From NCBI RefSeq assembly GCF_000013385.1, contig NC_007760.1, positions 1,737,001-1,801,000 of the forward strand: DNA of 64,000 bases, given 5' to 3'. How positions within the stretch are numbered: position 1 is the stretch's first letter; each line of letters begins with the position of its first letter. The translations under genes were made by a program, and so were the position numbers. Below the pieces are notes generated by a model. The model worked only from the letters and a program-made list of their open reading frames with translations. It did not search any database and was not told where the DNA came from. Positions 1-64,000 of this stretch are shown here, piece by piece. This DNA comes from Anaeromyxobacter dehalogenans 2CP-C (lineage in GTDB: Bacteria > Myxococcota > Myxococcia > Myxococcales > Anaeromyxobacteraceae).

Positions 1-1
1 C

Positions 2-382
2 GAGACGCTGGGCGGGCCGCCGACGCCGGGCATCGGCTTCGCGCTCGGCGAGGAGCGCCTCTCCATGATCCTGGAGAAGGTGGGCCGCGCCGCGCCGGAG
101 CGCCGGCCGGCGGTGTTCTTCGTCAGCGCGGACGCGACCGGCGCGCTCGAGGCGCTGCGGCTCGCCGCCGCGCTGCGCCGCGCCGGGATCGCCTGCGAGC
201 TCGATCCGCGCGGCGGCAAGATGAAGGCGCAGTTCAAGCAGGCGGAGCGGGTCGGCGCGCGCTGGGCGGTGGTGCTCGGCGGGAACGAGGTCGCGACCGG
301 CCAGGCGAAGCTGAAGGACCTGCAGACGCGCGAGGAGACGCCCATCGCGCTCTCCGACCTCGCCGCGCGGGTCGCGGGGTAG
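2..382 (+). CDS. hisS: Histidyl-tRNA synthetase, C-terminal part (5' end outside the window)
   Basis: Charges tRNA-His with histidine in the cytoplasm. Only the last 126 residues are visible. They begin in the class II catalytic core: the motif PGIGFALGEERL is the conserved HisRS segment near motif 3. They continue through the C-terminal anticodon-binding fold (roughly residues 37-126 of the fragment), with the typical KAQFKQAERVGARWAVVLG stretch. The gene ends 5 bp before the next reading frame, so it probably heads a co-directional hisS-388-miaA run. The upstream part is missing because of the window edge, not because of a lesion. Confidence 0.93.
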   Translation, partial: ETLGGPPTPGIGFALGEERLSMILEKVGRAAPERRPAVFFVSADATGALEALRLAAALRRAGIACELDPRGGKMKAQFKQAERVGARWAVVLGGNEVATGQAKLKDLQTREETPIALSDLAARVAG

Positions 383-387
383 CCGCC

Positions 388-939
388 ATGCCGCTCGCGC
401 CCCTCGCCGCGCTCGCGCTCGCCCTCGCCGCCGCGCCCGCGGCGGCCCCCGCCGCCGCGCCGGCCGCCGCTCCGAAGCCCGCGCCCGCCCAGGGTCCGGC
501 CCGGGCGCCCGCGCCGGCCGGCGCCCGCCCGGTGGTGCTGGAGGTCTCCGCGGACCGCGGCGTCGCGGCCGCGATCGTCGGGGCCGTGACCGAGCGGCTC
601 TGCGCGGCGGTCGCCGAGGCGGCGAAGGCCGACGCGATCTGCCCGGACGGCGCCCCCGAGCTGGAGGTGGTCCAGCGCGCCGAGGCGCTCGGCGCCTGCC
701 GGGGCGAGGACTGCCCGCGCACGGTGGCCGAGGCGCTCGAGGCGGATCGCCGCGTGCTGGCGCGCCTGGAGCGCGACGCGGCGGGCGGGCTGCGGATCAC
801 GGTCCGGCTGCTCGGCGCCGCGGGCGTGCCGGTCGCCTCCGCGGCGGCGCCGCTGCCGGAGGACCTCGAGCCGCTGCTCGCGCGCGCGGCGTCGCTCGTG
901 CCGGGGCTGTTCGAGGCGCGGGGCGCCGGGGCCCGCTGA
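388..939 (+). CDS. Secreted Ala/Pro-rich hypothetical protein
   Basis: A 183-residue protein with a hydrophobic N-terminal signal-like segment (about residues 3-18), an Ala/Pro-rich linker to about residue 45, and a compact C-terminal domain. The domain has a Cys pair in the pattern ACRGEDCP, followed by helices and a strand-rich LARLERD..GGLRITVRLL segment. This resembles the periplasmic domains myxobacteria place behind Ala/Pro linkers (single-Cys-pair domains near CsgG-like lipoproteins), but I do not recognise a named family. It lies 5 bp after hisS and its TGA overlaps the miaA ATG by one base, which implies co-translation. Function unknown. Confidence 0.7.
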   Translation: MPLAPLAALALALAAAPAAAPAAAPAAAPKPAPAQGPARAPAPAGARPVVLEVSADRGVAAAIVGAVTERLCAAVAEAAKADAICPDGAPELEVVQRAEALGACRGEDCPRTVAEALEADRRVLARLERDAAGGLRITVRLLGAAGVPVASAAAPLPEDLEPLLARAASLVPGLFEARGAGAR

Positions 940-1838
940 TGCGGCTGGTGTTGGTCGCCGGACCGACCGCGTCCGGCAAGACCGCGCTCGCCGTCGCGCT
1001 GGCGCAGCGGCTCGGCGGCGAGATCGTCAACGCCGACTCGCAGCAGGTCTACCGCGGGCTCGACGTCGGCACCGCCAAGCCCACCGCCGAGGAGCGCGCC
1101 GCCGCCCCGCACCACCTGCTCGACCTCGTCGAGCCGGGGGAGGGGATGGACGCGGCCCGCTTCGCGGCGCTCGCCGACGCGGCCATCGCGGACATCGCGG
1201 CGCGCGGGCGCGTGCCCATCGTGGCGGGCGGCACCGGGCTCTACGTGAGGGCGCTGCTGCACGGCGTGGTGGAGGCGCCCGGGCGCGACCCCGAGCTGCG
1301 CCGGGCCCTGGAGGCAGAGGCGGCGCGCGACGGCCGGCCGGCGCTCCACGCGCGGCTCGCGGCGGTGGACCCCGCCGCGGCGGCGCGCATCCGCCCGAAC
1401 GACCTCGTGCGGGTGGTGCGCGCGCTGGAGATCGCCGCCGGCGGCCGGACGCCCTCCGAGCTGTACCAGGCGCACGCCTTCCGCGAGGACCGCTACGACG
1501 CGGCGCTGCTCGCGCTCGATCCCCCGCGCGCGGAGCTGCACGCGCGCATCGACGCCCGGGTCCGCGCCATGTTCGCGGGCGGCCTGCTCGAAGAGGCGCG
1601 CGCGCTCGCCGCCCGCTTCGGCGGCGCGCTGCCGGCCCGGCTGCCCATCGGCTACGCGGAGGCGGCGGCGCACCTGCGCGGCGAGCTCGACCTCGAGGAG
1701 GCGATCCGGCGCGTCCAGGTCGCGCACCGCCGCTACGCGCGACGCCAGGTGATCTGGCTGCGCAAGGAGCGCGGCGTCGTCTGGATCGCCCCGCCGTACG
1801 ACCCGGAGGCGTTGGCGCGCCGCGTCGAAAAGCGCTGA
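939..1838 (+). CDS. miaA: tRNA dimethylallyltransferase
   Basis: Transfers a dimethylallyl group to N6 of A37 in tRNAs that read UNN codons. The 299-residue protein has the P-loop GPTASGKT at residues 8-15, the conserved DSQ triad at 33-35 (D33 is the family catalytic base), VGTAKPT near 46-52 and GGTGLYVRALL near 95-105. The C-terminal half carries the RRQVIWLRKE segment, matching MiaA. Length is normal. The ATG shares one base with the preceding TGA (TGATG). Its dimethylallyl-diphosphate substrate comes from the MEP pathway, whose last enzyme (ispH) is also in this window. Confidence 0.96.
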   Translation: MRLVLVAGPTASGKTALAVALAQRLGGEIVNADSQQVYRGLDVGTAKPTAEERAAAPHHLLDLVEPGEGMDAARFAALADAAIADIAARGRVPIVAGGTGLYVRALLHGVVEAPGRDPELRRALEAEAARDGRPALHARLAAVDPAAAARIRPNDLVRVVRALEIAAGGRTPSELYQAHAFREDRYDAALLALDPPRAELHARIDARVRAMFAGGLLEEARALAARFGGALPARLPIGYAEAAAHLRGELDLEEAIRRVQVAHRRYARRQVIWLRKERGVVWIAPPYDPEALARRVEKR

Positions 1839-1880
1839 GAAGCCGGTGGGCTGCGCGCGTGCGTTCCGCCGGGGCCGTGC

Positions 1881-1886
1881 TATAAG
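1881..1886 (+). promoter_or_regulatory. -10 box TATAAG of a probable leaderless accA promoter
   Basis: TATAAG ends 6 bp before the accA GTG, so transcription from it would begin at or next to the start codon. No Shine-Dalgarno lies in between and no convincing -35 box is seen. One of several such boxes in the window. Confidence 0.5.
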
Positions 1887-1892
1887 CCGTCC

Positions 1893-2861
1893 GTGTCCAA
1901 GCCAGCCTACGCCCTCGACTTCGAGCGCCCGCTCCTCGCCCTCGAGTCCAAGATCGCCGAGCTGAAGGAGCTCTCCGGCGGCGCCAAGGTCGACTTCAGC
2001 GAGGAGATCCAGAAGCTCGAGAAGAAGGCCCGGAAGCTCCAGGCCGAGATCTTCAGCGACCTCGACCGGTGGCAGACGGTCCAGCTCGCCCGGCACCCGC
2101 AGCGCCCGTACACCCTCGACTACCTGAGGGAGCTGTTCACCGACTTCTTCGACATCGAGGGCGACCGGCGCTTCTCCGCCGACCACTCGATCGTGTCCGG
2201 GTTCGCCCGCTTCGACGGCGAGCCGGTGGTGGTCATCGGCCACCAGAAGGGCCGGAGCACCAAGGAGAACATGCTCCGGAACTTCGGCATGCCGCGGCCG
2301 GAGGGCTACCGCAAGGCGCGCCGGCTGTTCGACCTCGCCAACCGCTTCCGCAAGCCGGTCATCACCTTCATCGACACGCCGGGCGCGTACCCGGGCATCG
2401 GCGCCGAGGAGCGCGGCCAGGCCGAGGCCATCGCGGTGAACCTCGAGGTGATGGCGTCGCTCGAGGTGCCGGTCATCGCGATCGTCATCGGCGAGGGCGG
2501 TTCGGGCGGCGCGCTCGCGCTCGGCGTCGCGAACCGCGTGCTCATGCTGCAGTACTCGATCTACTCGGTCATCTCGCCGGAGAGCTGCAGCGCCATCCTC
2601 TACCGCGACCCGACCAAGGCGCAGAAGTCGGCCGACGCGCTGAAGCTGACGGCGCGCGACCTGGCCGGCTTCGGGATCACCGACGAGCTCATCCCCGAGG
2701 CGCCCGGCGGCGCGCACCGCGACCCGGTGCTCACCGCCAAGAACGTGGGCGACGCGCTCCGGCGCCACCTCGCCGAGCTCCGGAAGCTCACCCCCGAGCA
2801 GCTCGTCACCGACCGGTACCGCAAGTTCCGGGCGATGGGCGTGTTCACCTCGGAGGAGTGA
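1893..2861 (+). CDS. accA: Acetyl-CoA carboxylase carboxyltransferase subunit alpha
   Basis: Alpha subunit of the carboxyltransferase that makes malonyl-CoA for fatty acid synthesis, working with AccD (not in this window). At 322 residues it has the usual AccA length. The N-terminal helical part carries LEKKARKLQAEIFSDL. The crotonase-like core follows, with HQKGR near 114, the oxyanion-loop segment IDTPGAYPGIGAEERGQ near 161-177, and GEGGSGGALALG near 199-210. It starts at GTG directly behind a TATAAG box without a ribosome-binding site. Its last 17 bp overlap the end of the convergent minus-strand gene at 2845. Confidence 0.97.
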   Translation: MSKPAYALDFERPLLALESKIAELKELSGGAKVDFSEEIQKLEKKARKLQAEIFSDLDRWQTVQLARHPQRPYTLDYLRELFTDFFDIEGDRRFSADHSIVSGFARFDGEPVVVIGHQKGRSTKENMLRNFGMPRPEGYRKARRLFDLANRFRKPVITFIDTPGAYPGIGAEERGQAEAIAVNLEVMASLEVPVIAIVIGEGGSGGALALGVANRVLMLQYSIYSVISPESCSAILYRDPTKAQKSADALKLTARDLAGFGITDELIPEAPGGAHRDPVLTAKNVGDALRRHLAELRKLTPEQLVTDRYRKFRAMGVFTSEE

Positions 2862-3237
2862 CGGCGCCGGCGCCGAGCGGGATCCGCTCCTCCGGCGCGC
2901 CCTCCGGGCCCGCCCGCAGCACCGCGTAGGAGCCGGGCCGGGGTCCCGCGGCGCGCACCGCCGGCTCCACCGCGGCCCAGAGCGCCCGCGCGTCCGGGCC
3001 GGCCAGGTGCAGCACGCAGTAGCCGTCGCGCCACTCGTCCCGGACCAGCCGGCCGGCGCCGGCCGCGAGCCGATCCATCAGCGCGTACTCGAGCTCGCGG
3101 AGCCGCTCGCGCTCCGCCCGCGAGCCGTGCGGCCGCTCGTCCAGCCGCAGGTGGACGGTCACCGGCTGCTCCGGCGCCCTCGCCGCGCCGGGCGCGGCGA
3201 GGAGCAGGGCGGCGAGGCCGGCGGCGGCGGCGTGCAC
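2845..3237 (-). CDS. Small secreted hypothetical protein
   Basis: A 130-residue protein on the minus strand. I chose the GTG at 3237 because it begins a plausible signal peptide (AAAAGLAALLLAAPGAARA) and the reading frame upstream of it looks non-coding. The mature part starts with a strand (PVTVHLRLDERP), followed by a basic/acidic helix (SRAERERLRELEYALMDRL) and alternating strands and helices. There is a single Cys. It resembles a small periplasmic alpha/beta domain but no family is recognised. It converges with accA (17 bp overlap) and is divergent from cmk. Codon third positions are G/C as in the neighbours, which supports coding. Confidence 0.55.
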   Translation of the reverse strand: MHAAAAGLAALLLAAPGAARAPEQPVTVHLRLDERPHGSRAERERLRELEYALMDRLAAGAGRLVRDEWRDGYCVLHLAGPDARALWAAVEPAVRAAGPRPGSYAVLRAGPEGAPEERIPLGAGAVTPPR

Positions 3238-3320
3238 CCCGGGATCGTGACGCCGGGGCCCGGCGGCGCCAGTCCGCGAACGGGGACCTCGGCGCGGTCG
3301 CGCCTCCCGGCGGAGAGGGG

Positions 3321-3326
3321 TATAAG
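3321..3326 (+). promoter_or_regulatory. -10 box TATAAG of a probable leaderless cmk promoter
   Basis: TATAAG lies 9 bp before the cmk ATG and no Shine-Dalgarno fits in between. The start point would fall within about 3 nt of the start codon. No clear -35 box. Confidence 0.5.
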
Positions 3327-3335
3327 GGTTCGCCC

Positions 3336-4088
3336 ATGCCCGCCTCCCAGGGCTCCAGCCCCGCCTCCGCGCACCGCCCATTCATCGTCGCGATCGACGG
3401 CCCGGCCGGCGCGGGCAAGTCCACCGCCTCCCGCCAGCTCGCCGCCCGGCTCGGCTTCGCCATGGTGGACACCGGCGCCATCTACCGGACCGTGGCGCTC
3501 GCCGCGACGCTCCGCGGGATCGCGCTCGACGACGACGCCCGCCTGGGCCAGCTGCTCCCGAAGCTCGCCATCCGGTTCGCGCCCTCGGGGCAGCCCGGCG
3601 GCGGCCAGCGGGTCCTCCTCGGCGAGGAGGACGTGTCGGTGGAGATCCGCACCCCGCCCATGTCGCTCGGGGCGAGCAAGGTGTCGGCGCGGCCGGTGGT
3701 GCGGGCCGGGCTGCTGGACCTGCAGCGCCGGCTCGCGCTCGCCGCCGAGAACCGCGGGGCGGTGCTGGAGGGGCGCGACATCGGCACGGTGGTGTTCCCG
3801 GACGCGGACGCCAAGTTCTTCCTGGTCGCCACGCCAGAGGAGCGGGCGCGGCGGCGCCACGCCGAGCTGCTGGCGAAGGGCGATCCCTCCACGTTCGAGG
3901 AGGTGCTCGCCGATCAGCTGAAGCGCGACCGGCAGGACTCCGAGCGCGAGATCGCGCCGCTCCGCCCGGCCGACGACGCGGTGGTGGTGGACACGAGCGG
4001 CACGCCGCTCGAGGCGGTGGTGGACGCGCTCGCCCGCGAGGTGCGCGCGCGCCAGCGCCGGCGCGGGCGGGGCGGGGGCCGGCCGTGA
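3336..4088 (+). CDS. cmk: Cytidylate kinase
   Basis: Phosphorylates CMP and dCMP to the diphosphates with ATP. The 250-residue protein has the P-loop GPAGAGKST at residues 22-30, VDTGAIYRTVAL near 45, the CMP-insert region in the middle, LEGRDIGTVVFPDA near 145 and the LID-type arginines ERARRRHAELL near 168. The first 14 residues are a short extension that most Cmk proteins lack. The start is set by the leaderless-type TATAAG box. The 3' end overlaps the next gene by GTGA, so the two are probably co-translated. In many bacteria cmk precedes rpsA; here rpsA lies 4 kb further on. Confidence 0.95.
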   Translation: MPASQGSSPASAHRPFIVAIDGPAGAGKSTASRQLAARLGFAMVDTGAIYRTVALAATLRGIALDDDARLGQLLPKLAIRFAPSGQPGGGQRVLLGEEDVSVEIRTPPMSLGASKVSARPVVRAGLLDLQRRLALAAENRGAVLEGRDIGTVVFPDADAKFFLVATPEERARRRHAELLAKGDPSTFEEVLADQLKRDRQDSEREIAPLRPADDAVVVDTSGTPLEAVVDALAREVRARQRRRGRGGGRP

Positions 4089-4747
4089 GCGACGGCGCGC
4101 GCACGTACGGGCCGAAGGAGTGCGGCAGCTGCCGGCTGTGGAGGCCCATCCTGGAGGACGCGCGCGGGCCCATCGGCCCGTGCCGCCTCGGCGTGCGCAC
4201 CGGCGACTTCCCCGGCACGGCGCCCGTCTGCGAGCGGTACCTGTCCCGCGAGGCCGCCATCCCGTCCGCGCCGCCGCCCGAGCCGGCGCGCCGCCGCGCG
4301 CGCGCGCCCGGGCCGACCGTGGTCGTGCACCGCGCCCCGGGCCACGGCGCGGCCGCGCCGGCGCCCGCGACCACGTTCTCCGTCCCCCTGCCCGAGGAGC
4401 TGACCGACATGACGCGAGAGGAGTTCGCCCAGGCCATCCGCGAGGCGCTGCGCGAGGACGTGCCCGTCCCGCTCGCGCCCAAGTGGGAAGGCGGCACGGT
4501 GGTGCTGAAGCCCGGCGATCCCGGCACCGCGCCCAAGGAGATCCCGCTCGACAGCCTGTTCCACAAGATCGTGATGATCCGGGACCGGCTGCGGGTGCTG
4601 GAGCAGAAGGTCAACGCGAACGACAAGCTGACCGACACCGAGAAGGTCGAGCTGCAGCAGTACGTGACCCGCTGCTACGGCTCGCTCACGACGTTCAACG
4701 TCCTGTTCAAGGACGAGAAGGACCGCTTCGTCGGCGACAAGGCCTGA
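4085..4747 (+). CDS. Conserved hypothetical protein with N-terminal Cys cluster
   Basis: A 220-residue cytoplasmic protein with no signal peptide. The first 45 residues hold four cysteines (CGSC near 13-16, then single Cys near 31 and 47), a likely metal site of zinc-ribbon or rubredoxin-like type. A basic, Pro-rich linker follows (about 55-95). The C-terminal half is charged and helical with LEQKVNANDKLTDTEKVEL, suggesting a coiled coil or protein-binding segment. It begins at a GTG overlapping the cmk stop (GTGA). I do not recognise a named family and assign no function. Confidence 0.75.
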   Translation: MSDGARTYGPKECGSCRLWRPILEDARGPIGPCRLGVRTGDFPGTAPVCERYLSREAAIPSAPPPEPARRRARAPGPTVVVHRAPGHGAAAPAPATTFSVPLPEELTDMTREEFAQAIREALREDVPVPLAPKWEGGTVVLKPGDPGTAPKEIPLDSLFHKIVMIRDRLRVLEQKVNANDKLTDTEKVELQQYVTRCYGSLTTFNVLFKDEKDRFVGDKA

Positions 4748-4759
4748 GCGGCCCCGCGC

Positions 4760-5713
4760 TCACCGCCCGCGGGTGGTGAGGGAAGGCGGGCTGGAGCAGG
4801 TGCCGGAGAAGGCGCGCTCGGCCTCGGCCACCGCGCGCTGGTAGGCCTTCTCGTAGTCGGCCGCGCGCGGGTCCTTCGCCTTGCGCGCCAGGTCCCAGGC
4901 GGACTGGAACTCGCGCCGCGCGTCGCCGGCGCGCCCGCCCGCCTCGTACGCCTGCCCCAGGACCCCGTGCGCCGCGGGCACGCCCGCGTGGAGCGAGGCG
5001 TTCCGCTCCAGCGTCCGGAGCGCGCCGGCCGCGTCGCCGTCCCTGGCCTGCTGGAGCCCGGCGAGGCGCAGCGCCGGCTCGGGGGGCGGCACCTCCCACC
5101 CGAACCGCGCCGACAGCGCGCGGTAGTGCGCCTCGACCGCGGCCGCCCCGCCGCGCGGGCCGACGTCGCCGCGGGCCACCGGCATGCCCCAGCCCTGGAA
5201 GATGCCGCGCAGCCCGGCCACGGCGGCGGCGGTCACCTCGGGCGCGGCGTCGCCGGCGAGCGGCAGCGGGCGCCAGCCCTCGGGCGTGCCGGCCGGTCGC
5301 CGCCCGGCCACGATCCGCAGCGCCGCCGCCGGGTGGTTGCGCTCCACCCAGGGCGCCACCTCGGGGGCCAGCGCCGCGTCGGCGGCCGGCGAGGCCGAGC
5401 CCGCGCCGGCGGCCGCCGGCGTCACGCCGGCCTCGGCGCGCTCGACCGCCACCAGGATCACCTCCGGCATCTCGCCGCGCCGCGCGAGCCCTTGCGCGGC
5501 CGCGCCCACCGCGGCGAGATCCCGGGCGCCGTCGGCCAGGTAGACCACCGGGAGCCGCGCGCCGGGCGCGGCCTCGGGCGCGCGCACGGTGAGCCGCAGC
5601 GCGGCGCCCGACCGGGCGGGCAGCTCCACCACCCGGTCCGGCGCCGCCGCGGCGGCGCGGCCGGCGAGCGACGACAGGAAGAGCAGGGCGGCGGCGTGAG
5701 ACGGGCGGATCAT
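4760..5713 (-). CDS. Secreted esterase-like protein lacking the nucleophile, with C-terminal TPR-like helices
   Basis: A 317-residue paralogue of the protein encoded just upstream (5770-7098). It has a signal peptide (about residues 1-20), an alpha/beta-hydrolase start with LPVVYLADGARDL, and a C-terminal helical repeat region (AGLQQARDGDAAGALRTLERN..). The region where the active paralogue has the nucleophile elbow GHSLGG reads RIVAGRRPAGTPEG, so no nucleophilic Ser is visible, and about 120 residues are missing from the middle. It is therefore likely a non-catalytic binding protein or a degenerating duplicate. The frame is open and codon use matches the neighbours, so I call it a gene, not a pseudogene. 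The start is the ATG at 5713 at the signal peptide. Confidence 0.72.
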   Translation of the reverse strand: MIRPSHAAALLFLSSLAGRAAAAAPDRVVELPARSGAALRLTVRAPEAAPGARLPVVYLADGARDLAAVGAAAQGLARRGEMPEVILVAVERAEAGVTPAAAGAGSASPAADAALAPEVAPWVERNHPAAALRIVAGRRPAGTPEGWRPLPLAGDAAPEVTAAAVAGLRGIFQGWGMPVARGDVGPRGGAAAVEAHYRALSARFGWEVPPPEPALRLAGLQQARDGDAAGALRTLERNASLHAGVPAAHGVLGQAYEAGGRAGDARREFQSAWDLARKAKDPRAADYEKAYQRAVAEAERAFSGTCSSPPSLTTRGR

Positions 5714-5769
5714 GGAACGCTCCTTCGCGGACTGCGGGTGCTCCGGTGCGCGGCCGGCGGCCGCGCGGT

Positions 5770-7098
5770 TCACTGACCGTGGTGGTGGTGGTCCTCCCAG
5801 CTCCGGTCCCCCGCCTTGCCGCACAGGTTGGGCAGGCCGGGCCAGGTGGGGCTGAACTCGCGGGGCGCGACGCGCGCGGTCGCCGCCTCGAGGTGCGCGC
5901 GGTAGGCGGCGGCGCCCGGGTCCTTGGCGCGCTCGGCCAGCTCGAGCGCCGTCCGGAACGCCCCCTTCGCCTCCTCGAGCCGGTCCGCGCGGGCCAGCGC
6001 CATCCCCAGCACGTCGTGGGCCGCCGCGCTGGCGGGATGCCAGGCCGCGTTCTGCCGCAGGGCCCGGATGCCGTCCTCGAGCTTCCCGTCGCGGATCGCC
6101 TGCCGGCCCGCGGCCTCCACCACAGGCTCGGGCGGCCGGACCGTCCACCCGAGCCGCTCCGAGAGCTTCGCGTAGTGGCGCTCGACCGCCGGGAGCCCTC
6201 CGCCCGGCCCGACGGCGCCCACCGGGGCGGGCATGGTCCACCCGGCGAACACCTCCTTGAAGCCGCGGGAGGCGCCCTCCAGCACCACCGACCAGTGGTC
6301 CTCGCCCGGGAGGTCCAGCGCCGCGACCTGGAGGCCCCCGCCGGCGGCGCTCGCGGCGCCCGCCAGCGCCTTCGCCTGCTTCGCCGCCTCCGGGCCGTCC
6401 TCCGCGGAGACGATCACCATCACGCCGCGCGGCGCGCGGCCGCCCGCCAGCGCCTCGCGGGCGCGCCGCACCGGCTCGCCGCCGTTCCAGGTGAGCGTGG
6501 GCGCGAGCGCCAGCGTCGCCTGGAACAGGCCCGGCCGCGCGAGCTGCGCGTGCACCGCGAGCAGCCCGCCCAGCGAGTGCCCGACCAGCATCCGGAACGG
6601 CTCGGTGCGGTAGGTCCGCTCCACGTGCGGGATGAGCTCGTCCTGCACGAACGACAGGAACCGGTCGCCGCCGCCCGAGGTCTTGAACACCGCGGGCGGC
6701 GCGCCCTCGAACTTGCCCGGCGACGGGGTGAGGTCGCGCATGCGGTCCGGGTGGTCGATGCCGACCAGGAGCACCTCGGGCATGCGCCCGTTCTGCGCCA
6801 GGAACCTCGTGACGGTGGCGAGCACCGCCAGGCTGGGGCTCCCGTCGGTGAAGTAGACCACCGGGTAGCGCCGGCCGGAGGTGGCGTAGCCGGGCGGCGC
6901 GAGCACGACGAAGCTGCGCTCCTCCCCGAGCACCGCCGAGCGGATCCGGAACGCGCCGGACGGCTCCGCCGGCGCGGGGGCGTCGGCGGCCGGCGCGCCG
7001 CCGGCGGGGGCCGGGGCAGGCGAGGGGGCTCCCTGCGCGGCGGCGCCGCCGGTGACGGTGAGCGCAACCAGCGAGGCCACGGCTCCGAGCGTTCGCAT
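5770..7098 (-). CDS. Secreted esterase (esterase D/antigen 85-like alpha/beta hydrolase) with C-terminal TPR
   Basis: A 442-residue exported hydrolase. A signal peptide (about 1-22) and Pro/Ala linker are followed by a putative-esterase fold with YPVVYFTDGSPSLAVL near 95, EVLLVGIDHPDRMRDLTPS near 125 and the nucleophile elbow LVGHSLGGLLAVH near 200 (Ser as nucleophile). A charged EDHWSVVLEG segment near 300 supplies a plausible catalytic His. The last 130 residues form helical TPR-like repeats, and the protein ends in four consecutive His. Siderophore esterases of the Fes/IroE type share this fold, but the substrate cannot be read from the sequence. It lies 56 bp upstream of its degenerate paralogue on the same strand, so the pair looks like a tandem duplication in one operon. 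Confidence 0.85.
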   Translation of the reverse strand: MRTLGAVASLVALTVTGGAAAQGAPSPAPAPAGGAPAADAPAPAEPSGAFRIRSAVLGEERSFVVLAPPGYATSGRRYPVVYFTDGSPSLAVLATVTRFLAQNGRMPEVLLVGIDHPDRMRDLTPSPGKFEGAPPAVFKTSGGGDRFLSFVQDELIPHVERTYRTEPFRMLVGHSLGGLLAVHAQLARPGLFQATLALAPTLTWNGGEPVRRAREALAGGRAPRGVMVIVSAEDGPEAAKQAKALAGAASAAGGGLQVAALDLPGEDHWSVVLEGASRGFKEVFAGWTMPAPVGAVGPGGGLPAVERHYAKLSERLGWTVRPPEPVVEAAGRQAIRDGKLEDGIRALRQNAAWHPASAAAHDVLGMALARADRLEEAKGAFRTALELAERAKDPGAAAYRAHLEAATARVAPREFSPTWPGLPNLCGKAGDRSWEDHHHHGQ

Positions 7099-7231
7099 CG
7101 CCTTCCTCCAGGGCGGTCCAGGGGCGAGAGGCCCGCCCTGCGAACTTCGTGACTCGGAGTAGAGGGGACAACCCCGGCGGTGCGCCACGGATGGAGGGGG
7201 GAGGGTTGCTGGCCGGCGAGGGGGGCGCCGT

Positions 7232-7237
7232 TATATA
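7232..7237 (+). promoter_or_regulatory. -10 box TATATA of a probable leaderless ispH promoter
   Basis: TTATATAG lies immediately before ispH, with 8 bp between the box and the GTG start. The intervening bases contain no good Shine-Dalgarno. No -35 box at 16-18 bp is seen (TTGCTG lies 20 bp away). Confidence 0.4.
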
Positions 7238-7245
7238 GAGGCGCC

Positions 7246-8082
7246 GTGGACGTCAAGATCGCGAAGACCGCCGGGTTCTGCTGGGGTGTGCGCCGCACCG
7301 TAGACAAGGTGATGGAGGTCGCCGACCAGCATCGGGCGCCCGTCGTCACGCTCGGGCCCATCATCCACAACCCTCAGGCGGTCGCCCGCTTCAGCGAGAA
7401 GGGCGTCGGGACCGTGAACGGGATCGGCGAGGTGGCCGACGGGACCACGGTGGTGGTCCGGACGCACGGCGCCGTGCGCGAGGAGCTGGAGCGCGCCGAG
7501 GCGCGCGGGCTCGAGGTGGTGGACGGCACCTGCCCGTACGTGAAGTACCCGCAGGCCATGGCCCAGCGCCTCTCGCGCGAGGGCTACCACATCGTCATCG
7601 TCGGCGACGCGAACCACGCCGAGATCAAGGGCGTCATCTCGTACTCCGAGCAGCCGTGCACGGTGGTGAAGCCGGGCGGCCCGGTGCCGGAGATCAAGGC
7701 GAAGAAGGTCGCGGTCATCGCCCAGACCACCTGCATCGGCGCGGAGTTCGAGCGGGTGGTGGGCGTCCTGGCCCTCCGGCACAAGGAGGTCCGGGCCGTG
7801 AACACCATCTGCAACGACACCGAGGAGCGCCAGGCGGACGCCCGGGCGCTCGCGAGCGAGGTGGACGCGGTGGTGGTCGTGGGCGGGAAGAACAGCGCCA
7901 ACACGCGCCACCTCGCCGAGATCTGCCGCGCCATCCAGCCGCGCACCTGGCACGTCGAGACCGAGGCCGAGCTCGAGGCGGCCTGGTTCGACGGCTGCCG
8001 GGTGGTCGGCCTTTCGGCGGGGGCCTCGACGCCGGACTGGGTGGTCGAGGGGGTGGCGGCCTGGCTGAGGGCGCTCCGCTAG
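7246..8082 (+). CDS. ispH: 4-hydroxy-3-methylbut-2-enyl diphosphate reductase
   Basis: Last enzyme of the MEP isoprenoid pathway, converting HMBPP to IPP and DMAPP with a [4Fe-4S] cluster. Of 278 residues, the three cluster cysteines are visible in TAGFCWGV (C12), DGTCPYVKYPQ (about C96) and NTICNDTEERQ (about C190). RTHGA (about residues 72-76) and the NHAEIKGV segment are also typical. The GTG at 7246 was chosen because family members start a few residues before the AGFC motif; the open frame extends upstream to 7180 but without similarity. ispH stands next to rpsA here, an adjacency found (sometimes as a fusion) in other bacteria. Confidence 0.95.
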   Translation: MDVKIAKTAGFCWGVRRTVDKVMEVADQHRAPVVTLGPIIHNPQAVARFSEKGVGTVNGIGEVADGTTVVVRTHGAVREELERAEARGLEVVDGTCPYVKYPQAMAQRLSREGYHIVIVGDANHAEIKGVISYSEQPCTVVKPGGPVPEIKAKKVAVIAQTTCIGAEFERVVGVLALRHKEVRAVNTICNDTEERQADARALASEVDAVVVVGGKNSANTRHLAEICRAIQPRTWHVETEAELEAAWFDGCRVVGLSAGASTPDWVVEGVAAWLRALR

Positions 8083-8093
8083 CCTGGGCCGCC

Positions 8094-8122
8094 TTGACGC
8101 TGCAATTTCGGACGTGTAGCGT
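8094..8122 (+). promoter_or_regulatory. Sigma-70 type promoter for rpsA
   Basis: TTGACG (8094-8099), a 17-bp spacer and TAGCGT (8117-8122). It lies just after ispH and leaves a 5' leader of about 170 nt before rpsA. The leader is G+C rich, and I see no conserved riboswitch in it. Confidence 0.6.
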
Positions 8123-8300
8123 GCGCACTCCGTAATCTGCATGTGGGCCGGGGTACGCCCGGCGCGCGACGGCCTCTCGATCCCCGGGGGCGCGGCGCGA
8201 AGCACGAGACCAGGGGGCAACGCAGTGGCAACGCCGGCACGATCCAGCCCCGAGATCCGACGGGCGCCGGCGCTTCCCGACAAAAGGTTGGCCTAACCGA

Positions 8301-10007
<1,707 letters not shown>

Positions 10008-10030
10008 CCTCCCGGCGGTCCGGAGCACCT

Positions 10031-10069
10031 GCGGGCGGCCTGCGCGAGCGGGCCGCCCGCTTCCTTTTT
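10031..10069 (+). terminator. Rho-independent terminator of rpsA
   Basis: A perfect 10-bp G+C stem (10031-10040 with 10051-10060) with a 10-nt loop, followed by TTCCTTTTT. Confidence 0.85.
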
Positions 10070-10112
10070 GCCGGTTGCGACCCCCCGGGCCGCGTGCTTA
10101 CCTGACCCGACC

Positions 10113-11261
10113 ATGAACCCCAGCGATCCCAACGAGCCCCTCCCCACCACGCCCGTCGGCCCCCAGGAGCCGCAGCCCGGGGCGACCGGGCCGGGATCGC
10201 CGGCGCGGCCCGAGCCGCCGCGCTGGGGCGCACCGCCCCCGCCGCCGCCGAGCTGGGGCCCGCCGCCCGGCCCGCCGCCGTCCTCGGGCTGGGGCGCGCC
10301 GCCGCCCGGCATGCCGCCGCAGCCGCCGCCGCGCCGCGACCGGCTGGCGCTCGGGATCGTGGCGTTCATCTTCGGCGGCCTGTTCCTGGTGTTCTTCGGG
10401 TTCCTGCTGCTGGCGTTCGGCGCCGTGCGCGGCGAGTCCCCGCGCCTCGGCTCGGGCCCGCGCGTCGGCGTGATCGACGTGAAGGGCACCATCGGCGGCG
10501 GCCCGGAGCGCGACGAGACCGAGGACATCCTGAAGCGCATCCGCCGCTTCGCCGACGACGGCGACCTGAAGGCGGTGGTGATCCGGGTGGACTCGCCGGG
10601 CGGCTCGGTGGGCGCCAGCCAGGAGATCCACGACGAGGTGAAGCGCCTCGCGCAGAAGAAGGTCGTGGTCTGCTCGATGGGCAACCTGGCCGCGTCGGGC
10701 GGCCTGTACGTGTCGGTGGCCTGCCCGAAGATCGTCGCGAACCCCGGCACGCTCACCGGCTCGATCGGCGTCATCAGCCAGTTCCCCAACGTGAAGGACC
10801 TCGCCGAGAAGCTCGGGGTGAAGGTCGAGACGGTGAAGACCGGCAAGCTGAAGGACGCCGGCAACCCGTTCCGCGACATGACGCCGGAGGACCGCGCCTA
10901 CTGGCAGGGGCTGGTCGAGAACACGCTGGGCCAGTTCGTGAAGGCGGTCGCCGAGGGCCGCAAGCTGGACGAGGCGAAGGTGCGCGCCATCGCCGACGGC
11001 CGCGTGCTCACCGGCGCGCAGGCGAAGGAGGCCGGGCTGGTGGACCAGCTCGGCAACTTCTACGACGCGGTGGAGCTGGCGAAGCAGGAGGCGAAGCTGA
11101 GCGGCGAGCCGGTGCTGGTCTACCCGCCCGACGAGCACGGCCGCTTCCTCGAGCAGCTCATGGGCGGCGCCGCCGGCGCGGTGGCCGACGCGGTCGCCAC
11201 CCGGGTGGCGCAGGGGGCGGCCGACGCGCGGCAGCCCGGCGTGTACTTCCTCGCGCGGTAG
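10113..11261 (+). CDS. sppA: Signal peptide peptidase SppA, short 36-kDa-type
   Basis: Membrane-anchored serine protease that degrades cleaved signal peptides. Of 382 residues, the first 70 are a Pro-rich cytoplasmic tail with PPPPP and SWGPPPG repeats. One transmembrane helix follows (about 80-103), then the peptidase S49 domain. The Ser nucleophile lies in NLAASGGLYVS near residue 196 and the general-base Lys in VETVKTGKLKDAG near 245. SPGGSVGASQEI near 160 is the S49 substrate-binding signature. The start is the ATG at 10113, 4 bp after the CTGACCCGACC leader. The long Pro-rich N-terminus is unusual and may bind a partner. Confidence 0.93.
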   Translation: MNPSDPNEPLPTTPVGPQEPQPGATGPGSPARPEPPRWGAPPPPPPSWGPPPGPPPSSGWGAPPPGMPPQPPPRRDRLALGIVAFIFGGLFLVFFGFLLLAFGAVRGESPRLGSGPRVGVIDVKGTIGGGPERDETEDILKRIRRFADDGDLKAVVIRVDSPGGSVGASQEIHDEVKRLAQKKVVVCSMGNLAASGGLYVSVACPKIVANPGTLTGSIGVISQFPNVKDLAEKLGVKVETVKTGKLKDAGNPFRDMTPEDRAYWQGLVENTLGQFVKAVAEGRKLDEAKVRAIADGRVLTGAQAKEAGLVDQLGNFYDAVELAKQEAKLSGEPVLVYPPDEHGRFLEQLMGGAAGAVADAVATRVAQGAADARQPGVYFLAR

Positions 11262-11285
11262 CGGCGCGCGCCGCAAGGAGATCCC

Positions 11286-11783
11286 GTGCAGCAGCCGCTC
11301 TGGGCCCCGTGGCGGATGGAGTTCATCCGGTCCGAGAAGCCGACCGGGTGCATCTTCTGCGACTTCCCCGCGGCGCCGGAGTCGGCCGACCGCGGCAACC
11401 TGGTGGTGCACCGCTCGGCCCACGCGTTCACCTGCCTGAACCGGTTCCCGTACAACTCCGGGCACGTGATGGTGATCCCGCGCGCGCACCTCGCCGACCT
11501 GGGCGCGCTCGGACCGGCGGAGTGGACCGACCTGCAGGAGGAGCTGCGCCGCGCGGCCGCCGTGGTGAAGGCGGTCTACCGGCCGGACGGGATGAACGTC
11601 GGCATGAACCTGGGCCGCGCCGGCGGCGCCGGGATCGCGGACCACCTGCACTGGCACGTCGTGCCGCGCTGGCTCGGCGACAACAACTTCATGCCGGTGC
11701 TGGCCGACAACCGCGTGGTCGTGGAGGCGCTCGACGAGGCCTGGCAGCGGCTGCGCGCCGGGTTCGCCGCGCTGGGCCCGTGA
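11286..11783 (+). CDS. HIT-family nucleotide hydrolase/phosphorylase (Ap4A-type)
   Basis: A 165-residue histidine-triad protein with HLHWHVVPRW near residues 119-128 (the HxHxH triad), NRFPYNSGHVMVIPRAH near 46-62 and an N-terminal CIFC pair (near 20-23) that matches zinc-binding HIT proteins. The arrangement APWRMEFI..CIFC..NRFPYNSGH is characteristic of the bacterial/archaeal Ap4A phosphorylase-like HIT branch, which cleaves dinucleoside polyphosphates. The GTG start at 11286 follows AAGGAG by 5 bp. The stop overlaps the next gene (GTGA). Confidence 0.9.
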   Translation: MQQPLWAPWRMEFIRSEKPTGCIFCDFPAAPESADRGNLVVHRSAHAFTCLNRFPYNSGHVMVIPRAHLADLGALGPAEWTDLQEELRRAAAVVKAVYRPDGMNVGMNLGRAGGAGIADHLHWHVVPRWLGDNNFMPVLADNRVVVEALDEAWQRLRAGFAALGP

Positions 11784-12889
11784 CGCAGCTCTGGCTCGCG
11801 CTCGCCGCCGGCTCGCTCGCCGCGATCGTGGCGATCCTGCTCGCGGAGCGGCTGCGGCGGCGCCGCGACGAGGCGCAGGCCTACCTGAAGGGCGTCCGCT
11901 CCATCGTGCAGGGCGACCCGGACGCCGCCATCGAGGCGCTCTCCGACGCCGCGCGGCTGGGCACGCCCGAGGCGGTGGACACCTACCTGGCGCTGGGCGC
12001 GCTGTTCCGGCGCGAGGGCGACCTCGCGCGGGCGGTGCGGCTGCACCGCAACATGCTGTTCGGCCGGGGGCTCGACCCGGCGCGGCGCGCCGAGGTGGAG
12101 CGCGAGCTGGCCGAGGACTACCGGCGGAGCGGCATGCTCGCCGAGGCCGCCGAGCTGTACGCGCGGCTGGCGGAGCGCGACGGGGATCGCGCCGCGGCCG
12201 AGGGGCTGCGCGACGTGAAGGTCGAGCAGGGCGACCTGGCCGGCGCGGTGGCGCTGCAGCGGCGCATCGGCCCGCAGGACGGGGACCCGGTGCTGGCGCA
12301 CCTGCTCGCGGCGCAGGCGCGCGAGGCGCTCCCCGGCGATCCGGCCCGGGCGGCGGCGCTCGCGCGCGAGGGGCTCGCCGCGCACGCGCGGAGCGCGGAC
12401 GCCTGGATGGCGCTCGCCGAGGCCGAGGCCGCCGCCGGCGCGACCGCCGCGGCGCTGGAGGCCGCGGGCCGCTCGCTCGACGAGGACCCGCGCGCCGCGC
12501 TGCTGGCGTGGCCGGCGGTGGCCGCGGTCCCGGACGCCGCGGCGGCCGAGGCGTTCGCGGCGGCCCGCGCGGCCGCGCGCCCCGACGACGCGGCGCTGCA
12601 CCTCCTGCACGGGCGCGCGCTGCACCGCTGCGGCCGGACCCCGGAGGCGGTGGCGGCGCTGCGGCTGGCGCTCGAGCGCGACCGGGTGGGCGAGGTGTCG
12701 CTGGCGATGCGGGAGCTGCTGCACCAGGCCGGCGCGCCGGGCCCGGACGACCTCGCCGCCCGCCACGACCTGCTGGTCGCGGCGCTGCTCCGCCGCGGCA
12801 AGGCCCCGCGCTGCGAGCGCTGCGGCTCCGACGCCCCGTCGCGCGCCTGGCGGTGCCGGCGCTGCGGCGCGTTCGACGCCTATCCCTGA
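11780..12889 (+). CDS. LapB/YciM-like TPR protein with C-terminal rubredoxin-type zinc knot
   Basis: A 369-residue membrane-anchored protein with one N-terminal transmembrane helix (about residues 4-22) and tandem TPR helices through about 330. The end carries CERCGSDAPSRAWRCRRCG, a four-Cys rubredoxin-like site. This architecture matches LapB (YciM), which in E. coli controls LpxC proteolysis by FtsH and so balances lipopolysaccharide synthesis. The E. coli role is known for that protein; here it is inferred from architecture. It is translationally coupled to the HIT gene by GTGA. Confidence 0.85.
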   Translation: MTQLWLALAAGSLAAIVAILLAERLRRRRDEAQAYLKGVRSIVQGDPDAAIEALSDAARLGTPEAVDTYLALGALFRREGDLARAVRLHRNMLFGRGLDPARRAEVERELAEDYRRSGMLAEAAELYARLAERDGDRAAAEGLRDVKVEQGDLAGAVALQRRIGPQDGDPVLAHLLAAQAREALPGDPARAAALAREGLAAHARSADAWMALAEAEAAAGATAAALEAAGRSLDEDPRAALLAWPAVAAVPDAAAAEAFAAARAAARPDDAALHLLHGRALHRCGRTPEAVAALRLALERDRVGEVSLAMRELLHQAGAPGPDDLAARHDLLVAALLRRGKAPRCERCGSDAPSRAWRCRRCGAFDAYP

Positions 12890-12918
12890 GGGCGCCCGCG
12901 CCCCGCGCGGCCCGGCGC

Positions 12919-12947
12919 TTGCTTCCCGCGCGCGCCCCCGGTAGAGA
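12919..12947 (+). promoter_or_regulatory. Promoter of argS, probably leaderless
   Basis: TTGCTT (12919-12924), a 17-bp spacer and TAGAGA (12942-12947). The argS ATG follows 11 bp after the -10 box, with only CTC/CCTT-type bases and no Shine-Dalgarno between. Confidence 0.55.
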
Positions 12948-12958
12948 GACCCCTTCCT

Positions 12959-14755
12959 ATGGTCCGTGATCGCGTCATCGAACTCTTCCGCAAGGCGCTC
13001 GCCCAGGGCGCCGACGACGGGCGCTGGCCGGCGGCGGACGCCGGCTTCTCGGTGGAGGCGCCGCGCGACCCGAAGCACGGCGACTTCGCGGTCAACGCCG
13101 CCATGGTGCTGGCGAAGCAGGCGGGCAAGCCGCCGCGCGAGCTGGCGCAGGCGATCGTCGAGGCGGTGCGCGCGGCCGACACGGCCGGCGACCTGGCCGG
13201 GCTGGAGATCGCCGGCCCCGGGTTCATCAACGTGCGGCTCTCCCCGGACCTGTGGCTGCGCACGCTCGCGCGCGCGGTCGCCGAGGGCCCGGCCTACGGC
13301 CGCACCGCGGTGGGGCAGGGGAAGAAGGTCATCGTCGAGTACGTCTCGGCGAACCCGACCGGCCCCATGCACGTCGGGCACGGGCGCAACGCGGTGGTCG
13401 GCGACGGCGTCCAGGGCCTGCTGCGCTGGGCCGGCTTCGACGTGAGCCGCGAGTACTACGTCAACGACTACGGCGCGCAGGTGCAGACGCTGGCGCGCTC
13501 GGTCCACCTCCGCTACCAGGAGCTGCACGGGCGGGCGGTGACCATGCCGCCCAAGAGCTATCCGGGCGAGTACGTGAAGGACATCGCCGCCGGCCTGAAG
13601 GCCGAGTACGGCGCGCGGTTCCTGGACGCGCCGGAGGCCGAGTGGCTGACGCTGTTCCGCGACCACGCGGTCCAGCACGTGCTCGGGATGATCCGCGAGG
13701 ACCTCGCCGCGGTGAACATCTCGTTCGACCGCTGGTCGTCGGAGAAGGCGCTCTACGAGTCGGGCACGGTGGACCGGTTCCTCCGCTTCCTGGAGGAGAA
13801 GGACCTCGTCTACGTCGGCAAGCTGCCGCCGCCGAAGTCGAAGAAGGGGCAGCCGCCGCCGCAGGCGCAGCCGGACGAGGAGGGCGTGACCGCCGCCGAG
13901 GACCTCACCCTGTTCCGCTCGTCGGCGTACGGCGACGAGGTGGACCGGCCGGTGAAGAAGGCGGACGGGACCCCCACCTACTTCTGCGCGGACATCGCCT
14001 ACCACTGGGACAAGCGCCAGCGCGCCGACGCGCTGGTGGACGTGCTCGGCGCCGACCACGGCGGCTACGTGCCGCGGCTCGAGGCGGCCATGGAGGCGCT
14101 GGGCGCCTCGCGCAAGGACCTGCACGTCGTGCTGATCCAGATGGTCAGCCTGATGCGCGGCGGCGAGTCGGTGAAGATGTCGAAGCGCGCCGGCACGCTG
14201 GTCTCGCTGCGCGAGGTGGTGGACGAGGTGGGGCGCGACGCGACCCGCTTCATCTTCCTCACCCGGCGCTCCGACGCGCCGCTCGACTTCGACGTCGAGC
14301 TCGCCAAGAAGCAGACGCTCGACAACCCGGTGTTCTACGTCCAGTACGGCCACGCCCGCCTGGCGGCCATCTTCCAGAAGGCGCGCGAGGCCGGGCACGC
14401 GGTGCCGGAGTTCGACCTCGACGCCGCGCGGACGCTCGGCTCGCCGGAGGAGCAGGACCTCATCCGGCGGATCGCCGCGTTCCCGGACCTGCTCGCCGCC
14501 GCGGCGCTCGCCTACGAGCCGCACCGGGTGGCGTTCTACCTCCAGGAGACCATCGCCGCCTTCCACTCCTGGTACACGCAGGGGAAGAAGAGCGGCGAGA
14601 AGGTGATCGGGCCCGACCCGGTCAAGACCGCGGCGCGCCTGTTCCTGTGCCGGGCCCTGAAGCAGGTGCTCGCGAACGGGCTGGCGGTGCTGGGCGTCTC
14701 CGCGCCGGATCGGATGGAGAGTCCGGAAACTCGCGATATCGCGGACGACGTCTAG
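12959..14755 (+). CDS. argS: Arginyl-tRNA synthetase
   Basis: Class I synthetase that charges tRNA-Arg. The 598-residue protein has the N-terminal Add-1 tRNA-binding domain (about 1-105) and the HIGH-type signature NPTGPMHVGHGRN near 130-142. The Rossmann catalytic domain carries a PPKSKKGQPPPQAQ insertion near 297-310. The KMSKR loop VKMSKRAGT lies near 405-413, and the DALR anticodon-binding domain fills the C-terminal 130 residues. The Pro/Lys/Gln insertion in the catalytic region is not usual and reads like a lineage-specific surface loop. The ATG at 12959 is set by the promoter spacing. Confidence 0.97.
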   Translation: MVRDRVIELFRKALAQGADDGRWPAADAGFSVEAPRDPKHGDFAVNAAMVLAKQAGKPPRELAQAIVEAVRAADTAGDLAGLEIAGPGFINVRLSPDLWLRTLARAVAEGPAYGRTAVGQGKKVIVEYVSANPTGPMHVGHGRNAVVGDGVQGLLRWAGFDVSREYYVNDYGAQVQTLARSVHLRYQELHGRAVTMPPKSYPGEYVKDIAAGLKAEYGARFLDAPEAEWLTLFRDHAVQHVLGMIREDLAAVNISFDRWSSEKALYESGTVDRFLRFLEEKDLVYVGKLPPPKSKKGQPPPQAQPDEEGVTAAEDLTLFRSSAYGDEVDRPVKKADGTPTYFCADIAYHWDKRQRADALVDVLGADHGGYVPRLEAAMEALGASRKDLHVVLIQMVSLMRGGESVKMSKRAGTLVSLREVVDEVGRDATRFIFLTRRSDAPLDFDVELAKKQTLDNPVFYVQYGHARLAAIFQKAREAGHAVPEFDLDAARTLGSPEEQDLIRRIAAFPDLLAAAALAYEPHRVAFYLQETIAAFHSWYTQGKKSGEKVIGPDPVKTAARLFLCRALKQVLANGLAVLGVSAPDRMESPETRDIADDV

Positions 14756-14826
14756 AATCCTGGCTGCCGCGGTTCGCGCGCCCGGTCCTCGCGGCGCGCG
14801 CCCGTCGCCGCGGCGGGGTGACGTCC

Positions 14827-15555
14827 ATGCGCGAAGAGAACGCCCGGAGCCGTGAGAAGTTCGAGCTGTCCCTGGACGGCCGCCAGATCGCGTCGATCGT
14901 GGTCGGCGCGCTCGTGATCCTGGGCGTCATCTTCGTCCTGGGGCTGAACGTGGGCCGGCAGATGGCCGCCCGCCAGGCGGAGGCGGTCCGCGGCTCCGGC
15001 GACCTGGACGCGCTCGACCGCGTCCCGGTGGCCGCGCCGGCCGCCCCGGCTCGCAACGACCTGACCTTCTACGATCAGCTCCCCAAGGGGAAGCCGTCCG
15101 CGCCGCCGCCGGTCGAGGCGCGCCCCGCTGCGGCCCCGGCGCCCGCGCCCGCCGCGGCGCCGGCCCCGTCCGCCGCGCCCGCCCCCGCGCCCGCGGCGCC
15201 GGCCGTCGCCGCCACCGCGCCGGCGAAGCCCGCTGCCACCGCGGCGCCCGCGGCGACGCCGAAGCCGGCCGCTGCGCCGGCGCCGACCCCGCCCGCTGCC
15301 GCCGCGCCGAAGCCCGCCGCGGCCGGCGCGTTCGCGGTCCAGCTCGCCGCGACCCAGAGCCGAACCGAGGCGGAGCGGATCGCCGCGAAGTACCGGGCGC
15401 TCTCGCCGCGCATCGAGGCCGCCGACGTCCCGGGCAAGGGCCGCTTCTTCCGGGTGCGGGCGGGCAGCTTCGCCACCCGCGCGGAGGCGGAGCGCTACCT
15501 GCGCGACGCCGAGCGGGAATCGGGGGCGAAGGGATTCGTGACCGCGAGCCGGTGA
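14827..15555 (+). CDS. SPOR-domain membrane protein
   Basis: A 242-residue bitopic protein. It has a short charged cytoplasmic N-terminus (about 1-22), one transmembrane helix (about 23-43, ending LGLNVGRQMAARQ) and a long Ala/Pro/Lys linker (about 90-160). The C-terminal SPOR domain (about 165-242) has FAVQLAATQSRTEAERIAAK and FFRVRAGSFATRAEAERYL. SPOR domains bind denuded glycan strands at septal peptidoglycan, so a role in division or wall remodelling is likely but inferred. A GTG three codons upstream could also serve as start; the ATG keeps the usual DedD/FtsN-like N-terminus. Confidence 0.9.
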   Translation: MREENARSREKFELSLDGRQIASIVVGALVILGVIFVLGLNVGRQMAARQAEAVRGSGDLDALDRVPVAAPAAPARNDLTFYDQLPKGKPSAPPPVEARPAAAPAPAPAAAPAPSAAPAPAPAAPAVAATAPAKPAATAAPAATPKPAAAPAPTPPAAAAPKPAAAGAFAVQLAATQSRTEAERIAAKYRALSPRIEAADVPGKGRFFRVRAGSFATRAEAERYLRDAERESGAKGFVTASR

Positions 15556-15584
15556 GCCTAGCTTCACGTCGGAGCCGGAGACAC

Positions 15585-15941
15585 ATGACCAGCACGTTCG
15601 AGAACCCGAAGCGCGTCGAGAAGCCCTGGGGCCACGAGCTGTGGTGGGCCCACACCGAGCGCTACGTCGGCAAGCTCCTGCACGTGAAGGCGGGGACGCA
15701 GCTCTCGTTGCAGTACCACGTGAAGAAGGACGAGACGATCCACCTCTGGAGCGGCGAGATGGTGCTCGTGCTCCAGGAGGACGGCCGCCTGGTCGATCAC
15801 CCCATGCGCCCGGGCGACAGCTACCACGTGCGCCCGGGCACGGTGCACCGCATGCGCGCGGTGACCGACTGCGACGTGCTGGAGGTGTCCACGCCCGAGG
15901 TCGAGGACGTGGTGCGCGTCCAGGACGACTACGGCCGCTGA
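15585..15941 (+). CDS. Cupin-fold phosphomannose isomerase-like protein (type II family)
   Basis: A 118-residue single cupin domain. It opens with VEKPWGHELWWAHTERYVGK, the signature of the mannose-6-phosphate isomerase/GDP-mannose pyrophosphorylase C-terminal family. The metal-site motifs are QYHVKKDETIHLWSGE (near 48-63) and RPGTVHRMRA (near 89-98). Stand-alone proteins of this type act as sugar-phosphate isomerases or as cupin partners. Substrate is not determinable. It lies 29 bp after the SPOR gene and may share its transcript. Confidence 0.85.
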   Translation: MTSTFENPKRVEKPWGHELWWAHTERYVGKLLHVKAGTQLSLQYHVKKDETIHLWSGEMVLVLQEDGRLVDHPMRPGDSYHVRPGTVHRMRAVTDCDVLEVSTPEVEDVVRVQDDYGR

Positions 15942-16053
15942 GCCCGGCGACGGCGGGTTGCCTCGCGCAGGCGCGCCGGCGGCTTCGCGCGCGGTCCGGG
16001 GCGCGAACGCGCCCGCGCGGCGGCGGCGGGGCGCAGGCGGGCGAGAGCCGGTC

Positions 16054-16332
16054 TCAGCGCGAGAGCAGGACCCCGATCGCGGTCGCGACGACGACCAGCG
16101 CCGCGACGAGCAGCGCCACCTTCCGCGGGCTCTCGGCGCGCGCCTCGCGCACGCCCTGCAGCGCGTGCATGGCCCCGGCGCGCGTCCAGCGGTCGGAGGT
16201 CTCCGCGCGGACCAGGTCGTCGTCGCCGAGGAAGCCGTGCGCGTAGAGCGCGTGCAGGTCGGCGAGCGACGGGACCACCAGCTCCCGGCCGCTCGCGTCG
16301 CGCACGTGGTAGCGCATCGGCGCGCGCCTCAT
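16054..16332 (-). CDS. Small GYF_2-like protein with C-terminal transmembrane anchor
   Basis: A 92-residue tail-anchored protein. Residues 6-60 resemble a GYF_2-type recognition domain (RYHVRDASGRELVVPSL, then LYAHGFLGDDDLVRAE and a W near the end), and residues 71-89 form one transmembrane helix. The start at 16332 is supported by a 4-base overlap with the stop of the upstream oxidoreductase (ATGA); the Met five codons later is the alternative. A related domain opens the protein at 31808. Function unknown; tail anchoring and a peptide-binding domain suggest a membrane adaptor. Confidence 0.7.
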   Translation of the reverse strand: MRRAPMRYHVRDASGRELVVPSLADLHALYAHGFLGDDDLVRAETSDRWTRAGAMHALQGVREARAESPRKVALLVAALVVVATAIGVLLSR

Positions 16333-17921
16333 GCCGGCCCCAGCTCCGCGGCGATGGCCTCGGCGACGCGCAGCCCGTCCACCGCCGACGAGACGATGCC
16401 GCCCGCGTACCCGGCGCCCTCGCCGGCGGGGTAGACGCCGCGGAGCGCCGGGCTCTGCAGGTCCTCGCCGCGCACCAGGCGGCAGGGCGCGCTCGTGCGG
16501 GTCTCGACGCCGATGAGGAGCGCCTCGTCGGTGACGAAGCCGTGCATGCGCTTCTCGAAGCTCCGCAGCCCGGCGCGGAGCGCGTCGCGCACCGCCGGCG
16601 GGAAGAGCTGCGACAGATCGGCCGGCACCAGGCCGGGGCGGTAGGAGGTGCGGCCGGGCGGCGCGCCGGGGCGGCCGGCGAGGTAGGCCGACAGCCGCTG
16701 CGCGGGCGCGTGGTAGCCGCCGCCGCCGAGCCGGTAGGCCGCCCGCTCCCACTTGCGCTGCCACTCCAGGCCGGCGAGCGGGCCCTCGAAGCCCTCGGCG
16801 GCGAAGTCGGCGGGCGAGACCGCCACGACCATGCCCGCGTTCGCGAGCGGCGAGCTGCGGTGCGAGTTGGACATGCCGTTCGTGCACTGCATCTCCGGCT
16901 CGGTCGGGGTGGGGACCACCACGCCGCCGGGGCACATGCAGAACGAGAAGACGCCGCGCGCCTCGCCCGCGACCCGGGGGTTGTCGGCCAGCTTGTAGTC
17001 GGCGGGCGGGAGCTTCGGGTGGCGCCGCTCGGTGCCGTACTGGATGCGGTCGATGAGCGGCTGCGGGTGCTCCGCGCGGAACCCGACCGCGAACGGCTTC
17101 GCCTCGACGGGCCAGCCGCGCCGGGCGAACAGCTCGAACAGCTCCCGCGCGCTGTTCCCGGGGGCGAGCACCAGCCGGTCGGAGTCGAGCGTCCGGCCGT
17201 CGGCGAGCGTCAGGCCGCGGAAGCGCCCGCCGGCGAGCGCCAGGTCCACGGCGCGGGCGCCCCACAGGAACGTGCAGCCGCCGCGCTCCAGCTCCTCGCG
17301 CATGGCGGAGATGGCGCCGGGCAGCAGGTCGGAGCCGACGTGCGGCTTGCCCTCGGCCAGGATCCGCGACACGCCCCCGAAGCGGGCGAACAGCTCGACC
17401 ACCTTGCGCACGGCGGGGTGGTGGATGCGCGTCCCGAGCTTGCCGTCGGTGTACGCGCCCGCGCCGCCCTCGCCGAAGTTCATGTTCGACTCGGGGTCGA
17501 GCGCGCCGGACCGCATGAGCTCGGCCACGTCGCGCCGGCGTGGCCCGACCGGCTTGCCGCGATCGACCACCACCGACGGCACGCCGCGCTCGAGCAGCTC
17601 CCAGGCGCAGAACAGGCCGGCGGGGCCGGCCCCGAGGATGATCGGCCGTGCGGCGGGCGCGCGCACCCTGGGCGCCGGCGGCTCGGGGGCGGGGGCGGGC
17701 GTCACGTCGGCGCCCGCGCCGCGGACCTCGCCCTCGACCGTCACCTCGAGGTTCACCAGCCAGCGCGCGTGGCCCTTCTTCCGCGCGTCGAGCGAGCGCC
17801 GGATCACCAGCACCTCGCGGAGGTGCGCGGCCGAGACGCCCAGGCGCTCGGCAGCGCGGCGCGTCAGCAGCGCCTCGTCCTCGTCGAGCCAGAGCGGGAT
17901 GTTCGAGACCCTGTACCGCAA
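16329..17921 (-). CDS. FAD-dependent oxidoreductase (NAD(FAD)-utilizing dehydrogenase family)
   Basis: A 530-residue flavoprotein of the family often annotated as uncharacterized FAD-dependent dehydrogenase (COG2509 type). The N-terminal 90 residues form a small basic substrate-binding domain (MRYRVSNIPLWLDEDE). The FAD dinucleotide loop ILGAGPAGLFCAWELLERG starts near residue 95. SNMNFGEGGAGAYTDGKL near 150 and FSFCMCPGGVVVPTP near 325 (a Cys pair) are signatures of this family, and YPAGEGAGYAGGIVSSAVDG near the C-terminus closes the FAD site. Reaction unknown. It is co-transcribed with the small GYF_2-like gene. Confidence 0.88.
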   Translation of the reverse strand: MRYRVSNIPLWLDEDEALLTRRAAERLGVSAAHLREVLVIRRSLDARKKGHARWLVNLEVTVEGEVRGAGADVTPAPAPEPPAPRVRAPAARPIILGAGPAGLFCAWELLERGVPSVVVDRGKPVGPRRRDVAELMRSGALDPESNMNFGEGGAGAYTDGKLGTRIHHPAVRKVVELFARFGGVSRILAEGKPHVGSDLLPGAISAMREELERGGCTFLWGARAVDLALAGGRFRGLTLADGRTLDSDRLVLAPGNSARELFELFARRGWPVEAKPFAVGFRAEHPQPLIDRIQYGTERRHPKLPPADYKLADNPRVAGEARGVFSFCMCPGGVVVPTPTEPEMQCTNGMSNSHRSSPLANAGMVVAVSPADFAAEGFEGPLAGLEWQRKWERAAYRLGGGGYHAPAQRLSAYLAGRPGAPPGRTSYRPGLVPADLSQLFPPAVRDALRAGLRSFEKRMHGFVTDEALLIGVETRTSAPCRLVRGEDLQSPALRGVYPAGEGAGYAGGIVSSAVDGLRVAEAIAAELGPA

Positions 17922-18150
17922 GCGACTCCTCTCCGACCGCGAAGCGTGTTACGCGCCGGCCTGTCACGCAGGCAGGGGATGCGAACCGGCCTACGCACCA
18001 GCCCTCGGCTCCGGAAAGGGCCTGGAAGGGCACAACTACATGAAAATATTGGTGCCGTCACCTTCGAACGGGTTTGGCCCGCCCCTTGCTGCCTCCGGGG
18101 CCACGGTTGTCTGCGGCGCGGCCCGGTCCGCTCCGCGCGGGAGAAACTCA

Positions 18151-18381
18151 ATGGTGCCAGGCATGCTCGACGTCAAGGGAACCCAGATCCTCGCGAAGTC
18201 GCTCTTCAAGGAGCTGCGTGGCAACGGCTACTCGCCCAACCAGATCCTGAGCCTCTCGACCGAGCTCATCGATCTCGTCACCCAGGATCTCAAGGGCGAG
18301 CACGAGGCCGAGGCCCTCCGGGCCACGCCACCCCAGCTCCTCGGCGACGACGCGAAGGAAGGCTGGCGGGCCGCGCTGTAG
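18151..18381 (+). CDS. Small conserved hypothetical protein
   Basis: A 76-residue acidic-basic helical protein with no signal peptide or transmembrane segment. The central part, FKELRGNGYSPNQILSLS followed by ELIDLVTQDLKGE, looks like two amphipathic helices. Length, composition and its own strong downstream terminator support a real gene. The ATG at 18151 starts after GAGAAACTCA (weak Shine-Dalgarno); an internal Met at residue 5 is an alternative. I do not recognise a family and assign no function. The 229 bp between it and the divergent oxidoreductase gene hold no other gene. Confidence 0.65.
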   Translation: MVPGMLDVKGTQILAKSLFKELRGNGYSPNQILSLSTELIDLVTQDLKGEHEAEALRATPPQLLGDDAKEGWRAAL

Positions 18382-18411
18382 CGCGACCGGACCCACGGCC
18401 TCGAAGCGCGC

Positions 18412-18452
18412 GGACGGTGCCGGGAGAACCCGGCGCCGTCCTTGCTTTTTTT
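18412..18452 (+). terminator. Rho-independent terminator
   Basis: A 13-bp stem with one G-T pair (18412-18424 with 18429-18441) and an AGAA loop, followed by TTGCTTTTTTTT. It separates the small gene at 18151 from the glycolytic operon. Confidence 0.9.
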
Positions 18453-18477
18453 CGGGCCCCGTCCCACCTCGTTTCCG

Positions 18478-18506
18478 TTGACTCCCCATGTCGCGGAAAG
18501 TAGCTT
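18478..18506 (+). promoter_or_regulatory. Sigma-70 type promoter of the gap-pgk-tpiA-secG operon
   Basis: TTGACT (18478-18483), a 17-bp spacer and TAGCTT (18501-18506), giving a leader of about 30 nt that contains the Shine-Dalgarno CAGGAGGAGGG before the gap ATG. Confidence 0.7.
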
Positions 18507-18542
18507 AGGCCACCTTTTCAACCCCCAGGAGGAGGGCGGCGC

Positions 18543-19544
<1,002 letters not shown>

Positions 19545-19552
19545 GAGCCGCC

Positions 19553-20743
19553 ATGGCGCTCCGGACCATCGACGCCCTCGATCTCGCGGGCAAGCGGGTC
19601 TTCATCCGCGTGGACTTCAACGTCCCGCTCGACCCGCAGGGCAAGGTCACCGACGACGCCCGCATCCGCGCCGCGCTGCCGACCATCCGCCACGCCATCC
19701 AGGCCAAGGCGAAGGTCATCCTCGCCTCGCACCTGGGCCGCCCGAAGGGCAAGCCGGACGACCGCACCAAGCTCACCCTCGAGCCCGCGGCGGTGCGGCT
19801 CTCCGAGCTGCTCTCCCAGGACGTGATCCTGGCGGACGACTGCGTCGGGGACGGGGTGAAGAAGCTGGTGCGCGACCTGAAGGACGGGCACGTCCTGCTG
19901 CTCGAGAACCTCCGGTTCCACCCCGAGGAGGAGAAGAACGACGAGGCGTTCGCGCGCGAGTTGGCCAGCCTGGCCGACGTGTGGGTGAACGACGCGTTCG
20001 GCACCGCCCACCGCGCCCACGCCTCCACCGCCGGCATGGCGAAGTTCGTGAAGGAGAAGGCCGCGGGCTTCCTGGTGCAGAAGGAGGTCGAGTACCTGGG
20101 CAAGGCGCTCGGCAGCCCGGCGCGGCCGTTCGTGGCCATCGTCGGCGGCGCCAAGGTGTCCGACAAGATCAAGGTGCTCGAGAACCTCATCGCGAAGGCC
20201 GACGCCGTCTGCGTGGGCGGCGCCATGGCCTACACGTTCCTGAAGGCGCAGGGCGTGCCGGTGGGGCGGAGCCTGGTCGAGGAGGACAAGCTCGAGCTGG
20301 CCCGCCAGATCCTGGAGCGCGCCGAGGCGCGCAAGGTGGACCTGCTGCTCCCGGTGGACCACGTCTGCGGCGCGGAGCCCAAGGAGACGGCGGAGCGCGT
20401 GGTGGTGAACGACCGCGCCATCCCCGACGGCCTCATGGGCCTCGACATCGGCCCGAAGACGCTCGACCGCTACCGGCAGCGCATCGCCGGCGCGAAGACC
20501 GTCTTCTGGAACGGCCCCATGGGCCTGTTCGAGCAGAAGCCGTGGTCGGAGGGGACGTTCGGCGTCGCGAAGGCGATGGCCGCGAGCCCGGCCGTCACGG
20601 TGGTCGGCGGCGGCGACAGCGCCGCGGCCGTCGAGCAGGCCGGCCTCGTGGACAAGATGAAGCACGTCTCCACCGGCGGCGGCGCCAGCCTCGAGTTCAT
20701 CGAGGGGCGGGAGCTCCCCGGCGTGAAGGCGTGCGAGGAGTGA
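19553..20743 (+). CDS. pgk: Phosphoglycerate kinase
   Basis: Transfers phosphate between 1,3-bisphosphoglycerate and ADP. The 396 residues are the usual length. The N-domain has [11 protein letters not shown] near 17-27, the basic SHLGRPKGK near 60-68 and [13 protein letters not shown]. The C-domain nucleotide site has GGAKVSDKI near 201-209, [13 protein letters not shown] and the [11 protein letters not shown] plus [10 protein letters not shown] loops near the end. The start is the ATG 8 bp after the gap stop. The order gap-pgk-tpiA-secG on one transcript is a widespread bacterial arrangement. Confidence 0.98.
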
Positions 20744-20745
20744 CC

Positions 20746-21503
<758 letters not shown>

Positions 21504-21507
<4 letters not shown>

Positions 21508-21872
21508 TCACCCTCATCACCGTCCTCCACGTCCTCGTCTGCATCTTCCTCATCCTCGTGATCCTGCTCCAGGCCGGTAAGGGCGGGGGCATGGGCGCCG
21601 GCCTGGGCGGCGGCGGCTCGCAGACGGTGTTCGGCGGGCGCGGCTCCCAGACGTTCCTCGGCAAGGTGACCAGCGTGTCGGCGGGCATCTTCATGCTCAC
21701 CTCGGTCACGCTCGCGTACCACGCGTCGCGCACCAGCTCGGTGGTCGAGCGCGAGGCCGCGCCTGCGTCGGCGCCGTTCGCGCCGGGCGCGCAGCTCCCG
21801 GCGCCCGCGCAGCCCGCCCCGGCCCAGCAGCCGGCGGCCCCGGCCCCGGCGCAGCCCGCGCCCGGCAGGTAG
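21504..21872 (+). CDS. secG: SecG preprotein translocase subunit, TTG start overlapping tpiA
   Basis: Non-essential membrane subunit of the SecYEG channel. The 122-residue protein has two transmembrane helices (about 2-22 and 50-72) joined by the conserved Gly-rich cytoplasmic loop [20 protein letters not shown]. It ends in an Ala/Pro/Gln tail of about 40 residues that E. coli SecG lacks. The start must be the TTG at 21504, the only initiator before the first helix; it overlaps the tpiA TGA, so initiation depends on translational coupling. A strong terminator follows. Confidence 0.92.
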
Positions 21873-21939
21873 CGGCGAGGGCAGGGCGCTCGCGTCGCGC
21901 GGGCGCCCGTCCCCGGGACTCCAGCGAGAGGGCAAAACA

Positions 21940-21970
21940 AAAGGGGATCCGGTTTCGCCGGATCCCCTTT
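21940..21970. terminator. Bidirectional terminator between secG and tRNA-Leu
   Basis: A perfect 13-bp stem (21940-21952 with 21958-21970) and TTTCG loop. The stem ends in TTT on the plus strand. On the minus strand the sequence after the stem is TTTTGTTTTGCC, a good U-tract for the convergent tRNA gene. Confidence 0.85.
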
Positions 21971-21983
21971 CTGCTGTTCGGTG

Positions 21984-22065
21984 TGCCCAGGGCGAGATTC
22001 GAACTCGCACGCCTTACGGCGCCACCCCCTCAAGATGGTGTGTCTACCAGTTCCACCACCTGGGC
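21984..22065 (-). tRNA. tRNA-Leu (anticodon GAG)
   Basis: The minus strand folds as an 82-nt class II tRNA. The acceptor stem GCCCAGG pairs with CCTGGGC and the discriminator is A. The D-arm carries AACTGGTAGAC, the anticodon stem is CCATC/GGTGG with loop TTGAGGG (anticodon GAG, reading CUC/CUU), there is a variable stem, and the T-loop is GTTCGAATC. The 3' CCA is not encoded. A promoter with 17-bp spacing lies upstream and a shared terminator follows. Confidence 0.95.
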
Positions 22066-22080
22066 GTTCGGAGCGGACGG

Positions 22081-22109
22081 TTTCTAGCAAAGGCCCGTTC
22101 CGGGCGCAA
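22081..22109 (-). promoter_or_regulatory. Promoter of tRNA-Leu(GAG)
   Basis: Read on the minus strand: TTGCGC (22109-22104), a 17-bp spacer and TAGAAA (22086-22081). The predicted start point is about 9 nt before the mature tRNA. Confidence 0.6.
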
Positions 22110-22155
22110 CAGCGGAAAACGCGAACGGGTCAGGAAGGCGGAGCTTTCGGCCCGG

Positions 22156-22479
<324 letters not shown>

Positions 22480-22512
22480 GGCGCGTCCTCCAGGAGGGGA
22501 CGGGTTCCTAAT

Positions 22513-23829
22513 CTAGGGCTCGTAATAGTCGAGCCCGAGGTGGGTGATGAGCTCCTCGCCCGCCAGGTGGCGGAGCGTGTTCTTCAGCTTGGTGAGCTGG
22601 ATGAACAGGTCGTGCTCGGGGTAGAGGCCCTCGGCGACCATGGGGCTCTTGAAGTAGAAGGAGAGCCACTCCTGGATCCCGGACATCCCGGCGCGCTGCG
22701 CCAGGTCCAGGAACAGCGCCACGTCGAGCGCGACGGGGGCCGCCAGGATCGAGTCCCGGCAGAGGAAGTTCACCTTGATCTGCATCGGGTAGCCGAGCCA
22801 GCCCGCGATGTCCACGTTGTCCCACCCCTCCTTGTTGTCGCCGCGCGGCTTGTAGTACTCGATGTGAACCTGGTGGTCGAAGTGGCCGTAGAGGTCGGGG
22901 TACAGCTCCGGCTGCAGGATGTACTGGAGCGCGGAGAGCTTCGAGACCTCCTTGGTCTTGAAGCTGCCGGGATCGTCGAGCACCTCGCCGTCGCGGTTGC
23001 CCAGGATGTTGGTGGAGAACCAGCCGTTCAGGGCGAGCAGCCGCGCCTTGAGCATGGGCGCGAGCACGGTCTTCATCATGGTCTGGCCGGTCTTGAAGTC
23101 CTTGCCGGCGATGGGCACGCCCTGCTTCTTCGCGAGCTGCTGCAGCGCCGGGACGTCCACGGTCAGGTTCGGCGCGCCGTTCCCGAACGCCACGCCCTCC
23201 TTCAGCGCCGCCCAGGCGTAGATCATCGAGGGGGCGATGGCGGGGTCGCTCGCCGCCATGGCCTTCTCGAACCGCCCCAGCTCGGCGTGCACCGCCGAGG
23301 GCTCCAGGTACACCTCGGTGGACGCGCACCAGAGCATCACGGCGCGGGCGCAGTCGTTCTCGCGCAGGAAGCGGCGGATGTCCTCGCGCAGCGCCTCGCC
23401 CAGCTCCAGCTTGCTCGGCGCCTTCTTCACGTTCGGCCCGTCGAGCCGCCGCACGTACTCGGGCGAGAACACCGCCGGCATGGGCCGGACCGCGGACAGC
23501 GGGACGCGCAGCTGCTCGAGCAGCGCGTGGTCGAGCACCGAGGCGTGGGTCGCGGACGCGTAGGCGTCGTCCGGGAACGGGTCCCACGCGCCGAAGCGCA
23601 CGTCCTCCAGCGCGGCGATGGGCACGAGCTCGCGCACCAGCGGCGCCCGCTTCTCGGTGCGCTTGCCGAGCCGCACCGTGCCCATCTGCGTGAGCGAGCC
23701 GATCGGCTTGCCCATCCCGCGCTTCACCGCCTCCACCCCCGCGATCAGCGTGGTGGCGACGGCGCCCAGTCCCGGCACGAGCACGGCCAGCCGGCCCTTC
23801 GCCGGCGCGATCGAGCGTGGCTTCCTCAC
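22513..23829 (-). CDS. ino1: myo-Inositol-1-phosphate synthase
   Basis: NAD-dependent cyclisation of glucose-6-phosphate to inositol-1-phosphate. The 438-residue protein has the NAD loop VLVPGLGAVATTLIAGVEA near 16-34, the family segment GKDFKTGQTMMKTVLAPM near 245-262, FSTNILGNRDGEVL near 274-287 and DSILAAPVALDVALF near 370-384. I chose the GTG at 23829 because GGGAGGA lies 7 bp upstream and the upstream frame (to 23931) has no family similarity. The product would feed inositol lipids or osmolytes. The gene is divergent from the PilZ-Hsp70 gene. Confidence 0.95.
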   Translation of the reverse strand: MRKPRSIAPAKGRLAVLVPGLGAVATTLIAGVEAVKRGMGKPIGSLTQMGTVRLGKRTEKRAPLVRELVPIAALEDVRFGAWDPFPDDAYASATHASVLDHALLEQLRVPLSAVRPMPAVFSPEYVRRLDGPNVKKAPSKLELGEALREDIRRFLRENDCARAVMLWCASTEVYLEPSAVHAELGRFEKAMAASDPAIAPSMIYAWAALKEGVAFGNGAPNLTVDVPALQQLAKKQGVPIAGKDFKTGQTMMKTVLAPMLKARLLALNGWFSTNILGNRDGEVLDDPGSFKTKEVSKLSALQYILQPELYPDLYGHFDHQVHIEYYKPRGDNKEGWDNVDIAGWLGYPMQIKVNFLCRDSILAAPVALDVALFLDLAQRAGMSGIQEWLSFYFKSPMVAEGLYPEHDLFIQLTKLKNTLRHLAGEELITHLGLDYYEP

Positions 23830-24004
23830 GGTGGCTTCCTCCCGGCGCGGTGCGCGACCGCTCCCAACAAGGTTTCGGGCGGCGACCGCCGCCGCAAGGC
23901 CTGACGCGTGGCCGGGCGGGCGACCGCTCACCGGAAGCGTAGGCCACGGAGTGCCGCGAAGGGGCCGCCATTGGGCTCGGGCTGGCGGGGCGGCCCGTCA
24001 GGGG

Positions 24005-24010
24005 TACAAT
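24005..24010 (+). promoter_or_regulatory. -10 box TACAAT of a probable leaderless promoter for the PilZ-Hsp70 gene
   Basis: TACAAT ends 8 bp before the ATG at 24019 with only CCGGCGGA between, so no normal leader is possible from this box. A weak -35 candidate (CTGGCG) lies 17 bp upstream. Confidence 0.45.
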
Positions 24011-24018
24011 CCGGCGGA

Positions 24019-26244
24019 ATGCCGCAGGAACGCCGCGACCCCCGTGTCCCCGTCTTGCTCCGCATCCGGCTGGCCTACGGATCGGTGGACGAGTTCGTCG
24101 ATCGCTTCGCGCTGAACGTCTCGCGAGGCGGCCTGTTCGTGCGGACGCTCGATCCGCAGCCGCCCGGGACCCCGCTGCGCCTCGACGTGGTGCTCGAGTC
24201 CGGCGACCAGGTCATCCGCGGCAGCGGGGTGGTGCGCTGGAGCACCCCCCCGTCCGCGCCGGGTGAGCCGGCCCGCGTCCCGGGCATGGGCATCAAGTTC
24301 GTGGATCTGTCGCCGGAGAGCCGGGCGCTGGTGGACCGGCTGGTCGCGGGCCGCGGCGCGGAGGCGCAGAGCGACGAGCCGCCGCGCCCCGCGGCCCCGC
24401 CGGCCCGCCCGCCCGCCGCCGCGTCGGCCCCGGGACGTCCCCCCGGCGCGCCCGCGCCCCGCCCGGCGGCCCCGCCCGTCGCGGCACCGGCCCGGCCCGC
24501 GCCGCCGGCCGCCCCACCGCCGGCCGCCCCGGCGCCGGCGCCCTCGGCCCCGGCGCCCTCGGCCCCGGCCGCGAAGGCGCGCGCTCCGGTGATCGGCATC
24601 GACCTCGGCACCACCAACTCCTGCGTGGCGGTGGTGCGAGGCGGCAAGCCGGAGGTGCTCGCCTCGCGCCAGGGCTACCGCACGCTGCCGTCGGTGGTCG
24701 CCTACGACGCGCAGGGGCGGCTGCTGGTCGCGCACGCCGCCAAGGCGCAGATGGTGGTGAACCCGCGCAACACCGTCTACGGCTCGAAGCGGCTGGTGGG
24801 GCGCCCGTTCGCGTCGCCCACGGTGCAGGCGTGCCGCGATCGGTTCCACTACGAGATCGTCCCGGGCCCGGACGGCGCCGCGGCGGTGCGCTTCGCCGGC
24901 CGCGACTTCTCGCTGCAGCAGATCGCGGCGCTGATCCTGAAGGAGATGCGCGAGACCGCCGCGCAGGCGCTGGGGACGCCGGTGGAGCACGCGGTGATCA
25001 CGGTGCCCGCCTACTACAACGACCACCAGCGGAACGCGGTCCGCGAGGCGGGCCGCCTGGCCGGCCTCGCCGTGGACCGGATCGTGAACGAGCCCACCGC
25101 CGCCGCGCTCGCCTTCGGCTTCGGCAAGGGGCTCGACGAGCGGGTGCTGGTGTACGACCTGGGCGGCGGCACGTTCGACGCCTCCGTGCTGGAGATCCAG
25201 GGCGACGTGTACGAGGTGGTCTCCACCGGCGGCGACACGTTCCTCGGCGGCGTGGACTTCGACGCGCAGCTGCTCGATCACCTGGTCTGGCGCTTCATGG
25301 AGGAGCACGGGTTCGCGCCGCCCGAGGACCGGGTGGTGTGGCAGCGCATCCGCGACGCCGCCGAGGAGACGAAGGTCGCGCTCTCCACCCGCGAGGTGGC
25401 GGTGGCCCAGGTGCCGTACCTGTGCAAGGACCGGGACGGCAAGGACGTGGGCCTCGAGGTGAAGGTCACCCGCGAGGAGCTGGAGGCGCTCACCGAGCGG
25501 CTGGTGGACCGGACCATCGAGGTGTGCCGCGAGGTGCTCGCCGCGAAGGGGCTCGGCCCCGGCGACGTGGACGAGGTCCTGCTCGTGGGCGGCCAGAGCC
25601 GCATGCCGCTCGTCTGGCGCAAGATCCAGGAGGCGCTCGGGCGCGAGCCGAACCGCGGCGTCCACCCCGACGAGGCGGTCGCGCTCGGCGCGGCCCTGCT
25701 CGCCGACTCGGCGCACCGGATCGACTCGGTGGTGCTGATCGACGCGCTGGCCATGGGCATCGGCGTCGGCCTGCCCGGCGGCCGGATGGCGCCGGTGTTC
25801 CCCCGCAACACGCGCCTCCCCGCGAAGAAGGCGCACGAGCACGCCACCACGCGCGACGGCCAGACCGAGCTCGAGCTGCAGGTGTTCCAGGGCGACTCGG
25901 ACAAGGCCTCCGAGTGCGAGTACCTCGGCACCGTGCGGGTGGAGGGGCTGCCGGCGCGGCCGCGCGGCGAGGTGCGGGTGGCGGTGGAGTTCGCGCTCGG
26001 GGCCGAGGGCATCCTCACGGTCACCGCGCGCGACCTCGCCACCGGCCAGGTCACCGCGATGCAGCTCGCCACGCTCGACACCCCCGACTCGCTCCGCCAG
26101 AAGCTGCAGCTGCCCGAGGCGCAGACCGCGCCGCGCGGCGCCCGCCCGCTGGAGCGCGCCCCGCGCCCGCGCCCGCCCGTCCCGCCGCCGGCGGCGGCGC
26201 CGAGGCAGGGGCTGTTCGGCCGCATGTTCGGCCCGAGGAAGTGA
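24019..26244 (+). CDS. PilZ domain fused to an Hsp70 (DnaK-like) chaperone without helical lid
   Basis: A 741-residue fusion. Residues 1-115 form a PilZ-type domain with ERRDPRVPV at the N-terminus (RxxxR-like arginines), [11 protein letters not shown] near 35-45 (the N/DxSxxG motif) and [12 protein letters not shown] near 92-103. This is the c-di-GMP-binding family layout, seen here in the single-domain style common in myxobacteria. Residues 115-190 are an Ala/Pro linker. From 192 onward an Hsp70 ATPase domain is complete: [40 protein letters not shown]. The substrate-binding beta domain follows, with [15 protein letters not shown]. It lacks the C-terminal alpha lid and instead ends in a Pro/Arg tail. 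Four co-directional sulfur-transfer-type genes follow, the first only 1 bp away. Confidence 0.92.
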
Positions 26245-26245
26245 C

Positions 26246-26620
26246 ATGCCCGGCCCGCTGGTCGTCTTCCTGCACCGCGGCGGCTGGGAGGACCGCTACC
26301 AGGCGGCCACGCTGGCCGTGACCGCGGCCGCGTTCGGCGAGCAGGTCACGGTGGCGCTGTTCTTCGAGCCGCTCCGGCTCTGGGTGGCCGGACGCTTCGA
26401 CGAGGGCGCGCCGCGGGCGGCGGCCGAGGCGCGGGTGACGCCGCTCGCGGAGGCGCTGGAGGAGGCCCGGCGCGAGCTCGGGCTGCGGGTGGTGGCGTGC
26501 GACACCGCGGTGCGGCTCGCCGGGCTCGATCCGGATCACGTCCTCGGGCGGCTCGACGCCATCGACACGCTGCCCTCGCTCTGGCGCGCCGCGCGCGCGG
26601 GCAGGGCGCTCACGTTCTAG
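26246..26620 (+). CDS. DsrE-like sulfur-transfer family protein
   Basis: A 124-residue alpha/beta protein resembling the DsrE/TusD/YchN fold. It begins PLVVFLHRGGWEDRYQAATLAV, has the hydrophobic ALFFEPLRLW segment near 45, and carries a single Cys in GLRVVACDTAVRLAG near residue 84. This is the position of the conserved sulfur-carrying Cys in DsrE/TusD proteins. It begins 1 bp after the PilZ-Hsp70 stop, so the two are almost certainly co-transcribed. DsrE-fold proteins hand persulfide sulfur to TusA-like or DsrC-like partners, and a TusA-like gene lies 800 bp downstream. The assignment is by fold pattern, not by a close match. Confidence 0.7.
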   Translation: MPGPLVVFLHRGGWEDRYQAATLAVTAAAFGEQVTVALFFEPLRLWVAGRFDEGAPRAAAEARVTPLAEALEEARRELGLRVVACDTAVRLAGLDPDHVLGRLDAIDTLPSLWRAARAGRALTF

Positions 26621-26624
26621 CCGG

Positions 26625-26640
26625 CCGCGCCCCGGCGCGG
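26625..26640 (+). terminator. Small G+C hairpin after the DsrE-like gene
   Basis: A perfect 7-bp stem (CCGCGCC/GGCGCGG) with a 2-nt spacer (the outer-loop pairs will open), followed only by TT. It could attenuate transcription between the DsrE-like gene and thiF, but it lacks a U-tract. Confidence 0.3.
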
Positions 26641-26663
26641 TTGCCGGGGAGGCGGGGGCGGGA

Positions 26664-26669
26664 TATAGG
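26664..26669 (+). promoter_or_regulatory. -10 box TATAGG upstream of the ThiF-like gene
   Basis: GATATAGGC lies 12 bp before the ATG at 26682, again with no Shine-Dalgarno between box and start. No clear -35 box. Confidence 0.35.
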
Positions 26670-26681
26670 CGAACGCGTCCC

Positions 26682-27431
26682 ATGACCAGCCTCTCCGGCA
26701 AGCGCGTCCTCGTCATCGGCGCCGGCGGCCTCGGCGGCCCGGCCCTCCTCACGCTGGCGGCGGCCGGGGTGGGGCAGCTCGTCCTCGTCGAGGACGACGC
26801 CGTCGAGACCTCGAACCTGAACCGGCAGCCGCTGTTCCAGGAGGCCGACGTCGGCCGCCGCAAGGCCGCGGCCGCGGCGGAGCGGCTGCGCGCGATCTTC
26901 CCCTCGGTCGCGGTGGACGTCCGCGACGAGCGGTTCGACGCCGGGAACGCCGAGGCGCTGGCCGCCGCCGCCGACGTCGTCGTGGACGGCTCGGACAACT
27001 TCGAGACCAAGTTCCTCGCCAACGACGCCGCCACGCGGGTGAGGCGGCCGCTGGTGCACGCCGGCGTGCTCCGCACCACCGTCCAGCTCCTCACCGTGGC
27101 GCCGTCCGGCCTGGGCGGCTGCCTGCGCTGCCTCTTCGAGGCGCCGCCGCCGCCGGGGTCGGTCGCCTCCTGCTCGCAGGCCGGGATCCTCGGCCCGGTG
27201 GCCGGGTTCGCCGGGGCGCTCCTCGCCGCCGAGGCGCTGCGCCTGCTCGCCGGCGAGCGCGGGACGTACGAGGGGCGGCTGTTCACCTACGAGCTGCGCA
27301 CCGGGCGGTCGCGGCTGGTGCTGGTCCGAAAGCGCCCCGGATGCCTGGCCTGCGCCGGGCGCCAGGTGCTGGGGAGCAGCGCGCCCGCGGCCTGCGACGC
27401 GCCCGCGGCGCCGGCCGGGAGCCCGGCGTGA
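26682..27431 (+). CDS. ThiF/MoeB/HesA-type E1-like adenylyltransferase
   Basis: Family members activate the C-terminal Gly of a ubiquitin-like sulfur carrier (ThiS, MoaD) by adenylation. The 249-residue protein has the nucleotide loop VLVIGAGGLGGPALL near residues 9-23, the Arg/Asp-containing DAVETSNLNRQPLFQ near 41-55, DGSDNFETKF near 103-112 and VASCSQAGILGPVAGF near 168-183 (the Cys of the crossover loop). The zinc Cys pairs are CLRC near 148 and CLAC near 223. All expected catalytic features are present. No ThiS or MoaD carrier gene is adjacent; instead a TusA-like gene overlaps its stop by 4 bp (GTGA). Confidence 0.9.
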   Translation: MTSLSGKRVLVIGAGGLGGPALLTLAAAGVGQLVLVEDDAVETSNLNRQPLFQEADVGRRKAAAAAERLRAIFPSVAVDVRDERFDAGNAEALAAAADVVVDGSDNFETKFLANDAATRVRRPLVHAGVLRTTVQLLTVAPSGLGGCLRCLFEAPPPPGSVASCSQAGILGPVAGFAGALLAAEALRLLAGERGTYEGRLFTYELRTGRSRLVLVRKRPGCLACAGRQVLGSSAPAACDAPAAPAGSPA

Positions 27432-27706
27432 GCGGCCCCGGGCGCGCCACCAGCCGGATCGACATCCGCGCGTTCGCCTGCCCCATGACCTGGGTGAAGA
27501 CCCGGATCGCGCTGGAGCGGCTCGCGGAGGGCGAGACGCTCGAGGTGTGGCTGCGCGCCGGCGAGCCGCTGGAGAGCGTCCCGCGCACCGCCGAGGAGGA
27601 CGGGCACCGCGTGCTCGCGGTGGAGCCGCTGCCCGCCGAGGGCGACGGCGCGTACCGCCTGCTCCTCGAGAAGCGCCGCCCCGGAGACGCGCCGGTGCTC
27701 CCGTGA
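27428..27706 (+). CDS. TusA/SirA-like sulfur carrier
   Basis: A 92-residue protein with the TusA signature: strand RIDIRAFACPMTWVKTRIAL with the sulfur-accepting Cys in the CP motif near residue 18, followed by a helix, a LEVWLRAGEPLESVP strand-turn and a second strand-helix pair. In this family the Cys of CPxP carries a persulfide; here the motif is CPMT. It starts at GTG overlapping the ThiF-like stop, so it is translationally coupled. That coupling suggests it is the physiological partner of the E1-like protein or of the DsrE-like protein upstream. Confidence 0.82.
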   Translation: MSGPGRATSRIDIRAFACPMTWVKTRIALERLAEGETLEVWLRAGEPLESVPRTAEEDGHRVLAVEPLPAEGDGAYRLLLEKRRPGDAPVLP

Positions 27707-27728
27707 GCCACGCCCGGCCGGAGGAACC

Positions 27729-28421
27729 ATGTCGCTGAGCGACGATCGCATCGCGCGCTGGGCGCGGCAGCTGCTGGTGCCCGGCTTCGGGGAGGAGGCC
27801 CAGGAGCGGCTGCTCGGCGCCCGGGTGCGGGTGGTCGGGATCGACGCGGTGGCTTCCGCGGCGCTCGTGTACCTGGTCCAGGCCGGGGTCGGCCGGCTCT
27901 GGCTCGACGACCCCGAGGACGTGTCGCCCGCGGACCTCGCCGGCTGGCTGTTCTCGCCGTCGGCGGTGGGATCGCCGCGGGTGGACGCGGCCCGGAGCGC
28001 CCTCGCGCCGCTGTCCGCGTTCGTCCAGGTGGACCGGTATCCGACCGGCGGCGTGCCCAGCGCGGCGCTGATCTGCGCGCCGTCGGTGGTGCAGGCGGTC
28101 ACGGCGGCCGAGGCGGCGCGCCGGGCGGGCATCCCGCACGTGGTGGTCGAGCCCGACGGGGACGGCGGCGCGGTGGTGTCGGTGCCGCCGGGGGCGCCGT
28201 GCTACTCCTGCGCCCGCTCCACCGCGGGCGCGGGCCGGCCGCCGGAGCCGGGCGTCGCGGCGCTCGCCGCGCTCGGGGCGGCGGAGCTGATCCACCTGAT
28301 GGCCCAGCCGGGCAGCGTGACCGGTCGGCGCGTCGAGCTGGTGCGCGGCGTGGCCACCGCCCGCCCCACCGCGCGGCTCGCGGGCTGCGCCTGCGCCGGC
28401 GCCCAGCCCGCCGAGTCCTGA
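27729..28421 (+). CDS. E1/ThiF-like protein with lost nucleotide loop
   Basis: A 230-residue diverged member of the ThiF/MoeB fold. The N-terminus (RIARWARQLLVPGFGEEAQ) is the classic MoeB/ThiF opening helix. Where the GxGGxG loop should be it reads VVGIDAVASAALVYL, so ATP binding is probably lost. The Arg finger and the DNF motif are also absent. The zinc Cys pairs are kept: CYSC near 158-161 and CACA near the end. This looks like the inactive half of a two-chain E1. It lies 22 bp after the TusA-like gene. Confidence 0.78.
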   Translation: MSLSDDRIARWARQLLVPGFGEEAQERLLGARVRVVGIDAVASAALVYLVQAGVGRLWLDDPEDVSPADLAGWLFSPSAVGSPRVDAARSALAPLSAFVQVDRYPTGGVPSAALICAPSVVQAVTAAEAARRAGIPHVVVEPDGDGGAVVSVPPGAPCYSCARSTAGAGRPPEPGVAALAALGAAELIHLMAQPGSVTGRRVELVRGVATARPTARLAGCACAGAQPAES

Positions 28422-28637
28422 AAGTCCAGCGATCCCGCGCCCGGGGGAGCCCGCGGACCCGTTCGCGCGCCCGTCGCCGCGGGCCGGCGGCCGCCCGCGG
28501 CGGCGTTCTCGCACCGTGAACGTCCGGCCCGCGGCCGGCGCGAGATTGACCCACGGAGAAGGGGTCCACCGATATCGGATTGCGCAAGCGCCCGGAAAAA
28601 CAGGGCGAACGTGGATTTGGCGCGGTGCGGTCCGATT

Positions 28638-28666
28638 TTGAGAACGGAGGTGCGAGAGGGTATACT
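28638..28666 (+). promoter_or_regulatory. Strong sigma-70 type promoter
   Basis: TTGAGA (28638-28643), exactly 17 bp, then TATACT (28661-28666): the best consensus match in the window. It lies 62 bp before the APS-kinase-like gene, inside a 306-bp gap (28422-28727) in which I see nothing else except G+C-rich sequence. The local stretch 28570-28670 is noticeably more A+T-rich than its surroundings. Confidence 0.75.
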
Positions 28667-28727
28667 CCACCGACCAAACCGCTCGTTCGCCGCCGGTGAC
28701 ACCGCCGCGGCGCGTCCGGAGGACGGC

Positions 28728-29495
28728 ATGGAGACGCAACACGGCGCCGGGTTCGTGGTCTGGCTCACCGGGATGAACCGGGCGGGCAAGAGCACCCTGG
28801 CTTCGCATCTGGCCGCGCGGCTCGCGGCCGCGGGCCGTCCCGCGACGCTGCTCGACGAGGACGGCGAGGCGGCGCTGCTGCTGGAGGGGCTGGGCACGCT
28901 CAAGGACGATCGGGCCAAGGTCGTCACCCGGCTCGGCTTCGTCGCCAAGGCGGTGATGCGCTCGGGGGGGATCGCCGTCTGCGCGGCGCTCTCGCCGTAC
29001 CGCGACGCGCGCGAGCAGCTCCGCCGCGAGGCGCGCCGGTTCGTCGAGGTCTTCGTGGACTGCTCCATGGAGAAGCTGCGGGAGCGCGATCCCCAGGGGA
29101 TCTACGCGAAGGCGCTCGCCGGCGAGCTGAAGGGCGTGCCCGGGGTGGACGTGCCGTACGAGCCCCCCGCGCGCCCCGAGGTCGTGGTGCACACCGACCA
29201 GCTCTCGGTCGAGGAGTGCGTCCTGCGCGTGCTCCAGGCGATGGTGGACGCGAAGGTGATCGGCCCGGCCGAGTTCGGCCGGCTCACCGGCGGCCAGCGC
29301 CCGCGGCGCGCGCGCCCCGAGGCCTCCGCGAAGCCGGCCGCGAAGCCGGCCGCGAAGCCGAGGGCGAAGCCGGGCGCCGGCAAGGTCGCGCCCGCCGGCG
29401 GCGCGCGCCGGAAGCTCGACGCGCGCCAGGCGGCGCGGCGGCCCCAGCGGAAGGCCGCGCCCACCCCGGCGAAGGGCGCCAAGCGCCGGCGGTAG
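28728..29495 (+). CDS. Adenylylsulfate-kinase-like protein with histone-H1-like basic tail
   Basis: Residues 1-175 follow the APS kinase (CysC) fold: P-loop WLTGMNRAGKSTLASH near 11-26, ISPYR-type CAALSPYRDAREQLR near 85-100, VEVFVDCSMEKLRERDPQG near 107-125 and KGVPGVDVPYEPPARPE near 136-152. The APS-binding DGDxxR signature is replaced by LLDEDGEAA near 43-51, so the Gly and the Arg are gone and the substrate may differ. Residues 190-255 are an Ala/Lys/Pro/Arg tail with AKPAAKPAAKP repeats, like bacterial histone-H1 tails or nucleic-acid-binding tails. It is transcribed from the strong promoter upstream. The start at 28728 follows CCGGAGGACGGC (Shine-Dalgarno). Confidence 0.82.
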   Translation: METQHGAGFVVWLTGMNRAGKSTLASHLAARLAAAGRPATLLDEDGEAALLLEGLGTLKDDRAKVVTRLGFVAKAVMRSGGIAVCAALSPYRDAREQLRREARRFVEVFVDCSMEKLRERDPQGIYAKALAGELKGVPGVDVPYEPPARPEVVVHTDQLSVEECVLRVLQAMVDAKVIGPAEFGRLTGGQRPRRARPEASAKPAAKPAAKPRAKPGAGKVAPAGGARRKLDARQAARRPQRKAAPTPAKGAKRRR

Positions 29496-29516
29496 CGGCC
29501 CCGGGCGCGCGCCGGG

Positions 29517-29522
29517 TATAAG
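29517..29522 (+). promoter_or_regulatory. -10 box TATAAG of a probable leaderless larE promoter
   Basis: TATAAG ends 9 bp before the larE ATG and no Shine-Dalgarno lies between; same geometry as cmk. Confidence 0.5.
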
Positions 29523-29531
29523 ACCGGCGCC

Positions 29532-30386
29532 ATGCGCCCCGACGACCTCGACGCGATCCGCCGGGCCTCCGAGCCCAAGCTCGCCCGCCTGAAGTCGGAC
29601 GTCGCCGCCTGCGGCAGCGCCCTGGTCGCGTTCTCCGCCGGCGTGGACTCCACGTTCGTGCTCGCGGTGGCGCGCGAGGTGCTGGGCGCGGGCGCGGTGG
29701 CGCTCACCGCGCACTCGCCGTCGGTCCCGCAGGCGGAGCGCGCCGAGGCGCGCGCGCTCGCGGCGCGGCTCGGCGCGCGCCACCTCGAGGTGGAGAGCCA
29801 CGAGCAGGACGACCCGCGCTACCTCGCGAACGGCGCCGACCGCTGCTACTTCTGCAAGTCGGAGCTGTACCGGCTCTGCGAGCGGGCGGCGCGCGACGCG
29901 GGGCTGGCCGCGATCCTCGACGGCTTCAACGCCGACGACCGCCGCGATCACCGTCCCGGCCACCAGGCCGCGCTGGAGCGCCGCATCCGCTCGCCGCTCG
30001 CGGAGGCCGGCCTCGGCAAGGACGAGGTGCGCGCCTGGAGCGAGGCCTACGGGCTGCCGACCTGGGACAAGCCGCAGATGGCGTGCCTCGCGTCCCGGAT
30101 CCCCTACGGCACGCCGGTCACCGCGGAGCGCCTCGCCCAGGTGGAGCGGGCCGAGGCGGGGCTGAGGGCGCTCGGGCTGCGCGACTTCCGGGTGCGGCAC
30201 CACGGAGACATCGGGCGCGTGGAGGTGGGGGAGGGCGAGCTGGAGGCCGCGTTCGCGCGCCGCGCCGCCCTGGTCGAGGCGGTGAAGGCGGCCGGGTTCC
30301 GGCTCGCGGTGCTCGACCTGGAGCCGTTCCGCTCCGGCCGGCTGAACGCGCTCGCCGGCATCGCGCTGCCCGTCGTCGAGGGCTGA
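29532..30386 (+). CDS. larE: LarE-type PP-loop sulfur transferase, three-cysteine form
   Basis: LarE adenylates the nicotinic-acid-derived precursor of the nickel-pincer cofactor and inserts sulfur into it. The 284-residue protein has the PP-loop LVAFSAGVDSTFVLAV near 30-45 (SGGVDS with Gly to Ala), GADRCYFCKSELYRLC near 98-113, LDGFNADD near 130 and DKPQMACLASRIPYGTPVT near 179-197. The CYFC pair plus the Cys of MACLASR give a three-Cys set. LarE proteins with that set have been described as using a [4Fe-4S] cluster to carry sulfur, instead of sacrificing a single Cys. No larA, larB or larC is next to it, so it may serve another thiolation. Confidence 0.88.
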   Translation: MRPDDLDAIRRASEPKLARLKSDVAACGSALVAFSAGVDSTFVLAVAREVLGAGAVALTAHSPSVPQAERAEARALAARLGARHLEVESHEQDDPRYLANGADRCYFCKSELYRLCERAARDAGLAAILDGFNADDRRDHRPGHQAALERRIRSPLAEAGLGKDEVRAWSEAYGLPTWDKPQMACLASRIPYGTPVTAERLAQVERAEAGLRALGLRDFRVRHHGDIGRVEVGEGELEAAFARRAALVEAVKAAGFRLAVLDLEPFRSGRLNALAGIALPVVEG

Positions 30387-30509
30387 TCACCGCACCCCCA
30401 GCAGGTCGCACCGCGTCCGAGATCGCGCCCGGAGGCCCTTGGCCCATCCGTGGCGCTCCGGCGCGACGTTCGCGGGTTCTGTCAAGTTTCCGGTCGGTTG
30501 GACGTTTTC

Positions 30510-30537
30510 TTGAGGGCCGGATACCGGGTGGTAGCGT
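30510..30537 (+). promoter_or_regulatory. Sigma-70 type promoter of the ribbon-helix-helix gene
   Basis: TTGAGG (30510-30515), a 16-bp spacer and TAGCGT (30532-30537). The -10 hexamer is identical to that of rpsA. It leaves a leader of about 30 nt with AAGGAG before the ATG at 30574. Confidence 0.55.
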
Positions 30538-30573
30538 GTAGGTGCAAGTCAGCCCATGTCGCAAGGAGCGCAC

Positions 30574-30798
30574 ATGCACCCCGTCGATATCGCACCCGAT
30601 TCGCTCGAGAGCAGCGCCGTGGAAGGCAACCCGAACCGGCTCGAGCCCATGCTGGTCCGCCTGCCGCCCGCGCTCGCCGCCGAGCTGCGCAACCTGGCGC
30701 GGAAGACCCGCGTGCGCCAGTCGGACTACCTCCGCGAGGCGGTCGCCGACCTGCTCGCGAAGTACGGGCACCTGCCGGATCAGCGGAGCGCGATGTGA
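30574..30798 (+). CDS. Ribbon-helix-helix (CopG/Arc-like) DNA-binding protein
   Basis: A 74-residue regulator. An acidic N-terminal arm of about 25 residues is followed by strand PMLVRLPPALAAEL and the two helices ELRNLARKTRVRQSDYLREAVADLLAKY, which is the MetJ/Arc/CopG pattern. I prefer the ATG at 30574 because AAGGAG sits 6 bp upstream; the ATG at 30556 would lack a ribosome-binding site. Such proteins act as dimeric repressors, often of their own gene or of a toxin, but no toxin-like gene follows. Confidence 0.8.
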   Translation: MHPVDIAPDSLESSAVEGNPNRLEPMLVRLPPALAAELRNLARKTRVRQSDYLREAVADLLAKYGHLPDQRSAM

Positions 30799-30983
30799 TC
30801 GCGCCCGAGCGCGCCGAGGCGGTCCGCCCGCCGCCGCTGCCGGCCCGCACCCTGGGCCGCCTGCGCCTGGTCCGCGTCGCGGTGGTGCGCCGCGCCGACG
30901 GGGTCATCGAGACGCTGCAGGGTCCGGCGGCGCCGCGGGCGACGGCCACGCACCGTCCGGATAGCGCACCGCTGCGAGCGTGA
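30795..30983 (+). CDS. Possible small ORF coupled to the ribbon-helix-helix gene
   Basis: A 62-codon frame beginning at a GTG that overlaps the preceding stop (GTGA), in the style of real coupled genes here. The peptide is Arg/Pro/Ala rich (RTLGRLRLVRVAVVRRADGV) and its last 80 bp run antisense through the end of truA. It could be genuine, but the composition is what antisense G+C-rich sequence gives by chance. Function unknown. Confidence 0.25.
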   Translation: MIAPERAEAVRPPPLPARTLGRLRLVRVAVVRRADGVIETLQGPAAPRATATHRPDSAPLRA

Positions 30984-31722
30984 GCCCCCAGCCCGGCGCG
31001 CGGACGCCGCGGTAGCGGCCGCGCGTCGCGAGCAGGGTGCGGATCACGTCCGGCGGGGCGCGGCCGAGGCCGACCGCGACCGCGGTGCCCACCAGGTTCC
31101 GCACCATCGCGCGCAGGAACCCCTTGCCCTCCAGCACCACCGCCACGAGCGGCGCCCACCCCGCCTCGACCACCTCGGCGCGGAGCAGCGTCCGCACCGT
31201 GCCGCGCTGCTCGCCGGGGCGGGCGAAGCCGACGAAGTCGTGCTCGCCGACCGCGGCGCCGAGCGCCTCGCGCATGGCCGCGGCGTCGAGGGGCGGGACC
31301 TCGGCGAGCTCCGGGAACGCGCGCGCGTCGGGCAGCGTCCACGCGTACGGCCGCAGCCCCTCCGGCGGCGGAGCGCCCACGAGGTAGACGTAGGTGCGCG
31401 ACGCCGCCGAGCCGCGCGCGTGGAAGGACGGGCCGACCCGCGCCGCGTCCAGCACCAGGATCCCCTCGGGCAGGCCCTCGTTCAGCCCCCGCCGCAGCGC
31501 CGCCGGATCGAGGGCGGCGCGCGCGGAGAAGCTGACGACCTGCGCGAGCGCGTGGACGCCGGCGTCGGTGCGGGCCGCCACGTGCAGCTGGGCCCGGACG
31601 CCGAGCCGTTCCAGCGCCTCCTCCAGCGCCTGCTGCACGGTCGGGAGCCCGGGCTGCCGCTGGAAGCCCCGGAACCGGCCGCCGTCGTAGGCGAGCCGCA
31701 GTGCGTAGGAGCGCCGTTCCAT
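30904..31722 (-). CDS. truA: tRNA pseudouridine(38-40) synthase
   Basis: Converts U38-U40 of the tRNA anticodon stem to pseudouridine. The 272-residue protein has YDGGRFRGFQRQPGLPTVQQ near 13-32, the catalytic motif AARTDAGVHALAQVVSF near 49-65 (Asp nucleophile), SFHARGSAASRTYVYL near 102-117 and GKGFLRAMVRNLVGTAVAVG near 205-224. All are canonical for TruA. It is divergent from the GYF_2/AgmX-like gene. The C-terminal extension after RYPDG is short and Pro-rich. Confidence 0.96.
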   Translation of the reverse strand: MERRSYALRLAYDGGRFRGFQRQPGLPTVQQALEEALERLGVRAQLHVAARTDAGVHALAQVVSFSARAALDPAALRRGLNEGLPEGILVLDAARVGPSFHARGSAASRTYVYLVGAPPPEGLRPYAWTLPDARAFPELAEVPPLDAAAMREALGAAVGEHDFVGFARPGEQRGTVRTLLRAEVVEAGWAPLVAVVLEGKGFLRAMVRNLVGTAVAVGLGRAPPDVIRTLLATRGRYRGVRAPGWGLTLAAVRYPDGAWPSPAAPPDPAASR

Positions 31723-31807
31723 GCCGACGTGCTAAGTTCCCACGCCCGCCGCGCCGGCGCGAGCCGGTCGTGCGCGCCTCCGACCTCACCCCACGTCCCC
31801 GCACCGC

Positions 31808-32734
31808 ATGGCGCCAGGCACCGAACCGAACCCCATCAACGACGACCCGGCCCTCGAGGGCGGCGAGTGGCTGTTCCGCCGCGCCGGCGAGGTGTTCGGA
31901 CCGGTGGACTCCCGCGCGCTCGCCGCGATGCTGTACCGCGGCGAGCTCGAGCCGACCACGCCGGTGTCCCCCGGCGACGGCCACTGGACGCCGGTGGGCG
32001 AGCTCCCGCCGTTCGTGGTCCACGCCAAGAAGGCGCAGGCCGCCCTCCGCGTCGAGCGCGAGGTCACCGGGGCGCGGCTGCTGCGGCAGCGGCGCGGCCG
32101 GCGCAAGGCCCTGGCGATCGCGGCGGCCGCGCTCCTGCTCGTCGCCGGCGGCATCGGCGGCGCGTTCCTGATGGCCCGCCGGAGCGCCGAGACCAACCCG
32201 CTGCTCGAGGACTTCGGCGCGGGCATCCGCATCGCCTCGGTGGCGCGGGTCGGCGTCTCGAGCCGCGCCGCGCCGGACGACGAGATCGAGGTGCCGCTCG
32301 ACGGGCCGGGCGACGCGCCCACGGGCGCGGGGGCCGCGGGCGGCGGGGCGCGGGGCGCGCTCCGGCGCGAGCAAGGCCTGGCCGGGCGCGGTGGCCCGGC
32401 GGGGCGCGCGGCGAGCGGCGACGTGAGCGGCGGCGAGCTGGTCGCGGCCCAGTTCGACGAGCGGAAGATCCAGGCGGTCGTGGCGCGCGAGCAGCGCAGC
32501 CTGGTCCCGTGCTTCCGCGCCGAGGCGGCCCGCTCGCCCGAGTTCCGCGGCGACGTGCCCATCGAGTTCGCCATCGGGAACGACGGCCGCGTGGCCGCGC
32601 TGTGGGTGGACGACCCGCGCTTCAAGCAGGGCGCGCTGCACGACTGCCTCGTGCAGGCGCTGCACGGCTGGCGGTTCGACCCGTTCCCGGGGCAGCGGCC
32701 GACCGTGTCGCTCGCGTTCCGGATCGGCCAGTGA
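31808..32734 (+). CDS. GYF_2 domain protein with transmembrane helix and AgmX/TonB-like C-terminus
   Basis: A 308-residue protein. Residues 18-70 are a GYF_2 domain (EWLFRRAGEVFGPVDSRAL and DGHWTPVGELPPF) and residues 103-123 a single transmembrane helix. A Gly/Ala/Arg-rich stretch runs from about 170 to 200. The C-terminal domain (about 215-308) has IQAVVAREQRSLVPCFRAEA and DGRVAALWVDD..LVQALHGWRFDPFPGQ, the AgmX/PglI C-terminal domain that resembles TonB. Proteins of this layout are typical of myxobacteria and some were found in screens for adventurous gliding. The role here is unproven. Confidence 0.85.
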   Translation: MAPGTEPNPINDDPALEGGEWLFRRAGEVFGPVDSRALAAMLYRGELEPTTPVSPGDGHWTPVGELPPFVVHAKKAQAALRVEREVTGARLLRQRRGRRKALAIAAAALLLVAGGIGGAFLMARRSAETNPLLEDFGAGIRIASVARVGVSSRAAPDDEIEVPLDGPGDAPTGAGAAGGGARGALRREQGLAGRGGPAGRAASGDVSGGELVAAQFDERKIQAVVAREQRSLVPCFRAEAARSPEFRGDVPIEFAIGNDGRVAALWVDDPRFKQGALHDCLVQALHGWRFDPFPGQRPTVSLAFRIGQ

Positions 32735-32741
32735 GCCCCCC

Positions 32742-33356
32742 ATGACCGCCACCGCCGACAAGCTGGCCGCCCGCGCCGAGGACCTCCCGGAGGGCTCCGT
32801 GCGCCGGAAGGTGCTCGAGGGGGCGCAGCGCTTCAAGTCGGCCTGGGTGGAGCTCGGACGGCTCCTCTCCGAGGTCCGGCGCAAGGAGCTGTGGCGCGGG
32901 TGGGGGTACCCGAGCTTCGAGCGGTACTGCACGAAGGAGCTCTTCATCCGCAGCGCGACCGCCGAGAAGCTCACCGCCAGCTACGGGTTCCTCGAGCGGC
33001 ACGAGCCGGAGCTGGCGAGGGCGCGCGGCGAGACGCGCGCTCCGCCGTTCGAGGTGATCGAGGTGCTCTCCCGCGCGGAGGCCACCGGCCGGCTCTCCGA
33101 CTCCGGCTGGCGCGAGCTGCGGGACGAGGTGATCGAGCGGCCGCCCACCCCGGCGGCGATGAACCGCAAGATCGCGGAGCGCTTCGGTCCACCTCCGGCC
33201 CCGCCGGCGCCGCCCAGATCGGAGCGGGTGGAGCGGCTCGCCGCCGCGGCGCGGCGCCTCGCCTCGGCCTGCCGCGACGAGGACGCGATCCCGCGGTCCG
33301 TGGCGCAAAGGGCCGATGCCCTCGCCGGGGAGATCGAGGCCCTCCTCGATCGCTAG
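32742..33356 (+). CDS. Conserved hypothetical helical protein
   Basis: A 204-residue cytoplasmic, highly charged helical protein beginning 7 bp after the GYF_2/AgmX-like gene. The central part, LWRGWGYPSFERYCTKELFIRSATAEKLTAS split over about 48-78, looks like a DNA- or protein-binding helical domain. A Pro-rich hinge near 150 precedes a C-terminal helical bundle. I do not recognise a named family. The gene is probably co-transcribed with its upstream neighbour. Confidence 0.75.
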   Translation: MTATADKLAARAEDLPEGSVRRKVLEGAQRFKSAWVELGRLLSEVRRKELWRGWGYPSFERYCTKELFIRSATAEKLTASYGFLERHEPELARARGETRAPPFEVIEVLSRAEATGRLSDSGWRELRDEVIERPPTPAAMNRKIAERFGPPPAPPAPPRSERVERLAAAARRLASACRDEDAIPRSVAQRADALAGEIEALLDR

Positions 33357-33394
33357 CCTCCGGGTTTGGAGGAGCGGTCCCGCGACACCCTGGC

Positions 33395-33400
33395 TATATT
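33395..33400 (+). promoter_or_regulatory. -10 box TATATT upstream of clpX
   Basis: GGCTATATTCG lies 68 bp before the clpX GTG, within a short A+T-richer patch (33390-33460). No -35 hexamer at standard spacing is convincing. Confidence 0.35.
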
Positions 33401-33468
33401 CGAAGCCGGGCTCCGAATTCCGGGGGCTCCCAGTTTGGTGGTAACATCCGAGCCGTCGAGGGAAACGC

Positions 33469-34752
<1,284 letters not shown>

Positions 34753-34778
34753 GCGCGTCCGCCTCGCCGGCGGCTCCC

Positions 34779-34802
34779 AGCGGCCGCCCCCGGGCGGCCG
34801 CT
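34779..34802 (+). terminator. Hairpin after clpX
   Basis: A perfect 11-bp G+C inverted repeat (34779-34789 with 34792-34802) starting 27 bp after clpX. No U-tract follows, so termination may need Rho. The rest of the 299-bp gap to 35052 (34803-35051) shows no gene; the last 10 bases before the next ATG contain AGGAGG. Confidence 0.5.
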
Positions 34803-35051
34803 CGCACGTCCGGACCGCGGCCCTGCGGCGGATCGCCCCGTCCGCGCGCGGACCCCTCGAGGCGGGGCGGTCGCGGCCCGCACGGTGAAGCCGGCGCACA
34901 CTGTGCCCCGGTGGACCCCCGCGGCGGCCCGGCAACTCCGCGTCAGCAGGGAGGAATTGCGCGGCACCCGCCTTGCTTGTAGGACGGGTGAAGGCTCAGG
35001 GGCGATCGCCCGTACAGCCAGCAGAAGCCATCGCATCGCCAGGAGGCTGCC

Positions 35052-36515
35052 ATGCTCCGCCGCACCCTCACCCTCGTCGCCCTCGCGACCCTCGCCGCGC
35101 CGGCCCTGCCGCGCGCCGACGACCGGGAGTGGGAAGAGGACTACACCGACCGGTGGTCGGACGAGCGTCCCGCCGACTACGACGTCTCGGTCGATCTGAA
35201 CTCGGGCGCCGCCGTGAACTTCGACACGTTCCAGGGCGCGCTCTCGCCTTACGGCGAGTGGGTCGTGGTGGGCGGCTACGGGCGCGTCTGGCGGCCGTAC
35301 GTCGCCGCCGGCTGGCGGCCTTACTACTACGGCCGCTGGGAGTGGACCAGCGAGGGCTGGCTCTGGGTCTCCGACGAGCCGTTCGGCTGGGCCGCGTACC
35401 ACTACGGCCGCTGGACCTGGGACCCGAGCTACGGCTGGGTCTGGATCCCCGGCTACCAGTGGGCGCCGGCGTGGGTCGCGTGGCGTTACTCGGGCGACGT
35501 GGTCGGCTGGGCGCCGCTCGGGCCGGGCGTGTCGATCTACGTGTCGAGCTATCCGTTCGTGGACGCCTGGTGGACGTTCGTGCCCTGCGGCAGCTTCGTC
35601 TCGTACCCGGTGTACCGGGTGGCCTACGCGCCGCGCTACACGCGCCAGTACTTCTACGCCACCGCGCCGGCGCCGCCGGTGGGCGGCGGGCGCGCGGTGC
35701 CCGGGCGGCCCGGCGGCGCGCGCCCGGCCCCCGGCCGGCCGGCGTGGGGCGGCCCGGCGCGCGGCGCGATCGAGCAGCGCGTCGGCAGGCCCATCACGCC
35801 GGTGCGCGTCGTCGCGGCGCCCGCGCCCGGCCCGGCCCGCGCGCGGCCCGGCGAGGTCTCCATCTACCGGCCCGATGCGCGGCCCGCGCCCGGCGCGCGG
35901 TCCGACGGCGGCCGGGTCGCCCCCGGCAGCGCGCCCACCCGCGGCGACGGCCGCGGCGCGCCGGGGCTCGCGCCGCCCTCGCGCGGCGAGACCCGAGGCG
36001 CCCCGGGCTACGCGCCGCCGTCCGGCGGCGGGACCCGCAGCGCCCCAGGGAACGCGCCCAGCCGCGGCGCCCCCGGCTACGCGCCGCCCCGCGGCGGCGG
36101 CCCGTCCGCGGCGCCGCCGGCACGCGGCCCGTCCGCGGCCCCTCCCGCGCGCGGCGGCCGCGCGCCGGACGCGGGCCCGCGCGGCGAGGTGCCTCGCGCC
36201 GCGCCCGGCTACGCGCGCCAGGATCGCGGCGGCGACCCCTGGAGCGCCGGCGGGTCGTACGGCTCCCCTGGCGTCCCGGCCCGCAGCGCCCCGGCGTACT
36301 CCGCGCCCCCGGCGCGCAGCGCGCCGTCGTACGGGGCGCCGTCGGCCCGCAGCGCGCCTTCGTACGCGGCCCCGGCAGCCCGCAGCGCGCCGGCCTACTC
36401 CGCGCCCGCGCACCCCGCACCGGTCCGCGCGGCCCCGCCCGCGGCGTCGCACGGCGGCGGCGGGCGCGCGGCCCCGGCCCCGCACGGCGGGGGCAGGGGC
36501 GCCGACCGGCGCTAG
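35052..36515 (+). CDS. Secreted Tyr/Trp-rich repeat protein (YXWGXW/DUF6600-like) with Pro/Ala/Gly-rich tail
   Basis: A 487-residue exported protein with a signal peptide of about 21 residues. The N-terminal domain (about 50-200) repeats aromatic units such as GYGRVWRPYVAAGWRPYYYG, RWEWTSEGWLWVSDEPFGW and RWTWDPSYGWVWIPGYQW, the pattern of the YXWGXW/DUF6600 family. The remaining 270 residues are low-complexity Pro/Ala/Gly/Arg/Ser with recurring GAPGYAPP and RSAPAYSAP units. Family members are found in the cell envelope of delta- and gammaproteobacteria, but their job is unknown. Shine-Dalgarno AGGAGG precedes the ATG by 5 bp. Confidence 0.85.
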   Translation: MLRRTLTLVALATLAAPALPRADDREWEEDYTDRWSDERPADYDVSVDLNSGAAVNFDTFQGALSPYGEWVVVGGYGRVWRPYVAAGWRPYYYGRWEWTSEGWLWVSDEPFGWAAYHYGRWTWDPSYGWVWIPGYQWAPAWVAWRYSGDVVGWAPLGPGVSIYVSSYPFVDAWWTFVPCGSFVSYPVYRVAYAPRYTRQYFYATAPAPPVGGGRAVPGRPGGARPAPGRPAWGGPARGAIEQRVGRPITPVRVVAAPAPGPARARPGEVSIYRPDARPAPGARSDGGRVAPGSAPTRGDGRGAPGLAPPSRGETRGAPGYAPPSGGGTRSAPGNAPSRGAPGYAPPRGGGPSAAPPARGPSAAPPARGGRAPDAGPRGEVPRAAPGYARQDRGGDPWSAGGSYGSPGVPARSAPAYSAPPARSAPSYGAPSARSAPSYAAPAARSAPAYSAPAHPAPVRAAPPAASHGGGGRAAPAPHGGGRGADRR

Positions 36516-36536
36516 CCGGAGGGAGCCTCGCGTCCT

Positions 36537-36572
36537 CGCGGCCCCCGGCGCGCTCCGCGCCCGGGGGCCGCG
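36537..36572. terminator. Hairpin between convergent genes
   Basis: A perfect 12-bp G+C stem (36537-36548 with 36561-36572) with a 12-nt loop, between the YXWGXW-like gene and the convergent Hsp70 gene. No U-tract on either side. Confidence 0.55.
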
Positions 36573-36591
36573 CCGTCTCCGCGCGCCGCGC

Positions 36592-38121
36592 TCAGCTCGA
36601 GGTGACGCGCACGGTGGTGCGCATCTGCCGGCCGGTGTCGAGGTCGCGGGCGCTCATGGAGAGGATCCCCTCGACGTTCACCTCGAAGACGATCTCCAGC
36701 CGCACCTCGCCGGCGCGGCAGGGCCGGACGCCGCTGAACGTGAACTCGCCCAGCAGCTCGTTCTGCGCGGTGAGCCCGTGGTCGCCCTGGAAGATCCGCA
36801 CCACCAGCTCGCGCTGCCCGTCCACCGCGTTCGTCGCCGCGATCGTCCGCGCGTTCGGGATCGAGGCGTTGCGCGGGAAGACCACGTGCATCGTCCCGCC
36901 CGCCTGCTCGATGCCGATCGCCATCGGGATCACGTCGAGGAGCTGGATGCGCAGGTCGGAGGTCTCGCGCAGCGACCACCCGTACAGCGCCGCGCCGATC
37001 GCGACCGCCTCGTCGGGGTGGACGCCCTTCGACGGCGGGCGGCCGAAGTAGCGGGTGAGCCGGTCCTGGATGATGGGCATGCGCGTCTGCCCGCCCACCA
37101 GCATCACCTCGTCGATGTCGGCCGCGCCGACGCCCGCGTCCACCATCACCCCGGCCATGATCTCGATCGACCGGTCCACCAGGTGATGCGTGAGCGCCTC
37201 GAGCAGCGTCCGGTCGAAGCGCAGGTCCATGTTGAGCGGCTGGCCCTGCGCTGTCATGGTGATGAACGGGATCGAGAACGGCGCCTCGGAGCGGGCCGAG
37301 AGGTCGATCTTGGTCCGCTCGGCCAGGTCCTTGATCCGCTGCATCGCCACCGGGTCCGACGAGAGGTCGATGCCGTGCTTGCGGCGGAAGTCGTCGAGCA
37401 CGTGCCCGATCACCGCGTTGTCGAAGTCCAGGCCGCCCAGGAAGATGTCGCCGCCGGTGGCCTTCACCTCGAAGACGCGGTCGCGGATCTCGATGATGGA
37501 GACGTCGAACGTGCCGCCGCCGAGGTCGTACACCAGCACCCGCTGGTCCAGCCGCTTCCCGATGCCGTAGGCGAGCGCGGCGGCGGTCGGCTCGTTGATG
37601 ATCCGCACCACCTCCAGGTCCACCAGCGTGCCCGCCTCCTTCACCGCCTGGCGCTGGCGGTCGGTGAAGTACGCCGGCACGGTCACCACCGCGCGCTTCA
37701 CCGGGATGCCCAGGTGATCGGAGGCGACGTCGCGGATCTTGCCGAGGATCTTCGCGCTCACCTCGGGCACGTGGTAGCTGCGGCCGTGGCAGTCGAGCGC
37801 CACGTCGTTCAGGTCGCCGGCGTGCACCCGGTACTGCACCGAGCGCTGCACCGACTCGACCACGTCGTCCTTGGGCGCGCGCCCGATCAGGCGCTTGGTG
37901 GCGTAGAGCGTGTTGCGCGGGTTGAGCTGCCACTGGCGCTTGGCCTCGTGGCCGATCAGCTCGTGGCCCTTGTCGTCGATCGCGAAGATCGACGGGATGG
38001 TGTACTCGCCGCCCTTGTACGGGATGAGCTTCACCTGGCCGTCGCCGACGGCCAGCGCGGCGCACGAGTTCGTGGTGCCGAGGTCGATCCCGATGATGAC
38101 GTCGCTGGGCAGCCGCTCCAT
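36592..38121 (-). CDS. Short Hsp70 (DnaK-like) chaperone without alpha-helical lid
   Basis: A 509-residue Hsp70. The ATPase domain is intact: [15 protein letters not shown] (9-23), [47 protein letters not shown] and MLVGGQTRMPIIQ. The beta-sandwich substrate domain follows (VIPMAIGIEQAGGTMH, FPRNASIP, FQGDHGLTAQNELLGEF) and the protein stops directly after it. The lid and the EEVD-type tail of true DnaK (about 610-640 residues) are therefore absent. It is the second lidless Hsp70 in the window and stands alone, without dnaJ or grpE. It is divergent from prkA, with only 137 bp between them. Confidence 0.92.
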   Translation of the reverse strand: MERLPSDVIIGIDLGTTNSCAALAVGDGQVKLIPYKGGEYTIPSIFAIDDKGHELIGHEAKRQWQLNPRNTLYATKRLIGRAPKDDVVESVQRSVQYRVHAGDLNDVALDCHGRSYHVPEVSAKILGKIRDVASDHLGIPVKRAVVTVPAYFTDRQRQAVKEAGTLVDLEVVRIINEPTAAALAYGIGKRLDQRVLVYDLGGGTFDVSIIEIRDRVFEVKATGGDIFLGGLDFDNAVIGHVLDDFRRKHGIDLSSDPVAMQRIKDLAERTKIDLSARSEAPFSIPFITMTAQGQPLNMDLRFDRTLLEALTHHLVDRSIEIMAGVMVDAGVGAADIDEVMLVGGQTRMPIIQDRLTRYFGRPPSKGVHPDEAVAIGAALYGWSLRETSDLRIQLLDVIPMAIGIEQAGGTMHVVFPRNASIPNARTIAATNAVDGQRELVVRIFQGDHGLTAQNELLGEFTFSGVRPCRAGEVRLEIVFEVNVEGILSMSARDLDTGRQMRTTVRVTSS

Positions 38122-38258
38122 GGGTGCCGGAGGGTACTACGGAGGGGACCCAGCGTGGAGTGGCCCGCCGTCCGGGCATGCACACACGCGCCCGCATGGA
38201 CGGCCGTTGGCGCGGCGGTCGCCCCGTGCGACGGTTAGGAACCGCTGGGAGGCCACCC

Positions 38259-40520
38259 ATGGAGGCGCAGCGCTGGCTGGCGAACGTCGGGTCGGGCGTG
38301 AAGGGCGCGTTCGTGGCGAACCGCTCGATCCTGTCCTACCCGGAGTACCTGCAGGCCTTCCTCGAGGCGCCGCGGGCCCACGCGCGCTCGGCCGCCCAGT
38401 ACCTGCGCGACGTGCTCGACCACTTCGGGTCCGAGGAGCGCGACACGCCCGTCGGGCGGGTCCGCCGCTTCGCGCTGTTCGACCTGCCGTTCGACGCGGA
38501 CGGCCGGCAGCACCGCGTCGCCGGGCAGGAGGAGGTCCAGGCCGCCATCTACCGCGCGCTCGGCGCGTTCGTCCGCAGCGGCCGGGTGAACAAGCTGGTG
38601 CTGCTGCACGGACCGAACGGCTCGGCGAAGTCGTCCATCGTCTCGGCGCTGATCCGCGGGATGGAGGCGTACTCGCGCACGCCCGAGGGGACGCTGTACC
38701 GGTTCCACTGGGTGTTCCCGAGCGGCCGCGCCGTGCGCGGCGGGGGCCTCGGGTTCGGCGGCGGGCGCGGCGACGAGCCGGAGCTGGCCAGCTTCGCGCA
38801 CCTGGAGGGCGACGCGCTCGACGCGCGGCTCTCCTGCCCGATGAAGGACCATCCGCTCCTGCTGGTGCCCCGCGCCGAGCGGCGGGCGCTGCTCGAGGAG
38901 CGCTGCCGGCCGAGCGCGCGCGAGGGGGCCGGTGAGCGCGACTTCGTGCTCTCCGACTACCTGCTCGAGGGCGAGGTCTGCCAGTACTGCCGGCAGGTCC
39001 ACGACGCGCTGCTGGCCGCGTACCGCGGCGACTGGCTGAAGGTGCTGCGGCACGTGCAGGTGGAGCGCCTCTACGTGTCGGCGCGGTACCAGCAGGCGGC
39101 GGTCACGCTCGAGCCGCAGCTGTCGGTGGACGCCGGCTACCGGCAGGTGACGGTGGACCGGAGCGCCGCCGCGCTGCCGCCCGCGCTGCACGCGCTGACG
39201 CTGCTCGAGCCGGCCGGCCCGCTCGTGGCCGGCAACCGCGGCCTGGTGGAGTACTCGGATCTCCTGAAGCGCCCGCCGGAGGCGTTCAAGTACCTGCTCG
39301 GCATGGCGGAGACGGGCCGGGTCGCGCTCGACCAGGTCCTGCTGCAGCTCGACGCGGTGCTCATCGCGAGCGCGAACGAGAAGCAGCTCTCCGCGTTCAA
39401 GGAGTCGCCGGACTTCGCCTCGTACAAGGGGCGCCTGGAGCTGGTGCGCGTGCCCTACCTCCGCCGCGCGTCGGTGGAGCGCGAGGTGTACGACCAGCAG
39501 ATCACCTCGGCGGCGGTGGGCCGCCACGTCGCCCCGCACGCCACCGAGGTGGCGGCGCGCTGGGCGGTGCTGACCCGGCTGAAGCGGCCGCTCCCGGAGC
39601 GCTACGAGGGCGAGCTGCGCAGCATGGTGGAGGAGCTCGCGCCGCTCGAGAAGCTGCGCCTGTACGACGCCGGCGCGGCGCCGGACCGGCTCTCGCTCGC
39701 GCAGGGCAAGGTGCTGCGCAAGCACGCGCCCGACCTCTACCGCGAGTCCGAGTCGTACCCGAACTACGAGGGGCGCATGGGCGCCTCGGCGCGCGAGCTC
39801 AAGACCGCGCTGCTGAACGCGGCCCAGTCGCCCGCCACCCGCTGCCTCACGCCGCGGGCGGTGCTGGAGGAGCTGCGGGCGATCTGCCGCGAGCGCACGG
39901 TGCACGACTTCCTCGCCCAGGAGGTCGTGGACGGCTACCACGACCACGAGGCGTTCGTGCGCGTGGTCGAGGCGGAGGTGCTCGACGCCATCGACGAGGA
40001 GATCCGCGACTCGATGGGCCTCGTCTCCGAGGGCCAGTACCGCGAGCTGTTCGGGCGCTACGTGGCGCTCGTCTCGCACTGGGTGCGGGACGAGAAGATC
40101 CGCAACCCCGTCACCGGCGAGTACGCGCCGGCCGACGAGGGGCGCATGGTCGAGCTGGAGAAGGTCGTCATGCCGGAGGGCGAGAACCGCACCGCGTTCC
40201 GGCGCGGCCTCATCGCGGCGGTGGGCGCGTACCGCCTCGACCACCCGGACGCGGCCGAGATCGACTACGTGGCCATCTTCCCGGACCTGTTCCGGCGCCT
40301 GCGCGAGCACACGTACGAGGAGCGCCGGCGGGAGCTGGGGCGGGCGACCGAGAGCCTGCTCCGCTACCTCTCCGACGAGCGGGCCTCGCTCGACGAGCGG
40401 GCGCGCCGGCAGGTCGAGCGCACGCTCGCCACCCTGCGCGAGCGCCACGGCTACTGCGACGAGTGCGCGCGCGACGCGATCCTGTTCCTGACGCGCCGCC
40501 GCTACGAGGCCGCCGCCTGA
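38259..40520 (+). CDS. prkA: PrkA-family serine protein kinase/AAA+ ATPase
   Basis: A 753-residue member of the PrkA (YeaG) family. An N-terminal AAA-type domain carries the P-loop LLHGPNGSAKSSIVSAL near residues 116-132. A middle AAA lid follows, and the C-terminal PrkA kinase-like domain includes CQYCRQVHDALL near 241 and LLGMAETGRVALDQVLLQLD near 346-365. It is about 100 residues longer than E. coli YeaG (644). YeaG is usually followed by yeaH and ycgB/spoVR, and neither is here. PrkA proteins link nutrient or stress signals to protein phosphorylation or proteolysis. The start is set by GGGAGG 6 bp before the ATG. Confidence 0.9.
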   Translation: MEAQRWLANVGSGVKGAFVANRSILSYPEYLQAFLEAPRAHARSAAQYLRDVLDHFGSEERDTPVGRVRRFALFDLPFDADGRQHRVAGQEEVQAAIYRALGAFVRSGRVNKLVLLHGPNGSAKSSIVSALIRGMEAYSRTPEGTLYRFHWVFPSGRAVRGGGLGFGGGRGDEPELASFAHLEGDALDARLSCPMKDHPLLLVPRAERRALLEERCRPSAREGAGERDFVLSDYLLEGEVCQYCRQVHDALLAAYRGDWLKVLRHVQVERLYVSARYQQAAVTLEPQLSVDAGYRQVTVDRSAAALPPALHALTLLEPAGPLVAGNRGLVEYSDLLKRPPEAFKYLLGMAETGRVALDQVLLQLDAVLIASANEKQLSAFKESPDFASYKGRLELVRVPYLRRASVEREVYDQQITSAAVGRHVAPHATEVAARWAVLTRLKRPLPERYEGELRSMVEELAPLEKLRLYDAGAAPDRLSLAQGKVLRKHAPDLYRESESYPNYEGRMGASARELKTALLNAAQSPATRCLTPRAVLEELRAICRERTVHDFLAQEVVDGYHDHEAFVRVVEAEVLDAIDEEIRDSMGLVSEGQYRELFGRYVALVSHWVRDEKIRNPVTGEYAPADEGRMVELEKVVMPEGENRTAFRRGLIAAVGAYRLDHPDAAEIDYVAIFPDLFRRLREHTYEERRRELGRATESLLRYLSDERASLDERARRQVERTLATLRERHGYCDECARDAILFLTRRRYEAAA

Positions 40521-40604
40521 CGGGCGGGCGGGCGCACGCCGCCGCCGGGCGGTCGGCCCGCACGCCGAGGGAATTGCCTCTTCGGGTCGGCCGTTTCGAA
40601 TTTC

Positions 40605-41453
40605 GTGCCCCGCTATCGACTCCTGTCCAGCCTTGGCGGCGCGGCCCTGGTCGCCGGCCTCTTCCTCCTCGCCTCCCCGCTGCTGGGGCTCTCGTCTCCG
40701 CGCGCCGGCAACCCGCGCGCGGAGACCGTGCACAAGGTCTTCCCCTCGGCGGTCCGCCTCCAGATCGTCGCCGGCGAGAACGTGGTGCGGAGCGCCTCCG
40801 GCATCGCGTTCGCCCACGAGGGCGGCCGCAGCTACGTGCTCACGAACGCGCACGTGGTCGAGCCGGCCCGGGAGTGGCCGGAGGGCGCGGAGCTGCGCGT
40901 GCTCCCCTCCGACGGCTCCGCCGCCGTGGCCGCGAAGGTGGTCGCGCGCGGGCGCGTGCCCGAGGCCGACCTGGCCGTCCTCGAGGTGCAGGCGAGGCTG
41001 CCGGTGACGCCGCTCGCCGGCGACGACCTCCTCGAGCTCGGCGACGACCTCGTGGTGATCGGCGCGCCCTTCGGGAAGGGGCTCTCGGTGGCGGCGGGCA
41101 TCGTCTCGCAGGTCGAGTACGAGCTGGCCGAGAACGCCGCGGCGCCGCGGCGCGCCCGCGCGCTCAAGACCGACGCGGCCATCGGCTACGGCAGCTCGGG
41201 CGGCGGCGTCTTCGACGTGCCGGGCGGCCGCCTCATCGGGCTCGTCGAGGGCTACCGCACCGCGCGCGTGGCGTTCGGCAAGGACGAGGAGCAGTACGCG
41301 TTCGACGTGCCCATGCCCGGCGAGACGTTCGTGGCGCCCGCGGCCAAGATCCGCCGCTTCCTGGTCGAGAAGGGGCTCGGCCGGCTCGCGCCGTCGGAGA
41401 CCGTGGCCGGCGCGCAGGGACCGGTGGCGACGCCGGCGGCGAAGCAGTTCTAG
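40605..41453 (+). CDS. Exported trypsin-like serine protease (HtrA-type catalytic domain, no PDZ)
   Basis: A 282-residue protein with an N-terminal signal or anchor (about 8-31). The chymotrypsin-like fold has the catalytic triad in order: YVLTNAHVVEP (His near 84), EADLAVLEVQ (Asp near 122) and GYGSSGGGVFDV (Ser near 197). The S1C (HtrA/Deg) family has the same motifs, but no PDZ domain follows; the C-terminus is a short Ala/Gly tail. Likely a periplasmic or surface-anchored protease. GTG start with no clear Shine-Dalgarno. Confidence 0.88.
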   Translation: MPRYRLLSSLGGAALVAGLFLLASPLLGLSSPRAGNPRAETVHKVFPSAVRLQIVAGENVVRSASGIAFAHEGGRSYVLTNAHVVEPAREWPEGAELRVLPSDGSAAVAAKVVARGRVPEADLAVLEVQARLPVTPLAGDDLLELGDDLVVIGAPFGKGLSVAAGIVSQVEYELAENAAAPRRARALKTDAAIGYGSSGGGVFDVPGGRLIGLVEGYRTARVAFGKDEEQYAFDVPMPGETFVAPAAKIRRFLVEKGLGRLAPSETVAGAQGPVATPAAKQF

Positions 41454-41469
41454 CCGCGCGCGCCCCGCG

Positions 41470-42099
41470 TCAGCGGCCGGGACCGCCGGCGGGCGGGGCG
41501 GGAGGGCCGGGCGAGGTGCTGCCCGGGGCCGGGCCCGCGGGCGGCGCGGTGGCCGGACCGGGCGCGGTGCCCTCGCCGGCGGGAGGCGGGCCGCCGCCGC
41601 CGGGCCCGGTGCCCTGCGCCGGCGTGGACGGCGTCCGCTGCGGCCCGCGCACCGTGACCCAGTAGGCCAGGTCGTCGGCGTTCCGCCCCGCGCGGACCGA
41701 CGCGCCGGGGATCACGTCGAGCACCGTGGTGAGGCCGGCGGGCCCGTACACCAGCGTGTTGCGGTCCACGGTCAGCGTGACCGGCCCGGCCGCGCCGTCG
41801 ATCGTCAGGCGGTGGTGCACGCGATCCACCTCCTTCACCGTCCCGACCACCTCCTCGAGCACCGAGGCGCGCGGCAGCGGCCTGGGCGGCTTCGCGTCCT
41901 TGCCGCCCTTCGCCTTCACGCCGGCCTGGTCGCCCGCGCCGGGCTTCGGGTCGGGGATGGCGCGCGGCGGCGGGAACTGGCCGATCGGCTCGGAGGCCGG
42001 CGGGGCGGCGGGCGTCGCGGGGGGCGCCCCGGCCTGCGGGAGGGCCTCGGTGGGTGCGAGCAGGGCGGCGGCGAGCAGCGCCAGGGCAGGGCGGACCAT
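41470..42099 (-). CDS. Secreted Pro-rich hypothetical protein with small beta domain
   Basis: A 209-residue protein with a signal peptide (about 1-19, ending TEALPQA) and a Pro/Ala linker. A small strand-rich domain follows (about 78-145: VVGTVKEVDRVHHRLTIDG and VTLTVDRNTLVYGPAG), then a Pro/Gly-rich tail of 60 residues. The strand pattern resembles OB-fold-like domains of the DUF5666 kind, a weak impression only. The start ATG at 42099 is divergent from the dCMP deaminase gene by 76 bp. Function unknown. Confidence 0.68.
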   Translation of the reverse strand: MVRPALALLAAALLAPTEALPQAGAPPATPAAPPASEPIGQFPPPRAIPDPKPGAGDQAGVKAKGGKDAKPPRPLPRASVLEEVVGTVKEVDRVHHRLTIDGAAGPVTLTVDRNTLVYGPAGLTTVLDVIPGASVRAGRNADDLAYWVTVRGPQRTPSTPAQGTGPGGGGPPPAGEGTAPGPATAPPAGPAPGSTSPGPPAPPAGGPGR

Positions 42100-42175
42100 G
42101 CGACATGGTATGCCGCGGCGGCCGCCGGGCGTCGGCCCCGTGGGGTAGGATGACCGACCGCACCAGGGAGGACGG

Positions 42176-42670
42176 ATGGACAACCGCGTGAGCTGGGACG
42201 AGTACTTCATGAACGTGGCGCGGGTCGTCGCCACCCGCGCCACCTGCGATCGCAAGCACGTGGGCGCGGTGCTGGTGCGCGACAAGACCATCCTCTCGAC
42301 CGGCTACAACGGCTCCATCCGCGGGCTGCCCCACTGCAGCGAGGCCGGCCACATGATGGAGGACGGTCACTGCGTGGCGACCGTCCACGCGGAGGCGAAC
42401 GCCATCATCCAGGCCGCCAAGAACGGCGTCGCCATCGAGGGCGCCAGCATCTACACCACCGCCTCGCCCTGCTGGCCCTGCTTCAAGCTCATCGCGAACG
42501 CCGGCTGCCGCCGGATCGTGTTCGGCGAGTTCTACCGGGACGCGCGCATCTTCGAGTTCGCGCAGCGGCTCGGGATCGAGCTCGTCGAGCTGAAGGTGCC
42601 GGCGCGGCCCGACGTGCAGCCGCCGGACACCGGCGTCCCGCACCCGGTCACGGCGCGGCGGACGGAGTAG
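42176..42670 (+). CDS. dCMP deaminase (ComE operon protein 2 family)
   Basis: Zinc hydrolase that deaminates dCMP to dUMP for thymidylate synthesis. The 164-residue protein has VGAVLVRDKTILSTGYNGS near 29-47, the zinc motif TVHAEANAIIQAA (HAE, proton-shuttling Glu) near 68-80 and TASPCWPCFKLI (PCxxC) near 97-108. An extra Cys/His set between them (HCSEAGHMMEDGHC) matches the second zinc site of dCMP deaminases. Shine-Dalgarno GGGAGG 6 bp before the ATG, with TAGGAT 24 bp upstream as a likely -10. It overlaps the end of the convergent capA-like gene by 23 bp. Confidence 0.94.
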   Translation: MDNRVSWDEYFMNVARVVATRATCDRKHVGAVLVRDKTILSTGYNGSIRGLPHCSEAGHMMEDGHCVATVHAEANAIIQAAKNGVAIEGASIYTTASPCWPCFKLIANAGCRRIVFGEFYRDARIFEFAQRLGIELVELKVPARPDVQPPDTGVPHPVTARRTE

Positions 42671-44120
42671 CCGTCGCGGGCGCCGCCCGGGCCGGAGCCG
42701 GCGCAGCGGGCGCGGGCGCCTCGGGGCCGGCCAGCTCGGCCGGGCCGAGCGTGCGGAGCAGGTCCTCGCCCATCACCCCGGCGACCGCGGCGCGGCGGGC
42801 GAGGTACAGCTCCTCGCGGCGGCGGAGCGCCACGTAGCGGGCCCGGTCCGCCTCGGGCAGCGGGTCGGGGAGCGCGGCCAGCTCGGCGCGCACCGAGGCC
42901 AGCGCGCGATCCACGGCCACCACGCGGATGGCCGGCCGGCGGGCGGGCTCCTTCCGCCGGTCGATCTCCACCGTGTCGTTCTCGGTCCACAGCGGCAGGA
43001 AGTCCGCCCCGGCGACCTCCACCTCCTCGACGCCGCGGCCGTAGTCGCGGCGGGCCAGGGACACGCGCAGCAGCGCGCCGTCGCGGGGGGCGGCCACCGC
43101 GTCCGGCGTGACGCCGGCGACGTAGTTGCGCGACTGGTTGGAGACGAAGTTCCCGAGCGAGTAGGCGATGACCGCGGTGCGGCCGTCCGCGCGCCGGTAC
43201 AGCTCCACCGGCTGGAGCACGTGCGGGTGGTGGCCGAGCACCACCAGCGCGCCCGCGTCGGCCAGCCGGTGCGCCAGCTCCACCTCGTCGGCGCGCGGCG
43301 CCTGCTGGTACTCGACGCCCCAGTGCACCGAGACTACCACCGCGTCGGCCGCGGCGGCGGCGGCGCGCACCGCCTCCACCATGCGGGCGCGGTCCAGCTC
43401 GGCCACCTGCTCGCAGGCGGCGGCCGCGGGCGGGCAGGTGTTGCCGTCCTGGTTCAGGCCGTAGGTGTAGCCGAGGAACGCGAGCGAGAGGCCGTTGCGC
43501 TCGAGCCGCACCGGGCCCGCCGCGCGGGGCGCCGGCCCGGCGCCCACGTAGGGCAGGCCGGCGGCGCGCAGCCAGCGCAGGGTCTCCTCGAAGCCGCGGC
43601 GGCCCTGGTCCATGGCGTGGTTGTTCGCGACCGAGACCAGGTCCACGCCGGCGCGCTGCAGCGCCGCGATCACCGCGGGCGGCGCGTTGAACACGAACGC
43701 GCGCGATCCCTGCGACGCCTGCGGCGCGATGGGCGTCTCGAGGTTCGCGAACGTGAGGTCGGCGGCGCCGAGCAGGTCCGCCACCGGCGCGAACAGCCAG
43801 GCGTAGCCGCCGTCCGGCGCATCGGCGCGGCGCGCCTCGGCGGCGCGCTTCACCGCGTCGTGCATGAGCACGTCGCCCACCGCCGCGAGCGTGAGGCGGG
43901 CCTCGCTCCGGACCGGCGGCTCCACCTTCGGCGCGAGGGCCACCGCGCGGGTCGGGGAAGGCAGCGCGCCCGCGACGGGGGAGCCGGCCGGCGCGGCCGA
44001 AGGGGACGGGGCGGGCGCGGACGGGCCGGCCGCCGGCGTCCGCGCCACCGAGGCACATCCCGCGAGTAAACAGAGGGTTACGACCGGCGCGGCGCGCCGG
44101 AGGCCGACAGTCGGGGTCAC
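42648..44120 (-). CDS. CapA-family (poly-gamma-glutamate synthesis-like) lipoprotein
   Basis: A 490-residue lipoprotein (lipobox LLAGC near 18-22) with a Pro/Ala linker. It carries the CapA metallophosphatase-like domain: LAAVGDVLMHDAV near 78-90, FANLETPIAP near 122, VSVANNHAMDQG near 160, VVSVHWGVEYQQAP near 265, VLGHHPHVLQPVE near 290 and AYSLGNFVSNQ near 317. The metal-binding Asp, Asn and His residues are all present. In Bacillus CapA takes part in poly-gamma-glutamate export, but stand-alone homologues are widespread and their substrate is unknown. No capB or capC is nearby. Confidence 0.88.
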   Translation of the reverse strand: MTPTVGLRRAAPVVTLCLLAGCASVARTPAAGPSAPAPSPSAAPAGSPVAGALPSPTRAVALAPKVEPPVRSEARLTLAAVGDVLMHDAVKRAAEARRADAPDGGYAWLFAPVADLLGAADLTFANLETPIAPQASQGSRAFVFNAPPAVIAALQRAGVDLVSVANNHAMDQGRRGFEETLRWLRAAGLPYVGAGPAPRAAGPVRLERNGLSLAFLGYTYGLNQDGNTCPPAAAACEQVAELDRARMVEAVRAAAAAADAVVVSVHWGVEYQQAPRADEVELAHRLADAGALVVLGHHPHVLQPVELYRRADGRTAVIAYSLGNFVSNQSRNYVAGVTPDAVAAPRDGALLRVSLARRDYGRGVEEVEVAGADFLPLWTENDTVEIDRRKEPARRPAIRVVAVDRALASVRAELAALPDPLPEADRARYVALRRREELYLARRAAVAGVMGEDLLRTLGPAELAGPEAPAPAAPAPARAAPATATPSAAP

Positions 44121-44215
44121 GCAACCTCCGTTAGCAGGCTATCCTCCCAGCAGGCTTGAAAAAAGCGGAGTCCGTACGCATCTCACGCCCATCCCGGGCC
44201 GCGGCAAGCGAGCGT

Positions 44216-45139
44216 ATGCACACCTACCTTTCAGCAGGCGCAGCCTTCGTCGATCCCGCCGGAACCGTGATCGCCGCCGATCCCGGGTTCCTGGCCGGCC
44301 TGGGCCTCGAGGGCGGCGACCCGACCGGCGCGCTGCGCGCCCGGGCGGAGGGCAGCCCGGCGCTGCGCGCGCTCCTGGCGGGGGAAGGTCCGCCGGTCGC
44401 GCGTCTCGAGGGGGCGGACGGCGAGGGCACGGTGGAGCTCGAGCGCATCCCGGCCAGCGCGGGGGCGCTCCTGCTCGTCCGGCCGGCGGACGGCCAGGAG
44501 TGGCTCGAGCACGCGGCGCGCTCCGACGGGCTCACCCGGATCGCCGCCGGCGTGGCGCACGACATCAAGAACCCGCTCAACGCCATGTCGCTGCAGCTGG
44601 CGTTGCTGGCGGAGAAGCTCGCGGCGTCGCCGGAGGCGAGCGGGGCCGCGGCCTCGCACCTGGGCGCGCTGCGCGACCAGGTGGTCCGGGTGAACGAGGT
44701 GCTGCGCCGCCTCGTGGACGTCGCGGATCCGTCCGCGCCGCTCGGCTACACCGACGTGGGCGCGCTGCTCGCCGACGCGGCCGCCCTGCTCGGCCACGAC
44801 GCCCGCCGGCGGCGCGTCGCGCTCGCCGTGGACGCCCACCCCGGCGCGGTGCGCTCGGGCGCCGACGCCGCGCGCCTCGGGCGGCTGCTGCTCGGGACGC
44901 TCGCCCGCGCGGTGGCGACGACGCCGGAGGGCGGCCGCCTGGCCGTCCGGGCCGCCACGGAGGGGGAGTGGGCGGTGGTGCGCCTGGAGCAGCGCCCGGG
45001 TGATCCCGGGCCGGAGAGCGGGTATTACAGCGGGGTGGCCGCCGCGGCGGCGGAGGCGCTGGGCGGAAGCCTGGAAGTCATCCGCGAGGGCGGCGAGCAG
45101 CGGTCGGTGCTGCGCCTGCCGAGGAACGATCGCTCATGA
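44216..45139 (+). CDS. Histidine-kinase-like protein with degenerate ATPase domain
   Basis: A 307-residue cytoplasmic protein. The N-terminal part looks PAS-like (about 1-95). The dimerisation/phosphoacceptor helix GVAHDIKNPLNAMSLQLALL (His near 118) is canonical. The ATPase region is not: the N-box should have Asn residues but reads LLLGTLARAVATTPEGG, and no DxGxG motif is visible before the final SGYYSGVAAAAAEALGG. The protein may be unable to bind ATP and could act as a phosphatase or phosphotransfer partner. The ATG at 44216 was chosen; a TTG at 44156 would add 20 basic residues. Its stop overlaps the ATG of the NtrC-type regulator. Confidence 0.82.
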   Translation: MHTYLSAGAAFVDPAGTVIAADPGFLAGLGLEGGDPTGALRARAEGSPALRALLAGEGPPVARLEGADGEGTVELERIPASAGALLLVRPADGQEWLEHAARSDGLTRIAAGVAHDIKNPLNAMSLQLALLAEKLAASPEASGAAASHLGALRDQVVRVNEVLRRLVDVADPSAPLGYTDVGALLADAAALLGHDARRRRVALAVDAHPGAVRSGADAARLGRLLLGTLARAVATTPEGGRLAVRAATEGEWAVVRLEQRPGDPGPESGYYSGVAAAAAEALGGSLEVIREGGEQRSVLRLPRNDRS

Positions 45140-46539
45140 GATACCGCGTCCTCATCGTGGACGACGAGACCGACAGCCGGGAGGCGCTGGCGGAGCTGTC
45201 CCAGCGCTGGGGCTACGACGTCCAGACGGCCAGCGACGGCACCGAGGCGCTCCGGCGCGCGATCGAGGGCCACCCCGACGTCATCCTCACCGACCTGGTG
45301 ATGCCGAACATGGACGGCCTGTGGCTGCTGCGCGCGCTGCGCGCCGAGTTGCCCGACTGCCCGGTGGTGCTGCTCACCGGCCGCGGCACCATCCAGACCG
45401 CGGTGCAGGCGATCCGCGAGGGCGCGTTCGACTTCATCGAGAAGCCGCTGGAGGTGCCGCGGCTGCGCCTGGTGCTGGAGCGGGCGCTGGAGAAGAAGGA
45501 GACGATGCGGGAGGTGCAGCTGCTGCGCCGCCGCATCGCCGCCCTCGCCCCGGGCACCGACATGATCGGCTCGGGCCCCGCCATGCAGCGGGTCTTCGAG
45601 CTGGTGAAGAAGGTGGCCCCCTCGAACGCGAGCGTGGTGATCGCGGGGGAGAGCGGCACCGGCAAGGAGGTGGTGGCGCGCGCCATCCACAACCTCTCGC
45701 CCCGCAAGGACAAGCCGTTCGTGGCGCTGAACTGCTCGGCCATCCCGGCCACGCTCATCGAGTCCGAGCTGTTCGGCTACGAGCGCGGCGCCTTCACCGG
45801 CGCCGACCAGCGGCGGCTCGGGAACTTCGAGCTGGCGCACAACGGCACGCTGTTCCTGGACGAGATCGGCGAGCTGCCGCTCGAGCTGCAGGCCAAGTTC
45901 CTGCGCGTGCTGGAGGAGCGGAAGATCCGCCGGCTGGGCGGGCGCTCCGAGGTCGAGGTGGACGTGCGGGTGATCTGCGCCACCAACCGCGACCTGAAGG
46001 AGGAGATCCGCCGCGGCCGCTTCCGCGAGGACCTCTACTTCCGGCTGCACGTCTTCAGCATCCTGCTCCCCACGCTGAAGGAGCGGCGCGAGGACGTCCC
46101 GCTGCTGGTCCACCACTTCATCGAGAAGTTCAACGCCGAGACCGGCAAGCACGTGCAGGGCGTCTCGCCCGCGGCCCTGGCGGTCCTGCAGGGCTACGCC
46201 TGGCCGGGCAACATCCGCGAGCTCCGAAACACCGTGGAGCGGGCGATGATCCTGGTGGACGGCGAGGTGATCGGCGAGGAGCAGCTCCCGCCCGACATGC
46301 AGGCCAGCCGCCCCGAGGCGGCCACGCTGCGCGTGCCGCTGGGGCTGCCCCTCGACAAGGTCGAGAAGGAGTACATCCTCGCCTCGCTCCAGCGGAACGG
46401 CGGCAACAAGGCGCGCACCGCCGAGATCCTCGGGATCAGCGAGAAGACGCTCTACAACAAGCTGAACCGCTACGCGGCGGAGGCCCGGTCGCGCGGCGAG
46501 GCGTCCGAGGGCGATCCCGCGGCGGCCGCCAAGGCGTAG
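45136..46539 (+). CDS. NtrC-family sigma-54-dependent response regulator
   Basis: A 467-residue regulator. The receiver domain (1-120) has [14 protein letters not shown], the phospho-acceptor Asp in [11 protein letters not shown] near 53 and EKPLEVPRL near 110. The AAA+ domain has Walker [16 protein letters not shown] near 172-186, the sigma-54 contact loop GAFTGA near 216-221 and [14 protein letters not shown] near 238-251. A Fis-type HTH ends the protein ([21 protein letters not shown]). It should activate sigma-54 promoters when phosphorylated. It is translationally coupled to the degenerate kinase just upstream, so control of the regulator by that protein is likely. Confidence 0.95.
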
Positions 46540-46542
46540 TCC

Positions 46543-47844
46543 TCAGCCGGCGCTGGCCGAGGCGCGCGGCTCCGGCGCCGCCAGCGACACCCGCCCGCGC
46601 CCGGCCCGCTTCGCGACGTACAGCGCCGCGTCGGCCGCGCGCACCAGCGCGTCGGCGCCGTCGTCGCCGTCCTCCTCCGGCAGGCAGGCCACGCCGAACG
46701 AGGCGCCCAGCGCCACCCGCTCCCCGGACACCTCCAGCACCGTCTCGTGCAGGCGGGTGCACACGCGCTCGGCGAACACGCGCCCCTCCTCGCCGCTGGT
46801 GTGCGGCAGCAGGATCACGAACTCGTCGCCGCCGTAGCGCGCGCCGAAGTCGGTCTCGCGCAGCTCCTCGCGGATCACCGCCGCCACCGCGGCGATGGCG
46901 CGGTCGCCGGCGGCGTGGCCCAGCTCGTCGTTGATGGGCTTCAGGTTGTCCATGTCCGCCATGACGCAGGTGAGCGGCGTGCGGTAGCGGCGGGCCCGCT
47001 TCACCTCCTCCTCCACGCGGGCGCGGAACGCGCGCAGGTTCGCGAGGCCGGTGAGCGCGTCGGTCTGGGCGAGCTCCCGCAGCGCGCTCTGCGAGCGCAC
47101 CAGGCGCAGCGTCCGCTCCACCCGGGCGCGCAGCTCGCGCTCGGAGAAGGGCTTCTGCAGGTAGTCCACCGCGCCCAGGTCCAGGCTGCGCACCTTCACG
47201 GCGTCGTCGCCGCGCCCGGACACGAAGATCACCGGGATGTCGGCGGTGGCCGGGTCGTGCCGGAGGCGCTCCAGCACCTCGAAGCCGTCCAGGCGCGGCA
47301 TGGCGATGTCGAGCAGCACCACGTCCGGATGCTCGGCGCGGGCGAGGTCCAGCGCCTCCTGGCCGTCCGAGGCGGAGGCGACGTCGTACTCGGGCGCCAG
47401 CACCTGCGCCAGGACCTCCCGCGCGTCGGCCTCGTCGTCGGCCACCAGCAGGAGCGGGCGCTCGCCGCGGCGGCGCGGCGCGAGGTGGGCCGCCGTGCCC
47501 TCGGGCGAGCGGGCGCGGTCCAGCTCGTCGGCGAGCTCGAGCAGGCGCCGCGCCTGCTCGGCGCGGGCGGGGCCGCCGTCGGGATCGAGGAGGCGGGCGG
47601 CGGCCCGGAGCTCGTCCGCGGCGGTGGCCACGAGCGCGTCGCGGCGCGCCGCCGACTCGGCCAGGTGGCGCTGCGCGTCGGCGAGCTCGGCCACCGCCGC
47701 GGGGAGCGCGGTGCGGAGCACGCGCGCGATCTCGCCCGGCGCGCCGCCCCCCGCGGCCGCGAGCGCGTCCACGAGGCGCGCCAGCGCGTCGGAGGCGGCG
47801 ACGGTGGAGGGCGGGCCCTCGGGCTGTCCGTTCACGGAGCTCAT
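46543..47844 (-). CDS. Response regulator with GGDEF (diguanylate cyclase) domain
   Basis: A 433-residue protein. The N-terminal 120 residues are helical (LAESAARRDALVATAADEL), of unknown partner. The receiver domain has LLLVADDEADAREVL near 131-145, the phospho-acceptor Asp in VVLLDIAMPRLDGFE near 176 and QKPFSERELRARV near 225. The GGDEF domain has TDALTGLANLRAF near 258, MADMDNLKPINDELGHAAGD near 293-312 and ARYGGDEFVILLPHTS near 337. The active-site GGDEF is intact, so it should make c-di-GMP. It converges on the NtrC-type gene with 3 bp between, and a PilZ-bearing potential receptor occurs at 24 kb. Confidence 0.93.
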   Translation of the reverse strand: MSSVNGQPEGPPSTVAASDALARLVDALAAAGGGAPGEIARVLRTALPAAVAELADAQRHLAESAARRDALVATAADELRAAARLLDPDGGPARAEQARRLLELADELDRARSPEGTAAHLAPRRRGERPLLLVADDEADAREVLAQVLAPEYDVASASDGQEALDLARAEHPDVVLLDIAMPRLDGFEVLERLRHDPATADIPVIFVSGRGDDAVKVRSLDLGAVDYLQKPFSERELRARVERTLRLVRSQSALRELAQTDALTGLANLRAFRARVEEEVKRARRYRTPLTCVMADMDNLKPINDELGHAAGDRAIAAVAAVIREELRETDFGARYGGDEFVILLPHTSGEEGRVFAERVCTRLHETVLEVSGERVALGASFGVACLPEEDGDDGADALVRAADAALYVAKRAGRGRVSLAAPEPRASASAG

Positions 47845-48093
47845 CCGGCAACAGGGGATCCCCTTGAATCTAGGGGGGCCGGCGCCGCTCAGCAGTCGGC
47901 CTTCCGGGCAGCCTTCGGGCGCTCGCCCGCGCACCCGCCCCGCCCGAGCGCATCGGGCCCCGCCCGCCCCGGAACGTCCCCCGGCGGCCAGCCTACTGCG
48001 CGCGGCGGAGGCCGATCCATGCGCCCCCTGGAGGGGCTGCGCGGGCGTGCGCACCGCGCGCGTGGCGCGGGCCCGCGGCGCCCGGGGGAGGGC

Positions 48094-48099
48094 TATCCT
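48094..48099 (+). promoter_or_regulatory. -10 box TATCCT upstream of the glutaredoxin-like (seleno)protein gene
   Basis: GGCTATCCTG lies 20 bp before the ATG at 48120, and the sequence between carries GGAGGGAGG as a Shine-Dalgarno. No -35 hexamer is convincing. The 275-bp gap 47845-48119 otherwise shows only G+C-rich sequence. Confidence 0.35.
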
Positions 48100-48119
48100 G
48101 CGCGGAGGGAGGCGCGACG

Positions 48120-48344
48120 ATGGCGGACGCGGTCGAGATCTACGGCAAGGACGCGTGCCCCTACACGGCGGCCGCGCGCCGGGAGTACGCGGCGCGCGGG
48201 CTCGAGGTGCGGTACTTCGACGTGAAGCGGGATCGCGCCGCGATGGCCCGCTTCCTCGAGCTCTCCGGCGGCGACCGCCGGGTCCCGCTCATCGTGGAGC
48301 GGGGGCGGGTGAGCAGCGGTTTCGGAGGGAGCTGAGGCGTGTGA
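48120..48344 (+). CDS. Glutaredoxin-like small protein, probable selenoprotein of the Uxx-star type (in-frame TGA at 48333 read as Sec)
   Basis: The frame to the first TGA gives 71 residues with a glutaredoxin start: VEIYGKDACPYT places the redox Cys at 13 (CPYT instead of CPYC), and RRVPLIVERG supplies the cis-Pro segment. The product ends in the glutaredoxin-like SSGFGGS, immediately followed by TGA GGC GTG TGA. Reading the first TGA (48333-48335) as selenocysteine gives a 74-residue protein ending Sec-Gly-Val-stop. This is the C-terminal layout after which the Uxx-star glutaredoxin-like (seleno)protein family is named; Cys forms of that family end in Cys-Gly-Val. A SECIS-like hairpin follows at the right distance. 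If Sec is not inserted, the protein stops at 48335 without its second redox residue. Confidence 0.8.
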
Positions 48345-48363
48345 CGGCTCCCGGTCGGGAGCC
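48333..48363 (+). promoter_or_regulatory. Bacterial SECIS-like element (UGA plus hairpin)
   Basis: After the UGA at 48333-48335 come 17 nt to an apical GGUC tetraloop (48353-48356). The loop is closed by a perfect 7-bp stem (GGCTCCC 48346-48352 with GGGAGCC 48357-48363). Bacterial SECIS elements sit directly downstream of the UGA and present GGU-type bases to SelB in the apical loop. In E. coli fdhF the GGUC loop lies 18 nt after the UGA. The bulged U of the E. coli element is not obvious here. Confidence 0.65.
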
Positions 48364-48423
48364 CGGAGCGGTTGAACCCGTCGCCGGCGCGGGCCAGGCG
48401 GTCGAGCCGCCCGCCGGCGCGGT

Positions 48424-49149
48424 TCACCGTCCGTAGATGGCGCGTCGGCCGCCGCGGAAGCCCGGGCCGGCGAACTGCGGGGGCGGCGCCTCCAGGTGGA
48501 ACTGGAACCACTGCTCCTCGTAGAGCTTGCCGAGCTTGAGCTTCTTCCCGTTCTGCAGCGCCTGCAGCGAGGACTTCAGCTTCTCGTCCGACGCGTTCGC
48601 CGCCACCGCGCGCCCCAGCACCGCGATGGCCTGCGCGTGGTCGCCCTCCTTCTCGAGGATCCAGGCCCACGCCGACCAGAGGACGCCCTCCTTCTTGCTC
48701 GCCTTCGTCGCGTCCTGGAACACCTTCTTCATGCCGTCGAGATCGCGCTTGCGGTAGAGCGCGACCGCCAGCATCCCGCGCGCGATCCAGTTGCGCGAGA
48801 AGCTCTTCTGCAGGTGGGGCAGGGCGGCGTCGAAGTCGCGGCGGAGGTAGTGGAGGATGCCGATGTTCGAGTGCAGCTGCGAGGCGACCAGGAACTGCCA
48901 GGGCGCCAGCGCGAACCCGGACTCCAGCGTCTGGATGGCCCGGTCGAACTTCTGGGCCTGCACCTCGCGCTGCATGGCGTCGAAGATCGCCTCCAGCCGC
49001 TTCCACGTCCGGCGGGCGAGCACGAGGTAGGCGGCGGTCGCGACGACCATGCCGGGCAGGATGGCGGCGGCCCAGCCGAACTCGGTGCCGAAGCGGATCG
49101 CCGCGGCGACGGCGACGCCGAGCGCCAGGCTGATGACGAGGTTCCACAT
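48424..49149 (-). CDS. Membrane-anchored TPR protein
   Basis: A 241-residue protein with two N-terminal transmembrane helices (about 2-20 and 25-44, joined by FGTEFGW). TPR-like helices fill the rest: FDRAIQTLESGFALAPWQFL, NIGILHYLRRDFDAALPHL and ILEKEGDHAQAIAVLGRAVA. The TPR part faces the cytoplasm or periplasm depending on the hairpin. The start ATG at 49147-49149 (minus strand) opens the first helix; the same frame stays open for more than 3 kb upstream only because of base composition. Function unknown; likely a scaffold. Confidence 0.8.
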   Translation of the reverse strand: MWNLVISLALGVAVAAAIRFGTEFGWAAAILPGMVVATAAYLVLARRTWKRLEAIFDAMQREVQAQKFDRAIQTLESGFALAPWQFLVASQLHSNIGILHYLRRDFDAALPHLQKSFSRNWIARGMLAVALYRKRDLDGMKKVFQDATKASKKEGVLWSAWAWILEKEGDHAQAIAVLGRAVAANASDEKLKSSLQALQNGKKLKLGKLYEEQWFQFHLEAPPPQFAGPGFRGGRRAIYGR

Positions 49150-49249
49150 TGCGGAGATCCCTGGGGATTGGGTGCCGCTACCCGATACACGCGCGCGGCC
49201 CCCCGCCGCAAGCGAAAACGGGCCGGCGGCGGGGAGCGGCGCGACGGTT

Positions 49250-49333
49250 TGGCCCTCCCCGGACTCGAACCGGGACGGGGGGTCGCCCCGCTCGATTTTG
49301 AGTCGAGCGCGTCTACCATTCCGCCAGAGGGCC
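49250..49333 (-). tRNA. tRNA-Leu (anticodon CAA)
   Basis: The minus strand folds as an 84-nt class II tRNA. The acceptor stem GGCCCTC pairs with GAGGGCC and the discriminator is A. It has the leucine-type D-arm (GCGGAATGGTAGACGCG), anticodon stem CTCGA/TCGAG with loop CTCAAAA (anticodon CAA, reading UUG), a long variable arm, and the T-loop GGTTCGAGTCC. CCA is not encoded. A TAGCTT box (minus strand, 49352-49347) lies 14 nt upstream and resembles the -10 of the gap promoter. Confidence 0.95.
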
Positions 49334-49386
49334 GCGAACTGGGGGCAAGCTATCAGAAAACTGGAATTGGCGCATGACATGGCAGC

Positions 49387-49392
49387 TATACT
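49387..49392 (+). promoter_or_regulatory. -10 box TATACT upstream of the gene at 49459
   Basis: CAGCTATACTGG in a locally A+T-richer stretch, 66 bp before the ATG. The nearest -35-like hexamer, TTGGCG, is only 14 bp away, so the -35 is uncertain. Confidence 0.4.
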
Positions 49393-49458
49393 GGACGCAC
49401 CCCCCAGATTGAGCTCGGCGGCAAACCCGAGCAATCGATCGCCACAAGGAGAAGCAAC

Positions 49459-49821
49459 ATGGCCCGCCGTCCAGCCCAGGATTCGATCGACTCCATCGTC
49501 CGCGAGGCGATGGACGGCGTGGTTCGCCGCGCGTCGGTCGCCATCGCGCGCGCGGTGGCGGACCTCGCGGCCGCGCAGCTCTCGGAGCAGCTCGAGGTCG
49601 GCGTCGCCCGGGCCGGCCGCCGGCGTCCGCGCGCCGTGGTCGCCGCCCGCACCACGCGCCCCCGCGGCGACATCTCGCGGTGGGCGGCGGACCGCCGCGC
49701 GCGCCGCGTCCCCAACTTCGTCATCGAGCTGACCGGCTTGAAGACGAAGAAGCAGATCGTGCAGAAGTACGGCGATGGGGTGGTGTTCGAGAAGGGCAAG
49801 CCCGCGCCGAAGCCCCGGTAG
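49459..49821 (+). CDS. Small basic conserved hypothetical protein
   Basis: A 120-residue basic protein. The N-terminal half is helical (SIVREAMDGVVRRASVAIARA), the middle is Arg-rich with a RRRPRAVVAARTTRPRG linker, and the C-terminus is RRVPNFVIELTGLKTKKQI followed by VQKYGDGVVFEKG. The last segment looks like a small compact, possibly nucleic-acid-binding, module. Good Shine-Dalgarno (AAGGAG). I recall related tails in other myxobacterial small proteins but no named family. Confidence 0.72.
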   Translation: MARRPAQDSIDSIVREAMDGVVRRASVAIARAVADLAAAQLSEQLEVGVARAGRRRPRAVVAARTTRPRGDISRWAADRRARRVPNFVIELTGLKTKKQIVQKYGDGVVFEKGKPAPKPR

Positions 49822-49846
49822 CGCCGCCGCGCCTCCCCGGCGCGCG

Positions 49847-51121
49847 GTGCGCACGGCGCTCGCCATCCTCGCGGCCGCGCTCGCGGCGGCCTGCGCCCGG
49901 CCGCCGGCGGAGCGCCCGTACGTGCTGCGGCTCGCGGTGGTCGGGCGCTTCTCGCCGCTCGATCCGCTCGGGAGCGAAGGGCACGCCATGCTGGCCCACG
50001 ACCTCGTGTACCAGGGCGCGCTCGCGCCCGGGGCGGACGGCACGCCGCGGCCGGGCGTGGCGCGCGTGGTGGAGCGGCGCGGCCCCCGGAGCTGCCGCCT
50101 GCGCGTCGAGCCGACCGCGGCGTTCTCCGACGGCGCGCCGGTGACGCCGGAGGACCTGGCCCGCTCGGCGCGCGCCGCCGGGCTCGCGGCCGAGGCGGCG
50201 GCGGACGGCAGCGTGACGGTCTCGTCGGAGGGGCGGGCGGTGGAGGCGGCGCTGCTCTTCACCGCCGTGTTCCGCCCCGGCCCGAGGGGCGCGATGGGCA
50301 CCGGCCCGTACCGCATGGTGGAGCAGTCGGCGGACCGGATGGTGCTCGAGCGCGTGCGGCCGGCGCCGCGCCGCATCGCGCGCGTCGAGGTCATCGGGTT
50401 CCCCAGCGAGCGCGACGCGCTCGCGCGCCTGCTCCGGGGCGACGTGAACGCGATGATCGGGCTGGACCAGCGCTCCATGGACCTGCTGGAGGACGTCCCG
50501 GGGCTGCGGCCGATCCGGGCGCCCGGGCCGCATGCGTGGACGGTGATCCTCAACGAGCGCCGGCTGGGCGGCGCCCAGCGCCGGCGGCTGCAGGCGGCCT
50601 TGCCCGTCGCGGAGCTGGTCGCGGCGGTGTGCGGCGCGGAGGCGGCCGGCGCGCCCGCGGGCGCCGAGCGGCCGGCGCGCGCGATCCCGCCCGGCGCGCC
50701 GCTCCGGATCCTGGTGATCGGCGACGGCGTGGGCGAGCGGCGCGGCGCCCTCGCGCTGCGGCGGGCCCTCGGCCGTCGAGGGGGCGAGATCGTCCCGTTC
50801 GACGCGGGCGCGGGCGTGGAGGAGCAGATCGCCGGGGCCGACCTGGTCCTGACGCGCCAGGTGGTGTGGCCGCCCATCGCGGTGGCGCAGGTGTGGGCGG
50901 CGGGCTCGCCGTTCGCGGCGGCGGGGTACCGCGACGCCGAGCTCGAGGCCGCCATCGCGCGCGGCGACGCCGACGCCGCCGTCCGGCGCCTCCGCGAGGA
51001 CGGCCCGGCGGTGCGCCTGTGCCGGACCACGCGCGCCGGCGCGGTGGACGCGCGGATCCGCGGCGCGGCCTTCGGCTGGGGCGCGCTCGACCTGCTGCCG
51101 GACTGGGAGGTCGCGCCGTGA
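49847..51121 (+). CDS. Family 5-like extracellular solute-binding lipoprotein
   Basis: A 424-residue protein with a lipoprotein signal (LAAALAAACA, Cys near 16). The fold resembles the oligopeptide/dipeptide-binding (SBP_bac_5) family: VVGRFSPLDPLGSEGHAML then LVYQGALAPGADG near 45-57, AFSDGAPVTPEDLARSARA near 85-103 and MGTGPYRMVEQSADRMVLER near 145-164. It is shorter than transport SBPs (about 500-540), and no permease or ATPase gene is adjacent. Its stop overlaps the GTG of a membrane histidine kinase, so it probably serves as the periplasmic sensor of that kinase. Confidence 0.85.
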   Translation: MRTALAILAAALAAACARPPAERPYVLRLAVVGRFSPLDPLGSEGHAMLAHDLVYQGALAPGADGTPRPGVARVVERRGPRSCRLRVEPTAAFSDGAPVTPEDLARSARAAGLAAEAAADGSVTVSSEGRAVEAALLFTAVFRPGPRGAMGTGPYRMVEQSADRMVLERVRPAPRRIARVEVIGFPSERDALARLLRGDVNAMIGLDQRSMDLLEDVPGLRPIRAPGPHAWTVILNERRLGGAQRRRLQAALPVAELVAAVCGAEAAGAPAGAERPARAIPPGAPLRILVIGDGVGERRGALALRRALGRRGGEIVPFDAGAGVEEQIAGADLVLTRQVVWPPIAVAQVWAAGSPFAAAGYRDAELEAAIARGDADAAVRRLREDGPAVRLCRTTRAGAVDARIRGAAFGWGALDLLPDWEVAP

Positions 51122-52689
51122 CCCGCGCCAAGGTGGCGGCGCGCCTGAGCGTCATGCTGGCGCTCACCGGCGTCGCGCCCATCGTGGCGCTCGGGGCGGT
51201 CGGCATCGAGGCGATGCGCCGGCACGCCGAGTCGTCCACCATCGCGACGATGCAGGAGCTGGCCCGCCAGGCCGCCGAGCGCATCGACGCGTACCTCGCG
51301 GCGCAGGAGGAGGCGCTGCGGGTCGGCGCCGCCGCGTCCGCCGACGACGCGCACTCGGGCCAGCGGCTGGAGGAGCTGGTGCTGGAGGCCCCCGGCCTGG
51401 GCCGGGTGGTCCGCGTGGGGCCGAAGACGCCGCCGTCGGCGCTCCCGGAGCGGATCACGCCGGCGATGGCCGCGCGCGCGCGCGCCGGCGCGCCGGTGCG
51501 CTCCGCCTTCTACCTCGCGCGCGATCTCACCCCGGCCCAGGACCTGTGCGTGCCGGCGCCGAGCCAGCCGCACGTCGCGGTCTGCGCCAGCCTGGACCTG
51601 CTGGAGCTGTGGCGCTTCGTGGGGCGGGTCCACGGCGGGGGCGCGGGCACCGTGCTCGCGTTCGACGAGACCGGCCGGCTGGTCGCGTCCGGCGCGGGCG
51701 CGCTGCGCGCGGCGGTGCTCACCGGCGAGCGGGTGCCGGAGGCGGAGGTGGCGGTCCGGGTGGCGCGCGGCGAGGGCACGGCCCCGACGCACTGGGTGGG
51801 GCTGGAGGGGGAGGCGCTGCTGGGCGGCTGGGCCCGGCTGCCGCGCTCGGGCTGGGCCGTCGCGGTGGCGCGGCCCGCCGGAGACGCGGCGCGCGCCGCG
51901 CGGACGGCGCAGTGGGCGCTCGCCGCGGTGGTGCTGGCGGCCCTGGCGCTGTCGCTCGCGGTGGGGCTGGCGCAGTCGAAGCGGGTGCTCGCCGAGATCG
52001 AGCGCGAGGAGCGCTGGCGCACCGCCGGCCGCATCGCGGCGGGGGTGACCCACGACCTCGGGCACCGGGTCGCGATCCTGCAGCAGCTCGCCCGGCTCGC
52101 CGAGGACGGCCCCGAGGCCCTGCCGCGGCTGCGCGACGGGCTGCGCGCCGAGGTGGCGGCGCTGCGCGCGTTCGTGGCCGACTTCTCCGACCTCTCGCGC
52201 GACGTGCGCGCGGCGGAGCGCGTCCCGCTGGAGCTCGGCGCGTTCGCGGCGAGCCTGGTCCGCACCGCGGGGCCCCACGCCGGGCGGGAGGGCGTGACGC
52301 TCGCACTCGAGGCGGGCGCGCAGGCCTGGATCCGGGCCGACCGCCACCTGCTGGAGCGCGCGGCGCTGAACCTCGTCTGGAACGCCTGCGAGGCCTCGCC
52401 GGCGGGCGCGGAGGTGCGGCTCCGGGCGGCCGTCGAGGGGGGCCGCGGGCTCCTGTCGGTGGCGGATCGCGGCGCCGGGATGCCGCCGGAGCGGCTCGCC
52501 TCGCTGTTCGACCTCGGCTCGACCAAGCGCGGCGCCGGCCACCTCGGGCTCGGGCTCGCCAACGTGAAGCGGATCGTGGAGGGGCTGGGCGGGGCGGTGG
52601 AGGTGGCGAGCGCCGAGGGCGCGGGGACCACCTTCACGCTCTCGTTCCCGGCGATCGCGCCGCCGCCGCCGCTCGAGGAAGAGGCCTAG
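51118..52689 (+). CDS. Membrane sensor histidine kinase coupled to a solute-binding protein
   Basis: A 523-residue kinase. The first transmembrane helix lies near 12-32, followed by a periplasmic domain of about 230 residues and a second helix near 263-284. The phosphoacceptor box is RIAAGVTHDLGHRVAILQQL (His near 313), with Gly-His replacing the usual Lys-Asn-Pro. The ATPase domain has the N-box LERAALNLVWNACEASP near 412-428, DRGAGMPPERLASLF near 453 and STKRGAGHLGLGLANVKRIV near 470-489. Everything needed for catalysis is present. No response regulator is adjacent. GTG start overlapping the solute-binding protein stop. Confidence 0.9.
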   Translation: MTRAKVAARLSVMLALTGVAPIVALGAVGIEAMRRHAESSTIATMQELARQAAERIDAYLAAQEEALRVGAAASADDAHSGQRLEELVLEAPGLGRVVRVGPKTPPSALPERITPAMAARARAGAPVRSAFYLARDLTPAQDLCVPAPSQPHVAVCASLDLLELWRFVGRVHGGGAGTVLAFDETGRLVASGAGALRAAVLTGERVPEAEVAVRVARGEGTAPTHWVGLEGEALLGGWARLPRSGWAVAVARPAGDAARAARTAQWALAAVVLAALALSLAVGLAQSKRVLAEIEREERWRTAGRIAAGVTHDLGHRVAILQQLARLAEDGPEALPRLRDGLRAEVAALRAFVADFSDLSRDVRAAERVPLELGAFAASLVRTAGPHAGREGVTLALEAGAQAWIRADRHLLERAALNLVWNACEASPAGAEVRLRAAVEGGRGLLSVADRGAGMPPERLASLFDLGSTKRGAGHLGLGLANVKRIVEGLGGAVEVASAEGAGTTFTLSFPAIAPPPPLEEEA

Positions 52690-52743
52690 CCGGTCCCCTT
52701 GCGCCGCGCGTGACCAGGGGTGAACCCGGCGCCCGCGGCGCGC

Positions 52744-53058
52744 TCAGGAGCCGGCGCCGCCCTTGCCGCCGCCCGGTGCCGCGGGGGCGGCCGGGGCCGC
52801 CGGCGCAGCCTTGGCCGGGGCCGCCGGAGGTGCGGAGGCAGCGCCGCCGTCGCCGGCGGGCGCGGGCTTCGACTTCGCCGAGGCGTACAGATCGGAGTAC
52901 CAGCCGCCACCCTTGAGCTGGAACGTGGTGCGCGAGACCAGCCGGGCCAGCTTGCCGCCGCCGCACTCCGGGCAGGCGGCGGGCGCCGGATCCGACACCT
53001 TCTGCATCACCTCGGTGATGCGGCCGCAGGCCTCGCAGACGAACTCGTAGATGGGCAC
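52744..53058 (-). CDS. FmdB-type zinc-ribbon protein
   Basis: A 104-residue protein. MPIYEFVCEACGRITEVMQKVSD followed by CPECGGGKLARLVS (split as PIYEFVCEACGR at 2-13 and CPECGGG near 29-35) is the FmdB putative regulatory zinc ribbon (CxxC...CxxC). After about residue 60 it becomes an Ala/Pro/Lys/Gly tail. The family name comes from a putative regulator of methylotroph formamidase; the general function is unknown. It lies 40 bp before the RG/PG-rich gene on the same strand. Confidence 0.9.
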   Translation of the reverse strand: MPIYEFVCEACGRITEVMQKVSDPAPAACPECGGGKLARLVSRTTFQLKGGGWYSDLYASAKSKPAPAGDGGAASAPPAAPAKAAPAAPAAPAAPGGGKGGAGS

Positions 53059-53098
53059 GCGGGGATCCTAGCGGCGGCGTGCGCCGGCGGTCAAAGCG

Positions 53099-54679
53099 TC
53101 AGCGGCCGCGCCGCCCGCCGCCGGGGCGCGGGCCGCGAGGGGGCCGGGACGGGCCGGACCCGGGCTTGCGCGGTCCGGGCCGGCCGGTCCCAGCGGGCCT
53201 GCCGGGGCCACCGGGCCGAGCCGAGCCGCCGGGCCGAGCCGAGCCGCCGGGGCGGCCAAGGCCGCCGGACCTGCCGGGGCCGCCGGGCCGGGCCGCGCCA
53301 CCGGGGCGGCCGAAGCCGCCGGGCTTGCCGCCGGGGCCGCCGGTCCGGGCGGAGCCACCGGGCCTGCCGGGACCGGCGCGAGGCGGGCGGGGGCTCCCGC
53401 CGGCGCCGGGCGAGCGCTCGCCGCCGCGGGCGCGATCGGAGGTCCGGGGGCGCCAGGGCGCGGCTCCTGCCGGGCCTGCCGCGCCGGCGCGAGCGGGGCG
53501 ATCGCCGGTCCGGGGCGGACGCCGCCCGCCGCGATCCGGCGGCCCGCCGGCGCCGGGCATGCGCCGTCGCGGGGTCCGCTCCCCGCCGGCAGGACGCGGC
53601 GGCCGGCCGGCGCGCTCGGGCCGGGCGGGGCGGCGCGCCGGACCCGGCCACTCCGCGGGCGACGATCCCGCGGCCGGGCCGAGCTCGAGGCCGAGCCGCG
53701 CCCCCAGCGCGTCCACGCCGGCGCGATCCAGCGAGAGGCTCGCGCCGAGCGCGGGCCGGAGCGGTCCCCCCGAGGCGCGCAGGGCGCGCAGGTGCTCGGG
53801 GAGCCGGGCGCGCAGGTCGGCCTCGAACTCCGGCAGCAGGCCGAGGTCGGCGAGCCGCGGCTCGTCGGAGAGCAGCAGGCGCACGCGCTCGGTCAGCGTG
53901 GCCCGGGCGCGCAGCTCGGCGCGGCGCTCGTCGCGCACGCGCTCCGCCTCGCGCTCCGCGCCCGCGCGCGCCAGGGCTGCGCGCAGCCCCGCGGCGTCGA
54001 GGCCGAGGCGCTCGGCGGCGCGGGAGATCACGCCCCCGGCGGCGCGGACCGCGTGCAGCAGCTCGTCCCGCTCGCGGCGCGCGAACGCGTGCGCCAGGCC
54101 GTGCAGGTCGAGCAGGGCGCCGAGGTCGGCGTCGCCCACCGGCGCGCCGTCGGCCCGGCGCCAGCCGGCGGCGAGGGCGGCCAGGATGGCGGGGCGGCGG
54201 GCCCCGTGCCGGCGCACCAGCCGCTCCAGCTCGCCACGGCCGGCGGGGAGCTGCAGCTCGTCCACGAGCGGCAGGGACGGCGCCGGGGCGGGCTCCGGCG
54301 CGGCGGCGCGGTCGCGCGCGCGCCGCACCACCAGCTTCGCCTTCCGCGCGCCGCCCTTCCTCCGCGGGGTCGCGGGGGCGCGGGCCGGCGCCGCGCCGGC
54401 GGGCGCGGCCGCCCGCGGCTCCTCGTCGCGCCGGTACATGCCGCCGCGCTCGCGCTCGGCCGCGATCTCCGCGGGGGTCCCGCGCGCCAGGTCCGCGAGC
54501 GCCTGCGGCCCCAGCGGCCGCGCGGGCGGCGGATCCGCGAGCAGCGCCTTCACCATGAGCAGCTCGTCCCAGCCCAGCGCGCCCAGCGCGCGGCGGATCT
54601 CCGCCGCGCCGGCCTGCCGCCCGGCCTCCGCGCACCAGCGCGCCACCCGCTCCAGCAGCTCGTCGTCGAGGTCGGCCAT
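53099..54679 (-). CDS. Helical protein with Fis-like HTH segment and long Arg/Gly/Pro-rich C-terminal tail
   Basis: A 526-residue protein. Residues 1-60 are helical (LLERVARWCAEAGRQAGAAE). A basic Ala/Pro/Arg linker runs from 85 to 135. Around 205-235, HAVRAAGGVISRAAERLGLD followed by AAGLRAALARAG resembles the Fis-type helix-turn-helix (AGGxxSRAAxxLGxxxxxLRxxL). The last 170 residues are Gly/Pro/Arg/Ser-only repeats such as RPGGSARPGGSARPGGPGRP, typical of intrinsically disordered RNA-binding or condensate-forming tails. No family is recognised. The frame is clear from the N-terminal coding part; the tail repeats could vary in length between strains. Confidence 0.8.
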   Translation of the reverse strand: MADLDDELLERVARWCAEAGRQAGAAEIRRALGALGWDELLMVKALLADPPPARPLGPQALADLARGTPAEIAAERERGGMYRRDEEPRAAAPAGAAPARAPATPRRKGGARKAKLVVRRARDRAAAPEPAPAPSLPLVDELQLPAGRGELERLVRRHGARRPAILAALAAGWRRADGAPVGDADLGALLDLHGLAHAFARRERDELLHAVRAAGGVISRAAERLGLDAAGLRAALARAGAEREAERVRDERRAELRARATLTERVRLLLSDEPRLADLGLLPEFEADLRARLPEHLRALRASGGPLRPALGASLSLDRAGVDALGARLGLELGPAAGSSPAEWPGPARRPARPERAGRPPRPAGGERTPRRRMPGAGGPPDRGGRRPPRTGDRPARAGAAGPAGAAPWRPRTSDRARGGERSPGAGGSPRPPRAGPGRPGGSARTGGPGGKPGGFGRPGGAARPGGPGRSGGLGRPGGSARPGGSARPGGPGRPAGTGRPGPRKPGSGPSRPPRGPRPGGGRRGR

Positions 54680-54762
54680 CGCGACGCGGAACGTTGCCGA
54701 CGGGGCCCCAGGAGTCAAGGATCACGTTGCCGGGGGCACGTCCGCGTGGTTCACTCCCGCGC

Positions 54763-55371
54763 ATGTCACCTGCTGCGCCGAACGGCGCGCGCGTCCCGGC
54801 GTTCGTGCGCGCCCTCCGGTGGATCCTGTACGCGTTGCTGCTCGTCGCCGCCGTGCTCACGCTGGCCGGCCTCCCCGAGCTGCAGCGCGCCGTGGCCGCG
54901 GGGCACTGGCCGCGCGCCACCCTCGCCCTCCCGCCCGCGCTCGTGGCGGTGTTCATCGCCGGCTACGCCACCTACCGCTTCGCGCTGGTCCGCGCCGGCC
55001 GCTACCCGGCCGGCAAGGCGCTGGTGCAGCTTGGCCTGATGGTGCTGATGGTGGCGGTGATCGGCGGCATCGCGCTCGAGCGCGGGCAGGGGATCCCGGA
55101 CGCCCCGGTGGACCTGGCCCGCGCGCTCGCCTCGGCCGACCCGGATGCCCGCGCCATGGCGGCGGAGCTGGCGCGGCACCGCCCGCGCGAGGTCTCCGAG
55201 CGGCTGGTGCCGGCGCTGGTGGAGCTGGCGGCGGACCCGGCGCCGGAGGTGCGGCGGCAGGCGCGCGCCAGCCTCGCGGCGCTGGCGGGCGAGGACGCCG
55301 GCGGGGACGGCCCGGACGCGCCGGAGCGCTGGCGCGCGTTCTGGCGCGCGCGGGGCCTGATCCCGCGCTAG
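54763..55371 (+). CDS. Membrane protein with HEAT-like C-terminal helices
   Basis: A 202-residue protein with three predicted transmembrane helices (about 20-38, 52-73 and 86-105). A helical C-terminal domain (about 115-195) follows, with DLARALASADPDARAMAAELA and ALVELAADPAPEVRRQARASL. These read like HEAT repeats (Pro and Asp at the turn positions). No named family. It stands alone between the RG-rich gene (divergent) and the Fur box. Function unknown. Confidence 0.72.
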   Translation: MSPAAPNGARVPAFVRALRWILYALLLVAAVLTLAGLPELQRAVAAGHWPRATLALPPALVAVFIAGYATYRFALVRAGRYPAGKALVQLGLMVLMVAVIGGIALERGQGIPDAPVDLARALASADPDARAMAAELARHRPREVSERLVPALVELAADPAPEVRRQARASLAALAGEDAGGDGPDAPERWRAFWRARGLIPR

Positions 55372-55425
55372 GCGCGCGGTCCGGGGCGGGCATACGGTCT
55401 GGGGCTTGTGCCCGGCGCCGTGGTC

Positions 55426-55446
55426 TGATATTGAGAACCATTATCA
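55426..55446 (+). promoter_or_regulatory. Fur box upstream of the Fur-family gene and feoB
   Basis: The 21-bp site TGATATTGAGAACCATTATC-A is close to the classic Fur consensus. It reads as two overlapping 7-1-7 repeats; in the right-hand one (55432-55446) the half-site ATTATCA is perfect. It stands in a short A+T-rich island 2 bp before the annotated ATG. TTGTGC (55406-55411) and GATATT form a weak promoter overlapping it. Confidence 0.8.
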
Positions 55447-55448
55447 AC

Positions 55449-55973
55449 ATGAATACCGAACGGGACAGGATGAAGGGCTCGAGCAGGCCGCGGGAGGGCG
55501 GCGGGTCGGCGCAGGTGTCCGGTCCTACCGCCACGCTCGCCGCGTACATCCAGGAGCGCGGCCTCAAGCAGTCGCGGCAGCGCGAGCGCATCGCCCAGTC
55601 GTTCTTCGCGATGGGCGGCCACGTCACGGTGGAGCAGCTCGTCGCCCGCGTGCGCCGGGACGACCCGCGGGTCAGCGTCGCCACGGTCTACCGCACCATG
55701 AAGCTGCTGGCCGAGTGCGGCCTGGCGGTGGCGCGGCAGTTCGGCGACGGGCAGACGCGCTACGAGGCGTCGGCCGGGCGCGACCACCACGATCACCTCA
55801 TCTGCACCGCCTGCGGCGAGATCATCGAGTTCGCGAACGAGCGGATCGAGAGCCTGCAGGAGATGGTGGCGCGCCGCCACGGCTTCGAGGTCGAGAGCCA
55901 CCGCCTCGAGCTCTACGGCCGCTGCGCCCGGTGCCGCCCGCCGGGCCGCGCCCGCCAGGAGGCGCGCCCGTGA
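55449..55973 (+). CDS. fur: Fur-family ferric uptake regulator
   Basis: A 174-residue Fur-type repressor. The winged helix has KQSRQRERIAQSFFAMGGH near 39-57 and RVSVATVYRTMKLLAECGL near 73-91. The metal sites are DHHDHLICTACGEIIEF near 115-131 and GRCARCR near the end, giving the HHDH site and two CxxC pairs. The first 30 residues are an extension rich in Ser/Gly. The ATG at 55449 lies almost inside the Fur box; the ATG at 55470 (MKGSSRP) is an equally possible start. Family members with this His/Cys pattern sense Fe, Zn or peroxide. The Fur box and the feoB neighbour point to iron and autoregulation. Confidence 0.92.
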   Translation: MNTERDRMKGSSRPREGGGSAQVSGPTATLAAYIQERGLKQSRQRERIAQSFFAMGGHVTVEQLVARVRRDDPRVSVATVYRTMKLLAECGLAVARQFGDGQTRYEASAGRDHHDHLICTACGEIIEFANERIESLQEMVARRHGFEVESHRLELYGRCARCRPPGRARQEARP

Positions 55974-58036
55974 CGCCTCCTCCCCCGGAGGCCGCCGCGC
56001 GCCACCAGGCCGACCTCGATCGCAAGCAGGTGGTGGCGGCCGCGCGGTCGGTGATCCTGGTCGGCAACCCCAACGTCGGCAAGAGCGTGCTGTTCGGCGC
56101 GCTCACCGGCAAGTACGTCACGGTCTCGAACTACCCGGGCACCACCGTCGAGGTGACCCGCGGCTCGGCCACCATCGAGGGCCGGCCCTGGCACGTGATG
56201 GACACGCCGGGGACGAACAACCTGCTCCCGATGTCCGAGGACGAGCAGGTGACGCGCGACATCCTGCTGGTGGAGCGCGACTACGTGTGCCTGCAGGTCT
56301 GCGACGCGAAGAACCTGCGGCGCGGGCTGCTGCTGTCCGCCCAGCTCGCCGAGGCGGGCATCCCGTTCGCGCTCGCGCTCAACATGGCGGACGAGGCCGA
56401 GGGGCGCGGCATCCGCATCGACGAGGTCGCCCTGACGAAGGCGCTGCAGGTGGACGTGGTCCGGACGGTGGCGGTGCAGCGCAAGGGGCTCGCCACGCTC
56501 CAGGCCCGGCTCGCCTCGGCCCGCCCGTCGCCGTGGCGGCCGCGGTACGACGAGGCGATCGAGGACGCCATCGCGCGCGTCGAGCCCCTCATGCCCCGCG
56601 GCGGCATCGGTCCGCGCGCGCTGGCGGTGATGGCGCTGGTGGGGGACGACTCGCTCCGCGCGTACGTCTCCGGCAAGCTCTCGGCGGTCGAGCTGGCGCG
56701 CATCGACGAGGTGCGCCGGGTGCTGGCCTCGCGGTACCCCGAGTCGCTGCGCTTCGTGATCGCCCGCCAGCGGCTGGCGGCCGTGGACCGGCTGCACGAC
56801 GCGGTGCTCACGAAGGGCGACGGCTCGGCGGCGAGCGGGTTCGCCCGCCGGCTCGGCACGTGGTCCACGCACCCGCTCTGGGGGCTGCCCATCCTCGCGG
56901 TGGTGCTCGCGGTCGCCTACCTGTTCGTGGGCGACTTCGGCGCCGGCACGGCGGTGGACTTCCTCGAGAACACCGTCTTCCACGAGTACCTTATCCCCTG
57001 GACCGACCACCTGGTGCGCTGGATCGTGCCGGCCGGCGCGGTGCAGACGTTCCTGGTCGGGCCGCCGGGCGTCCCGCCCCTGGAGCACGGCGGGTTCCTG
57101 ATCGGCAAGTACGGCCTGGTGTCGATGGGGCTCTCCTACGGCGTGGCGATCGTGCTGCCCATCGTCACGACGTTCTTCATCGCGTTCAGCATCCTCGAGG
57201 ACTCCGGGTACCTGCCGCGGCTCGCGGTGATGGTGAACAAGGTCTTCAAGCGGATGGGCCTGAACGGCAAGGCCGTGCTGCCGATGGTGCTGGGGCTCGG
57301 CTGCGACACCATGGCCACCATGACCGCGCGCATCATGGAGACGCGGAAGGAGCGGGTGATCGTCACGCTGCTGCTGGCGCTGGCGGTGCCGTGCTCCGCG
57401 CAGATGGCGGTCATCCTGGCCATGACCGCCGGCCTCTCCGCCGGGGCCACCGCCTGGTTCGTCGGCACGCTGCTGCTCGTCATCTTCCTGGTGGGCTGGC
57501 TCGCGGCCAAGGTGCTGCCCGGGCGCGGCTCGGACTTCATCCTGGAGCTGCCGCCGCTCCGGCTCCCGCAGGCCTCGAACATCGCGGTGAAGACCTCGGC
57601 GCGCATCGAGTGGTACCTGCGCGAGGCGCTCCCGCTGTTCGTGCTCGGGACGCTGATCCTGTGGGTGCTCGACCGCTTCCACGGGCTGGCGGTGCTGGAG
57701 CGGGCCGCCGCGCCGGTGGTGGTGGGGATGCTCGACCTGCCCCCCGAGGCCGCCACCGCGTTCATCCTGGGCTTCCTGCGCCGCGACTACGCCGCCGCCG
57801 GCCTGTTCCGCCACTTCCAGCCCTACATGCAGGCCGGCACCATGACCTGGAACATGGAGATCCAGGTGGTGGTGGCGCTCGTGACGATCACGCTGTTCGT
57901 CCCCTGCATCGCGAACTTCTTCATGATCCTGAAGGAGCGCGGCTGGAAGACCGGCCTCGCCATCATGGGCTTCATCATCCCGTTCGCGTTCGGCGTCGGC
58001 GCCGCCGTCAACCAGCTCATGCGCCTCGTGCACTAG
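55970..58036 (+). CDS. feoB: Ferrous iron transport protein B
   Basis: A 688-residue Fe(II) transporter. The N-terminal G domain has G1 ILVGNPNVGKSVLFGALTG near 28-46, the G2/G3 region YPGTTVEVTRG and DTPGTNNL, G4 LNMADE near 140 and G5 SAQ/VAVQ-like residues. The GDI-type helical spacer follows, and then the membrane domain with the Gate motifs, including GLGCDTMATMTAR near 443-455 and LAVPCSAQMAVI near 470-481. These carry the Cys residues that line the FeoB path. It overlaps the Fur-family stop by GTGA, so the repressor and transporter are one operon under the Fur box. Confidence 0.96.
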   Translation: MTPPPPEAAARHQADLDRKQVVAAARSVILVGNPNVGKSVLFGALTGKYVTVSNYPGTTVEVTRGSATIEGRPWHVMDTPGTNNLLPMSEDEQVTRDILLVERDYVCLQVCDAKNLRRGLLLSAQLAEAGIPFALALNMADEAEGRGIRIDEVALTKALQVDVVRTVAVQRKGLATLQARLASARPSPWRPRYDEAIEDAIARVEPLMPRGGIGPRALAVMALVGDDSLRAYVSGKLSAVELARIDEVRRVLASRYPESLRFVIARQRLAAVDRLHDAVLTKGDGSAASGFARRLGTWSTHPLWGLPILAVVLAVAYLFVGDFGAGTAVDFLENTVFHEYLIPWTDHLVRWIVPAGAVQTFLVGPPGVPPLEHGGFLIGKYGLVSMGLSYGVAIVLPIVTTFFIAFSILEDSGYLPRLAVMVNKVFKRMGLNGKAVLPMVLGLGCDTMATMTARIMETRKERVIVTLLLALAVPCSAQMAVILAMTAGLSAGATAWFVGTLLLVIFLVGWLAAKVLPGRGSDFILELPPLRLPQASNIAVKTSARIEWYLREALPLFVLGTLILWVLDRFHGLAVLERAAAPVVVGMLDLPPEAATAFILGFLRRDYAAAGLFRHFQPYMQAGTMTWNMEIQVVVALVTITLFVPCIANFFMILKERGWKTGLAIMGFIIPFAFGVGAAVNQLMRLVH

Positions 58037-58045
58037 GAGCCGCCC

Positions 58046-58264
58046 GTGCCCGCCGTGGTCGCCAGGAACGAGAGGTGCCCGCTCTGCGGGACCGAGTTCG
58101 ACGCCGAGGGGCAGGGCTGCCGCCCGAGCTGCCCGATGGCGAAGGGCTGCCGCGTGATCTGCTGCCCGTCCTGCGGCTACTCGTTCCCGCAGGAGGCCGG
58201 CGTGGCCGGCGGGCTGCGCAGGCTGTTCGACCGGCTGAAGGAGAAGAGGGGACACGCACCGTGA
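58046..58264 (+). CDS. Small Cys-rich FeoB-associated protein
   Basis: A 72-residue soluble protein with eight Cys: CPLC near 11-14, C and C in CRPSCPMAKGCRVICCPSC near 25-43, then a basic tail. The spacing suggests a zinc-ribbon or a small Fe/Zn site. It lies between feoB and the DtxR-FeoA gene with 9 bp upstream and a GTGA overlap downstream, so it belongs to the iron operon. It could be an accessory metallochaperone comparable in position to FeoC or other FeoB-associated Cys-rich proteins, but it is not the usual FeoC fold. Confidence 0.78.
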   Translation: MPAVVARNERCPLCGTEFDAEGQGCRPSCPMAKGCRVICCPSCGYSFPQEAGVAGGLRRLFDRLKEKRGHAP

Positions 58265-58938
58265 ATCACCGCACCACGCACCGCAACGAGGAGATCCTGG
58301 AGGCGGTCTTCACCGAGCGCGAGGCGGGCCGCGACGCCGCCGCGGGCATCCTCGCGCAGGCGGCGCCCGATCACGCGCCCGGCGCGGACGCGTCCGACCT
58401 CGAGGCGCTCGCGGCCGAGGGGATGCTGCGCCTCGACGGGACGCGGGTGGCGCTCACCGAGGAGGGCGAGCGGCAGGCGCGCGACGTGGTCCGCCGGCAC
58501 CGCCTCACCGAGCGGCTGTTCCGGGACCTGCTCGACCTGGGGGAGGAGCCCATGGAGAAGCAGGCCTGCGAGTTCGAGCACATCCTGTCGCCCGAGGCCA
58601 CCGACTCGGTCTGCACGCTGCTGGGCCACCCGCCCACCTGCCCGCACGGCAAGCCCATCCCGTCCGGCCCGTGCTGCGGCACGTTCCAGCGCACGGTGCG
58701 CCCGCTCGTGACCGGCCTCGCCGCCTTCGAGCTGGGCGCGACCGGCCGCATCGTCTTCATCGCGCCCAAGTTCCACGACCGCATGGACCGGCTCGCCGCG
58801 CTCGGGGTCATCCCCGGCTCGACGGTCCGGCTCCACCAGCGCTCGCCCTCGTACGTCATCGAGATCGGCGAGACCACCATCGCCCTCGATCCCGAGATCG
58901 CGGGCGAGATCTACGTGAAGCCGGTCGAGGCGCGCTAG
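58261..58938 (+). CDS. DtxR/MntR-type metalloregulator fused to a C-terminal FeoA (SH3-like) domain
   Basis: A 225-residue protein. Residues 1-70 form a winged helix (NEEILEAVFTEREAGRD and GMLRLDGTRVALTEEGERQA). Residues 70-145 form the metal-binding/dimerisation domain with LGEEPMEKQACEFEHILSPE near 94-113 and PPTCPHGKPIPSGPCCG near 125-141, which include the DtxR-type Cys-Glu-His ligands. Residues 150-225 are a FeoA-type SH3 barrel (FIAPKFHDRMDRLAALGVIPGSTVRL then YVIEIGETTIAL). No free-standing feoA occurs in the operon, so this domain may double as the FeoA partner of FeoB. GTG start overlapping the preceding stop. Confidence 0.9.
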   Translation: MNHRTTHRNEEILEAVFTEREAGRDAAAGILAQAAPDHAPGADASDLEALAAEGMLRLDGTRVALTEEGERQARDVVRRHRLTERLFRDLLDLGEEPMEKQACEFEHILSPEATDSVCTLLGHPPTCPHGKPIPSGPCCGTFQRTVRPLVTGLAAFELGATGRIVFIAPKFHDRMDRLAALGVIPGSTVRLHQRSPSYVIEIGETTIALDPEIAGEIYVKPVEAR

Positions 58939-59001
58939 CGCCCCGGCCATCGCAGTCCACCCGGAAGCGACACCGGAGGCGGGCTCCCGCGCGAGCCCAA
59001 G

Positions 59002-60345
59002 ATGAGAATGACAATCAACATCACGACCAGCGCCCTGCTCCTCGCCGTGTTCCTCTCCGCCCCCGCCGCGCGCGCCGCCGAGCCCGCGCCGGCGCCCCAG
59101 CCCGCCCCGGCCGCGAAGCCCGCCGCCGGCGGCGACAAGAGCGGCGCGGCCGCGAAGGACGACGCGCCCGCCACCCAGGAGCAGGTCCGGACGCTCGCCG
59201 AGGAGGTGCGCCGCCTGAAGCTCGAGCTCGGCCTGCGCGACGTCGAGTACCAGTCGTACGGCGGCATGGGCCCGGCCGCGTCCAAGGTCTACTTCGCGCC
59301 GAAGGGGCTCTCCATCGGCGGCTACGGCGAGCTGACCTACCGGAACATGACCGACGGCCCCACCGGCGACCAGAGCGACCTGCTCCGCGCGGTGCTCTAC
59401 GTCGGCTACCGCTTCACCGACCGGATCGTCTTCAACTCGGAGATCGAGTTCGAGCACGCCGGCCACGAGGTCGGCGTCGAGTTCGCCTACCTCGACTTCC
59501 TGCTCACCGACGCGCTCGGGCTCCGGGTCGGCAACGTGCTCGTCCCGATGGGCTTCGTGAACGAGATGCACGAGCCCGCGTTCTTCAACGGCGTGTTCCG
59601 CCCCGACGTCGAGCGGCTGATCATCCCCAGCACCTGGAACGAGAACGGCGTGGGCGTGCACGGCGAGGTGGCCGGGCTCCGCTACAAGGCGTACCTGCTC
59701 ACCGGGCTCGACCTGTTCCGCGGCGGCGAGGAGACGCCCGAGGCGGACTCGTGGATCCGCGAGTCCCGCAGCGGCGGCGGTGAGTCGCGCGCCGCCACCG
59801 GCGCCGGCGTCCTGGCGCTCGAGTACGCGGCCGGGCCCGCCACGGTGGGCGGCTCCGTCTACCGCGGCCGCGCCGACCAGCGCGAGCGCACCGCCACCGG
59901 CGGGCCCATCCGCGCCGACGTGACCCTGGCCGAGCTGCACGCGCAGGCGGCCTGGCGCGGCGCGAGCGCCCGGGTGCTCGGCGTGGTGGGGCGGCTGGGC
60001 GACGCCGCGAAGGTCTCCGAGCAGCTGGGGCTCTCGGGCGACGAGGTCCTCGGCTCGGGCGTGAAGGGCGGCTACGCCGAGGTCGCGTACGACGTCCTGA
60101 CGCTCGCCGCGCCCGGCGGCGCCGCCTCGCTCTCGCCGTTCGTCCGGGTGGAGCGCTACGACCTGCACGACCGCGTGCCGGCGGGCGGCGTCCGGAACCC
60201 CGGGCTCGACCGCACCGCGGTGACCGCCGGCCTGACCTTCAAGCCCATCCCCACGGTGGTGCTGAAGGCGGACTGGCAGCGGCGCGACCCGAAGGCCGGC
60301 GCGGCCACCGACCAGGTGAACGTCGGCGCGGGGTTCGTGTTCTAG
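59002..60345 (+). CDS. Outer-membrane porin-like protein at the head of an iron-regulated operon
   Basis: A 447-residue protein with a signal peptide (about 1-26, ending ARAAEP), a Pro/Ala/Lys linker and a short coiled coil (EQVRTLAEEVRRLKLELGLR) like that of trimeric phosphate-selective-type porins. Amphipathic beta strands follow to the C-terminus: GGYGELTYRNM, RIVFNSEIEFEHAG, EVAYDVLTLAA and a final VNVGAGFVF ending in Phe. A terminal aromatic residue is the usual outer-membrane insertion signal. Three more genes follow with 8-bp or overlapping junctions. A Fur-like site overlaps the start codon. Substrate unknown; chelated iron is an inference from context. Confidence 0.8.
   Translation: MRMTINITTSALLLAVFLSAPAARAAEPAPAPQPAPAAKPAAGGDKSGAAAKDDAPATQEQVRTLAEEVRRLKLELGLRDVEYQSYGGMGPAASKVYFAPKGLSIGGYGELTYRNMTDGPTGDQSDLLRAVLYVGYRFTDRIVFNSEIEFEHAGHEVGVEFAYLDFLLTDALGLRVGNVLVPMGFVNEMHEPAFFNGVFRPDVERLIIPSTWNENGVGVHGEVAGLRYKAYLLTGLDLFRGGEETPEADSWIRESRSGGGESRAATGAGVLALEYAAGPATVGGSVYRGRADQRERTATGGPIRADVTLAELHAQAAWRGASARVLGVVGRLGDAAKVSEQLGLSGDEVLGSGVKGGYAEVAYDVLTLAAPGGAASLSPFVRVERYDLHDRVPAGGVRNPGLDRTAVTAGLTFKPIPTVVLKADWQRRDPKAGAATDQVNVGAGFVF
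59003..59017 (+). promoter_or_regulatory. Possible Fur box overlapping the porin start
   Basis: TGAGAATGACAATCA fits the 7-1-7 Fur pattern in 11 of 14 half-site positions and sits in the only A+T-rich patch nearby (59000-59025). It overlaps the first codons, so a bound repressor would block initiation or early elongation. Confidence 0.5.
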
Positions 60346-60353
60346 GGGCGGCC

Positions 60354-60908
60354 ATGGCGCGCGCGCTGCTCATGGGGCTGGCCACCGCCGCGGCGCTCGC
60401 CGCCGGCGGGGCCGCCGCCGGCGAGGCGGGCCCGGCCCCGGCGAAGGACGAGGCGGTGGTCCGGTCCGCGTTCCCGGGCACGGAGCGGGTGGAGGTCCGC
60501 GACGTGCTGCTCACCGACCCGATGGTCGAGCGCATCGAGCGTCTGGCCCGGGCCCGGGTGAAGGAGCGCCTGGTGACGTTCTACACGGCGCGGCGAGGCG
60601 GTCAGGTGCTCGGGTACGCGGTGATCCACAGCCACGTGGTCCGGACGAAGCGCGAGACGCTGCTCCTCGCGTTCGAGCCGGACGGGCGCATCCGCAAGGT
60701 CACGGTGCTCGCCTTCCTCGAGCCGCAGGAGTACCGGCCGCCGGAGCGCTGGCTGCGGCAGCTCGAGGGGAAGGGGCCCGCGGACCGGCTGGCGGTGGGC
60801 GACGACCTCGCGCCCATCACCGGCGCCACGCTCTCCGCGCGCGGCATCGCCGAGGAGTCGCGCTGGCTGCTCCAGGCGCTGCGCGAGACCGCGGGGGCGC
60901 GGCCGTGA
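60354..60908 (+). CDS. Periplasmic FMN_bind protein with flavinylation motif
   Basis: A 184-residue exported protein (signal peptide about 1-22). The C-terminal FMN-binding domain has VLGYAVIHSHVVRTKRETLL near 83-102 and DGRIRKVTVLAFLEPQEY near 107-124. The covalent-flavin site is DLAPITGATLSARGI near 147-161; in this family ApbE attaches FMN to the Thr of the (D)xx(S/T)GATx(S/T) motif. The domain resembles NqrC/RnfG and the flavinylated proteins of extracellular electron transfer systems. It lies 8 bp after the porin gene, and apbE lies 1 kb downstream on the other strand. Confidence 0.9.
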   Translation: MARALLMGLATAAALAAGGAAAGEAGPAPAKDEAVVRSAFPGTERVEVRDVLLTDPMVERIERLARARVKERLVTFYTARRGGQVLGYAVIHSHVVRTKRETLLLAFEPDGRIRKVTVLAFLEPQEYRPPERWLRQLEGKGPADRLAVGDDLAPITGATLSARGIAEESRWLLQALRETAGARP

Positions 60909-61381
60909 GGTTCCTCGTCCAGCCCACCCCCGACGCGCTGGCGCGGGCCCGCCCGCCGGTGCGCGCCTTCCTCGTCTTCGCGGCCCTGGCGCTGGCCGGG
61001 GTCGCGATCCAGCGCGCGGCCGCGGGCGGCTTCACCGCCGCGGGCGTGCTGGACCAGTACCTGGCCGGCGGCGACCCGCTCCCGGCGGCGGCGCTCTGGG
61101 AGGAGGTGCACGTCGGCGCGTTCCTGTACGGCTTCGTGCTCCTCATGGCCGGCTCGCTCCTGGCGGTGTGCCCGGTGCCGGCGCGGCTGCGGAGCGCGCT
61201 GGTGGGCGTCGCGTTCGCTGCGGCGCTCGCCGACCTGTTCTCGCCGTTCGCGGTGATCCGCCTGGGCGGCGCCGGCGCGCTGCGCGTCGCGACGTCCGTC
61301 GCCGCGCTCGGGTCGCTGGGGGCGCTCCTCGCCGTGGTCGCGGCCACCTACGGGCGGCCGGGGAGGCGCGCCGGTGCGTGA
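60905..61381 (+). CDS. Four-helix membrane protein, possible electron-transfer subunit
   Basis: A 158-residue integral membrane protein with about four transmembrane helices (near 20-43, 61-85, 88-110 and 120-145). The second helix contains a His at its start (EEVHVGAFLYGFVLLMAG) and a Cys at its end (AVCPVP), which could serve as cofactor ligands. No family is recognised. It begins at a GTG overlapping the FMN_bind stop and ends overlapping the next gene by 8 bp, so it is a subunit of the same system. Confidence 0.75.
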   Translation: MRFLVQPTPDALARARPPVRAFLVFAALALAGVAIQRAAAGGFTAAGVLDQYLAGGDPLPAAALWEEVHVGAFLYGFVLLMAGSLLAVCPVPARLRSALVGVAFAAALADLFSPFAVIRLGGAGALRVATSVAALGSLGALLAVVAATYGRPGRRAGA

Positions 61382-61913
61382 CCCGCGCCTCGCGCCGTTC
61401 CGGGCGCCCGCGCTCGCGTTCGCGGCGCTCCTGCTCGTCTCTGCGGCGAGCGGGGCGGTGCTGTTCGTGCTGAAGCTCGGCACGACCGCGGCGCGGGTGC
61501 AGGAGTTCTACCTGGGCTCGGAGGCGCGCTTCACGGCGCCGCGGACGCTCGGCGGCATCCTGGAGGTCGCGGTCCCGCACCTCGTCGCGGTGCCGCTCGT
61601 GCTGTTCGCGGTGGCGCACCTCGTCGCCTTCACCCGCGCGCTCCGCCCGCGGCCGTACGCGGCGCTGGTGCGCCTCTCGTTCGGCTGCGCGCTGGCGGGC
61701 GCGCTGGCGGGGCTCGGCATCCGGTTCGTGGCGCCGTGGCTGGCCTGGGTGAAGATCGGCGCGTTCGTGGGGCTGGAGGCGGCGCTGCTCGCCTGGGCGG
61801 CGCTGCTCGTCGGCCTGTTCCTGCCGGACCGGGCCGAGGCGCACGCGCGCCGCGCCGCGGCCGCAGACGGCGCCAGCCCGCAGCGCGTGCCCGGGGCGCC
61901 GCGCCGCGACTGA
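61374..61913 (+). CDS. Four-helix membrane protein with histidine-bearing helix, possible heme b subunit
   Basis: A 179-residue integral membrane protein with about four transmembrane helices (near 9-35, 63-86, 100-122 and 126-150). Helix 2, AVPHLVAVPLVLFAVAHLVAF, carries two His 13 residues apart, a spacing often used by bis-His heme b in membrane cytochromes (approximately four turns). Together with the one His in the preceding protein, this makes a two-subunit cytochrome plausible but unproven. No named family. The last gene of the operon, it converges on apbE with 8 bp between. Confidence 0.72.
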   Translation: MRDPRLAPFRAPALAFAALLLVSAASGAVLFVLKLGTTAARVQEFYLGSEARFTAPRTLGGILEVAVPHLVAVPLVLFAVAHLVAFTRALRPRPYAALVRLSFGCALAGALAGLGIRFVAPWLAWVKIGAFVGLEAALLAWAALLVGLFLPDRAEAHARRAAAADGASPQRVPGAPRRD

Positions 61914-61921
61914 CGCGAGCC

Positions 61922-62917
61922 TCACCGGGGGGCGCGCGCCAGCCGGCCGGCGAGCGCCGGCGAGACGCGCACCGCCCCGTCGCCGTCCACCAGGATCGCC
62001 GCCGCGCCGGCCGCCTCGACGCGCGCCAGCCCCGCCTCGCCGCCCTCCAGGAACGCCGCCTTCCCCAGGATCTCGGCCTCCACCGCGGTCCGGGCCAGCA
62101 CCGTCGCCGCGCGGCTCGCCGGGGAGGGGCGGCAGGTGCGCGGGTCGATGAGGTGGTGGTAGCGCCGGCCGCCGGCCTCGAACGCGTGCTCGTAGTCACC
62201 GCTGGTGGAGAAGGCGCGGTCGGAGACGTCGAGCGCGGCCATGGCGTCAAGCGGGCCGCCCCGCGGGTCCCGGATGGCGACGTGCCATGGCGCGCCGCCG
62301 CGCCGGCCCGCCGCGTACAGGTCCCCGCCGGCCTGGAGCAGGAAGTTCCGGATGCCGAGCGCGCGGAGGCGCCGGGCGGCCCGGTCCACCGCCCAGCCCT
62401 TCGCGAGCCCGCCGAGGCCGACCTTCATGCCGGCGCGCAGCAGGCGCGCCTCGCAGCCCGGGCCGCCGCGGCGCGCGCGCAGCTCGAGGCCGCGCCAGCC
62501 GACGAGCGCGCAGCGCGCCCGGACCGCCTCGTCGGGCGGGGGCGCCTGCTCGGTGCCGTCGAACCGCCAGAGATCCGACACCGCCGCCCAGGTCGGGTCG
62601 AACAGGCCGCCGGTGTCGCGCGCGCCGCGCCGGGCGATCCGGAGCACCTCGCAGAGATCGGCGGGCAGGGCCACCCAGCCGCGGCCGGCGCGGGCGTTGA
62701 GCCGGGAGAGCGGCGAGTCGGGCCGCCACTCGTTCATCACGCGATCCACCCGGTCGAAGACCGCGAACGCGGCGTCGATCCCGGCGCGGGCCCGGTCCGG
62801 TGGCGCCACCACCGCGACCGTGAGCAGCGTTCCCATCCCGGGGCGCGACTCCCGGAGCTCGGCCTCCGGGGGAGGCGCGAGCGAGAGCAGGGCGAGCAGG
62901 GCGGGGAGGGCGAGCAC
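61922..62917 (-). CDS. apbE: FAD:protein FMN transferase
   Basis: Attaches FMN from FAD to a Thr of exported target proteins. The 331-residue protein has a signal peptide (about 1-18), RESRPGMGTLLTVAVVAPP near 22-40 and VMNEWRPDSPLSRLNAR near 59-75. FDPTWAAVSDLWRF near 105 and VGLGGLAKGWAVDRAARRLR near 165-184 match the FAD/Mg site. The FTSGDYEHAF-type motif is read as FSTSGDYEHAF near 237, with HHLIDPRTCRPSP near 255-267. Its likely target is the FMN_bind protein encoded 1 kb away. GTG start opening the signal peptide. Confidence 0.93.
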   Translation of the reverse strand: MLALPALLALLSLAPPPEAELRESRPGMGTLLTVAVVAPPDRARAGIDAAFAVFDRVDRVMNEWRPDSPLSRLNARAGRGWVALPADLCEVLRIARRGARDTGGLFDPTWAAVSDLWRFDGTEQAPPPDEAVRARCALVGWRGLELRARRGGPGCEARLLRAGMKVGLGGLAKGWAVDRAARRLRALGIRNFLLQAGGDLYAAGRRGGAPWHVAIRDPRGGPLDAMAALDVSDRAFSTSGDYEHAFEAGGRRYHHLIDPRTCRPSPASRAATVLARTAVEAEILGKAAFLEGGEAGLARVEAAGAAAILVDGDGAVRVSPALAGRLARAPR

Positions 62918-63005
62918 GGAGCGCTGGCATATCCGGGGTGCGGGCCGCCCGCCACCGGCCTCGCCGCGCGCGCCCGGCGGCGCGGCCGGCTCGACCGGGT
63001 GCGCC

Positions 63006-63034
63006 TTGACCGCGCGCGGCGCGATGTCTAGATC
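63006..63034 (+). promoter_or_regulatory. Promoter of the tetR-MFS pair
   Basis: TTGACC (63006-63011), a 17-bp spacer and TAGATC (63029-63034). The predicted start point falls inside the operator at 63040-63062, as expected for autorepression. Confidence 0.55.
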
Positions 63035-63039
63035 CCGGG

Positions 63040-63062
63040 TTCACTCGGTGAATCTGGATTCA
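63040..63062 (+). promoter_or_regulatory. Probable TetR operator: two overlapping palindromes
   Basis: TTCACTCGGTGAA (63040-63052, 5-bp arms) and TGAATCTGGATTCA (63049-63062, 6-bp arms) share TGAA. The pair lies 6 bp before the repressor ATG. Confidence 0.65.
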
Positions 63063-63067
63063 GCGCC

Positions 63068-63676
63068 ATGAGCACGCGTTCCCAGGAGGTCCCCCGGCTG
63101 CGGGAGCGGCTCCGCGAGGAGACGGGGCGGGCCATCCTCGCCGCGGCCGAGCGCGTGTTCGGGGAGGACGGGCTGCACGCGGCGCGGATGGAGCGGATCG
63201 CCGCCGCCGCGGGCGTGGCGGTGGGCACGCTCTACAACCACTTCGCCGATCGCGACGCGCTGGTCGAGGCGCTGTGCCGGGCCGGGCGCGAGGCGCTCCT
63301 CGCGCGCGTGGACGCGGCGCTCGCGGCGGCGCAGGACCGCCCCGCGCGCGACCAGCTCCGCGGCTTCCTGGAGGGCGTGCGCGAGCACGCGATCGCGCGC
63401 GGCCCGTTCCTGGCGGTCCTGGCGCAGGCCGGCGAGGGCCCGGCGCGGGCGCGGCCGCCGGTGACGCTCGACGCCGAGCTGACGCGGCGGGTCGAGGCGA
63501 TCGTCCGGCGCGGGGTGCGCGCGGGCGAGCTCCGGCCGGACGCGCACGGCGTCCACGCGGTCGCGTTCCTTGGGATCGCCCGGGCGCTGGTGGTGCGCAC
63601 GCTCGAGCGGCGGGGGAGCTGGGAGGGGTTCGTGGACGCGGCGCTCGACGCGTTCCTGCGCGGGGCGGGGCGGTGA
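63068..63676 (+). CDS. TetR/AcrR-family repressor
   Basis: A 202-residue regulator. The N-terminal HTH (about 14-60) has ILAAAERVFGEDGLHAARMERI and GVAVGTLYNHFADRDALVEAL, the TetR signature. The C-terminal helical ligand-binding domain is variable, as in the family. It is translationally coupled (GTGA) to an EmrB/QacA-type efflux gene, so it most likely represses itself and the pump and is released by the pump substrate. The ATG at 63068 follows the operator directly, with AGCGCC and no strong Shine-Dalgarno. Confidence 0.92.
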   Translation: MSTRSQEVPRLRERLREETGRAILAAAERVFGEDGLHAARMERIAAAAGVAVGTLYNHFADRDALVEALCRAGREALLARVDAALAAAQDRPARDQLRGFLEGVREHAIARGPFLAVLAQAGEGPARARPPVTLDAELTRRVEAIVRRGVRAGELRPDAHGVHAVAFLGIARALVVRTLERRGSWEGFVDAALDAFLRGAGR

Positions 63677-64000
63677 GCGCCGCGCGGCCGCCCACCAACA
63701 AGTGGCTGGTGACCGTGTCGGTCACCTTCGGCACGCTCATGGGCGCCATCGACGCGTCCATCGTGAACGTGGCGCTGCCGCAGATCCGCGGCGCGGTCGG
63801 CGCGACGGTGCAGGAGATCACCTGGATCACCACCGGCTTCGCCATCGCCACGGTGATCGTCATGCCGCTGACCGCGTTCCTGGGCCGGCTGTTCGGCCAG
63901 AAGCGCGTCTACATGGCCTGCCTGCTGGTGTTCGTGGCGGGCTCGGCGCTGTGCGGGATGGCCTCGAACCTCGGCCAGGTGGTCGCGTTCCGGGCCATCC
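63673..64000 (+). CDS. EmrB/QacA-type MFS drug efflux transporter, N-terminal part (cut by window edge)
   Basis: 109 codons are visible before the window ends. They show a short cytoplasmic start and the first helices of a 14-TMS DHA2-family transporter: VSVTFGTLMGAIDASIVNVALPQI (motif D1-type helix 1, residues about 14-37), ITWITTGFAIATVIVMPL and LGRLFGQKRVYMACLLVF (motif A). GTG start overlapping the tetR stop by GTGA. The truncation is due to the window edge only. Confidence 0.9.
   Translation, partial: MSAARPPTNKWLVTVSVTFGTLMGAIDASIVNVALPQIRGAVGATVQEITWITTGFAIATVIVMPLTAFLGRLFGQKRVYMACLLVFVAGSALCGMASNLGQVVAFRAI

Follow-up and report, generated by a model that had tools for sequence, protein, structure and literature searches.

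An in-frame UGA very probably read as selenocysteine in a UXX-star family 1 gene of Anaeromyxobacter dehalogenans, with a SECIS-like hairpin behind the stop codon

A short gene at positions 48120-48341 of the window (by which we mean the whole stretch of 64,000 nucleotides from Anaeromyxobacter dehalogenans 2CP-C that was analysed) is almost certainly a selenoprotein gene of UXX-star family 1, judging from its sequence and from those of its relatives. Under the standard code, the frame that opens with the ATG at 48120 encodes 71 amino acids and ends at the TGA at 48333-48335; read through this TGA, it yields a glutaredoxin-like product of 74 residues with the C terminus FGGS-U-GV. The original prediction had described a frame ending in GFGGS, TGA, GGC, GTG, TGA and, 17 nt after the first TGA, a GGTC loop on a perfect 7-bp stem. 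Its coordinates and description proved exact when the sequence was read again, and the stem-loop was confirmed at 48346-48363. The accompanying claim that the TGA at 48333 encodes selenocysteine (Sec) in a 74-residue protein is the reading adopted here, because comparison shows the UGA to be kept as a coding position and the hairpin to be conserved by structure, with a stem that covaries, and because the genome carries the full Sec machinery. The features of the locus are as follows.

48104..48112, forward strand: Shine-Dalgarno-like element GGAGGGAGG, read from the sequence, 7 nt upstream of the ATG.
48120..48341, forward strand: predicted UXX-star family 1 selenoprotein gene of 74 codons with Sec as codon 72, matching NF041114; the reading is kept in 22 of 22 relatives.
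48156..48158, forward strand: Cys13 of CPYT, where glutaredoxins have their active site; 14 of 22 relatives have TGA (Sec) here.
48333..48335, forward strand: in-frame TGA, the predicted codon for selenocysteine at residue 72; U in all 22 members from the phylum and in 42 of 44 wider members.
48336..48341, forward strand: GGC GTG, the predicted final two codons, Gly-Val; x-[VIL] followed by a stop in all scored members.
48342..48344, forward strand: predicted true stop codon, a TGA here; other members may have TAG or TAA.
48346..48363, forward strand: predicted bacterial SECIS upper stem-loop GGCTCCC-GGTC-GGGAGCC, backed by compensatory changes in 17 hairpins and by its folding energy.

The GGAAGGAGG version of the Shine-Dalgarno-like element precedes the ATG of a relative (locus L011). 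When scored with Cys substituted for Sec, the 74-residue product matches the NCBIfam model NF041114 (UXX-star selenoprotein family 1) with 106 bits against a cut-off of 72 and over the entire profile (1-70 of 70), so that the earlier assignment to the Uxx-star family was right and can be narrowed to family 1. The related model NF041212 (Uxx-star family) also matches, with 87 bits, as does Pfam Glutaredoxin above its cut-off. The tail expected of family 1, Sec or Cys with two more residues before the stop, reads U-G-V-stop here and ends in x-[VIL]-stop in relatives. The AlphaFold2 model, for which 42 family rows were used (mean pLDDT 93), resembles NrdH-like and glutaredoxin structures over residues 4-70 with Z of about 10, and the structural matches of this predicted model include 7c12 and 3zij (Z 10.0, rmsd 1.7-1.9 over 65-66 residues). 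These structural alignments leave out the Sec tail (residues 71-74), which may take the place of the first part of the last glutaredoxin helix.

Conservation of the C-terminal UGA was followed in two sets of genomes. A true family member was found in 22 of 195 genomes from the phylum. All 22 carry an in-frame TGA within the motif G-[ST]-U-x-[VI]-stop, and the stop two codons after U is TGA 14 times and TAG 8 times. A wider scan, which took one genome per GTDB species and used a search pattern that required Cys at position 13, returned members from Brocadiales and other Planctomycetes, Acidobacteria, Deltaproteobacteria, Nitrospirota, Desulfovibrio and Pelotomaculum. In the 44 wider members scored, 4 of which are Anaeromyxobacter genomes already present in the 22-member phylum set, the residue at the C-terminal Sec site is U in 42, Cys in one and Ser in one, and the final stops are TGA (22), TAG (13) and TAA (9). 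The homologues, whose alignment had been proposed as a check on the Sec reading, thus have U, rarely C, at this site and then x-[VIL]-stop. A position that is either TGA or Cys, with two more codons and any one of the three stops behind it, does not behave like an ordinary stop.

The two natural substitutions both occur in Deltaproteobacteria, as Cys (TGC) at L059:2499-2738 and as Ser (TCA) at L076:3983-4222, and both genes retain the G-V-stop tail. The candidate L049 was rejected as an ordinary glutaredoxin, and Nitrospina-type matches (in part, from L086 onwards) were left uncounted because they have other end points and lack the U-x-x tail. These Nitrospina-type proteins (L086-L129) are glutaredoxin-like and end near GYTGD or GYTGE, some with a TGA stop and others with TAA; they may form a branch in which the Sec tail was lost or never existed. 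Within the genus, 2 of 9 genomes gave no match above the cut-off; one of these two is estimated to be 100% complete and has the Sec machinery, so that the gene is dispensable.

When neighbouring genes were compared across lineages, none was common across phyla and no functional partner could be named; neighbour operons recur inside lineages only. The family gene of Planctomycetes has a heme b synthase-like radical SAM gene as its neighbour. A block in Deltaproteobacteria (L060:2605-7172) comprises an endonuclease III-like gene, ndk (NDK), protoglobin/PsiE, rlmN and an MTA phosphorylase gene, and in Desulfovibrio relatives (L089:2139-3968) a large EF-hand protein, weakly lanmodulin-like, is encoded immediately upstream of the gene.

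Many relatives would carry a second Sec. An in-frame TGA stands at the CPYT cysteine in 14 of the 22 phylum members, giving UPYT, UPHT, USYT and UGYT. By our reading of folds and sequences, the Arg20 codon of these Sec13 members lies in the loop of a hairpin inside the gene. This codon is CGT in 13 of 14 Sec13 members versus 2 of 8 Cys13 members (Fisher p 0.002, uncorrected for relatedness) and in 7 of 39 wider Cys13 members, and CGT accounts for 2.4% of Arg codons in the long GC-rich open reading frames of the window. The Cys13 members with CGT (L013 and L014) are the nearest relatives of the Sec13 member L015 on a weakly supported tree, on which position 13 requires two to four changes. L015 (L015:1501-1725) belongs to the same genus as the window gene and has two in-frame UGAs, for Sec13 and Sec72; the other genus members have Cys13. 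The window gene has Cys13 with CGC at Arg20. As far as these sequences can tell, it is a Cys13 form of a family that often is doubly Sec, and it looks like the descendant of a double-Sec form in which the first Sec was lost, a direction of change that we infer.

Positions 13 and 72 interchange only Sec and Cys, bar one Ser, which suggests either a redox couple or a soft-metal site. The original prediction had named C13 as the resolving partner of U72. This pairing is indirectly favoured by the presence of Sec at position 13 in 14 of 22 relatives, and the bond itself is putative. We consider it somewhat probable that U72 and C13 form a selenenylsulfide and that the protein acts as a small thiol/selenol oxidoreductase. 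The main alternative for its chemistry accepts the TGA as Sec and holds that the protein uses C13 and U72 to ligate or carry a metal or a metalloid such as mercury or arsenic, rather than acting as a disulfide oxidoreductase. Metal-ligand roles for Sec in UXX-star families have been suggested in a 2026 review (PMC13188914), and a pair of U/C13 and U72 would suit soft-metal binding, but the glutaredoxin active-site motif is retained and there are no metal-resistance genes among the conserved neighbours, so we regard ligation as possible but rather unlikely. The oxidoreductase is favoured over the metal site as the predicted function, a choice that the neighbouring genes do not decide.

The hairpin behind the gene has the arms GGCTCCC (48346-48352) and GGGAGCC (48357-48363), which pair perfectly over 7 bp and enclose the loop GGTC (48353-48356). 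It starts one base past the stop codon and lies wholly 3′ of it, with the loop 17 nt from the first TGA and 8 nt from the second. The folding energy is -14.8 kcal/mol with a z-score of about -1, and 24 of 300 shuffles (about 8%) of this GC-rich DNA gave an equal or better stem; taken alone, such a hairpin is weak evidence in GC-rich DNA. Its significance comes from the relatives, which keep its place and its G-containing loop and show compensatory changes. In 17 distinct hairpins of relatives, anchored on their loops, 115 of 119 stem cells are paired, as against a mean of 72 and a maximum of 94 in 5000 trials in which 3′ arms were swapped between relatives; the arms were chosen as the best local hairpin, so that the high paired count is partly a matter of construction and the drop on exchange is the informative part. 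At least two standard pair types occur at 6 of the 7 stem positions. The covariation that had been proposed as a check is thus found among family relatives, and the hairpin is conserved by structure rather than by sequence. This comparison excluded L035 and L037, for which the same rule gave no matching hairpin, and loop anchoring took the place of an earlier MAFFT alignment that was dropped for its uneven start points. The loops of the relatives are GGUC or CGUG-like and mostly start 17-20 nt past the UGA.

A published model of bacterial SECIS elements (PMC13188914) specifies a loop of 3-9 nt with G in the first two loop positions, an upper stem of 4-16 bp, 16-37 nt from UGA to loop and an energy of at most -7.5, and the window hairpin lies within every one of these limits (GGUC loop, 7 bp, 17 nt, -14.8 kcal/mol). 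An Rfam scan of the region returned no SECIS family, only chance matches under the gathering scores. One might still take the TGA at 48333 for an ordinary stop and the gene for that of a 71-residue glutaredoxin-like protein, given that TGA is common as a stop in a GC-rich genome and that shuffling so readily produces a comparable hairpin. We hold this to be very improbable, because different phyla share the two extra codons and the real stop (TGA, TAG or TAA) after them, a Cys codon replaces the TGA in L059, and the stem covaries.

Genes for Sec insertion had also been proposed as something to look for, and all four are present in the same genome (5,013,479 bases): selA with 514.7 bits summed over two pieces, selB with 315.3 bits, selD with 380 bits and an in-frame TGA of its own, and selC (tRNA-Sec) with 76.7 bits, which ARAGORN calls as tRNA-SeC with anticodon TCA. 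The selD locus with its in-frame TGA is L032 (G000:C1:3870998-3871924), and SelD is on the published list of A. dehalogenans selenoproteins. The presence of selA in 22 of 22 carrier genomes, versus 150 of 195 phylum genomes overall, is supportive rather than a formal test, given the relatedness among the genomes. It is scarcely credible that near-cognate suppression inserts some other amino acid at the UGA and that the hairpin is a terminator or chance structure, a reading that can draw on the weak significance of the hairpin alone but is opposed by the similar UGA-to-loop distance in most relatives, by selA in every carrier genome, by the Sec-linked CGT codon at the second, N-terminal site, and by the lack of the U-run that a terminator would need, for which reason we rejected the hairpin as a terminator.

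Under the selenoprotein reading, SelB and Sec-tRNA would bind the GGUC hairpin just past the stop codon, and SelB would decode the first UGA, 17 nt ahead of the loop, as Sec. The hairpin would recode without needing translation by the ribosome, and the second UGA should be left to release factor 2 for termination, since at 8 nt from the loop it is outside the 16-37 nt range. The 74-residue product would adopt a glutaredoxin fold in which a short Sec-bearing tail replaces the usual last helix. More tentatively, we propose that one untranslated hairpin behind a stop codon recodes the UGA at 17 nt and not that at 8 nt, that a redoxin family swaps one Sec for Cys while it keeps the other, and that the pair would act as a Sec-Sec or Cys-Sec redox couple of a kind not known from glutaredoxins.

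This family is already known, as are its tail motif and this kind of recoding. A 2006 survey gave 11 selenoproteins for A. dehalogenans (three FdhA, SelD, three peroxiredoxins, proline reductase, two thioredoxins and a DsbA-like protein), and the window gene is absent from this published list. The original description of the gene as hidden is therefore apt as regards standard calling and the 2006 selenoproteome list; NCBI already models the family. The Sec reading would add a selenoprotein to an organism whose 2006 list is without it, and would give back one of the most conserved residues, which is lost in the truncation made by standard calling. Moreover, the arrangement would leave the SECIS hairpin without any coding constraint and, with two UGAs at different distances from one hairpin, would allow the SelB spacing rule to be tested directly in a gene found in nature. 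Position 13 has changed repeatedly between Sec and Cys with Sec72 staying in place, and the resulting series of members can be used to ask what keeps Sec in these proteins.

Comparison with known systems places the gene as follows. Family 1 is the 'distant Grx-like protein 1' of the 2026 review (PMC13188914), with a UxxT motif and 2 Sec residues; the window protein is like it in its full-length match above the cut-off, in length, in Sec three residues from the end and in its predicted glutaredoxin-like fold, but has Cys at the N-terminal UxxT position and would thus contain one Sec rather than two. The hairpin resembles bacterial SECIS elements in its 4-nt loop starting with GG, 7-bp stem, 17-nt spacing and energy below -7.5, whereas its upper stem-loop lies entirely past the stop and the elements in the same review (PMC13188914) are described as within coding regions. 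The protein shares with glutaredoxins and NrdH-redoxins the fold (Z of about 10 for the predicted model) and a CPYT-type active site, but would have a Sec tail in place of the C-terminal helix. Mammalian thioredoxin reductase, with its C-terminal Gly-Cys-Sec-Gly, has reportedly been produced in E. coli by means of an engineered SECIS behind the Sec codon. That construct likewise places Sec just ahead of the stop and the hairpin at or behind it, but the protein is unrelated, and in the window gene the arrangement is natural.
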